From NCBI GenBank assembly GCA_945836915.1, contig CAMAMO010000002.1, forward strand, positions 1 to 43,159: DNA of 43,159 nt, read 5' to 3'. Shown here piece after piece: positions 1 through 43,159 of the stretch (positions are counted from its first letter, which is position 1; each line of letters opens with the position of its first letter). Source of the stretch: an uncultured Mediterranea sp. (GTDB lineage Bacteria; Bacteroidota; Bacteroidia; Bacteroidales; Bacteroidaceae). The notes under the pieces were generated by a model. It was given only the letters and a program-made list of their open reading frames with translations. It was not told where the DNA came from and did no database searches. Made by a program: the position numbers and the translations under genes.

Positions 1-678
1 GACAAAGTTGTATTCAATCATTTTCATCTGTGCATTGTACAGAGCTGCAGTTTCTGCTTTTGCAGAAATTGTTGCCAGTTGTATAGTAACTTGGTTGTAG
101 GCCTCGAGAACTTGTAATCGGCGCTGTTCCATAACCTCTTCTTGCTGATATTGCAGTTGCTCTATATCAAAGCGGTATTTTTTTAATTTAAGTTTTCGGT
201 TAGTAAAATCACCTAAAGGAATAGAAACATTAACCCCGACATTAAACGTGTGTTGGGCGCTACTCATGGCGGTTTGATAAATGGGGGTGTATTCATCACT
301 GTTATTGCTCAAGGTATTGTATCGGCCATAGCTGTAGCTCCCAGAAAAACGAACGTAATTCCACCAGTCTCTGCGTTGAAGTTGCAATTCGTTCTTTGCA
401 CTTTCAACTTGGCTTACTGAGCGTTTTACCGTTGCATTGTCAGAGACGGCATCAAGAAATACTTGCAACGGGGGGAGCTGGATTTTTTCTATTCCCACAG
501 GTATGCCTGTGGACATGGAGTCTAATGCGGCATCGGCCTCTTTCAGGGTTTCTAACAGCTTGACGCGCTGGTTCTGGTCGGTGGCTTGCTGGGCATGGAG
601 GGGGAGGATGGTAGTCAGACTGAACAGACTTACCATCATCCATATCCACGGGGTATAGCGTTTTCCTGTATGCTTCAT
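1..678 (-). CDS. TolC family outer-membrane efflux/secretion protein (3' end beyond window edge)
   Basis: Reverse complement from ATG at 678 reads MKHTGKRYTPWIWMMVSLFSLTTILPLHAQQATDQNQRVKLLETLKEADAALDSM...LPPLQVFLDAVSDNATVKRSVSQVESAKNELQLQRRDWWNYVRFSGSYSYGR...FNVGVNVSIPLGDFTNRKLKLKKYRFDIEQLQYQQEEVMEQRRLQVLEAYNQV; signal peptide plus TolC-like coiled-coil/beta pattern; open to base 1. Confidence 0.8.
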   Translation of the reverse strand, partial: MKHTGKRYTPWIWMMVSLFSLTTILPLHAQQATDQNQRVKLLETLKEADAALDSMSTGIPVGIEKIQLPPLQVFLDAVSDNATVKRSVSQVESAKNELQLQRRDWWNYVRFSGSYSYGRYNTLSNNSDEYTPIYQTAMSSAQHTFNVGVNVSIPLGDFTNRKLKLKKYRFDIEQLQYQQEEVMEQRRLQVLEAYNQVTIQLATISAKAETAALYNAQMKMIEYNFV

Positions 679-699
679 TACTTATAATATTATATGAGT

Positions 700-1899
700 T
701 TATACATTCTCCTTCTGAATGAAGGCTGTAAAGGTTCGCAGGATTATTTTAAGGTCCATGGCAAACGAGAATTCGTGTGCGTAACGGACATCGAGTTGCT
801 TGCGCTCGGCGGCTGACATGGCGCCTGCACCTCCTCGCTTCTCTACCTGCCAAAGGCCGGTGAGGCCGGCGGGGCCCAAGAATCGTTCGATGTCGTCGTC
901 GTTGGTCAACTGCTCAGCTTCGTAGAGTGGGAGGGGACGATTGCCTACTACGCTCATGTCACCCTTCAGGATATTGATGAGTTGTGGCAGCTCATCAATG
1001 CTGTACTTACGGATAAACCGGCCCACACGGGTGACACGCGGATCGCCTTCAATCTTGACGAAGGCGTTCTCTTGCTTATCGCGCTGCTGCTGGGTGAACT
1101 CTTCTTCACTGATAACGAAGTCGTCGCCAATCAACAGGTTGCCGTCGGCGGCGTCATCCGTCAGCTGGTTGACATCAATGGTGGGTGTTGCTGCTTTCTC
1201 CTGCTCTTTCTTTTTATCGGCTTTGCCTGCCGCATACTGGTTAAGGGCGGAGAGCTCCTTGAGGCGACGGTCAGCGTTTGAGTACATGGATCGGAACTTC
1301 AGGAAGTCGAACACCTGGTAGTTGGTGCCTACACGCTTGCTGCGGTAGATGATGTCGCCTTTGCTTTCGATGCGAATGGCTAAGGCGGTGAGCAGCAGGA
1401 TGGGGGAGAGTACCAACAGGGCGCCAAGGGAGGCTGCGATGTCGAAGCTGCGCTTCCAAAGGGGGAGGTGGAAGGGCTTGGTGAGGCTCTGTCGCTGCTT
1501 CTCCTTGAACTCTCTCAGCTTGTATTGCTTGCGTTGTGCGAGGAATTCGACCAGTTCGTTCATGCGCTGGAGGGTGACGTCTGGGCTAATCATGTTGCTG
1601 ATGCCAGCCTTCAGGTAGAGCTTGCGCTCATCGCCCTGTAGGGCTGTGGGGGTCACCAAGATGATATAGACACGCGGGTAGCGTTTATGGAGCTCGGCTA
1701 TCATGGGGCAGAGGGTGGAGCTGTTACCACTCTCAACCAAAAGCATCGTGTTGTATCGTTCACGAATAGTGTCTATCTCTTGGCAGGCTTGCGACAGCCC
1801 GCTCAGGGGAATGAGCATACCGGGACATACTGAAGCAATGTGTTTCAGTATGGCCTGATCTCGGCCCAGATAGAGGGTGTATATCATGCCGTGGCCCAT
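700..1899 (-). CDS. Sugar transferase (polyprenyl-phosphate phosphoglycosyl transferase, PF02397-like) with N-terminal pseudo-receiver domain
   Basis: [23 protein letters not shown]...[13 protein letters not shown]...FDFLKFRSM...[46 protein letters not shown]...[14 protein letters not shown]-terminal ~120 aa has a receiver-like alpha/beta pattern without the canonical acidic residues. Confidence 0.9.
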
Positions 1900-1902
1900 G
1901 GC

Positions 1903-2265
1903 TTATACTAAATATCTTTTCACACGGGCCTTCAGCTCCATGGGGTTGAAGGGCTTGACGATGTAATCGGCGGCACCCTCTTCAAGGAGCTTGATGCGCT
2001 CGGTGGTGCTGTCTTCGCTGGAGAGTATCACCACAGGGATGTGACTGTAGAGGGGGTTGCTCTTCATATAGTGGAGGAACTCTTTACCTGTCATGTGGGG
2101 CATGCGGATGTCGGTAATCACTAAGTCGGGGTCGTTGCCCTGATTGAGCCAGTCGATGGCTTTGAGGGGGTCTTCGACATAGACCAGGTTGTTCTCCTGG
2201 CCTAAATAGACTTGCAGTACAGTTCCGATAGTGGCTTTATCGTCAACAAAAAGGATCGTTTTCAT
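1903..2265 (-). CDS. Stand-alone response regulator receiver domain protein
   Basis: MKTILFVDDKATIG...DLVITDIRMPHMTGKEF...VVILSSEDS...GAADYIVKPFNPMEL: canonical DD, phospho-acceptor D, S/T and K positions. Confidence 0.95.
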   Translation of the reverse strand: MKTILFVDDKATIGTVLQVYLGQENNLVYVEDPLKAIDWLNQGNDPDLVITDIRMPHMTGKEFLHYMKSNPLYSHIPVVILSSEDSTTERIKLLEEGAADYIVKPFNPMELKARVKRYLV

Positions 2266-2318
2266 TGATTTGATTTTGTTTGTATAAGGGGTTGTTGTTA
2301 GTTTTGATAATTATCTGT

Positions 2319-4682
2319 TTATGGGTTAACGCGCATGACGTAGCCATTGTTGGGCCGGGTGTACCAGTCCTGACAGGTGTTGCGGTCGCGGGCCCATTTG
2401 ATGAAGTCGGGGTAGGCACACTCCGTGGGGTGGTCGGTGCGCGAGATATTGATATTCTCCTTGGGGTAGCGGAAACCGTAAGGCACGCAGACTGCCCAAG
2501 TGTTATTTCCGGCCAAGTCAAGGTTCAACTGCTGGATGGTGCCTGCGGCGGTGGGGCCGTATTTCCAAAACTCATAGAGGTGGACCTCCATGCGCTTCTG
2601 CATGTTCTTATACTTGTAGCAGATGAAGAAGTCGAGGTTGTCTTTGCTGAAGAGGGGATCAGTGCGCTTTTGGTCGGCCAATTCGATGATGATTTCATAG
2701 GTGTAGGCTTTGGCTGTCTCTCCCTCACCGGTATTGATCAGTTTTAATCCGGTGCCAAAGACATGATGCACTTCGCCAGCGATAGGGATTACTACTGATG
2801 GGTCGCTGTCTTCGCAGTGGGTGGCTTCGTTGAAGGTGAAGCGGGAGTACTCACTCTTCATCGATTCGATAAACCGACGATCAGCGCCACCAGTGGTGAT
2901 GGAGGCAATCTGGTCTTTACGGATGCCTACGATACGCAAACCTACGCCAACGGCTTTGCTGGCGCCAGCGGCGGTAAGGGTGACATCAAGCTGAATACGC
3001 TTGATGAAATTGGTTCTTTTTTCACGATGGTATTCAGGGACGACGTCAATCACCACGTCGTTGAAGTCGTAGTCGCCGACCAGTGGGTAGTTGTCTTCAA
3101 AAACGTAGGTATAACCAAGTGGCTCTTCGGGAGTAGGTTTGCCTGAGCTGCTGGGGGTGTTGCCCTCGCCGGTACACTCGCCTGCCTCAATGAAAACAGG
3201 TGCCTCGCCCCAACGGGCCAAGGTACCATCCTTACCCATCAACTGTTTCAAGAAGGTCTGCTTCTCCCACTCATTGGTTATGTTCACCTGATTGACTTCG
3301 AAGAAAATGTTGCCTCCCTGGTTGGTATAGAGGCTATTGATGGCCATCAGCTTTTCTATGCGTATCAAAGATTGTCCGCGGCTGGGGCCTTGCACGTTGG
3401 TAAAATCATTTTCTTTGATGTCGACACCGCTCATCCAGGCCTCACCGCGGATAGTCAGCATTGAGCCGCTTCCCATACGTATGCTTTTGCCCCAGGATTT
3501 TTCATCGCTATTCCGTTTGCGAGCATAATTGGCCAAATCGGCGGCGCTGTGGTCGTCGAGCAGCAGGCTGCCGTAGAAATCTTTGGTGACCTTGAGGTAG
3601 CAGCCGTTTTCAATGGTGCAGTTGTAGGTTGATTCGCCAATCGTGGCGTGACCCATATTTGTGAGTTTGCCGCCTTGATTGGTGATAATGAGCTCGTCAA
3701 TCGTTAAATCTCCGCAGTTGTAGAAGTGGCTCTTGTCGCCGCGCATGTCGATAGTGGAGACGTTGATGGTGCCTGCATTGTAGTTTACGCGTCCCTCTGA
3801 GGCTGTCGGCATCATGATATAGCCTTCTTTCTTGCCATTTTTACCCCCTACATAGCCGCCGGGATAGACCGTGAGGGTGCTGTTGCCATTTAATTTGAGT
3901 GATTTATTGTCTGCTCTACCAGGGGGCAGAATGATTTTACCGGTGGATGTGACCACGACATTGGCGCCTGTCTGGATAGCGGCGATGTTACCGCCTGGAT
4001 TCCATTCGCCCTGAATGATGATGGTTGCGGGGTTCTGGCTGGAACTTTGTAGGTCAAGGTCGTTGCGGAAGGTCTTGTCTTTGCTGATTTTCCATACTTC
4101 GCCTGCTTTTATGACTGTATTTGATCGTAACTCCTTGGCCCTACTGGCCATATTGAGTATCTCGCTCTCGCTCTTTGCGGGGGTATAGGGATTGATCAGT
4201 GAACTGGTCGCCCGGGTATCGAAAGTGCGCGTGGTGGCGTTGTCGCCAAAGGTGGTGCGGACACTGTTATTGTTAATCTCTGCCAAGCGGGCAACTACAC
4301 GACCTACCTCATCGCGCTTGCAGATATAGAGGGCGTCGAGGTAGGTGGGGCAGTCGAATACGGTGCTGAACTCCTTCTGTGTGGTGGCTTCGCTCTTGAC
4401 CAACAGGGTAGCGTTGGAGTCGTCAATCAGGGGATTGTTGTCATAAACGAGAATAGAGTATTCGCTGCCGTTATGGTCGTTTACGTTGACGGTGACTGAG
4501 ACGGCACGGGTCATCTTCCAATCCATCTGGGGGTCGATGTCCTTTACTGGAAAGGCGTCTTCATAGGTCTTCTTGACCAACTCTTCGTTGAAGAGGTCTT
4601 GCATACAGCCACTCAAGATGATGGCAATGAGGACTATTAGGGCACCCGATAATGCACGGATATTTTGCTTCTTTTTTGTCAT
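2319..4682 (-). CDS. LruC domain-containing (DUF4842) lipoprotein
   Basis: Start placed at MTKKKQNIRALSGALIVLIAIILSGC (lipobox LSGC); C-terminal YTYVFEDNYPLVGDYDFNDVVIDV and later ...WARDRNTCQDWYTRPNNGYVMRVNP are typical of LruC/DUF4842 proteins. Confidence 0.85.
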   Translation of the reverse strand: MTKKKQNIRALSGALIVLIAIILSGCMQDLFNEELVKKTYEDAFPVKDIDPQMDWKMTRAVSVTVNVNDHNGSEYSILVYDNNPLIDDSNATLLVKSEATTQKEFSTVFDCPTYLDALYICKRDEVGRVVARLAEINNNSVRTTFGDNATTRTFDTRATSSLINPYTPAKSESEILNMASRAKELRSNTVIKAGEVWKISKDKTFRNDLDLQSSSQNPATIIIQGEWNPGGNIAAIQTGANVVVTSTGKIILPPGRADNKSLKLNGNSTLTVYPGGYVGGKNGKKEGYIMMPTASEGRVNYNAGTINVSTIDMRGDKSHFYNCGDLTIDELIITNQGGKLTNMGHATIGESTYNCTIENGCYLKVTKDFYGSLLLDDHSAADLANYARKRNSDEKSWGKSIRMGSGSMLTIRGEAWMSGVDIKENDFTNVQGPSRGQSLIRIEKLMAINSLYTNQGGNIFFEVNQVNITNEWEKQTFLKQLMGKDGTLARWGEAPVFIEAGECTGEGNTPSSSGKPTPEEPLGYTYVFEDNYPLVGDYDFNDVVIDVVPEYHREKRTNFIKRIQLDVTLTAAGASKAVGVGLRIVGIRKDQIASITTGGADRRFIESMKSEYSRFTFNEATHCEDSDPSVVIPIAGEVHHVFGTGLKLINTGEGETAKAYTYEIIIELADQKRTDPLFSKDNLDFFICYKYKNMQKRMEVHLYEFWKYGPTAAGTIQQLNLDLAGNNTWAVCVPYGFRYPKENINISRTDHPTECAYPDFIKWARDRNTCQDWYTRPNNGYVMRVNP

Positions 4683-4941
4683 ATATCTATTCTCCTTAAA
4701 CGGCATGTCTTGGCCTGATTATCGTTTGTTTTTTTATTATAGGGCCTGTTAGGGCGTAATAAGTCCACAAATATACGTGTTATTGTTGAAATTACACTTT
4801 TTAAGGAGTAATTTCTGCCTATATTAATATAATATAACGTTTGTTTTGTGGTGAATCCATCAACTAAATGATGTATTTTGGCAACTTTTTTATGATTCTG
4901 TACTTTTTCTTCTTTTTCTTTGCGACTTGTGGCGTTAGAAA

Positions 4942-4972
4942 TTGCACGTTTTATTTAAATCAATTAACTTTG
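4942..4972 (+). promoter_or_regulatory. Candidate Bacteroidetes promoter for ugd
   Basis: TTG at 4942-4944, 20-nt spacer, TAACTTTG at 4965-4972, 35 nt before the ATG at 5008. Confidence 0.55.
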
Positions 4973-5007
4973 CGGTCGAATTACAACAAACTAACATAGA
5001 ATTCAAT

Positions 5008-6324
5008 ATGAATATTGCGATTGTAGGCACAGGATATGTAGGCCTGGTTACTGGCACCTGTTTCGCTGAAATGGGGGTAAACGTGACCTGTGTGGATGTG
5101 GACCAGAAGAAGATTGACCAACTGTTGAAGGGCGAAATCCCTATTTATGAACCGGGGTTGGAGGAGATGGTAGCGCGTAATTACCGCGATGGCCGACTCC
5201 ATTTTACCACAGACTTGGTGGAGGTGCTCGATAAGGTGGATGTGGTCTTCTCTGCCGTAGGTACACCGCCTGACGAGGATGGCTCGGCGGATCTGAAGTA
5301 TGTGCTGGCTGTAGCGCGTCAGTTTGGCCGCCACATTAAGAAATACACCATCTTGGTCACCAAGAGTACGGTGCCTGTAGGTACGGCGGCCAAGGTGAAG
5401 GCGGCTATCCAGGAGGAACTGGATAAACGTGGTGAGCAGATTCCGTTTGATGTGGCTTCTAATCCCGAGTTCTTGAAAGAGGGAACGGCTATCAAGGACT
5501 TTATGTCGCCCGACCGCGTGGTGGTGGGTGCAGAGAGTGAGAAGGTGCGCGAGGTGATGTCGCGCCTCTACCGCCCGATGCTGATCAACAATTTCCGCGT
5601 GATTTTCATGGATATCCCCTCGGCTGAGATGACCAAATATGCGGCCAACTCGATGCTGGCTACACGTATCAGTTTCATGAATGATATCGCTAACCTGTGC
5701 GAACTGGTTGGGGCGGATGTCAATATGGTGCGCAAAGGTATAGGTACCGACGCGCGTATTGGTGGCAAGTTTCTCTATCCCGGCTGTGGCTATGGCGGCT
5801 CTTGCTTCCCCAAAGATGTGAAGGCGCTGATTAAGACGGCTGAACAGAATGGCTGCATGATGCGGGTGCTCCATGCCGTTGAGGAGGTGAATGAGGCACA
5901 GAAAGAGGTGCTGGTTAACAAGCTGAAGCGTCACTATGGTGACGATTTAAAGGGTAAGCAGATTGCATTATGGGGCTTGGCCTTCAAGCCGGAGACCGAC
6001 GATATGCGTGAGGCCACTTCGCTGGTGACAATTCGTTTGCTACGCGAAGCGGGTTGTACGGTGCGTGTGTTCGACCCTATTGCGATGGATGAGTGTCGCC
6101 GAAGGGTGGGGGATGATGTAGAGTATGCCAAGGATATGTATGATGCCCTGCTTGGGGCGGATGCGCTGTTGCTGCTGACGGAGTGGAAACAGTTCCGTAT
6201 GCCTTCGTGGGGCGTGGTGAAGGCCGCGATGAAACAGCCGGTCATTATCGATGGACGAAATATCTACGACCCTGCTGAGATGGCCGAATGGGGCTTTGAA
6301 TACAGCTGTATTGGCCGGAAATAG
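5008..6324 (+). CDS. ugd: UDP-glucose 6-dehydrogenase
   Basis: MNIAIVGTGYVGLVTGTCFAEMGVNVTCVDVD...NPEFLKEGTAIKDFMSPDRVVVG...FLYPGCGYGGSCFPKDVKAL: NAD-binding motif and catalytic Cys motif. Confidence 0.96.
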   Translation: MNIAIVGTGYVGLVTGTCFAEMGVNVTCVDVDQKKIDQLLKGEIPIYEPGLEEMVARNYRDGRLHFTTDLVEVLDKVDVVFSAVGTPPDEDGSADLKYVLAVARQFGRHIKKYTILVTKSTVPVGTAAKVKAAIQEELDKRGEQIPFDVASNPEFLKEGTAIKDFMSPDRVVVGAESEKVREVMSRLYRPMLINNFRVIFMDIPSAEMTKYAANSMLATRISFMNDIANLCELVGADVNMVRKGIGTDARIGGKFLYPGCGYGGSCFPKDVKALIKTAEQNGCMMRVLHAVEEVNEAQKEVLVNKLKRHYGDDLKGKQIALWGLAFKPETDDMREATSLVTIRLLREAGCTVRVFDPIAMDECRRRVGDDVEYAKDMYDALLGADALLLLTEWKQFRMPSWGVVKAAMKQPVIIDGRNIYDPAEMAEWGFEYSCIGRK

Positions 6325-6360
6325 GCCGACGGGACACGGCTCTTGAGGGTCCGTGTGCGC

Positions 6361-6407
6361 AAACGGAATGAATTGCGGAATTTTCTCCTTAATTCATTCC
6401 GTTTTTT
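6361..6407 (+). terminator. Rho-independent terminator after ugd
   Basis: AACGGAATGAATT...AATTCATTCCGTT 13-bp perfect stem followed by TTTTT. Confidence 0.8.
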
Positions 6408-6473
6408 CGTGCTTATCACATATTTTTTTGCTAATTTTGCGGCAAATTATTGAAACCATTATTTTATATAAGC

Positions 6474-7826
6474 ATGGCAAATGTAATCAAATTACGTAAA
6501 GGCCTTGACATTAACCTGAAAGGTAAAGCTGCCGAGGAGCTGATGACGGTGAAGCAGCCGGGATTCTATGCGTTGATTCCCGATGACTTTACTGGCGTGA
6601 AGCCTAAAGTGGTTGTTAAAGAGCAGGAGTATGTGATGGCCGGAGGTCCCTTGTTTGTTGACAAGAACCATCCTGAAGTGAAATTTGTTTCGCCCGTAAG
6701 TGGCGTAGTAACGAGTGTGGAGCGCGGCGAGCGCCGCAAAGTGCTGCGTATCGTGGTGGAGGCTGCCGCTGAACAGGATTACGAGGAGTTCGGTAAGATG
6801 AATCCCGCTAACATGTCGGCTGCTCAGGTGAAGGAGGCCCTGCTCAATGCAGGTATGTTCGCTTTCTTCCGTCAGCGTCCCTATGATGTCATCGCTGATC
6901 CTACAGTGGAGCCGAAGGCTATCTTTGTTTCTGCCTTCAACAGCGCACCTCTGGCACCCAATTTTGAGTTCCAACTCAAGGGCGATGAGGCTAACTTCCA
7001 AACGGGTCTTGACGCTTTGGCCAAGATGGCTAAAACCTATCTGGGTATCAGTGCTAAGCAAACTGCCGCAGCCTTGACTCAGGCTAAGAACGTGACGGTA
7101 ACGGTGTTCGATGGTCCTCACCCTGCAGGTAACGTGGGCGTGCAAATCAACCATGTGGCTCCTATCTCTAAAGGTGAAACGGTGTGGACAATCTCTCCTG
7201 AGGCAGTTATCTTCATCGGCCGTCTGATGAACACGGGCCGTGTGGATATGACGCGTAAGGTAGCTATCACGGGTAGTGAAGTGAAGAAACCGGCTTACTG
7301 CGCTTTGAAGCTGGGCGCTTTGCTGACTGATGTGCTCAGTGCGAACGTCAATAAGGAGAAGGATTTGCGCTACATCAGCGGTAACGCCCTGACCGGTAAG
7401 CAAATTAAGGCTAACGACTTCCTGGGCGCTTTCGACAGCCAGGTGACCGTGATTCCAGAAGGGGCTGACAATAACGAGATGCTGGGTTGGATCATGCCTC
7501 GCTTTAACCAGTTCAGCGTTAATCACTCCTACTTCTCTTGGTTGCTTGGCAAGAACAAAGAGTATGTCATCGATGCCCGTATCAAAGGTGGCGAGCGCCA
7601 CATGATCATGTCGGGTGAGTATGATAGCGTATTCCCCATGGATATCTTCCCCGAATACCTGCTCAAGGCTATCATTGCCGGTGATATTGACCGCATGGAG
7701 GCTCTGGGTATCTACGAGGTGGCTCCTGAGGATTTCGCACTCTGTGAATTTGTCTGCTCGTCAAAGGTGGAGATTCAGCGTATCGTGCGCGACGGACTGG
7801 ATATGCTGCGTGCAGAAATGAATTGA
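6474..7826 (+). CDS. nqrA: Na+-translocating NADH:quinone reductase subunit A
   Basis: MANVIKLRKGLDINLKGKAAEE...; first gene of a six-gene nqr operon in canonical order. Start taken at M9 of the ORF track entry. Confidence 0.95.
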   Translation: MANVIKLRKGLDINLKGKAAEELMTVKQPGFYALIPDDFTGVKPKVVVKEQEYVMAGGPLFVDKNHPEVKFVSPVSGVVTSVERGERRKVLRIVVEAAAEQDYEEFGKMNPANMSAAQVKEALLNAGMFAFFRQRPYDVIADPTVEPKAIFVSAFNSAPLAPNFEFQLKGDEANFQTGLDALAKMAKTYLGISAKQTAAALTQAKNVTVTVFDGPHPAGNVGVQINHVAPISKGETVWTISPEAVIFIGRLMNTGRVDMTRKVAITGSEVKKPAYCALKLGALLTDVLSANVNKEKDLRYISGNALTGKQIKANDFLGAFDSQVTVIPEGADNNEMLGWIMPRFNQFSVNHSYFSWLLGKNKEYVIDARIKGGERHMIMSGEYDSVFPMDIFPEYLLKAIIAGDIDRMEALGIYEVAPEDFALCEFVCSSKVEIQRIVRDGLDMLRAEMN

Positions 7827-7848
7827 TAAACTAATAATATTAAGATTG

Positions 7849-9033
7849 ATGAAAGCGTTAAGAAATTATCTCGACAAGATAAAGCCGAACTTCGAGGAGG
7901 GAGGCAAGCTGCACGCCTTCCGCTCGGTGTTTGACGGATTTGAAACATTCCTGTTTGTCCCCAATACCACGGCGAAGACGGGTACGCATATTCACGATGC
8001 CATCGATAGCAAACGCATCATGTCTATGGTGGTTATCGCCTTGGTGCCTGCGCTGCTCTTTGGTATGTACAACGTGGGTTATCAGCACTTCAAGGCAGAG
8101 GGTGAAGCCGCTCTGGCTGCCGCCAGCTTCTGCGAACTGTTTGCTTACGGATTCCTGGCTGTGCTGCCCAAGATTATCGTCTCTTATGTTGTGGGCTTGG
8201 GTATTGAGTTCGTTGTAGCTCAATGGAAGAAAGAGGAGATTCAAGAGGGTTTCCTCGTTTCTGGTATGTTGATTCCGATGATTGTGCCTATTGAATGCCC
8301 CATCTGGATCTTAGCTGTGGCTACGGCCTTCTCCGTTATCTTCGCTAAGGAGGTATTTGGTGGTACGGGTATGAACATCTTCAATGTGGCTCTTATCACG
8401 CGTGCGTTCCTTTTCTTTGCTTATCCTACCAAGATGTCGGGTGATGCCGTTTGGGTATCTGGCGACTCTATCCTGGGTCTGGGCGAGAAGGTGGATGCAC
8501 TGACCGTAGCTACTCCGCTTGGTATTGCCGCTACGACGCCTGCCGGTCAGGTGGCTGATATGCCTTATACACTGAATGAGATGATTACCGGTCTGATTCC
8601 CGGTTCTATCGGTGAAACCAGCGTCATTGCTATCGCTCTCGGTGCGCTGCTGCTCCTCTGGACTGGTATTGCCAGCTGGAAGGTGATGCTCTCTGTTTTC
8701 GTTGGTGGCGCCTTTATGGGTTGGGTGTTCAATAACTTCGGTCCGGATACCGCTATTGCGCACATGGCTTGGTATGAGCACCTTGTGCTGGGTGGTTTCT
8801 GCTTCGGTGCTGTCTTTATGGCTACTGACCCTGTAACCTCTGCACGTACTGAGACTGGTAAATACATCTATGGCTTCCTCATTGGTGTGATGGCTATCAT
8901 CATCCGTGTGCTCAACCCCGGTTATCCCGAGGGCATGATGCTGGCCATTTTGTTGATGAACATCTTTGCTCCGCTGATTGACTACTGCGTAGTACAGAAG
9001 AACATCAGCCGCCGTGCGAAAAGAATCTGTTAA
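7849..9033 (+). CDS. nqrB: Na+-translocating NADH:quinone reductase subunit B
   Basis: Multi-TM protein with IPGSIGETS flavinylation-type motif and FMATDPVTSARTETGKYIYGF. Confidence 0.95.
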   Translation: MKALRNYLDKIKPNFEEGGKLHAFRSVFDGFETFLFVPNTTAKTGTHIHDAIDSKRIMSMVVIALVPALLFGMYNVGYQHFKAEGEAALAAASFCELFAYGFLAVLPKIIVSYVVGLGIEFVVAQWKKEEIQEGFLVSGMLIPMIVPIECPIWILAVATAFSVIFAKEVFGGTGMNIFNVALITRAFLFFAYPTKMSGDAVWVSGDSILGLGEKVDALTVATPLGIAATTPAGQVADMPYTLNEMITGLIPGSIGETSVIAIALGALLLLWTGIASWKVMLSVFVGGAFMGWVFNNFGPDTAIAHMAWYEHLVLGGFCFGAVFMATDPVTSARTETGKYIYGFLIGVMAIIIRVLNPGYPEGMMLAILLMNIFAPLIDYCVVQKNISRRAKRIC

Positions 9034-9048
9034 ATTTTGGATAGACTT

Positions 9049-9741
9049 ATGAATACCAATAGCAATAGTTATACAATCATTTATGCTTCGGTAATGGTTA
9101 TTATCGTAGCATTCCTGCTGGCATTTGTAAGCTCCTCGCTGAAAGAGAAACAAAGCAAGAATGTGGAGCTTGACACCAAAAAGCAGATTCTCTCTGCTCT
9201 GAAGGTGGATGATGTGGAGGATGCCGACGCAGAATATAATAAATATGTAAAGGCTGACATGCTGATGCAGGCCGACGGCTCGCTGGTTGAAAATACGGGC
9301 AAGTTTGCAACGGCTTACGAGAAGGAGGCCAAAGAGAATAACCGACTCCACGTCTTCGTGGCCGAGGTAGAAGGTGAAACGAAGTATGTTTTCCCCGTCT
9401 ATGGTGCAGGTCTTTGGGGCGCTATTTGGGGCTATGTGGCTCTGGATGGCGACAAGGATACCGTGTATGGCGTTTACTTCTCTCATGCCAGTGAAACGCC
9501 CGGTCTGGGTGCCGAAATCACCAGTGCGAAGTTTAAGGGCCAGTTCCCTGGCCGAAAAACTGTCAAGGATGGTGAAGTGGCTCTCGAAGTGGTGAAGAAT
9601 GGTAAGGTGACAGATGCTGACTACCAGGTGGACGGTATCTCGGGCGGTACAATCACCTCTATGGGTGTGAAGGACATGCTCTACAACTGCTTGAGTGAGT
9701 ACAAAGCTTTTTTAACTGCTAAACAGAACGAGGAGGACTAA
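9049..9741 (+). CDS. nqrC: Na+-translocating NADH:quinone reductase subunit C
   Basis: MNTNSNSYTIIYASVMVIIVAFLLAF...DGISGGTITSMGVKDML (covalent FMN motif). Confidence 0.95.
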   Translation: MNTNSNSYTIIYASVMVIIVAFLLAFVSSSLKEKQSKNVELDTKKQILSALKVDDVEDADAEYNKYVKADMLMQADGSLVENTGKFATAYEKEAKENNRLHVFVAEVEGETKYVFPVYGAGLWGAIWGYVALDGDKDTVYGVYFSHASETPGLGAEITSAKFKGQFPGRKTVKDGEVALEVVKNGKVTDADYQVDGISGGTITSMGVKDMLYNCLSEYKAFLTAKQNEED

Positions 9742-9744
9742 TTT

Positions 9745-10380
9745 ATGGGAAAACTATTTTCTAAAGAGAACAGAGAGATTCTCTCCGCTCCGCTGAGTTT
9801 GAACAATCCCGTTACTGTGCAGGTATTGGGTATCTGCTCTGCCCTGGCTGTTACGGCGAAGTTGGAGCCTGCTTGTGTGATGGGTCTCTCTGTAACGGTG
9901 ATTACAGCATTTGCCAATGTGGTGATTTCACTGCTGCGTAAGACGGTGCCTAACCGCATCCGTATCATCGTACAGCTGGTGGTGGTAGCCGCGCTGGTAA
10001 CTATCGTGAGTGAAATTTTGAAGGCGTTTGCCTACGACGTGAGCGTTCAGCTCTCTGTCTATGTGGGTCTGATCATTACCAACTGTATCCTGATGGGGCG
10101 TCTGGAAGCATTTGCCATGCAAAACGGTCCGTGGGAGGCTTGCTTGGATGGTATTGGTAGCGGACTGGGTTATGCCAAGGTGCTGTTGATTGTGGCTTTC
10201 TTCCGCGAACTGCTTGGTTCAGGTACCCTGTTTGGTGTTAATGTTCTGAACTACGAGTGGATTAAGGAGATGGGCTATGTCAACAACGGTTTGATGTTGA
10301 TGCCTCCGATGGCGCTGATCATCGTAGCTTGCATCATCTGGTACCAACGTGCACATAACAAAGAGTTGCAAGAAAAATAA
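9745..10380 (+). CDS. nqrD: Na+-translocating NADH:quinone reductase subunit D
   Basis: Multi-TM NqrD/RnfE-type protein: ...LIITNCILMGRLEAFAMQNGPWEACLDGIGSGLGYA...; operon position. Confidence 0.95.
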   Translation: MGKLFSKENREILSAPLSLNNPVTVQVLGICSALAVTAKLEPACVMGLSVTVITAFANVVISLLRKTVPNRIRIIVQLVVVAALVTIVSEILKAFAYDVSVQLSVYVGLIITNCILMGRLEAFAMQNGPWEACLDGIGSGLGYAKVLLIVAFFRELLGSGTLFGVNVLNYEWIKEMGYVNNGLMLMPPMALIIVACIIWYQRAHNKELQEK

Positions 10381-10407
10381 TAGAACTAAATAAAGTACGA
10401 ATTTTGT

Positions 10408-11034
10408 ATGGAACATTTCTTTAGTTTGATCGTCCGCTCTATTTTCGTGGACAATATGATATTTGCTTTCTTCCTCGGTATGTGCTCTTATCTGGCTGTA
10501 TCGAAGAATGTAAAGACGGCGCTTGGACTGGGTATTGCGGTGACCTTCGTGCTGGTGGTCACACTGCCCGTTAACTATCTGCTCCAAACACAGGTGCTGG
10601 GTCCCAATGCACTGGTTGAGGGTGTGGATTTGAGCTTCTTGAGTTTTATCCTCTTTATTGCGGTGATTGCTGGTATTGTGCAGCTGGTTGAGATGATTGT
10701 AGAGCGTTTCAGTCCTTCGCTTTACGCTTCACTGGGTATCTTCCTGCCGCTGATTGCTGTAAACTGCGCCATCATGGGTGCTTCGCTCTTCATGCAGCAG
10801 CGTATCGGCTTGGGTAACAGCGACCCGAAGTTTATCGGTGGCGTGCTGGATGCATTGGGTTATGCCATTGGCTCTGGTATCGGTTGGCTGATGGCTATCG
10901 TCGGTCTGGCTGCTATCCGTGAGAAGATGGCATACAGCGACGTACCTGCACCGCTCCGTGGTTTGGGTATCACCTTCATCACCGTAGGTTTGATGGCCAT
11001 GGCCTTTATGTGTTTCTCTGGTTTGAACATCTAA
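10408..11034 (+). CDS. nqrE: Na+-translocating NADH:quinone reductase subunit E
   Basis: [42 protein letters not shown]...[15 protein letters not shown]; operon position. Confidence 0.95.
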
Positions 11035-11052
11035 TAAAGAAAGGAATATACA

Positions 11053-12321
11053 ATGGATATGAATTTGATATTAGCAAGCATTGGAGTATTCCTCGTGGTG
11101 ATTCTTCTGCTTGTGGTGATATTGCTTGTGGCCAAGAAGTACTTGGTGCCTTCAGGCAATGTGAATGTGACTATTAATGATAAGGATACCATCTCTGTTG
11201 GTCAGGGTGGCAGTCTGCTGGGTACTCTGGCTGAGAAGGGTATCTTCCTCCCCTCGGCTTGTGGTGGTAAAGGTTCATGTGGTCAGTGTAAGTGTCAGGT
11301 CGTTGAAGGCGGTGGCGAGATTTTGGACTCTGAAAAGGGTCACTTCAGCCGTAAGCAGATCAAAGACCACTGGCGTTTGGCTTGCCAATGCAAGGTGAAA
11401 GGCGATTTGGGTATCAAGGTGCCCGATTCAGTGATGGGTGTGAAGGAGTACGAATGTACCGTAATCAGCAACAAGAACGTGGCTACCTTCATCAAGGAGT
11501 TCAAGGTGCAGCTGCCTAAGGGTGCCCACATGGACTTCCTGCCGGGTTCTTATGCTCAGATTAAGATTCCTGCATTCTCTATGGATTATGATAAGGATAT
11601 CGATAAGAGTCTGATTGGTGATGAGTATCTGCCCGCATGGCAGAAGTTCGGCCTCTTCCCCTTGAAATGTGTCAACCCCGAACCCACTATCCGTGCTTAC
11701 TCTATGGCCAACTATCCAGCAGAGGGTGATGTGTTCATGCTGACTGTACGTATCGCTACACCTCCCTTCAAACCAGACCGTAGCGGCTTTATGGATGTCA
11801 ATCCGGGTATCGCCTCTTCTTACATCTTCACACTGAAGCCTGGTGATAAGGTGATGATGAGCGGTCCTTACGGTGATTTCCACCCACACTTCGACTCGAA
11901 GCGTGAGATGATCTGGGTTGGTGGTGGTGCCGGTATGGCTCCGCTGCGTGCGCAGATTATGCACATGACCAAAACACTCCATACTACCGATCGTGAAATG
12001 CACTATTTCTATGGTGCACGTGCCCTTAACGAGGTCTTCTATCTGCAAGACTTCCTTGGTCTGGAGAAGGAGTATCCTAACTTCCACTTCCACTTGGCAC
12101 TCGACCGTCCTGATCCCGCAGCCGATGCTGCTGGCGTGAAATATACAGCTGGTTTCGTACACCAGGTGATGCTCAATACCTATCTGAAGGATCATGAGGC
12201 TCCTGAGGATATCGAGTACTACATGTGCGGTCCTGGCCCGATGTCAAAAGCCGTTGTAGCTATGCTTACCGACCTCGGCGTAGAAGAGAGTTCTATTTTG
12301 TATGATAACTTCGGCGGTTAA
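11053..12321 (+). CDS. nqrF: Na+-translocating NADH:quinone reductase subunit F
   Basis: N-terminal TM, 2Fe-2S ferredoxin motif LPSACGGKGSCGQCKCQV...CQCKVK, then FAD/NAD oxidoreductase domain with RAYSMANYP and GGGAGMAPLRA. Confidence 0.96.
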   Translation: MDMNLILASIGVFLVVILLLVVILLVAKKYLVPSGNVNVTINDKDTISVGQGGSLLGTLAEKGIFLPSACGGKGSCGQCKCQVVEGGGEILDSEKGHFSRKQIKDHWRLACQCKVKGDLGIKVPDSVMGVKEYECTVISNKNVATFIKEFKVQLPKGAHMDFLPGSYAQIKIPAFSMDYDKDIDKSLIGDEYLPAWQKFGLFPLKCVNPEPTIRAYSMANYPAEGDVFMLTVRIATPPFKPDRSGFMDVNPGIASSYIFTLKPGDKVMMSGPYGDFHPHFDSKREMIWVGGGAGMAPLRAQIMHMTKTLHTTDREMHYFYGARALNEVFYLQDFLGLEKEYPNFHFHLALDRPDPAADAAGVKYTAGFVHQVMLNTYLKDHEAPEDIEYYMCGPGPMSKAVVAMLTDLGVEESSILYDNFGG

Positions 12322-12354
12322 TCTCTGCGAGTTCATACATAGAATGAATAACTG

Positions 12355-12403
12355 AAAAGTAGGGCCACATGCTTGCTTTATAGCATGGTGGTCCTACTTT
12401 TTT
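12355..12403 (+). terminator. Rho-independent terminator after nqrF
   Basis: AAAAGTAGGGCCACATGC...GCATGGTGGTCCTACTTTTTT hairpin with T-run. Confidence 0.8.
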
Positions 12404-12453
12404 CATCCCAGGCTATACCTTATTATATATATCACATTTTTCCCCTTTCTTTT

Positions 12454-13833
12454 ATGAATCAAGAAGAACTTTTCCGCCACCTCGGTATCGAACAACTGAC
12501 CCCTATGCAGCAGGCTACGGCCTATGCGTTTGATCAACCTAAAGATTTGGTCCTTCTGTCTCCCACCGGTTCGGGCAAGACGTTAGCTTATCTGTTGCCT
12601 ATGGTCAATTGGCTTGACACTCTGCCTACCGACCAGCACGGACGTGTTAAGGCTTTAGTACTGGTTCCTTCGCGCGAATTGGCGATGCAGACCGAGCAGG
12701 TGATGCGACAGATGAAGTCGCCATTCAAGGTGATGAGCTGCTATGGCGGAAGAGCAGCTATGGAGGAGCACCGCACGATGAAGGCGTTGCTTCCAGAAGT
12801 GATTGTGGCCACACCTGGGCGTATGAATGACCATCTGAGGAAGCAAAATTTTGATGCTTGTTCTGTAGAACTATTGGTAATCGATGAGTTCGACAAATCT
12901 TTAGAACTGGGCTTTCAGGAGGAGATGGGGGAGGTGATTGCACAGCTGCCCGCTCTGAAGAAGCGCTTGCTACTCTCTGCCACCGATGCGGAAGAGATAC
13001 CTTCGTTCGTTGGACAGAGTTTTGCCTCTTTGTTGCAGACAGAGAAGGTTGCGGGTGGAGTAACTAAGGGAGAGCTCCCCTTTACTAAACTGAACTTTCT
13101 GGTCGATGAGCCTATCAGTAACCGCTTGGTGTTGCAAAAGGTTCTTTCGCCAGAGAAAGATAAACTGGAGACTCTTTTTCGTCTGCTCTGTAGCTTGGGC
13201 CAAGCCTCATCCATTGTCTTTGTCAACTACCGCGAGAGTGTGGAGCGGGTGGTGGCCTATCTGAAATCAAAGAAATTACCTTGCGAGGCGTTCCATGGTG
13301 GCATGGAGCAGCCACTCAGAGAGAAAGCACTCTATAAGTTCCGCAACGGTTCTTGCCCAGTGCTGGTATCGACCGATTTGGCTGCGCGCGGTTTGGATAT
13401 CTCTCATGTGGACCATGTCATTCACTACCATCTACCTGTTAATGAAGAGGCCTTCACCCACCGCAACGGCCGTACGGCCCGATGGCAGTCATCCGGTTCC
13501 TCTTACCTGATTCTGCATGCAGAGGAGCAACTACCTGAGTATGTCCCGCAAGAGATAACCTGCTATGAGATAACGGAAACGAAAAAGGTGCCCAAGAGCC
13601 GCTGGACCACGCTCTATATCGGTCGAGGAAAGAAGGATAAGGTCAATAAGATTGATATCGTAGGGTTCCTTTATAAGAAAGGAGCCTTGGGCCGTGATGA
13701 CGTGGGTAGTGTGGACGTAATGGAACACCATGCGTTCGTAGCCGTCAGACGTGAAAAAGTGAAACAATTGCTATCATTGGTTCAAGGGGAGAAACTAAAA
13801 GGACAGAAAACAGTGATAGAAGAGGCAAAATAG
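12454..13833 (+). CDS. DEAD/DEAH-box RNA helicase with DbpA-like C-terminal RNA-binding domain
   Basis: SPTGSGKT, VIDEFDKS, LLLSATD, HRNGRTAR; C-terminus TLYIGRGKKDKVNKIDIVGFLYKKGALGRDDVGSVDVMEHHAFVAVRR resembles the DbpA RBD. Start moved to MNQEELF because the upstream part of the ORF overlaps the nqrF terminator. Confidence 0.92.
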   Translation: MNQEELFRHLGIEQLTPMQQATAYAFDQPKDLVLLSPTGSGKTLAYLLPMVNWLDTLPTDQHGRVKALVLVPSRELAMQTEQVMRQMKSPFKVMSCYGGRAAMEEHRTMKALLPEVIVATPGRMNDHLRKQNFDACSVELLVIDEFDKSLELGFQEEMGEVIAQLPALKKRLLLSATDAEEIPSFVGQSFASLLQTEKVAGGVTKGELPFTKLNFLVDEPISNRLVLQKVLSPEKDKLETLFRLLCSLGQASSIVFVNYRESVERVVAYLKSKKLPCEAFHGGMEQPLREKALYKFRNGSCPVLVSTDLAARGLDISHVDHVIHYHLPVNEEAFTHRNGRTARWQSSGSSYLILHAEEQLPEYVPQEITCYEITETKKVPKSRWTTLYIGRGKKDKVNKIDIVGFLYKKGALGRDDVGSVDVMEHHAFVAVRREKVKQLLSLVQGEKLKGQKTVIEEAK

Positions 13834-14093
13834 GGCTTTTGTGATGGAAATATGTTACTAAACATATACCTAAACTGCTATTAAACATATTTTCTGTTTA
13901 CAAAATGTCATTTATTAATTGTTTTATTTCAAAATAATTAGTGTTTGATGATTTAAGAGCTCTTTTTTTGCTATTTTGTAAGTTGGAGAGCGCTGTTTGT
14001 TGTTATAGGATAACAAATTCCTGTATATTTATACCTCTTAGCTATAAAAAGTAAGGCAAAAATGCTTTTTGGGTGCTTTTTTATAAGGAAAGA

Positions 14094-14124
14094 TTTGCTA
14101 TACGGAAATATTTCCGTAATTTCG
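14094..14124 (+). promoter_or_regulatory. Candidate serC promoter with embedded palindromic operator
   Basis: TTTG 14094-14097, 19-nt spacer, TAATTTCG 14117-14124; perfect palindrome TACGGAAATATTTCCGTA at 14101-14118. Confidence 0.6.
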
Positions 14125-14200
14125 CAATGTCTAAGGACATCAAATCCATGTTCCAAGACAACTAACAATAGAATTGTATAACCAAACAACTTTTTATTCA

Positions 14201-15271
14201 ATGAAAAAGCATAATTTTAATGCAGGACCCTCCATCCTTCCTCGTGAAGTCATTGAGGACACAGCGAAAGCCGTTTTAGATTTTAATGGTTCTGGTCTCT
14301 CTTTGATGGAAATCAGTCACCGTGCCAAGGATTTTCAGCCTGTAGTTGACGAGGCAGTTGCTCTCTTCAAGGAACTCCTTAACATCCCTGAAGGTTACTC
14401 CGTACTCTTCCTGGGTGGTGGTGCCAGTCTAGAATTCTGCATGATTCCTTATAACTTCCTGGAGAAGAAGGCTGCCTACCTTAACACCGGTGTATGGGCT
14501 AAGAAGGCTATGAAGGAAGCGAAGGCTTTCGGTGAGGTAGTTGAAGTGGCCTCTTCTGCTGAAGCAACCTATACCTATATCCCTAAAGGTTATGAAATTC
14601 CCGCTGACGTGGATTATTTCCACATCACGACCAATAACACCATCTATGGTACAGAGATTAAAGAAGACCTCGACGTCAATGTACCTATGATTGCTGATAT
14701 GTCATCTGATATCTTCTCTCGCCCCATTGATGTATCAAAGTACATCTGTATCTATGGTGGTGCGCAGAAGAACTTGGCTCCTGCTGGCGTAACGTTCGTT
14801 ATCGTGAAGAACGAATGTGTAGGCAAGGTGTCTCGCTACATTCCTACCATGCTGAACTACCAGACTCACATTGATGGAGGCTCTATGTTCAACACGCCTC
14901 CTGTATTGCCCATCTATGCCGCTTTGCTGACTCTGCGTTGGATTAAGGCTCAGGGTGGCGTGAAGGAGATGGAACGTCGCGCTATCGAGAAGGCTGATAT
15001 GCTCTATGGTGAAATTGACCGCAACAAGATGTTTGTTGGTACCGCTAAGCCCGAAGATCGCTCTCGCATGAACATCTGCTTCGTGATGGCTCCTGAATAT
15101 AAGGAACTGGAGGCTGACTTCTTGAAGTTCGCTACAGAAAGAGGTATGGTAGGTATTAAGGGTCACCGCTCAGTAGGTGGTTTCCGTGCCTCTTGCTATA
15201 ACGCGATGCCGAAGGAAAGCGTTCAGGCTCTGATTGATTGCATGCAGGAGTTCGAGAAGCTGCACAGCTAA
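14201..15271 (+). CDS. serC: Phosphoserine aminotransferase
   Basis: [41 protein letters not shown]...[18 protein letters not shown]...[20 protein letters not shown]. Confidence 0.97.
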
Positions 15272-15327
15272 GAAAGTACTTCTGGAGATTAACGTTCTAT
15301 TCTGATTAGTGCGTCAATAGATATGTA

Positions 15328-15407
15328 GGTTCATCACAGATTACATAGGTTTGTTGTGGCTTGGTGTGACTGTGGTGAACCTTCTTTATATTTTCTATTT
15401 TTTTTTG
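15328..15407 (+). terminator. Candidate intra-operon attenuator/terminator hairpin between serC and serA
   Basis: GGTTCATCACAG (15328-15339) pairs with CTGTGGTGAACC (15370-15381), 12 bp with one G.U, followed by a T-rich tract including T9. Confidence 0.45.
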
Positions 15408-15421
15408 ATTTATCGATTCTT

Positions 15422-16342
15422 ATGAAAGTATTAGTAGCAACTGATAAGCCGTTTGCCAAGGTGGCTGTTGACGGCATTCGCAAAGAGATTGAAGCTGCCG
15501 ATTATGAATTGGTTCTGCTTGAAAAATATGGTGAGAAAGCTAAACTGCTTGAGGCTGTTAAGGATGTTGACGCTATCATTATCCGTAGTGATGTGGTGGA
15601 TGCAGAGGTGCTGGATGCAGCCAAGCAGCTGAAGATTGTAGTACGTGCCGGTGCAGGTTATGACAATGTGGATCTGGCTGCCGCTACCGCTCACAATGTC
15701 TGCGTGATGAATACGCCGGGGCAGAACTCGAATGCTGTAGCTGAATTGGCTTTCGGTATGATGGTGATGGCTGTTCGCAATATGTATAACGGCACTTCTG
15801 GTACTGAACTGAAGGGCAAGAAACTGGGTATCCATGCTTTCGGTAATGTAGGCCGTAACGTGGCACGTATTGCAAAGGGCTTTGGTATGGAGATTTACGC
15901 TTTTGACGCTTTCTGCCCCAAAGAGGTGATTGAAAAGGATGGCGTCAAGGCTGTTGATTCAGTAGAGGAACTTTACTCAACCTGTAACGTGGTTTCACTC
16001 CATATCCCCGCCACTCCTGAGACGAAGGAGTCTATCAACTACGACCTGGTTAACCGCATGCCTAAGAATGGCGTATTAGTTAATACCGCCCGTAAGGAGG
16101 TGATTCATGAAGCTGACCTGATTCGTCTGCTGAATGACCGTGCTGACCTGAAGTATGTCACTGACATCATGCCCGCTCATCACGCTGAATTTGCAGAGCA
16201 GTTTGCTGGTCGCTACTTCTCTACGCCCAAGAAGATGGGTGCACAGACCGCAGAGGCCAATATCAATGCCGGTATCGCTGCCGCTAAGCAGATTGTAGGC
16301 TTCTTGAAGGATGGCTGCGAAAAGTTCAGAGTAAATAAGTAA
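15422..16342 (+). CDS. serA: D-3-phosphoglycerate dehydrogenase (2-hydroxyacid dehydrogenase family)
   Basis: MKVLVATDKPFAKVAVDGIRKEIE...VRAGAGYDNVDLAAAT...GKKLGIHAFGNVGRNVARIAKG...VNTARKEVI; adjacent to serC. Confidence 0.9.
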   Translation: MKVLVATDKPFAKVAVDGIRKEIEAADYELVLLEKYGEKAKLLEAVKDVDAIIIRSDVVDAEVLDAAKQLKIVVRAGAGYDNVDLAAATAHNVCVMNTPGQNSNAVAELAFGMMVMAVRNMYNGTSGTELKGKKLGIHAFGNVGRNVARIAKGFGMEIYAFDAFCPKEVIEKDGVKAVDSVEELYSTCNVVSLHIPATPETKESINYDLVNRMPKNGVLVNTARKEVIHEADLIRLLNDRADLKYVTDIMPAHHAEFAEQFAGRYFSTPKKMGAQTAEANINAGIAAAKQIVGFLKDGCEKFRVNK

Positions 16343-16362
16343 TCCCTATCTCATCAATAACT

Positions 16363-17610
16363 ATGGCAACTATTAAACCTTTCAGAGGCATTCGTCCTCC
16401 TCAAAATCTGGTTGAAGAGGTGGCTTCTCGTCCTTACGATGTACTTAATTCTGACGAGGCACGTGCTGAGGCTGCTGGCAATGAAAAATCTCTCTACCAT
16501 ATTATCAAACCCGAAATCGATTTTCCTGTAGGTACTGACGAACATGATCCGCGTGTCTATCAGAAGGCAGCAGAGAATTTCCAGATGTTCCAGGATAAAG
16601 GATGGCTTGTTCAGGATGAGAAGGAGAACTATTACATCTATGCTCAGACCATGAATGGCAAGACGCAGTATGGTCTGGTGGTTGGCGCTTACGTGCCCGA
16701 CTATATGAATGGTGTCATTAAGAAGCATGAGCTGACCCGTCGTGACAAGGAAGAGGACCGCATGAAGCATGTGCGCGTCAATAACGCGAACATTGAACCG
16801 GTGTTCTTTGCTTATCCCGATAATGCGACACTCGATGCCATCATCGCTCGCTACACCGCTGAGAGACCTGTTTACGACTTCATCGCTCCCGGTGATGGCT
16901 TTGGCCATACCTTCTGGATTATCGATAAAGAAGAGGATATTCAGGCTATTACGGCAGAATTTGCTAAGATGCCTGCCCTCTATATTGCCGATGGACATCA
17001 CCGCAGTGCAGCTGCTGCCTTGGTGGGTGCAGAGAAGGCGAAGCAGAATCCCAATCACCGCGGTGATGAAGAGTATAACTACTTCATGGCGGTAGCTTTC
17101 CCTGCCAACCAGCTCACCATCATTGACTACAACCGCGTGGTTAAGGACTTGAATGGCCTGAGTGCTGAAGAGTTCCTCAAGGCTGTAGCCCAGAACTTCG
17201 ACGTAGAAGAGAAGGGTACTGAGATCTACAAGCCGGCTGCTCTCCACAATTTCTCTCTCTATCTTGAGGGTAAGTGGTATAGCCTGACAGCAAAACAGGG
17301 TACTTACAATGATAATGACCCGATTGGTGTACTCGACGTAACCATCTCATCTAACCTGATCCTTGACCAGATTTTGGGCATCAAGGATTTACGTTCAGAC
17401 AAGCGTATCGACTTCGTAGGCGGTATCCGTGGTTTGGGTGAGCTGAAACGCCGTGTGGATAGCGGTGAAATGAAGGTGGCTTTGGCTCTCTATCCAGTGA
17501 GCATGAAGCAGCTGATGGACATCGCTGATACAGGCAACATCATGCCGCCTAAGACGACTTGGTTTGAACCCAAACTGCGTAGCGGTTTGGTCATCCACAA
17601 GTTGGTATAA
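16363..17610 (+). CDS. DUF1015 family protein
   Basis: MATIKPFRGIRPPQNLVEEVASRPYDVLNSDEARAEA...KKHELTRRDKEEDRMKH...ALYIADGHHRSAAAALVG...DFVGGIRGLGEL; co-directional with serCA. Confidence 0.92.
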   Translation: MATIKPFRGIRPPQNLVEEVASRPYDVLNSDEARAEAAGNEKSLYHIIKPEIDFPVGTDEHDPRVYQKAAENFQMFQDKGWLVQDEKENYYIYAQTMNGKTQYGLVVGAYVPDYMNGVIKKHELTRRDKEEDRMKHVRVNNANIEPVFFAYPDNATLDAIIARYTAERPVYDFIAPGDGFGHTFWIIDKEEDIQAITAEFAKMPALYIADGHHRSAAAALVGAEKAKQNPNHRGDEEYNYFMAVAFPANQLTIIDYNRVVKDLNGLSAEEFLKAVAQNFDVEEKGTEIYKPAALHNFSLYLEGKWYSLTAKQGTYNDNDPIGVLDVTISSNLILDQILGIKDLRSDKRIDFVGGIRGLGELKRRVDSGEMKVALALYPVSMKQLMDIADTGNIMPPKTTWFEPKLRSGLVIHKLV

Positions 17611-17631
17611 GATTTTTTAGTTGACTAAGAT

Positions 17632-17673
17632 AAAAACTACGCGGCGTATTTCCCATCTCCGCGTAGTTTTTTT
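17632..17673 (+). terminator. Rho-independent terminator after DUF1015 gene
   Basis: AAAACTACGCGG...CCGCGTAGTTTTTTT stem with T-run. Confidence 0.85.
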
Positions 17674-17746
17674 ATTTTATGTTGAACTATTTCCATACTA
17701 CTCTTGTTAATGCTATAAATGTTTAATCTATTAGCAAGAATCAATT

Positions 17747-18814
17747 ATGAAAAGGATGATTTGTGGGGTGGCTTGCCTTATTTGGATGGGAGTAACCTCA
17801 TTAGGAATGGCTTGTACAGGTATTGCGTTAGTGGCTAAGGATGGTAGCCGGGTACAAGGACGAACGATTGAGTGGGCCAAGGAGCCCTTACCGAGCTATG
17901 CGGTAGTGATACCGCGAGGTGAGGAGTTACCACTTCTCTTGCCTGATGGCACTGACGGTTTGACGATGAAGGCACGATGGGGAGCTGTAGGACTGGCAGT
18001 GAGCCGTCCGGAATTTATCGCTGAAGGCATCAATGAGGCCGGGCTCTCTGTCGGACTCTTTTTCTTCCCCCGTTATGGCAGTTATGAGAGTTATTTGCCA
18101 CAATTAGCTGAGAAGACGATTGGTGACCTACAACTGACCGCCTGGATGTTGACACAATGTGCCTCAATTGACGATGTGAAGCAACAATTGTCGCAACGCC
18201 GTGTCGTGGGATTGGTTGAGGGATCGGTCATTCATTGGCGACTGGCTGATGCCACGGGTAGGCAAGAGGTGCTTGAGATTGTTGGGGGCAAGATGCGCTG
18301 GTTTACCAACTCGGTAGGAGTTTTGGCAAATGGACCTGGATTTGATTGGCATCTTACGAACCTAAACAATTACGTCAATCTCTATCCCGGTGATGCACCC
18401 ATCGGGGTGGTGGGCAATGTGACCATCCGCCCTATCAGCGGCAGCTCCGGTATGTTAGGACTACCGGGTGATATGACCTCGCCCAGTCGGTTTGTCAGAG
18501 CGGCTATGTTGCGGCAAACAGCTCCGATGCAGCCTGATGGTTTGAGCACGGTGCGGCTCTGTTTCCATCTGCTGAATAGTTTCGATGTGCCCATAGGGCT
18601 TGAGCATCCCATGATGGAGAGTCCGGAAATGTTCAGTGCCACCCAGTGGACTACCGTCATTGACCTGACAGCCAGCAGAGTTTATTACCGCACGGCAATA
18701 AACAGCACCATTCGCTGCATCGACCTTCATGACATCGATTTCAGCAAAGTTGCCTACAGTAGCCGTTCACTCGATGAGGTAGAGGAGGAGAACATCCAGA
18801 TGGTACGCTGGTAA
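17747..18814 (+). CDS. Secreted linear amide C-N hydrolase, choloylglycine hydrolase/penicillin V acylase family
   Basis: MKRMICGVACLIWMGVTSLGMA|CTGIALVAKDGSRVQGRTIEW...: signal peptide followed directly by the catalytic N-terminal Cys; EGINEAGLSVGLFFFP typical of the family. Confidence 0.88.
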   Translation: MKRMICGVACLIWMGVTSLGMACTGIALVAKDGSRVQGRTIEWAKEPLPSYAVVIPRGEELPLLLPDGTDGLTMKARWGAVGLAVSRPEFIAEGINEAGLSVGLFFFPRYGSYESYLPQLAEKTIGDLQLTAWMLTQCASIDDVKQQLSQRRVVGLVEGSVIHWRLADATGRQEVLEIVGGKMRWFTNSVGVLANGPGFDWHLTNLNNYVNLYPGDAPIGVVGNVTIRPISGSSGMLGLPGDMTSPSRFVRAAMLRQTAPMQPDGLSTVRLCFHLLNSFDVPIGLEHPMMESPEMFSATQWTTVIDLTASRVYYRTAINSTIRCIDLHDIDFSKVAYSSRSLDEVEEENIQMVRW

Positions 18815-18972
18815 AGAGTCTATATGAAATGTCAGGTGTGGGTCTCTGAGACATAGGATGTGTATGTTTTGCAAATAATTGGATAATACATTGGTAATCC
18901 GACAGGCTGAATTGTATTATCTTTGCAGCCGAAAAGAAATCAAAATGTTATACCTATTAATAAAACTTCACC

Positions 18973-21165
18973 ATGACAAAAAAACTCTTTACACTGGCAG
19001 GCTTATGCAGCCTCGTATTGTCAGCGGTGGCGCAGACGCTTTCTGTCCAAACGCCACGCACTACTCTGTTGCTCTCTGCCACGCAGGGAGAGAAAGCGAA
19101 AATTATCTATTACGGATCCCGGTTGGAGGGCAGCGATTTAGAGACTGCAGCCCGCGTAGAACTGACTCAGGATGCCTATCCGGTCTATGGCATGAACTGC
19201 CCTGTAGAGGCCGCTCTTTCTGTACAACATCCTGATGGCAACTGCTCGCTCGACTTGGTGGTTGAGAATGCAACCCAGCGTGAAGGGGCTGGCTGTACCA
19301 TCACGACCATTGAACTGAAGGATAAACTCTATCCTTTCCATGTCTCGTTGGTCTATAAAGCCTGGCAGGACGCTGATGTCATTGAGATGTGGAGTGAGAT
19401 TTCACATCAGGAGAAGAAACCGGTCCGCTTGGTACAGTATGCTTCGGCTTACCTGCCTGTGCGTCGCGGTCAAGTCTGGGTGTCGCACCTCTCAGGCTCA
19501 TGGGCCAACGAAGGACAGCTGACGCAAGAGCCGCTGACCCCCGGTATGCTGGTGATAAAGAACAAGGATGGTGTGCGCAACTCGCATACAGATCACGCCG
19601 AGATTATGCTCTCGCTGGATGGTCAGCCTCAGGAGAACAGCGGACGCACCATTGGAGCTGCTCTTTGCTATGGCGGCAACTTCAAGCTGCGTTTGGAGAC
19701 TCATGATGATGAGTTCCATCACCTGTTTGCCGGTATCAATGAAGACAACTCAGCCTACTTGCTGGAGAAGGGCGAGACCTTTGTAACACCCGCCTTGGCG
19801 TTGACATTCAGTGCCGAAGGTTTGAGCGGCAGCAGCCGTAACTTCCATCGCTGGGCACGCAGCCATAAACTGGCCAATGCCGATGTGGAGCGTAAAATCC
19901 TGCTCAACAGCTGGGAAGGTGTCTATTTCGACATTAACCAAGAGGGTATGGAGCAGATGATGAGTGATATCGCTTCGATGGGTGGCGAACTCTTTGTTAT
20001 GGACGACGGATGGTTTGGCGGTAAGTACAAGCGCAAAACCGATAATGCTGCCTTGGGCGACTGGGTTGTGGATGAGGAGAAACTGCCCAAAGGTATTCAG
20101 GGATTGATAGATGCGGCTCATCAGCGGGGTATTAAGTTTGGTATCTGGATTGAACCGGAAATGGCCAATACCACCAGCGAACTCTTTGAGAAACATCCCG
20201 ATTGGGTGATTCAGGCTCCTGGACGCGACCTCGTGTTGGGTCGTGGCGGTACGCAGGTGGTACTTGATCTGGCCAATCCGGCTGTTCAGGATTTCATCTT
20301 CCAGATTGTGGATGATTTGATGACCAACTATCCCGCTATTGATTACATCAAGTGGGATGCCAACATGGCCATCATGAATCATGGCTCACACTATCTGCCC
20401 GCACAAAAGCAGAGCCACCTCCATATCGCCTACCACCGCGGTTTTGAGCAAATTTGCCAACGTATTCGCGCCAAATATCCCAAACTGACCATTCAGGCCT
20501 GTGCCAGTGGAGGCGGACGTGCTAACTATGGCATCTTGCCCTACTTTGATGAGTTTTGGGTGAGCGATAACACCGACGCTCTGCAGCGCGTCTATATGCA
20601 GTGGGGTACCAGTTATTTCTTCCCTGCTATCGCTATGGCCAGCCATATCAGTGCGGCACCTAACCATCAGACTTCGCGTGTCATACCCTTGAAGTATCGT
20701 ATTGACGTAGCAATGAGCGGTCGTCTCGGTATGGAGATTCAGCCTAAGAACATGACTGATCAAGAGAAAGAGCTCTGCCGTAAGGCGATAGCCCAGTACA
20801 AACAGATTCGTCCCATTGTACAGCAAGGCAACATCTACCGTCTGCTTTCACCGTATGACAAACAGGGTGCCGCCTCATTGATGTACGTCAGCGACAGTAA
20901 GGATCGTGCCGTATTCTATTGGTGGAAGACGGAGCAGTTTGTCAATCAGCATCTGGCTCGCATCCCGATGTCAGGCCTTGATCCAGACAAGCGTTACCGT
21001 ATCACCGAACTCAATCGTATCGACCCCGAGGCCTTGCCTTTCGAGGGAGCCACTTTCACCGGAGCTTACCTAATGTCCAATGGTTTGGACCTGCCCTATG
21101 CGCATAAACTGCCGTATCACTACGATTACGCCAGCCGCGTGCTGCTGATTGAAGAGGTAAAGTAA
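18973..21165 (+). CDS. Alpha-galactosidase, GH36 family
   Basis: Signal peptide; FVMDDGWFGGKYKRKTDNAALGDWVVDEEKLP, YIKWDANMAI (nucleophile region), WVSDNTDALQR (acid/base region). Confidence 0.94.
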   Translation: MTKKLFTLAGLCSLVLSAVAQTLSVQTPRTTLLLSATQGEKAKIIYYGSRLEGSDLETAARVELTQDAYPVYGMNCPVEAALSVQHPDGNCSLDLVVENATQREGAGCTITTIELKDKLYPFHVSLVYKAWQDADVIEMWSEISHQEKKPVRLVQYASAYLPVRRGQVWVSHLSGSWANEGQLTQEPLTPGMLVIKNKDGVRNSHTDHAEIMLSLDGQPQENSGRTIGAALCYGGNFKLRLETHDDEFHHLFAGINEDNSAYLLEKGETFVTPALALTFSAEGLSGSSRNFHRWARSHKLANADVERKILLNSWEGVYFDINQEGMEQMMSDIASMGGELFVMDDGWFGGKYKRKTDNAALGDWVVDEEKLPKGIQGLIDAAHQRGIKFGIWIEPEMANTTSELFEKHPDWVIQAPGRDLVLGRGGTQVVLDLANPAVQDFIFQIVDDLMTNYPAIDYIKWDANMAIMNHGSHYLPAQKQSHLHIAYHRGFEQICQRIRAKYPKLTIQACASGGGRANYGILPYFDEFWVSDNTDALQRVYMQWGTSYFFPAIAMASHISAAPNHQTSRVIPLKYRIDVAMSGRLGMEIQPKNMTDQEKELCRKAIAQYKQIRPIVQQGNIYRLLSPYDKQGAASLMYVSDSKDRAVFYWWKTEQFVNQHLARIPMSGLDPDKRYRITELNRIDPEALPFEGATFTGAYLMSNGLDLPYAHKLPYHYDYASRVLLIEEVK

Positions 21166-21193
21166 CAGAGGCATCTCTCTCTGTTGAGTAGCC

Positions 21194-21241
21194 ATTCATC
21201 CTGCATCTTATATCCAAATGGGTATAGGATGCGGGATGAAT
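21194..21241 (+). repeat. Long inverted repeat / RNA hairpin downstream of GH36 gene
   Basis: 22-bp stem ATTCATCCTGCATCTTATATCC / GGGTATAGGATGCGGGATGAAT with AAAT loop; fully paired on the plus-strand RNA using three G.U pairs. Confidence 0.8.
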
Positions 21242-21370
21242 TGTATTATGGTTTGCCATAGCGTCTGGTGCCTCCCTTGAACCCCTCTGATGGGGCGGCC
21301 CACGGAGACGTCGGGTCTGGTTCATACAATGCTTATCTGTTAGGCTCATTCGTTCTTCCTCCGCTTCAGG

Positions 21371-21491
21371 TCTAATCTAACTCTAATCTTCCTCTAACGT
21401 TTCTCTAACGATTCTCTACTCCGGAATTAGAGGAAGATTAGAACAACTTGGGAGGAACTTGGGAGTTACCTTAGACTTACTTTAGCGCAAC
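21371..21491. repeat. Degenerate 11-nt-period tandem array
   Basis: Units: TCTAATCTAAC TCTAATCTTCC TCTAACGTTTC TCTAACGATTC TCTACTCCGGA ATTAGAGGAAG ATTAGAACAAC TTGGGAGGAAC TTGGGAGTTAC CTTAGACTTAC TTTAGCGCAAC with no indels; weaker units TGTTAGGCTCA/TTCGTTCTTCC/TCCGCTTCAGG may extend it to 21338. Confidence 0.8.
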
Positions 21492-21530
21492 GAATCCTGA
21501 GCCGGGTAGCGAACTACCCCTTTCAAGCTG

Positions 21531-21647
21531 TAAAGATACAACAGGCAAAATAGGCGGTTTACACTTACTAACAGATAGTTACAGATAAAGACACAGCTCT
21601 CCTTTTTTCCATAAAGGGGAGTTTCCCGCTGTGATGCTGTATCTTTA
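21531..21647. repeat. Short element bounded by 10-bp inverted repeats
   Basis: TAAAGATACA (21531-21540) ... TGTATCTTTA (21638-21647), with nested hairpin CACAGC...GCTGTG (21592-21633). Confidence 0.5.
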
Positions 21648-21936
21648 ATGTAAATTATTTACATTGTCGCTAAGAGGAGCCTGCCGTTGTAGAGTTTGTA
21701 GCGCAGCTGGGCAAAACGCTTGAAAATAGGTTGGGCGAATCCTGAATCATCTTGTCTTGGTTGGTGGGTTCCACCTGTACCTTAATCACCTCTTTGTAGA
21801 AGAAGGGTTGGCCTGTTAAATCGATTTTCTCTGTGAAAGTCTTTCTTGTAGTCAGCGCCATAGCGCTAATGGCGCTAACTCCCCTCATTTTTGTACTGCA
21901 TCCACTCGCTTTCTCTGCCATTAAGGCGGAGAAACC

Positions 21937-21967
21937 TTTGTATTTTGATGGCAAATCATTATCTTTG
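21937..21967 (+). promoter_or_regulatory. Candidate Bacteroidetes promoter for the radical SAM gene
   Basis: TTTG 21937-21940, 19-nt spacer, TATCTTTG 21960-21967. Confidence 0.55.
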
Positions 21968-21983
21968 ACGCGGAATTCAGAAG

Positions 21984-23225
21984 ATGAACATCACAATGAC
22001 TACACTTGCCCCTTTTGCCAAACCGCTTTATGTTATGGCTAAGCCTGTCAGTTCGATTTGTAACCTGGCATGTAAGTATTGCTATTATTTAGAAAAGAAC
22101 AATTTGTATAAGGACAGCGAGCCCTCTGGCAAGTTTACGATGAGTGATGAGCTGCTCGAACTTTTCATCAAGCAATATATTGAATCCCAAACCATGCCGC
22201 AGGTGCTTTTCACCTGGCATGGGGGAGAGACGCTGATGCGGCCGCTTGCGTTCTACAAACGGGTCATTGAGCTGCAGAAGAAGTATGGGGCGGGCCGAAC
22301 CATTGACAACTCCATTCAAACTAACGGCACGTTGCTGACAGATGAGTGGTGCCGCTTTTTCAAGGAGAATAATTGGTTGGTGGGGGTCTCTATCGACGGG
22401 CCACAAGAATTTCATGACGAATACCGCCGAAACAAACAGGGGTTGCCCTCGTTTCAGAAGGTGATGCGAGGTATCGACCTGCTGAAGAAACATCACGTGG
22501 AGTGGAACGCCTTGGCCGTAGTCAATGACTTCAATGCCGACTACCCTCTGGATTTCTACCATTTCTTCAAGGAGATAGAGTGCCACTATATCCAGTTTAC
22601 CCCTATCGTGGAACGTATTCTTCCACATGCTGACGGGCGTTATCTGGCCTGTCCGGCTGATGAGGAGGAGATTCCTTTGGCAGACTTCTCTGTCACACCT
22701 GAGCAATGGGGTAATTTCCTCTGCACCATCTTTGACGAATGGGTGCGCCACGATGTAGGCCGCTATTACATCCAGCTTTTCGACTCCACTCTGGCTAACT
22801 GGGTTGGTGAGCAGCCCGGTGTCTGCACGATAGCTAAGACATGCGGTCATGCTGGGGTCATGGAGTATAATGGCGACGTCTATGCTTGCGACCACTTTGT
22901 CTTCCCCGAATATAAGTTGGGCAATATCCGTACACACACCCTTACAGAGATGATGTACGGTGAACGCGAGCAACAGTTTGGTGCTGCGAAATACAACGCC
23001 TTGCCTACGCAGTGTTGCGAGTGTGAATTCTTGTTTGCCTGCCATGGCGAGTGTCCGAAGAACCGCTTCCTACGTACCTCAACGGGAGAACCGGGGCTGA
23101 ACTACCTCTGCAAAGGGTATCACCAGTTCTTCAAACACGTAGCCCCCTATATGGATTTCATGAAGCGCGAACTGATGGGGCAGCGTCCACCAGCCAACGT
23201 GATGACGCAATTTCGCTTGGAATAG
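21984..23225 (+). CDS. Anaerobic sulfatase maturase-like radical SAM/SPASM protein
   Basis: SSICNLACKYCYYLEK (CX3CX2C), FTWHGGETLMRP, QTNGTLL, C-terminal CTIAKTCGHAGVMEYNGDVYACDHFVFPEYKLGNI...CCECEFLFACHGECPKNRF. Alternative start at 21996. Confidence 0.92.
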   Translation: MNITMTTLAPFAKPLYVMAKPVSSICNLACKYCYYLEKNNLYKDSEPSGKFTMSDELLELFIKQYIESQTMPQVLFTWHGGETLMRPLAFYKRVIELQKKYGAGRTIDNSIQTNGTLLTDEWCRFFKENNWLVGVSIDGPQEFHDEYRRNKQGLPSFQKVMRGIDLLKKHHVEWNALAVVNDFNADYPLDFYHFFKEIECHYIQFTPIVERILPHADGRYLACPADEEEIPLADFSVTPEQWGNFLCTIFDEWVRHDVGRYYIQLFDSTLANWVGEQPGVCTIAKTCGHAGVMEYNGDVYACDHFVFPEYKLGNIRTHTLTEMMYGEREQQFGAAKYNALPTQCCECEFLFACHGECPKNRFLRTSTGEPGLNYLCKGYHQFFKHVAPYMDFMKRELMGQRPPANVMTQFRLE

Positions 23226-23273
23226 ACGAGAAGAGAATAGGATGGTCTGATGTATAAATGTTATATAGTTGTG

Positions 23274-23858
23274 ATGGACGCAAAACGGATTGGAATTTAT
23301 AGCGGGTCGTTTAACCCGATTCATATTGGCCACTTGGCGTTGGCCAACTATTTGTGTGAGTTTGAGGGACTGGATGAGGTGTGGTTCTTAGTGACGCCTC
23401 ATAATCCATTGAAGGCGCAGGAGGGGTTGATGGAGGATAACCTACGTTTGCAGTTGGTCAAGGCTGCGGTGGAGGAGTATCCACGCTTCCGGGCATCCGA
23501 CTTTGAATTCCATCTGCCCAAACCTTCCTATACCATTCATACCTTGGAGGCGCTGAAACAAAAATACCCCGACAAGGCGTTCACGCTCATTGTCGGGGCT
23601 GATAATTGGGTTTGCTTTGATCGCTGGTTTGAGGCTAAGCGTATTGTGGATGAGTTCAGTCTGATGATTTATCCGCGACCGGGCTATGCGGTGGAGCGGG
23701 AGTCGCTCCCTCCTCACGTGAGGTTGGTCGATGCACCCAACATTGAGGTGAGTTCCACCTTTATCCGCCAGGCGATGGCAGAGGGTAGGGACGTGAGGTA
23801 TTTCCTTCATCCGGCAGTCTATCGGCTGCTTAGCAACCGGTGTGAGTCAAAGGCTTAA
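23274..23858 (+). CDS. nadD: Nicotinate-nucleotide adenylyltransferase
   Basis: [23 protein letters not shown]...[28 protein letters not shown]. Start taken at MDAKRIG. Confidence 0.94.
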
Positions 23859-24424
23859 CGCTCGCTGGATAGGAACTGCTCCACCACTTGCAGCAGTTCG
23901 CTACTGGCCACTTCGAGGTCATCGTTAATGATGGTGCGGTCGAAGCGCGGAGCGAAGGTCAGCTCGAAAGCGGCCTTGTCGATGCGTGACTGAATTACTT
24001 CAGGGCTGTCTGTTCCTCGGCCTTCAAGTCGCCGGCGCAGTTCGTCGATTGAGGGAGGCTGGATGAAGAGTGAGAGCGCACGAGGGCCAAACACCTCCTT
24101 GACATGGCACCCTCCTTGCACATCGATGTCGAGAATGACGTTTTGCCCATGGGCTAATTGATTCTCAACCTGTGAACGTAGGGTACCATAGAAGCGCCCA
24201 GGATAGACCTCTTCGTACTCCAGAAACTCACCGTTGGCGACGCGAGCCCTAAATTCGTCGGTGCTGAGGAAGAAATACTCCACGCCATTCTGCTCACTGC
24301 CACGTGGCGGGCGGCTGGTGGCCGAGATAGAGAAGTGGAGATTGAGCGGATGGGCCATGAGGGCCTTAATCAGGGTGGATTTACCTGACCCTGAAGGGGC
24401 AGAGATAATGATGACTTTTGACAT
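23855..24424 (-). CDS. gmk: Guanylate kinase
   Basis: [23 protein letters not shown]...[21 protein letters not shown]...[15 protein letters not shown]. Confidence 0.96.
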
Positions 24425-24450
24425 AGCTGTTTCGGGATTAATCTCTATGA

Positions 24451-25329
24451 TTACATCACGTTAAGTACCTGTTCCTTGATTTGCTCCAGCTCGTCTTTCA
24501 TCTGAACCACAATGTTCTGCATCTGAGCATGATTGCTCTTGCTACCCAGTGTGTTGATTTCGCGGCCCATCTCCTGTGCAATGAAGCCAAGCTTCTTACC
24601 TTGTCCCTTGCCGTTACTTAGGGTTTCAAGGAAGTAGTTCAAGTGGTTGGCCAAACGTTGTTTCTCCTCGTTGATGTCGAGTTTCTCTATATAGTAGATG
24701 AGCTCTTGTTCCAACCGGTTTTTGTCGTAATCGGTGCCGACTACCTTTTCCAAACTCTCAATGATGCGCTCACGTATCTTGCTTACGCGCTCTTTTTCAA
24801 AGGGTTCAACTTCACTTAAAAGACGGCTTATGTTCGCAATTTTCTCTCTGAATTTCTTTTCCAGTGCTTCTCCCTCTTGTCTGCGAAAGGCTTCAAGCTG
24901 GGCCATAGCTTCCTCAATGCCTGTATAGACGGCAGTCCACTCTTCTTCATTCAGTTCTGTGGATTCAATACGGGTCAGTACATCGGGCATACGCATCAAC
25001 GTTGCAAACCAGTCCTCAGGCTCTGGAATACCTGTAAGTGTATGGATGTCTTTTACTTGCTTGTAGTATGAAACGAGCAATTCGCTGTTGATGGGGGTAG
25101 CCATAGCGGCTGCATCTTTCTTGTCCGTCCAGAGGTTGAAATCGACCTTACCGCGCTCAAGCCGGCGGGCTATCTCGTTACGAATCTCCATCTCTTTCTC
25201 GCGATAGAGGGGGGCCAAACGGGTGGAGAGATCAAGGGCCTTGCTGTTGAGCGACTTAATCTCGATGTTTACTTTTTTATCATTAAGTTCTACGGTGGCT
25301 TTACCGTAGCCAGTCATTGATTGTATCAT
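24451..25329 (-). CDS. YicC family endoribonuclease-like protein
   Basis: MIQSMTGYGKATVELNDKKVNIEIKSLNSKALDLSTRLAPLYREKEMEIRNEIARRLERGKVD...GFIAQEMGREINTLGSKSNHAQMQ. Confidence 0.94.
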   Translation of the reverse strand: MIQSMTGYGKATVELNDKKVNIEIKSLNSKALDLSTRLAPLYREKEMEIRNEIARRLERGKVDFNLWTDKKDAAAMATPINSELLVSYYKQVKDIHTLTGIPEPEDWFATLMRMPDVLTRIESTELNEEEWTAVYTGIEEAMAQLEAFRRQEGEALEKKFREKIANISRLLSEVEPFEKERVSKIRERIIESLEKVVGTDYDKNRLEQELIYYIEKLDINEEKQRLANHLNYFLETLSNGKGQGKKLGFIAQEMGREINTLGSKSNHAQMQNIVVQMKDELEQIKEQVLNVM

Positions 25330-25418
25330 AATCTTTTTTAAGTTTTGTGCAAAAATACATGATTCTTTTAATTAATGGAAATAATTCACTATTTTTGTAG
25401 CTTGAAAACTAAAAAAAG

Positions 25419-26111
25419 ATGTCGCGAATACTGCATATTGAGACCTCAACACAGGCCTGTTCTGTGGCTGTGAGTGAAGATGGACACAATCTCTTCACTC
25501 AAGAGGATATGGAGGGCCCCAACCATAATATCAAACTGGGGCTGTTTGTAGATGAAGCGCTGTCGTTTGCTGACAGTCACGCTTTGCCGTTGGATGCTGT
25601 AGCTGTGAGTTGCGGTCCGGGTTCATACACCGGATTGCGCATCGGGGTATCAATGGCAAAGGGAGTATGTTATGGCCGTAACCTGAAGTTAATCGGACTG
25701 CCTACACTAGAGGTAATGTGTGTGCCCGTTTTGCTCTATCATGAAGAGATTGAGGAGGAGGCGCTGCTTTGCCCCATGATTGATGCTCGCCGGATGGAGG
25801 TTTATGCCGCCATTTATGACCGTGCCCTGCATACTGTGCGACCCACGCAGGCTGATATTGTAACTCCAGAATGCTATCTGGAATATCTTGAAAAAGGGCC
25901 AGTCTATTTCTTTGGCAATGGGGCGGAGAAATGCAGGGAGACCATTGTTCATCCCAATGCCCGCTTTATTGACGCTATTCGTCCGCTGGCTCAGCATATG
26001 TGTCCGCTGGCAGAGAAGGCAATCGCTCTGGAAAAGTTTGAGGATGTGGCCTACTTTGAACCTTTCTACCTCAAGGAGTTTGTGGCTGGTAAGTCCAAAC
26101 CGCTACTCTGA
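25419..26111 (+). CDS. tsaB: tRNA threonylcarbamoyladenosine biosynthesis protein TsaB
   Basis: MSRILHIETSTQACSVAVSEDG...VSCGPGSYTGLRIGVSMAKGVCYG...LCPMIDARRMEVYAAIYD. Confidence 0.95.
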   Translation: MSRILHIETSTQACSVAVSEDGHNLFTQEDMEGPNHNIKLGLFVDEALSFADSHALPLDAVAVSCGPGSYTGLRIGVSMAKGVCYGRNLKLIGLPTLEVMCVPVLLYHEEIEEEALLCPMIDARRMEVYAAIYDRALHTVRPTQADIVTPECYLEYLEKGPVYFFGNGAEKCRETIVHPNARFIDAIRPLAQHMCPLAEKAIALEKFEDVAYFEPFYLKEFVAGKSKPLL

Positions 26112-26145
26112 TTACAGAGAGAAGAAAAGAATATTTGATTATTTA

Positions 26146-26781
26146 ATGATTATGTTACAATATAATACACAAAAAAAGAAAATGGCGCTACCAGAATATG
26201 GAAGGGCTGTGCAGAGTATGGTGGACCATGCCTTGACTATCGAAGACCGTCAGGAGCGTCAGCGCTGTGCTAACACCATCATCCGGATTATGCGTAATAT
26301 GTTCCCTCCACAGGAAAAAGGGGATGATCTCGATTACAACCATAGACTATGGGACCATCTGGCCATCATGTCTGATTTTAAGCTCGACGTGGACTATCCT
26401 TTTGAAATGACGGCCAAGGAGCGTTGGGTGGCTATGCCCGATTATGTCTCCTATCCCCAAGGGTCTATCCGTGTCCGTCATTATGGCCGCTTGGTGCAGG
26501 AGTTGATTCAAAAGGCTTGCGAGTTACCCGAAGGTCCAATGAAGATGAATTTGGTAGCTATGATTTGTAATCAGATGAAGAAGGATTACATTACATGGAA
26601 CAAGGACAACATTGATAATTATAAGATTGATCAAGACCTTGCAGAACTGAGTGATGGCAAACTTTACCTCACGCCTGAATTGGAGCAATTGATGGACCGC
26701 CGTGTAGCTCGTGTCTATCGCCCAAGCCGAGGCCAGTCGCAAAAGGGCGCACCCGGTAACCGCAACAAGAAGAGGTATTGA
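26146..26781 (+). CDS. DUF4290 family protein
   Basis: MIMLQYNTQKKKMALPEYGRAVQSMVDHALTIEDRQERQRCANTIIRIMRNMFPP...DHLAIMSDFKLDVDYPFE; start placed after the end of tsaB. Confidence 0.85.
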   Translation: MIMLQYNTQKKKMALPEYGRAVQSMVDHALTIEDRQERQRCANTIIRIMRNMFPPQEKGDDLDYNHRLWDHLAIMSDFKLDVDYPFEMTAKERWVAMPDYVSYPQGSIRVRHYGRLVQELIQKACELPEGPMKMNLVAMICNQMKKDYITWNKDNIDNYKIDQDLAELSDGKLYLTPELEQLMDRRVARVYRPSRGQSQKGAPGNRNKKRY

Positions 26782-26817
26782 TTGGAGTGAGTAATCGCTA
26801 AATAAAAGAAGGACAAC

Positions 26818-27399
26818 ATGATCAAGCAAGAGGAAGTTTACCGTATAGGGGTTTTTAACAAACCCCATGGCGTTAGGGGTGAATTGCAGTTCACGTTCAC
26901 TGACGATATCTTTGACCGTGTGGAGGCCAATTATCTTATCTGTCTGATGGACGGTATCTTGGTGCCCTTCTATATTGAGGAGTACCGTTTCCGCTCAGAC
27001 AACGCTGCGCTGATGAAACTTGAGGGGGTTGATACTGCTGAACAGGCCCGCCGTTTTACCAATGTGGAGGTCTATTTCCCCATAAGTCATGCGGAGGAGA
27101 TGGATCCGGGAGAACTGAGCTGGGACTTTTTCGTGGGATTCCGTGTGGAGGAAATCCATCACGGCGTCTTGGGCGAGGTTACCGATGTGGATACGACCAC
27201 CATGAACACCCTCTTTGTAGTGACTGATGCGGCAGACAACGAGATGTTGATACCGGCTTGTGAAGAGTTCATAACCGATATGGATGCTTCTCATCGGGTC
27301 ATTACCATGAATCTGCCCCAAGGACTGGTTGATATGAGTCTGGCGGAGGTTGATGAGGAGGAAGAGGAACTGAATGACGAGGAGGTAGAGGATGAATAA
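26818..27399 (+). CDS. rimM: Ribosome maturation factor RimM
   Basis: [30 protein letters not shown]...[35 protein letters not shown]...[13 protein letters not shown]. Confidence 0.93.
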
Positions 27400-28270
27400 A
27401 CGGAAGACCATCAAGCGAAAGAGCAAGAAGTTGGCCTTTTGGCGTGACATCAAGTTCAAGTACAAGCTTACCATCATCAATGAGAGTACGCTTGAGGAGG
27501 TGGTGGGTATCAGGGTGTCAAAGCTCAATGGCATCTCGGTGCTGCTTTCAGCCCTGACGGTCCTCTTCGTGTTGGCAGCACTGATCATCACCTTTACCCC
27601 CTTGCGTAACTATCTGCCCGGCTATATGAACAGCGAGGTACGTGCTCAGGTGGTGGATAATGCACTGCGTGCTGATTCTCTGCAACTTTTACTTGATAGA
27701 CAAAACCTTTACATGGCCAATATCAAGGCTATACTGACAGGCGAGATTAAAGCGGATACCGTGCACTCTATCGACTCACTCACCGCCCTTCGTGGCGATT
27801 CGCTCATGGAGGTCACTCGTCGTGAAGAAGCCTTTCGTAAGCAGTACGAGGAACAGGAAAGGTATAATCTGAGTAATCCTAATCCCTCAAATAATAGCGA
27901 AAGTTTAATCTTCTTTCCGCCTGTTCGTGGGTTGGTGGTGACTGCCTTCAATGCTGAAAGTCGCCATTGGGGCATTGAGCTGGCGCCTAATCCCGGTGAA
28001 AGCGTGATAGCAACATTAGATGGTGTCGTCATGTTGAGCGGTTATACAACAGAGGGTGGTTACATGGTGATGATACAGCATAGCCGTGGATTTGTCTCGG
28101 TCTATAAATGGTGCCGGTCGTTGAACTGCAAGGAGGGCGACCGTGTAAAGGCTGGCCAGGTCATAGCTCAGACGATGGGCAAGAGCGAAAAGAGTAAAAG
28201 TCCCTATTTCACCTTCGAATTATGGCAAGAAGGTAGAGCCGTTAACCCGGAACATTACATCCTTTTTTAG
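27392..28270 (+). CDS. M23/LytM-fold membrane-anchored protein (probably degenerate)
   Basis: N-terminal cytoplasmic basic segment, one TM ([19 protein letters not shown]), C-terminal LytM fold [23 protein letters not shown]...[18 protein letters not shown]...[15 protein letters not shown]. Confidence 0.85.
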
Positions 28271-28341
28271 CCTTTTCTACTAAAACAAAAATATAATTGG
28301 CAACACGTAAACTTATCAACTTATAAACAAAAAACACTGAA

Positions 28342-29493
28342 ATGAAAAAACAGATAGCCATATTAGGTTCCACAGGGAGCATTGGCACACAGGCTCTTCA
28401 AGTGATTGAAGAGCATCCTGACCTCTATGAAGCCTATGTGTTGACTGCTAACAATCGGGTCGATATGCTGATAGAACAGGCAAGAAAGTTCAGGCCTGAG
28501 GCGGTAGTCATTGCCAATGAAGAACGCTACAACCAGTTGAAGGAGGCATTGGCTGATTTGCCTATCAAAGTGTATGCTGGCAGCGAAGCGCTCTGTGAGG
28601 TGGTGACAGACCAACATATTGACATGGTGCTGACCGCCATGGTGGGCTATGCAGGATTAAAACCGACTATGCATGCTATCAAGGCACATAAGCCCATCGC
28701 TTTGGCCAATAAAGAGACTCTCGTGGTGGCTGGTGAACTGATCAATGAACTGGCTCATGTGAACCGTACGCCGATTCTTCCGGTGGATTCAGAGCATTCA
28801 GCTGTCTTTCAATGTTTGGCCGGAGAGGCTGACACACCTATCGAGAAGGTGATTCTTACCGCTTCAGGCGGACCCTTCCGCACCTATACGCATGAACAAT
28901 TGGCCCACGTTACCCGTCAACAGGCCTTGAAACATCCTAATTGGAGCATGGGGGCGAAGATTACGATTGATTCAGCCTCAATGATGAACAAGGGATTTGA
29001 GGTGATGGAGGCCAAATGGCTCTTCGGTGTAAAGCCAGAGCAGATTGAGGTGGTTGTACATCCGCAGAGCATTGTGCATAGTATGGTGCAATTTGAGGAT
29101 GGCGCTATCAAGGCGCAGCTGGGTATGCCCGATATGCGTCTGCCTATTCAGTATGCCTTTTCGTATCCGCAGCGTATCAAGGCTTCATTTCCACGCATCA
29201 ACTGGATGAATTGTGCTGAACTGACCTTTGAACAGCCTGACTTGGAGCGTTTCCGTAATCTGGCCTTGGCCTACGAGGCGATTCATAGAGGAGGAAATAT
29301 GCCTTGTATCGTCAATGCGGCTAACGAGGTGGTAGTTGAGGCTTTCCTTAACGACCGCATCTCCTTCCTGGGCATGAGCGATGTCATCGAACAGACAATG
29401 AGCCGGGCATCTTTCTTGGCTAAGCCCTCATATGAGGATTATGTGGCAACAGATGCTGAAGTGCGACGCCTGGCGGCTGAGTTGATTCATTAA
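28342..29493 (+). CDS. dxr: 1-deoxy-D-xylulose 5-phosphate reductoisomerase
   Basis: MKKQIAILGSTGSIGTQALQVIEEHPD...KPIALANKETLVVAGEL...PVDSEHSAVFQCL...TASGGPFR...MMNKGFEVMEAKWLF. Confidence 0.97.
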   Translation: MKKQIAILGSTGSIGTQALQVIEEHPDLYEAYVLTANNRVDMLIEQARKFRPEAVVIANEERYNQLKEALADLPIKVYAGSEALCEVVTDQHIDMVLTAMVGYAGLKPTMHAIKAHKPIALANKETLVVAGELINELAHVNRTPILPVDSEHSAVFQCLAGEADTPIEKVILTASGGPFRTYTHEQLAHVTRQQALKHPNWSMGAKITIDSASMMNKGFEVMEAKWLFGVKPEQIEVVVHPQSIVHSMVQFEDGAIKAQLGMPDMRLPIQYAFSYPQRIKASFPRINWMNCAELTFEQPDLERFRNLALAYEAIHRGGNMPCIVNAANEVVVEAFLNDRISFLGMSDVIEQTMSRASFLAKPSYEDYVATDAEVRRLAAELIH

Positions 29494-29542
29494 GCAAGTA
29501 CCTCTTTAAATAATATAGTATTAAACCAGAAAGATAGATTAG

Positions 29543-30949
29543 ATGGAAACATTTTTGATTCGAGCTTTGCAGCTCGTGATGAGTTTGTCTTTGCTCGTAA
29601 TGATTCACGAAGGTGGACATTTCCTCTTTGCACGTCTCTTCAAAACTCGTGTGGAGAAGTTCTGCCTCTTCTTTGACCCTTGGTTCACCCTCTTTAAGTT
29701 TCGTCCTCGTAACAGTGAAACGGAGTATGGCGTAGGATGGTTGCCTTTGGGTGGTTACGTGAAGATTGCCGGTATGATTGATGAATCGATGGATACTGAG
29801 CAGATGAAACAGCCTGTTCAACCTTGGGAGTTCCGTGCCAAGCCGGCGTGGCAACGCCTGCTCATTATGGTGGGTGGCGTGGTATTCAACTTCTTGCTGG
29901 CACTCTTTATCTATGCCATGATTCTCTTTGCATGGGGTGATCAATATATTCCCGTGAGTCAGGCTCCTCTCGGTATGGATTACAATGAAACGGCTCATCA
30001 GGTGGGCTTTCAGGATGGTGATGTTCTGATTTCGGCTGATGGGGTATCTTTTGAACGTTTGGGGGGAGATTTGCTTACGGCGGTAGTCGATGCCCGTCAG
30101 GTCACAGTGCTTCGTCAAGGCGAAGAGGTATCGGTCTATATACCTGATGACATGATGGACCGCTTGCTTGCAGACAGCGTTCGATTCGCTACCTTCCGTA
30201 TGCCCTGTTTAATTGACAGCCTGCGATCAGATGGCCCAGCGGCATTGGCTGGCATCCAGGTGGGGGATAGTATTACCAAACTGAATGGTCAGCAGGTGGC
30301 TTTCTATGACCTCCGTGAGATGTTGGATCAGCGCCGTCAGGCAGAGGCTGAGTTATTATTGTCTCCAGGTGTACGGAGTGATGATGGAAACTTGACTGCG
30401 CATGGCGATTCGCTGGTGCGTGCTAACCGCTTGATTGAGGTGACGCTTTATCGTAGAGGTGTACAGCAGGTGGTTGAGGTAGCCCTTGACTCAACCTATC
30501 TGATGGGCTTCTCGGCTTGTACAGATACCAAACGGCTCTATCCTGTAGTGACTAAAGAGTATGGTTTCTTTGCCTCTCTACCTGCGGGAGTAGCTTTGGG
30601 TGTGCAGACTTTGAAGGGCTATGTCGGTCAGATGAAGTATCTCTTCTCTAAGGAGGGAGCTAAACAGCTGGGTGGTTTCGGTACGATTGGTAGTATTTTC
30701 CCCGCTACGTGGGATTGGCACCAATTCTGGTATATGACGGCTTTCCTTAGTATTATTTTAGCTTTTATGAATATTCTGCCTATTCCAGCCCTGGATGGTG
30801 GTCATGTCCTTTTCCTTTTCTATGAGATAGTCACTCGCAGGAAGCCCAGCGATAAGTTTATGGAGTATGCACAGATGACAGGTATGGCTCTACTTTTCAT
30901 TCTCCTTTTCTGGGCAAATTTCAACGATATCCTTAGGTTCTTCTTTTAA
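29543..30949 (+). CDS. rseP: RIP metalloprotease RseP (site-2 protease family)
   Basis: VMIHEGGHFLFARLFKTRVEKF (HEXXH-type HEGGH), PDZ region, ILPIPALDGGHVLFLFYEIVTRR. Confidence 0.95.
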   Translation: METFLIRALQLVMSLSLLVMIHEGGHFLFARLFKTRVEKFCLFFDPWFTLFKFRPRNSETEYGVGWLPLGGYVKIAGMIDESMDTEQMKQPVQPWEFRAKPAWQRLLIMVGGVVFNFLLALFIYAMILFAWGDQYIPVSQAPLGMDYNETAHQVGFQDGDVLISADGVSFERLGGDLLTAVVDARQVTVLRQGEEVSVYIPDDMMDRLLADSVRFATFRMPCLIDSLRSDGPAALAGIQVGDSITKLNGQQVAFYDLREMLDQRRQAEAELLLSPGVRSDDGNLTAHGDSLVRANRLIEVTLYRRGVQQVVEVALDSTYLMGFSACTDTKRLYPVVTKEYGFFASLPAGVALGVQTLKGYVGQMKYLFSKEGAKQLGGFGTIGSIFPATWDWHQFWYMTAFLSIILAFMNILPIPALDGGHVLFLFYEIVTRRKPSDKFMEYAQMTGMALLFILLFWANFNDILRFFF

Positions 30950-30966
30950 AAGACGCTAGAGTAATA

Positions 30967-31008
30967 AAACAGAGTGGGGGAGCTTTGCTAAGCTTCCCCA
31001 CTCTGTTT
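30967..31008. terminator. Bidirectional terminator between rseP and nadE
   Basis: AAACAGAGTGGGGGAGCTT TGCT AAGCTTCCCCACTCTGTTT: 19-bp stem with one mismatch/wobble, between convergent genes. Confidence 0.8.
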
Positions 31009-31018
31009 ATCATATCAT

Positions 31019-32944
31019 TTAAAGGGCATCTATATCAGCTTGCCATGAGTCGCTGCAGGCATCGCTCGGCATGCGCCAGTCTCCACGAGGACTGATAGAG
31101 AGACTTCCAACCTTTGGACCATCGGGTAGGCAGGAGCGCTTGAATTGTTGATTGAAGAACCTTCGACAGAAGGTCTTGAGCCATTTCTTAACAGTATCGT
31201 CACTATAGCTACCACGGAAAGCCTGCATGGCCAGATAATAGACTTTACTGGGACGGTATCCCCACCGCATGATGTAGTAGAGGAAGAAGTCATGCAGCTC
31301 ATACGGACCTACCAGATCTTCTGTGATTTGGGCTATCTCGCCATTCGGATTGGCAGGTATCAGTTCGGGGCTGATAGGGGTATCGACAATGTCGAGCAAG
31401 GTGAGGCGTGAGGTTTGATCAACACCGTTGTTAGCCACCCACTTGACCAGGTGGCGCACCAATGTTTTCGGTACACTGCCATTGACGCCATACATAGACA
31501 TGTGGTCACCGTTGTAGGTAGCCCAACCAAGTGATAACTCTGAGAGGTCACCCGTTCCAACGACCAGTCCCCATGTCTGGTTAGCAATGTCCATCAGCAG
31601 CTGCGTACGTTCACGGGCCTGTGAGTTCTCATAGACTACGTCATGTACTTTTTCGTCATGACCCAAATCTGCAAAGTGCTGCAGACAGGCTTCGCGAATG
31701 CTTATCTCTCGGATGGTAATACCGAGTGATTGCATGAGTGATATGGCATTGTTATAGGTGCGGTCTGTAGTGCCAAAGCCAGGCATAGTCACACCGATGA
31801 TGCCTTTGCGATCCCAACCCAAGCGGTCGAAGGTGCGTGCGCAAACCAGTAACGCAAGGGTGGAGTCGAGACCGCCAGAGATGCCTACTACAGCACTCTT
31901 GGCTTTGGTATGAACCAGCCGCTGTGCCAGTCCGTTGGTCTGTATGGCAAAGATTTCTTCGCATCGCTCGTCGAGTGTTGCTCCTTGTGGAACAAAGGGA
32001 TGAGGGTCAAAGGTGCGTGTCAAAGTCAGTTGGCGGGGATTGGTTAAGTCTGTAGCCACACGGCGGAAAGGTTCATCGGATAGTGTGGCTCTGCATGCGG
32101 CAAAGGTGGTATTGACTCGGCGTTCGGTGCGCAGACGTTCTACATCTATTTCGCTGATGATGGTCTGTGAATCCAAACTGAAACGCTCACTGCGTTGCAG
32201 TAGTTGGCCATTTTCATAAATCAACCCGTTTCCCGCGAATACCACATCAGTCGTTGATTCGCCGAAACCGCATGAGGAGAGAACATAGCCGCTGATACAG
32301 CGAGCAGACTGCTGGGATGCCAGTTGGCAAAGGTAGCTGTGCTTGCCTATACTCTCATCTGAGGCTGAGAGGTTGAAAATTATCTCTGCTCCCTCTAATG
32401 CCAGCCGTGAACTGGGAGGGATAACAGCCCACATGTCTTCACACAATTCGATGCCAAAAGTGGTGGTAGGGGTCTCAAATAGTAGGTCAATACCTAACGG
32501 TACCTGTTGGCCGCAAATGCGTACCTGCGTAGCGCGTATATCGCGTGACGAGGTAAACCAGCGCTTCTCATAAAACTCCTTGTAGTTGGGCAGGTAGGTC
32601 TTGGGTACAACTCCTAACGGCTTTCCGTGTTGTATCACGACAGCGGCATTGATAAGGGTTCCATCTATGGCGATGGGCATACCCACGATAGCAATGATAT
32701 CCAGCTGACGTGTATCACTCAAAATTTTGAAGAGCCCACGCTGTGCCTCATCGAGGAGCAGTTGCTGGGCAAAGAGATCGCCACAGGTATAGGCTGTGAT
32801 GCTTAACTCAGGAAAGGTAATAATCTCCACGCCTTTAGCATCGGCTAGGATAATTTCCTTCACTATCTCATCACAGTTGTAGTTGCAATGGGCCACTTTA
32901 ACACGGGGCACACAGGCCGCTACCTTGATAAATCCGTAATTCAT
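31019..32944 (-). CDS. nadE: Glutamine-dependent NAD+ synthetase
   Basis: N-terminal nitrilase domain ([23 protein letters not shown]) and C-terminal synthetase with [16 protein letters not shown]. Confidence 0.95.
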
Positions 32945-32970
32945 TGGTCTAAATCTTTATGGGTCCTTAG

Positions 32971-33531
32971 TTATCCTTGGGTTACATTCTCTTCGATGGG
33001 CAGTTCGTCCAAAGTCTCATCACACTCCATCGTCATTTTGCCTTGGGTGGTCAAGGTGATTCGGATAGGGAGGTAGAGGTCTGATTCAGGGTAGGTCAGA
33101 CTGGCCGTGAAACGGATGGTACCAGCATCGGTTACACAATCGAAGGCCATTCCCTCAAAACGGGCATGCTTTAAGAAGCGGGCATTGACCAATTGGGCAA
33201 AGTCTTGCTTCGTAAAGACGCGCTCATAGCGTACTTGGTGTTGGTAACTAAGTCGTAGGATGATGCGATTGTCGTAGTAGCTCTGTCCCTCTGCATTGGT
33301 TATCAAGGGTAGATTCTGGTCGCAACGACGCATAATCTTGTATTCATACGGCTCCTTTTTCACCTGTATGATATCAACCAATTCTATGGACGACATGGCC
33401 TTTGGTTGTTCTGAAGGTTTTTCATCACTGCTCATCTCTGTCAGTTGCACCTGACTCTTTTTTGTAGAGGAGTTGCAGGCAGTCAAGCAGAGGAGGAGCA
33501 GTGCCACTCCAGCAATAAAGATATGTTTCAT
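32971..33531 (-). CDS. Small lipoprotein, DUF4738-like
   Basis: MKHIFIAGVALLLLCLTACNSS (lipobox LTAC); C-terminal YPESDLYLPIRITLTTQGKMTMECDETLDELPIEE. Family name from memory. Confidence 0.65.
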   Translation of the reverse strand: MKHIFIAGVALLLLCLTACNSSTKKSQVQLTEMSSDEKPSEQPKAMSSIELVDIIQVKKEPYEYKIMRRCDQNLPLITNAEGQSYYDNRIILRLSYQHQVRYERVFTKQDFAQLVNARFLKHARFEGMAFDCVTDAGTIRFTASLTYPESDLYLPIRITLTTQGKMTMECDETLDELPIEENVTQG

Positions 33532-33565
33532 GTTTTACTATCCAATATATTCTTTTGTCTTATTT

Positions 33566-34714
33566 TTAATAGAGGTGCTCTTCTCTTGTCATCTCCTCAG
33601 CATCAATCTTTTTGCTGTCAATTTGACGCCAGGCGTAGATAATATAGGCTAGTACGAAGGGTACCAGAATGGATACATAGGCCATGGTGCGCAGTGTAAA
33701 GAGGCTGGAAGAGCTGTTGGTGATGGTGAGCGAACTCTGCAGGTCGGCAGTCGAGGGATAGTAGGCTGTATCATTCCAACCAGCGCAGAGCAACAGGGCC
33801 AACACAGCCAGTATAACACCGATACCTACCGGCCAGATACCACCGATGTAACTCTTGCTAACGACTGTGCGGATCACACCAAATAGAACCAGTACGACAC
33901 CAACCAGCAAGGTTAACAGCACGTACCACATCTCCAGCAAGTTGTGCAGGTATTTGTAGGGCTCCATGACAATGACTCCGGTTGCAGAATCTACGGCATA
34001 GCCATCCTTGATAACCACGTAAACCAGGAAGATGACAAAGAGTACCACAAATGGCACCGCATTGCCTATGAGCTGTACGCTTCCGCGTGAACGGAGGTTC
34101 TCATCGTTAATGTTGTTCATGATATAGAGGATACCCAGCACGCGTGATAGGAAGAAGACTGCCAATCCCAACACCCATACCCAAGGATTGGTTAAAGCGT
34201 CTAAACCATGCCAGCCATTGCCCCATTGGCTGATGACGGGCATCAACTCATTGGCCATGTTGTTCTTGTTGATAAGGAAGTCAGAACCAGTGAAGAAGGT
34301 AGCCACCGCACCGCCCAGTAGCAGCGGACCGATGATGCCATTAGCAATCAGAAAAGCGCGGTATGTCTTTTTCCCCAGCAAGTTGCCCTCCTTTGACTGG
34401 AACTCATAACTTACAGCTTGTAGTACAAAACTGAAGAGGATAATCATCCAGAGCCAGTATGCACCGCCGAAGCTGGTACTGTAGAACAGAGGGAAAGAGG
34501 CGAAAAAGGCTCCACCAAAGGTGACTAGTGTCGTAAAGGTGAATTCCCACTTACGGCCTGTAGAGTTCATAATCATGCGGCGTTCTTGCTCGGTGCGACC
34601 AAGGCAATAGACCATCGAGTTACCTCCTTGTACGAAAAGCAAGAAGACTAATATCGCACCCAGTAGGGAGACGATAAACCACCAGTAGTGTTGAAGGAAA
34701 AGATATTCAGTCAT
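33566..34714 (-). CDS. cydB: Cytochrome bd ubiquinol oxidase subunit II
   Basis: LLGAILVFLLFVQGGNSMVYCLGRTEQERRMIMNSTGRKWEFTFTTLVTFGGAFFASFPLFYSTSFGGAYWLWMIILFSFVLQAVSYEFQ. Confidence 0.94.
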   Translation of the reverse strand: MTEYLFLQHYWWFIVSLLGAILVFLLFVQGGNSMVYCLGRTEQERRMIMNSTGRKWEFTFTTLVTFGGAFFASFPLFYSTSFGGAYWLWMIILFSFVLQAVSYEFQSKEGNLLGKKTYRAFLIANGIIGPLLLGGAVATFFTGSDFLINKNNMANELMPVISQWGNGWHGLDALTNPWVWVLGLAVFFLSRVLGILYIMNNINDENLRSRGSVQLIGNAVPFVVLFVIFLVYVVIKDGYAVDSATGVIVMEPYKYLHNLLEMWYVLLTLLVGVVLVLFGVIRTVVSKSYIGGIWPVGIGVILAVLALLLCAGWNDTAYYPSTADLQSSLTITNSSSSLFTLRTMAYVSILVPFVLAYIIYAWRQIDSKKIDAEEMTREEHLY

Positions 34715-34793
34715 AATGGTGAATGATATTAAGGTATGCAGTTTATTCTGTCAATCAAATCATAATAAAAGGAAAACACTAGGTACACTGGGC

Positions 34794-36341
34794 TTACTCC
34801 TCAGGCCCTTTTTTGATTGCTTTGACCAAGATGCCAATCTCTGCAATCAGCAAGATGGTAAAGAGTAACAGGAAGAGGAAGAAGGTGGTTTGTACTGAGC
34901 CCACCTCTAGTTTTGAGACGGCTGTGCCCACAGGAAGCATGTCCTGGATGGCCCAAGGCTGACGGCCACATTCTGCCACTACCCAGCCCGACTGTCCGGC
35001 GATATAACCCAAAGGTAGCGACAGCAGACCAATCCACTGCATCCAGGGTAAGGCGGTGAGATCTTTCCGATAAACCAAGAAGAGTACCAAAGCAAAGAAG
35101 AAGATGAAATAACCACCCAGCATCACCATGACGCGGAACATATAGAAAGTAAGGGGTACATTGGGTACCAGGTCATCAACCTGCTTAATGTACCCATAAC
35201 CAAAGTAGGGCATATTCTCTTGGAGGGTGGCTTTGGCTGTCGCTGCAACCTCTTCGTTACCTTCCGCCTTGGATTTACGGTAGGTGGCAAAGGCAGCGAT
35301 AGCCTGACGGCCACGCGCCATCTTCTCTTCTGCAGCGAGGGCCGTGCTACCGTCTTTCAGCGTATAGCCGCCCTTTAGTAAATCGTTGATACCTGGTACA
35401 AAACCATCCAAGTTACGCTCGGCCAACATGGAGAGCATGTAGGGGATTTCAATGCGGAAGATGAACGGATCGACACCATCATCAGCCTTCTGTTTGGCGG
35501 GATTGAGCAGACCCATGGCTACCAGTCCGGCACTGCTTTCGCCATCATAGAGTGCTTCCATGGCAGCCAACTTCATCGGTTGCTTTTGAGCCACCTGATA
35601 ACCGGAGTTATCACCGGTCATAGCAGTGAGCAGAGCAGCCAGCAGACCTACTGAGGCTCCAACTTTAATGCTACGGAGGGCAAAGGCCTGATGGCGCTTT
35701 TTGATAAGATACCAGCAACTGACACCTACTACAAAAAGTGCGCCTACGACCCAAGCAGACAGTACGGTGTGGAAGAACTTGTTGACAGCCATTGATGAGG
35801 TGGCTACAGCCCAGAAATCAATCATCTCGTTACGGGCTGTATCGGGATTGAAGGCCATGCCCACGGGGTTTTGCATCCAGGCATTGGCTACCAGTATCCA
35901 CCAGGCAGAGATGGTAGCACCCAAACCTGTCAGCCAGGTTGAGGCTAGATGGAACCCACGGCTAACCTTCTGCCAGCCAAAGAACATGACGGCAATAAAG
36001 GTGGCTTCCATAAAGAAGGCTAATATGCCCTCAATAGCCAGTGGAGCACCAAAGATATCACCTACAAACCAAGAGTAGTTGCTCCAGTTGGTGCCAAACT
36101 CAAACTCCAGAATCAATCCAGTAGCCACTCCGATGGCAAAGTTGATGCCGAAGAGTTTCATCCAGTATTGGGCTGAACGTTTCCATTTCTCATCGCCTGT
36201 GCGATAGTAGAAAGTCTCCATTAAGCCCATGATGACCGCTAATCCCAAGGTTAATGGTACAAATAACCAGTGGTAAATGGCTGTCAAGGCAAACTGTGCT
36301 CTTGACCAGTCAATCAATGATGTGTCGATGTGTTCAAACAT
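34794..36341 (-). CDS. cydA: Cytochrome bd ubiquinol oxidase subunit I
   Basis: MFEHIDTSLIDWSRAQFALTAIYHWLFVPLTLGLAVIMGLMET...GWVVAECGRQPWAIQDMLP. Confidence 0.95.
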   Translation of the reverse strand: MFEHIDTSLIDWSRAQFALTAIYHWLFVPLTLGLAVIMGLMETFYYRTGDEKWKRSAQYWMKLFGINFAIGVATGLILEFEFGTNWSNYSWFVGDIFGAPLAIEGILAFFMEATFIAVMFFGWQKVSRGFHLASTWLTGLGATISAWWILVANAWMQNPVGMAFNPDTARNEMIDFWAVATSSMAVNKFFHTVLSAWVVGALFVVGVSCWYLIKKRHQAFALRSIKVGASVGLLAALLTAMTGDNSGYQVAQKQPMKLAAMEALYDGESSAGLVAMGLLNPAKQKADDGVDPFIFRIEIPYMLSMLAERNLDGFVPGINDLLKGGYTLKDGSTALAAEEKMARGRQAIAAFATYRKSKAEGNEEVAATAKATLQENMPYFGYGYIKQVDDLVPNVPLTFYMFRVMVMLGGYFIFFFALVLFLVYRKDLTALPWMQWIGLLSLPLGYIAGQSGWVVAECGRQPWAIQDMLPVGTAVSKLEVGSVQTTFFLFLLLFTILLIAEIGILVKAIKKGPEE

Positions 36342-36383
36342 ACGCAATACTATTTAGGTAATAAAGATTTTAGTCTCTCATGG

Positions 36384-36638
36384 TCACTCTTGGTCTGTAG
36401 ATTCCAGGGGCTCGTCTTCATTCATCGCTTGGATAATCAGTTGGGTACTCACATACCCTGCTTCATCGCCTTTGGCTTTTGAACTGAGGAAGTCCGGAAA
36501 GAAAAACAGTTTTAGAATACCAAACATAATAAACAACTTCAGCAGTATCAGCACCCAAAGTGTCCGTCCCCACGTCATCTGTCTGAAACCGTCGGTATAG
36601 AAGTTTGTTATGGACTGTATCAGGTTATTTGATGTCAT
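36384..36638 (-). CDS. DUF4492 small single-TM protein upstream of cydA
   Basis: MTSNNLIQSITNFYTDGFRQMTWGRTLWVLILLKLFIMFGILKLFFFPDFL; co-directional, 42 nt upstream of cydA. Start taken at MTSNN. Confidence 0.8.
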   Translation of the reverse strand: MTSNNLIQSITNFYTDGFRQMTWGRTLWVLILLKLFIMFGILKLFFFPDFLSSKAKGDEAGYVSTQLIIQAMNEDEPLESTDQE

Positions 36639-36702
36639 GTTAGAATGTTCTTTTTTTTGAGGGTTTCTTTTACTAAACATTGCTTAATAATCCCCAAAAA
36701 TA

Positions 36703-36731
36703 AAAAGCTTGGATGAGAAATCCAAGCTTTT
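36703..36731 (-). terminator. Rho-independent terminator downstream of the polysaccharide epimerase gene
   Basis: AAAAGCTTGGAT...ATCCAAGCTTTT 12-bp stem, T-rich on the minus strand. Confidence 0.75.
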
Positions 36732-36777
36732 ACTTTACTTTTTCTTTTTTTGGTCTATATTTTCCCTTTTTGACCTA

Positions 36778-38673
36778 TTATTTCTTGTCGAGGGACTCAA
36801 AAATCGAGTTTTTACTGATAAATTCAGGTACTAAATCCTTCATGGCGGCTACAATCTTCATCTGGTCATAAGTATAGCTTATTTCGATCAGATGTTGGAT
36901 GCGCTCTTTCACTTCATCGTAGTCATACTCTCTGACTTTAGCAATCATGATTTTCTCGTGATGGGTAGGTTTGGTCAGTTCCTTGATGTTAAGCAACTCC
37001 TCATAAAGCTTTTCACCATGGCGTAATCCGGTGAATTCAATTTTGACATCGGTACGCCCCGAGAGACTGATCATACGGCGAGCCAAATCAACAATCTTCA
37101 CCGGTTTACCCATATCGAAGATATAAATTTCTCCGCCATGTCCCATACTGCCTGCTTCGAGTACCAAACGACATGCCTCAGGAATGGTCATGAAGTAGCG
37201 GATAATTTCGGGGTGAGTGACTGTGACGGGTCCGCCACGCTGAATCTGGTCGCGGAAGCGTGGAATAACCGATCCGTTAGAACCCAGTACATTGCCAAAT
37301 CGGGTGGTGATAAACTGCGTCTTTCCTCCCTCTTCCATAATTTTTTTGGCCAATGATTGCACGTAGATTTCGCAGATACGTTTTGAACAACCCATTACGT
37401 TGGTGGGGTTAACAGCTTTATCGGTTGAAATCATCACAAACTTCTCAGCACCATATTTAACGGCCAAGTCAGCTAGATTACGGGTACCTGCTACATTAAT
37501 CTGAATGGATTCAGAGACGTTGTCCTCCATCATCGGTACATGTTTGTAGGCAGCTGCATGGAAAATGTATTGGGGTCTGAACTCTTTGAATATAGCTTCC
37601 AGACGGGTGGGGTTAGAGATGTCTGCAATAAGTGTGGATGCGTCGATATTGCGCCAGCGATCTTGCAGTTCCAAGCGAATGTCGTGGAGTGGAGTCTCTG
37701 CTTGATCGACCAAAATCAGTTTGTAGGGGTTAAAAGTAGCCACTTGACGCATGATTTCGCTTCCTATAGAACCAGCAGCCCCGGTAATCATCACTCGCTT
37801 CCCCTCAAGGTGTGAAGCAACCTTGTGGATATCAATCTGAATAGGGTCGCGTTGAAGCAAATCTTCAATCTGAATCTCCTTGATCTGGGCGGGTTGCAAG
37901 GTACCATTCCACTCACTGATAGGTGGAGCGGTCAGCAGTTTGATATTGTGTGCCAGCAGTCTGTCTGCCATATCGCTCTTTTTCAGTTCATTCATTTTAG
38001 CCGGCGAGACAATAATCGTATCCACTTCGCGTTCAGCCAGTATATTGAAGAGGTTCTCATCATTTGGATAGACCTTAACACCCATGATAATTTTGTCAAT
38101 CAGTTCTATTTCATCAGCAATGAAACCGCGCAAGCGGAAGTGATTGCTTAGCGAGACACGCATAGATTTGGCGATGTTAACGCCTGCCTCTTTCGCTCCA
38201 TATATAAAGACATTGGCGCTGTGACGACCATCGAAGTTGATACGCTCAAACATCATTTTAGTGACAATTCGTGAGCAGCACATCATGGTAAAACTGATGA
38301 TATAGCCCATGAAGAGTACGCTGATAGGGGCTACCTTCATGCCGATATATTGTTCTGATACAAAACTCAAACCAATCAACGCTGTAAACGCTGTAGAGAG
38401 GGAAACGAAAATGCGCATGATATCGACAAATGAGGAGAAGCGCAGTACGTTCGAGTAGGTACGGAAGAGGCGGAAACAAAGTAAATTCGCTGCCAGAGCC
38501 CAGATGATAGTACGATCTATAGATGATGTTTCTGAAAAGATGCTTCGGAAATCGTAGCGCAAAGCATACGCCATTAAGCAAGAGATGACGATGATAAGCA
38601 AGTCAAGGAGCAAGATGGCCCATATGGGAAGTACTGTGCTCGAAAGGTAACGATGAATCAAATTCTTTTTCAT
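36778..38673 (-). CDS. CapD/FlaA1/WbpM-like nucleoside-diphosphate-sugar epimerase/dehydratase
   Basis: Four N-terminal TM segments; VMITGAAGSIGSEIMRQ, FHAAAYKHVPMMEDN, MISTDKAVNPTNVMGCSKR, TTRFGNVLGSNGSVIPRFRDQI. Confidence 0.94.
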   Translation of the reverse strand: MKKNLIHRYLSSTVLPIWAILLLDLLIIVISCLMAYALRYDFRSIFSETSSIDRTIIWALAANLLCFRLFRTYSNVLRFSSFVDIMRIFVSLSTAFTALIGLSFVSEQYIGMKVAPISVLFMGYIISFTMMCCSRIVTKMMFERINFDGRHSANVFIYGAKEAGVNIAKSMRVSLSNHFRLRGFIADEIELIDKIIMGVKVYPNDENLFNILAEREVDTIIVSPAKMNELKKSDMADRLLAHNIKLLTAPPISEWNGTLQPAQIKEIQIEDLLQRDPIQIDIHKVASHLEGKRVMITGAAGSIGSEIMRQVATFNPYKLILVDQAETPLHDIRLELQDRWRNIDASTLIADISNPTRLEAIFKEFRPQYIFHAAAYKHVPMMEDNVSESIQINVAGTRNLADLAVKYGAEKFVMISTDKAVNPTNVMGCSKRICEIYVQSLAKKIMEEGGKTQFITTRFGNVLGSNGSVIPRFRDQIQRGGPVTVTHPEIIRYFMTIPEACRLVLEAGSMGHGGEIYIFDMGKPVKIVDLARRMISLSGRTDVKIEFTGLRHGEKLYEELLNIKELTKPTHHEKIMIAKVREYDYDEVKERIQHLIEISYTYDQMKIVAAMKDLVPEFISKNSIFESLDKK

Positions 38674-38844
38674 ACGTAACGTGATTAGTGTAAATTTTCC
38701 GCCACAAAGATAGGTCATTTTCCTCAATTAAAAAAGAATTATAAAGATTCTTTATCTATTCATGGAAAATTTACGTTGATTTGTATCAGATACGGAGAGA
38801 AAAGCGTACCTTTGCACCGTTTGTTAATGATGTATATACGAGTT

Positions 38845-40098
38845 ATGACATATTCTGAGACGATTAAATACCTCTATGAAAGCGCCCCTCTTTTTCAGCA
38901 AGTGGGTGCTGGAGCTTACAAAGAAGGTTTGACCAATACGCAGTTACTTGATGCTCATTTGGGACATCCGCACCATTCTTTCCGTACGATTCATGTTGCT
39001 GGTACGAATGGTAAGGGTTCTTGTTCACACACTTTGGCTGCTATCTTGCAATCAGCCGGTTACAAAGTGGGACTTTATACGTCACCTCATCTCGTAGAAT
39101 TTCGTGAGCGCATCCGTGTGAATGGTAAGCCAGTCTCTGAGGCTTATGTTGTGGATTTTGTGGAAAGGCATCGCGCCTTTTTTGAACCTCTTCACCCTTC
39201 GTTTTTTGAACTAACTACCGGTATGGCATTCCGCTATTTTGCAGACCAACAAGTGGATGTGGCGGTCATAGAGGTCGGTTTAGGTGGCCGTTTGGATTGT
39301 ACCAATATTATTTCGCCTGATTTGTGTGTGATTACCAATATCAGTTTTGATCATACCCAATTTTTAGGAGGTACGTTGGCTGCCATCGCTGCTGAAAAGG
39401 CGGGCATAATCAAGTCTCACACCCCTGTGGTCATTGGAGAGACGGTGGATGAAACGCGTCCGGTTTTCGAGGCCAAGGCACGTGAAATGGAGGCCCCCAT
39501 CTGCTTTGCTGAGGCATTGAAACATCCGGTATATGACGATATGGAGATGGAACTCAAGGGTTTCTATCAGATAAAGAATCGTTCTACTGTCTTGGCAGCG
39601 ATTCCTCTCTTGCTTCAGGCTGGTTATCGTATATCTGAAGCCGACGTACGCCGAGGCTTTGCTGAAGTAGTTGAGTTGACTGGCTTACAGGGCCGCTGGC
39701 AGCAGTTACAAACGTCACCTCGTTTAGTGTGTGATACCGGTCATAATGTAGGAGGCATCAGCTATGTGGTTGAACAGTTGCGTAAACAGTCGTGTAGCAC
39801 CTTGCGTATCGTAGTGGGTATGGTCAACGATAAGGATATTCGTGGTGTATTGGCTCTGTTACCTCAAGAGGCTATCTATTATTTTACTCAAGCCAGTGTT
39901 CATAGGGCTCTACCGGTGGAGGAGTTTGCCTGTTTAGCTGCTGAGGCTGGTCTGAAGGGACATTGCTTTCCAGATGTTGTGTCAGCAGTGATTGCTGCAC
40001 AAACGGAGAGCCTCCCAGAAGACTTTATCTTCGTGGGAGGCAGTAGCTATATCGTAGCCGATCTTTTAACGAACCGCGATGCACTCAATCTCCACTAA
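38845..40098 (+). CDS. folC: Bifunctional folylpolyglutamate synthase/dihydrofolate synthase
   Basis: HVAGTNGKGSCSHTLAAILQSAGYKVGLYTSPHLVEFRERIRVNG...EVGLGGRLDCTN...AGIIK. Start taken at MTYSETIKYLYE; upstream ATGs possible. Confidence 0.93.
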   Translation: MTYSETIKYLYESAPLFQQVGAGAYKEGLTNTQLLDAHLGHPHHSFRTIHVAGTNGKGSCSHTLAAILQSAGYKVGLYTSPHLVEFRERIRVNGKPVSEAYVVDFVERHRAFFEPLHPSFFELTTGMAFRYFADQQVDVAVIEVGLGGRLDCTNIISPDLCVITNISFDHTQFLGGTLAAIAAEKAGIIKSHTPVVIGETVDETRPVFEAKAREMEAPICFAEALKHPVYDDMEMELKGFYQIKNRSTVLAAIPLLLQAGYRISEADVRRGFAEVVELTGLQGRWQQLQTSPRLVCDTGHNVGGISYVVEQLRKQSCSTLRIVVGMVNDKDIRGVLALLPQEAIYYFTQASVHRALPVEEFACLAAEAGLKGHCFPDVVSAVIAAQTESLPEDFIFVGGSSYIVADLLTNRDALNLH

Positions 40099-40440
40099 GG
40101 CATCCTTGGGTAGAGATTTGACTGCAAAGGCGCAGCGAGCCGGACAGTTGCCCTGGAAGAAGGTGGCATAAACCTTGTTCATCTCGCCAAAGAGCGACAT
40201 ATCAGCCAGCAATACGGTGGTCTTTACGATGTGATTCATATCCAAGCCGGCTGCACCGAGAATGTGCTTAATATTCTCCAGTGACTGGCGGGTCTGGGCT
40301 TCAATACCCTCAGCCATTACGCCAGTCGCTGCATCAATGGGCAGCTGACCTGAAACAAACACCATGCCATTGGCCTCGATAGCTTGGCTGTAAGGTCCGA
40401 TAGCGCCGGGAGCCTTCTCACTACAAATAACTTTTTTCAT
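40066..40440 (-). CDS. RidA family reactive intermediate/imine deaminase
   Basis: MKKVICSEKAPGAIGPYSQAIEANGMVFVSGQLPIDAATG...QTRQSLENIKHILGAAG...NCPARCAFAVKSLPKDALVEIECIA. Confidence 0.95.
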   Translation of the reverse strand: MKKVICSEKAPGAIGPYSQAIEANGMVFVSGQLPIDAATGVMAEGIEAQTRQSLENIKHILGAAGLDMNHIVKTTVLLADMSLFGEMNKVYATFFQGNCPARCAFAVKSLPKDALVEIECIAVR

Positions 40441-40547
40441 TTTTCGAATTCCTGTTTTTAAGTTGTTAATACTAATATAATCAATAGGCTCTATTTACAA
40501 AATTATTGTACGATAGATTCCTGAACCGTTGTTCTTGGCTGACTGGC

Positions 40548-42251
40548 TTATTTACAATGTTTCTCTATAAGAGCATCTATATCAGGGGCACCAAGGGTTT
40601 TGGCTTTCTCAAAATGCTTGCGAGCCTCCTCCTTTTTCTTCATTTGCACATAGGCCAAACCCATCAACCGATAGGCTTCTGCATAGTTGGCATCGATAGA
40701 CAAGGCCTCTTGCAACTGCTTGATAGCCTCTTCATTACGTCCTACTCGAATGTTGACTACAGCCAATTCTGCTCGATAGGTCAGCTCCTTAGGATTGATT
40801 TCTATAGCCTTGGTCCAATCGTCCAAAGCCCGTTGGAATTGACGCGACTGTAGAGCGGCTTGCGCTCGGAAACTGTAGAAAAGGTCATTGACTTGTCCTT
40901 TTGACGCCTCGAAATAGGCATCAAAGTCGGCTACCGCACCGCGGGCTTGCTTGGCATTCATTCGCGCCTGAGCACGCTCCAGCAGGTAGGGAGCTGCCTC
41001 GCTGGTGTAGGGGGTAGTAAAGCGAACCACGCAGCTGTCCAGCAACGCTAACACCTCTTCGGCAGGCGCTTCGAGTAGCTCTTTCGTCTTCGCAGCGCTG
41101 TAGAAGGTAGAAGGTGAGGCCAGATTGGTTTGATTCACCTCTTCATAAGCCTTGAGGGCATCGGCATACTTTTGGTCAGCGAAGCAGATGTCGCCTACTA
41201 ACTGTTTGTACATTGGCAGGGGATTGGTGGCAATGGCTTGGTTTATTTCGTCGAGTGCTTTGGTGTAGCTCCAATTTTTATAGCCACTATGCCCATTGAT
41301 TAGGTAGTTGTAAATCAGTCGGCTGCGGTTGTAGCGTACCTCATCAGGCTTACTGCCTACCTGTAGCGCTTGGTCCATATCCTGCTCTATCAACTTCATC
41401 GAGGCCTCATCGGTGCCCATGAACATCCGTTGCGATGCTCTTCGCATGTACCCATCGGCACTTTGCGGATATTGGGCAATGAAGTCGTCGAGGAGCGCCA
41501 TATAGCGATCGGCCGTCAATTGGGTTGAAGCCATGTAGAGGGTGACTAACGCCTCCTCTTCAGTGTCGGGGAGTGCTTTGCGGATGGCAATGGATTGCAA
41601 GGTGTGGTCCATTAGTGAGAGGGGAGTGATTTTTAGATCCATGGCATAACGTGCGTCCATGGCATAACTGGTCGTGGCGGTATCCGGACCGCTGGCTCGT
41701 TGTGCCAAGCCAAACACCTCTCCGCTTGCTGTCATAAGTGGGCAGCTTACCATCTTTTCTTTTAGGGGCAAGGCCAGGGTGTAGAAGCCATAATCGCCCG
41801 TTGCTTTGTCAATGGCTTGCAGGGTACCCTGTGTGTATGTGCGGCTCTTCTGTGTGGAGTAGGGGAGCAGATAGATGGTTGCCCCCTCGGTAGGTTGGGT
41901 CTGAGCGATAGGTAGCGGGGTTACTTTTTTGGCTACCTCAACCTTGAATTTGATAACGTCAAAGAGGTCGTTAGCTCCAAGGATGCAGGCTACAGGCAGT
42001 TGCTGCCCCTGTGTACTGATGGCTACGGCGCGTGAGGCGCCACGAAAGAGGTTGTAGTCGGAGAGTGCCACACCATCTTCGCTGACGAAGAAGGCGTTGC
42101 CGTTGCCTTTCACATTACCCTCGGCATCAAAGGTTACGACGGAGAAAACCGATTGGCGTGCTTTATCCATCCACTTGGGCGCTTGAGCTAAGAGTTCTGA
42201 TGTGAAAGCAAACAATAGGAGGGGGAGAAATAGGTACGATATTTTTTTCAT
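40548..42251 (-). CDS. Secreted trypsin-like (HtrA-type) fold protein with C-terminal TPR repeats
   Basis: Signal peptide MKKISYLFLPLLLFAFTSELLAQ; SVFSVVTFDAEGNVKGNGNAFFVSEDGVALSDYNLF...; C-terminal TPRs (DDWTKAIEINPKELTYRAELAVVNIRVGRNEEAIKQLQEALSIDANYAEAYRLMGLAYVQMKK). Confidence 0.85.
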   Translation of the reverse strand: MKKISYLFLPLLLFAFTSELLAQAPKWMDKARQSVFSVVTFDAEGNVKGNGNAFFVSEDGVALSDYNLFRGASRAVAISTQGQQLPVACILGANDLFDVIKFKVEVAKKVTPLPIAQTQPTEGATIYLLPYSTQKSRTYTQGTLQAIDKATGDYGFYTLALPLKEKMVSCPLMTASGEVFGLAQRASGPDTATTSYAMDARYAMDLKITPLSLMDHTLQSIAIRKALPDTEEEALVTLYMASTQLTADRYMALLDDFIAQYPQSADGYMRRASQRMFMGTDEASMKLIEQDMDQALQVGSKPDEVRYNRSRLIYNYLINGHSGYKNWSYTKALDEINQAIATNPLPMYKQLVGDICFADQKYADALKAYEEVNQTNLASPSTFYSAAKTKELLEAPAEEVLALLDSCVVRFTTPYTSEAAPYLLERAQARMNAKQARGAVADFDAYFEASKGQVNDLFYSFRAQAALQSRQFQRALDDWTKAIEINPKELTYRAELAVVNIRVGRNEEAIKQLQEALSIDANYAEAYRLMGLAYVQMKKKEEARKHFEKAKTLGAPDIDALIEKHCK

Positions 42252-42262
42252 GATTGGTACTG

Positions 42263-42991
42263 TTAATCGCGTTGTTTAATAGCCTCGTAGATCAGGATAC
42301 CTGCGGCTACAGAGACGTTGAGTGATTCAATGGTGCCCTTCATCGGGATTTTGACCCATTCATCGCAGAGGGCCAGATTGTCGTATGATACTCCCTTGTC
42401 TTCTGCTCCCATGATGATGCAGAGCGGACCGGAATAATCTGCTTGAGTATAATTGTAATCTCCTTTTTCAGTAGCGGCTATGATGCGGAATCCACTCTCT
42501 TTCAAGTATTTCAGTGTAGTTGTCAAATTGACCTCGCGGCATACGGGTAGCTTATGCAGCGCTCCGGCAGAGGTTTTGACAGCATCCGCATTGACTGAAA
42601 CACTGTCGCGGTTAGGGATGATAATGGCATCTACTCCTGCACATTCACAGGTACGGGCAATGGCTCCGAAATTTCGCACATCGGTTACCCCATCGAGCAT
42701 GATGAAGAAGGGGTTTTTGCCTTGCTCAAAGAGGAAGGGAACTACCTGCTCCGTCAGTTGGTAGGTCACCGGTGAGATAAAGGCCACCACACCCTGGTGA
42801 TTCTTCTTGGTGATACGGTTCAGTCGTTCAACAGGTACCCTCTGAACAGGAATGGTGCTGCCTTTCAGTGCAGCAAAGAGTTCCTTGGAGAGTTCGCTCT
42901 GAATATCGCGTTTTACCAGAATCTTATCTATCTCTTTACCGGCTTCTAAGGCTTCTATCACAGCCCTTACGCCAAATATCATATCATTCAT
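42263..42991 (-). CDS. rlmB: 23S rRNA (guanosine-2'-O)-methyltransferase RlmB (TrmH/SpoU family)
   Basis: FGVRAVIEALEAGKEIDKILVKRDIQ...LDGVTDVRNFGAIARTCECAGVDAIIIP...IMGAEDKGVS...IPMKGTIESLNVSVAAGILIYEA. Confidence 0.95.
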   Translation of the reverse strand: MNDMIFGVRAVIEALEAGKEIDKILVKRDIQSELSKELFAALKGSTIPVQRVPVERLNRITKKNHQGVVAFISPVTYQLTEQVVPFLFEQGKNPFFIMLDGVTDVRNFGAIARTCECAGVDAIIIPNRDSVSVNADAVKTSAGALHKLPVCREVNLTTTLKYLKESGFRIIAATEKGDYNYTQADYSGPLCIIMGAEDKGVSYDNLALCDEWVKIPMKGTIESLNVSVAAGILIYEAIKQRD

Positions 42992-43024
42992 TCTTTTTGC
43001 TATTTAATTGACTATAATATTATT

Positions 43025-43056
43025 GTTGACGAGTTAACAAGTTGACGAGTTTTCTA
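43025..43056. repeat. Degenerate 8-nt-period tandem repeat
   Basis: GTTGACGA GTTAACAA GTTGACGA GTTTTCTA between rlmB and recN. Confidence 0.6.
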
Positions 43057-43063
43057 TTCCTTA

Positions 43064-43159
43064 TTATACGTGGCGATTAAGCAGGGCTTTGGCGTTATCC
43101 AGGGCAGCTTGGGTCAAAGTGGCTCCGCTTAACATGTGGGCTAACTCCTCGATGCGCTC
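43064..43159 (-). CDS. recN: DNA repair protein RecN, C-terminal end (partial, 5' part beyond window)
   Basis: Reverse complement reads ERIEELAHMLSGATLTQAALDNAKALLNRHV*, a RecN C-terminal motif (RIEELARMLSG-like). Confidence 0.8.
   Translation of the reverse strand, partial: ERIEELAHMLSGATLTQAALDNAKALLNRHV

Follow-up and report, generated by a model that had tools for sequence, protein, structure and literature searches.

The array of 11-nt units at 21371-21491 of the window (the whole stretch of 43,159 nt that was analysed) is one copy of a dispersed repeat, named family A here. With high confidence, we describe family A as a lineage-restricted, dispersed, non-coding and quasi-palindromic intergenic element of ~121 bp, sometimes longer, with arms made of 11-nt units and located mostly at the 3' ends of genes or between convergent genes. 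As a part of this identity, unit spacing is very probably selected while the linkers drift, and arrays lengthen or shorten only by whole 11-nt units. Our overall interpretation, to which we assign a probability of roughly 0.5, is that of a REP/BIME-like or BrickBuilt-like intergenic element, in which helical spacing is selected, most likely so that proteins can bind to phased sites at the ends of genes.

A periodic array with two opposed arms

Read directly from the sequence, positions 21371-21491 divide into eleven 11-mers without indels between units, exactly as the sequence-only reading had claimed. The self-match at lag 11 is 0.627 vs ~0.26 at the neighbouring lags 10 and 12. The period proposed by that reading is thus significant (z 8.5), since none of 2,000 dinucleotide-preserving shuffles scored as high (p < 0.0005, and the same for the highest value at any lag from 2 to 44). 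The signals at lags 22 and 33 are significant as well, and the lag-11 signal is the strongest of any segment in the 43-kb window; because the units are divergent, TRF reports the array as three small rows. Stop codons interrupt all six frames on both strands, which bears out the non-coding status suggested earlier, and Rfam returned no match to a known structured RNA at the gathering score. Two further candidates were rejected: a CRISPR array, as 11-nt units with a 5-nt core are too short and the arms are oppositely oriented, and a phage origin, as the flanked array had no match in phage records and its 19-nt repeat had no exact copy in viral contigs.

The units are arranged around a dyad (Table 1), and the family A model matches the window at 21369-21488 on the + strand, the length and register of the core element being kept among copies of three species. 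Complementarity between the arms is highest with the centre at 21423, and further peaks occur only at ±11, ±22 and ±33. Watson-Crick pairing amounts to ~47-60% at offsets 0, ±11, -22 and -33, is lower at +22 and +33, and stays at ~25% at typical offsets other than multiples of 11; therefore, the arms can pair in any register displaced by a multiple of 11. Through the 16-nt perfect inverted repeat, units 2-3 pair with units 6-7. Right-arm units 8-9 carry TTGGGA, replaced in other species by TTCGGA or TATTGA with the register unchanged.

The three weaker units suspected at 21338-21370 fared less well, as their sequence is not conserved among copies; nevertheless, the sequence would allow a part of them (21343-21354) to pair with 21489-21503. 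In this possible outer stem, the partners would be AACGAA at 21489-21494 and TGAGCC at 21498-21503. An outer inverted repeat, TATCTGTTAG at 21334-21343 and CTAACAGATA at 21568-21577, was considered as the ends of the element and rejected, being absent from other copies. The window also contains a 13-nt inverted pair, TAAAGATACAACA/TGCTGTATCTTTA, at 21531-21543 and 21635-21647, 3' of the array.

Table 1. Coordinates of family A features in the window and example sites of two other array families of the same genome.
Feature	Position	Strand	Basis
Core element (family A), two opposed arms of 11-nt units	21369-21491	+	11 units read directly; 29-copy alignment
Left arm, five units, inward TCTAA core (TCTAAnnnnnn)	21371-21421	+	Column entropy, 29 copies
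Dyad centre, ~3 nt	21422-21424	.	Arm complementarity peak at 21423
Right arm, six inverted units, TTAGA core or derived form	21425-21491	+	Sequence and 29-copy alignment
Left half of 16-nt perfect inverted repeat, TCTAATCTTCCTCTAA	21382-21397	+	
Right half of 16-nt perfect inverted repeat, TTAGAGGAAGATTAGA	21427-21442	+	
Possible outer stem, 5' side, GGCTCATTCGTT	21343-21354	+	Read from sequence, locus-specific
Terminator-like hairpin, separate from the repeat, between upstream GH36 gene and element	21194-21241	+	
22-nt family (GAATGCTTGCATTTCATTTCTG), example sites	L073:5010-5068; L074:8667-8729; L085:1-120		
11-nt palindromic family (CTTAGCATCCC), example sites	L009:1095-1190; L082:18387-18449; L085:15444-15516		

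Distribution of family A

The genome carrying the window (2.05 Mb in 204 contigs, 79% complete) holds about 17 dispersed copies (at least 15) with 81-88% identity, truncated ones included, lying in both orientations. A first search of 100 related genomes yielded no homologue of the array, and a targeted search recovered homologues in two species of the same genus, G110 (71-77%) and G107 (64-74%). When a sequence model built from 29 copies was run against 160 genomes of the genus, the own genome, G110 and G107 gave 22 to 24 matches each, a number that includes reverse-strand or partial matches of one site; G160 had a single clear relic, and elsewhere the matches were only weak. Essentially no family A was found in G171, the nearest relative tested by protein (glycerate kinase 85% identical). 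Overall, family A is present in about 13 to 22 or more copies per genome in three related species.

Beyond the arms, the flanks of own-genome copies are not alike, and no leader or tail with terminal inverted repeats was found among them; in G110, the outer arm sequence is common to some copies. Neither terminal repeats nor a target duplication were seen at family A copies. PF01797 (Y1_Tnp) was absent from the own genome, at its 79% completeness, and from G110, with a partial match only in G107. A REP element driven by a RAYT was therefore rejected, there being no credible Y1 transposase in the own genome or G110.

Genomic placement

Counting copies with both neighbours resolved and taking genes from simple ORF calls, we found convergent neighbours at 16 of 29 copies vs 62 of 411 intergenic regions (15.1%; P 6.7e-7), while divergent neighbours were rare (2/29 vs 21% of intergenic regions). 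The right neighbour of the window copy (21670-21954, 94 aa, no Pfam match) is a doubtful gene; without this copy, the convergent bias has a P of 2.5e-6.

Several sites are shared between species. The element lies 3' of asd in both the own genome (L003) and G107 (L181), in the same orientation and with equal length; the two copies are 71% identical, the encoded asd proteins are 94% identical, and in both genomes a separate terminator-like hairpin of asd precedes the element. The elements of L008 and L186 adjoin the same CYTH gene and differ by one unit, and those of L002 and L168 have an ABC-ATPase neighbour in common with the element in opposite orientation. Copies at shared sites speak for old maintenance, being 71% identical and still in register. 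The convergent junction of glycerate kinase and DUF308 is occupied by family A and a 22-nt array in the own genome, and in G110 and G107 it is ~30 nt long and empty. This difference represents a gain or a loss, as the empty site could have arisen by loss. In G171 (L153), an unrelated ~22-nt array (GCAACTGAAAYGAGTACATTGGC) lies ~100-330 nt beyond the stop codon of glycerate kinase.

Spacing is conserved while the linkers vary

Compared with the consensus of their species, 32 full-length copies from three species differ by 329 substitutions over 3,838 columns, whereas indels number only three (+11, -11 and -11); these are raw counts, not scaled to a neutral indel rate of these genomes. MAFFT aligned 29 copies from the three species over 123 columns with zero gaps, although these copies had been picked without unit-number changes from a collection made by similarity searches, which favour ungapped matches. 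Over 29 copies, the TCTAA core columns have an entropy of about 0, and the linkers reach 0.5-1.4 bits. Units vary with position inside a copy, yet match at equal position between copies; therefore, they are not being homogenised. As the length changes always amount to one 11-base unit, the spacing seems to be preserved, and the fact that units 8-9 stay in register though unable to pair with TCTAA favours a need for spacing beyond base pairing. In a more distant relative (locus L166 of G191), the spacing of the right arm is irregular.

The central proposal of the earlier reading, that selection acts on the spacing and that the array is no product of recent slippage, passed both refutation tests named with it: the autocorrelation is significant, and the homologues keep the 11-nt register, all three indels being of unit size. 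In this respect the sequence-only reading is supported; the inverted arms, the dispersed repeat and the genus-wide periods of 11 and 22 had escaped it.

A DNA-level or an RNA-level element

How might such an element work? We tentatively prefer phased protein binding to the DNA over an RNA hairpin, because the arms show no within-copy covariation at register 0 and a moderate one at -11, where the alignment-wide count is inflated by relatedness. Action as DNA has, in our estimate, somewhat less than an even chance. Each TCTAA/TTAGA core would be a contact site, one per helical turn, and a dimeric or cooperative DNA-binding protein would occupy a single face of the helix to the left and right of the dyad. 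Candidate binders might be a nucleoid-associated protein, a topoisomerase or a protein of the ribbon-helix-helix type. Bound in this way, the element may benefit the cell as a platform between converging transcription units, where it would deal with supercoiling, prevent read-through or delimit domains, by analogy with the roles proposed for REP/BIME elements. A point against such phasing is that 11.0 bp slightly exceeds the 10.5-bp repeat of B-DNA, so that the sites would drift by about half a turn per ten units unless the DNA is underwound.

It is less likely, though worth considering, that transcription from either side yields an RNA whose arms fold back on each other as one long hairpin, interrupted regularly by internal loops and making one A-form turn (11 bp) per unit; such an RNA might conceivably stabilise 3' ends or terminate transcription in both directions, or be a target of an RNase III-type enzyme. 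The window copy folds with a z of -2.9 on the + strand and -2.2 on the - strand, and most copies fold better than shuffles on both strands (z mostly ~-2 to -8, lowest -8.6). Convergent placement and arm complementarity limited to multiples of 11 point the same way, as does the excess of G-T over A-C at the best-paired registers. In the inner stem at register -11, compensatory changes gave 35 both-sided cells vs 16.7 in shuffles, an alignment-wide count inflated by relatedness; permuting the arms within species gave a z of 3.1 at this register (p ~0.003, with ten core registers tested). However, when arms were swapped between copies of one species, the main register 0 showed no within-copy covariation, and in the own-species alignment 0 of 34 predicted pairs covary. 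A hairpin in a single register was thus not obtained by covariation, register -11 alone being moderately supported. Moreover, units 8-9 of the right arm keep their register despite lost pairing. The internal loops of an RNA tolerate indels, so strict spacing would not be expected. No U-tract follows the element, and a simple intrinsic terminator was rejected, as the array contains no G+C-rich stem with a T-run and asd has its own separate hairpin upstream of its copy. The RNA-like folding and the arm covariation at -11 fit an RNA or a cruciform just as well.

A selfish or neutral repeat

A selfish or neutral repeat, namely a MITE-like or BrickBuilt-like minisatellite spread by a recombinase or template switching and persisting where harmless, seems to us improbable, as does its corollary that the 11-nt register merely reflects the mode of unit duplication and deletion. 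Such a repeat would account for the dispersal in both orientations within a small clade, the empty glycerate kinase/DUF308 junction in G110 and G107, the gains and losses of whole units and the presence of several unrelated array families within one genome, and it has precedents in PINSR (PMC4755523) and BrickBuilt (PMC4596501). On the other hand, neutral decay should have left many indels of other sizes beside the 329 substitutions, and the copies at shared sites, old and 71% identical, have their register intact. Units that are alike by position among copies rather than homogenised are also difficult to reconcile with it, as is the lack of terminal repeats, of a target duplication and, in the own genome and G110, of a credible Y1 transposase. 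Finally, a chance or composition artefact or a coding repeat, for which we see no argument, is contradicted by the shuffles, dozens of homologous copies and stops in six frames, and can be discarded.

Other arrays with periods of 11 and its multiples

A survey of periods, covering 443 kb of the own genome and 840 kb of same-genus genomes in 20-kb stretches, showed that 29 of 62 non-coding tandem arrays have a period of 11, 22, 33 or 44, compared with 5 of 57 coding ones (p 4e-6). The sequences of these non-coding arrays are mostly unrelated. In other families of the order (360 kb), 3 of 12 arrays had such periods, too few to distinguish. It is tempting to suppose a genus-wide class of intergenic arrays with a conserved period (11 nt and its multiples) and lineage-specific sequence, in which some factor or process measures helical phase rather than sequence, although we consider this rather unlikely at present.

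Two other dispersed families of the own genome are exemplified in Table 1. The one with 22-nt units (GAATGCTTGCATTTCATTTCTG) occurs at ~20 places, often at contig ends, which helps explain the fragmented assemblies; the one with 11-nt palindromic units (CTTAGCATCCC) occurs at ~10 places. At L009, arrays of three families lie inside ~800 bp. Other Bacteroidales MAGs (L061-L063, L065-L067) carry short 11-nt arrays that start with AAATGGGA and consist of ACTTGGGAGGA units, the latter being the unit of right-arm units 8-9 in the window. The complete 6.4-Mb genome of a relative, G057, has a dispersed family of self-complementary 22-nt units (AAAGATGGCATCTTTT; L097:12406) at a dozen or so places, and in G040 a long near-perfect 23-nt array (CCGTACTGTAAGTTCGACCGTTG; L131:8228-8650) lies between convergent ORFs.

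Comparison with known systems

ParR/parC centromeres and PhoB/OmpR-type boxes also consist of direct repeats spaced 11 bp apart, to which the protein binds cooperatively along one side of the helix; they are single regulatory or partition sites beside the gene of the binding protein. Family A differs from such phased operator arrays in that the chromosome carries many copies of it, placed at the ends of genes, and in that its arms oppose each other. No literature on 11- or 22-nt intergenic arrays in this group was found among open-licence papers.

REP/BIME elements are dispersed extragenic palindromes with species-restricted sequence, often located between convergent genes; they are recognised by a 20-40 nt stem-loop, a GTAG/CGTC tag, a Y1 transposase (RAYT/TnpA-REP) and binding by gyrase, IHF or Pol I (PMC1525189, PMC3733652, PMC2817692). 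Family A resembles them as a multicopy, dispersed extragenic palindrome with convergent-gene placement. Unlike their palindrome of 20-40 nt, it extends over ~121 nt of 11-nt units in strict register, has ~13-22 copies instead of hundreds and comes without a credible Y1 (RAYT) transposase; no conserved end tag of the GTAG/CGTC type is shared in the 29-copy alignment.

The nearest described minisatellite element is BrickBuilt, a MITE/minisatellite of Porphyromonas gingivalis dispersed over intergenic regions in 19 copies per genome, with 23-nt direct repeats in variable number, a leader, a tail, terminal inverted repeats and some indels (PMC4596501). It belongs to the same order and, as in family A, a minisatellite core is dispersed intergenically; family A differs in its 11-nt units, two opposed arms and near-fixed unit number, with no terminal repeats seen. 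PINSR of Prevotella is a lineage-restricted intergenic repeat of ~190 bp with 177-184 copies, no coding capacity and no terminal inverted repeats, its sites being largely kept between strains (PMC4755523). Compared by description only, it is similar to family A in size and intergenic location and has no described internal period.

If confirmed, family A would allow a clean test of whether helical phase can by itself be a signal under selection in the intergenic DNA of bacteria. It would also point to a factor that binds these arrays, or to a mechanism that duplicates them, in a large Bacteroidales lineage. Sequence is the usual basis for describing dispersed repeats of bacteria, whereas the property conserved here is a length.
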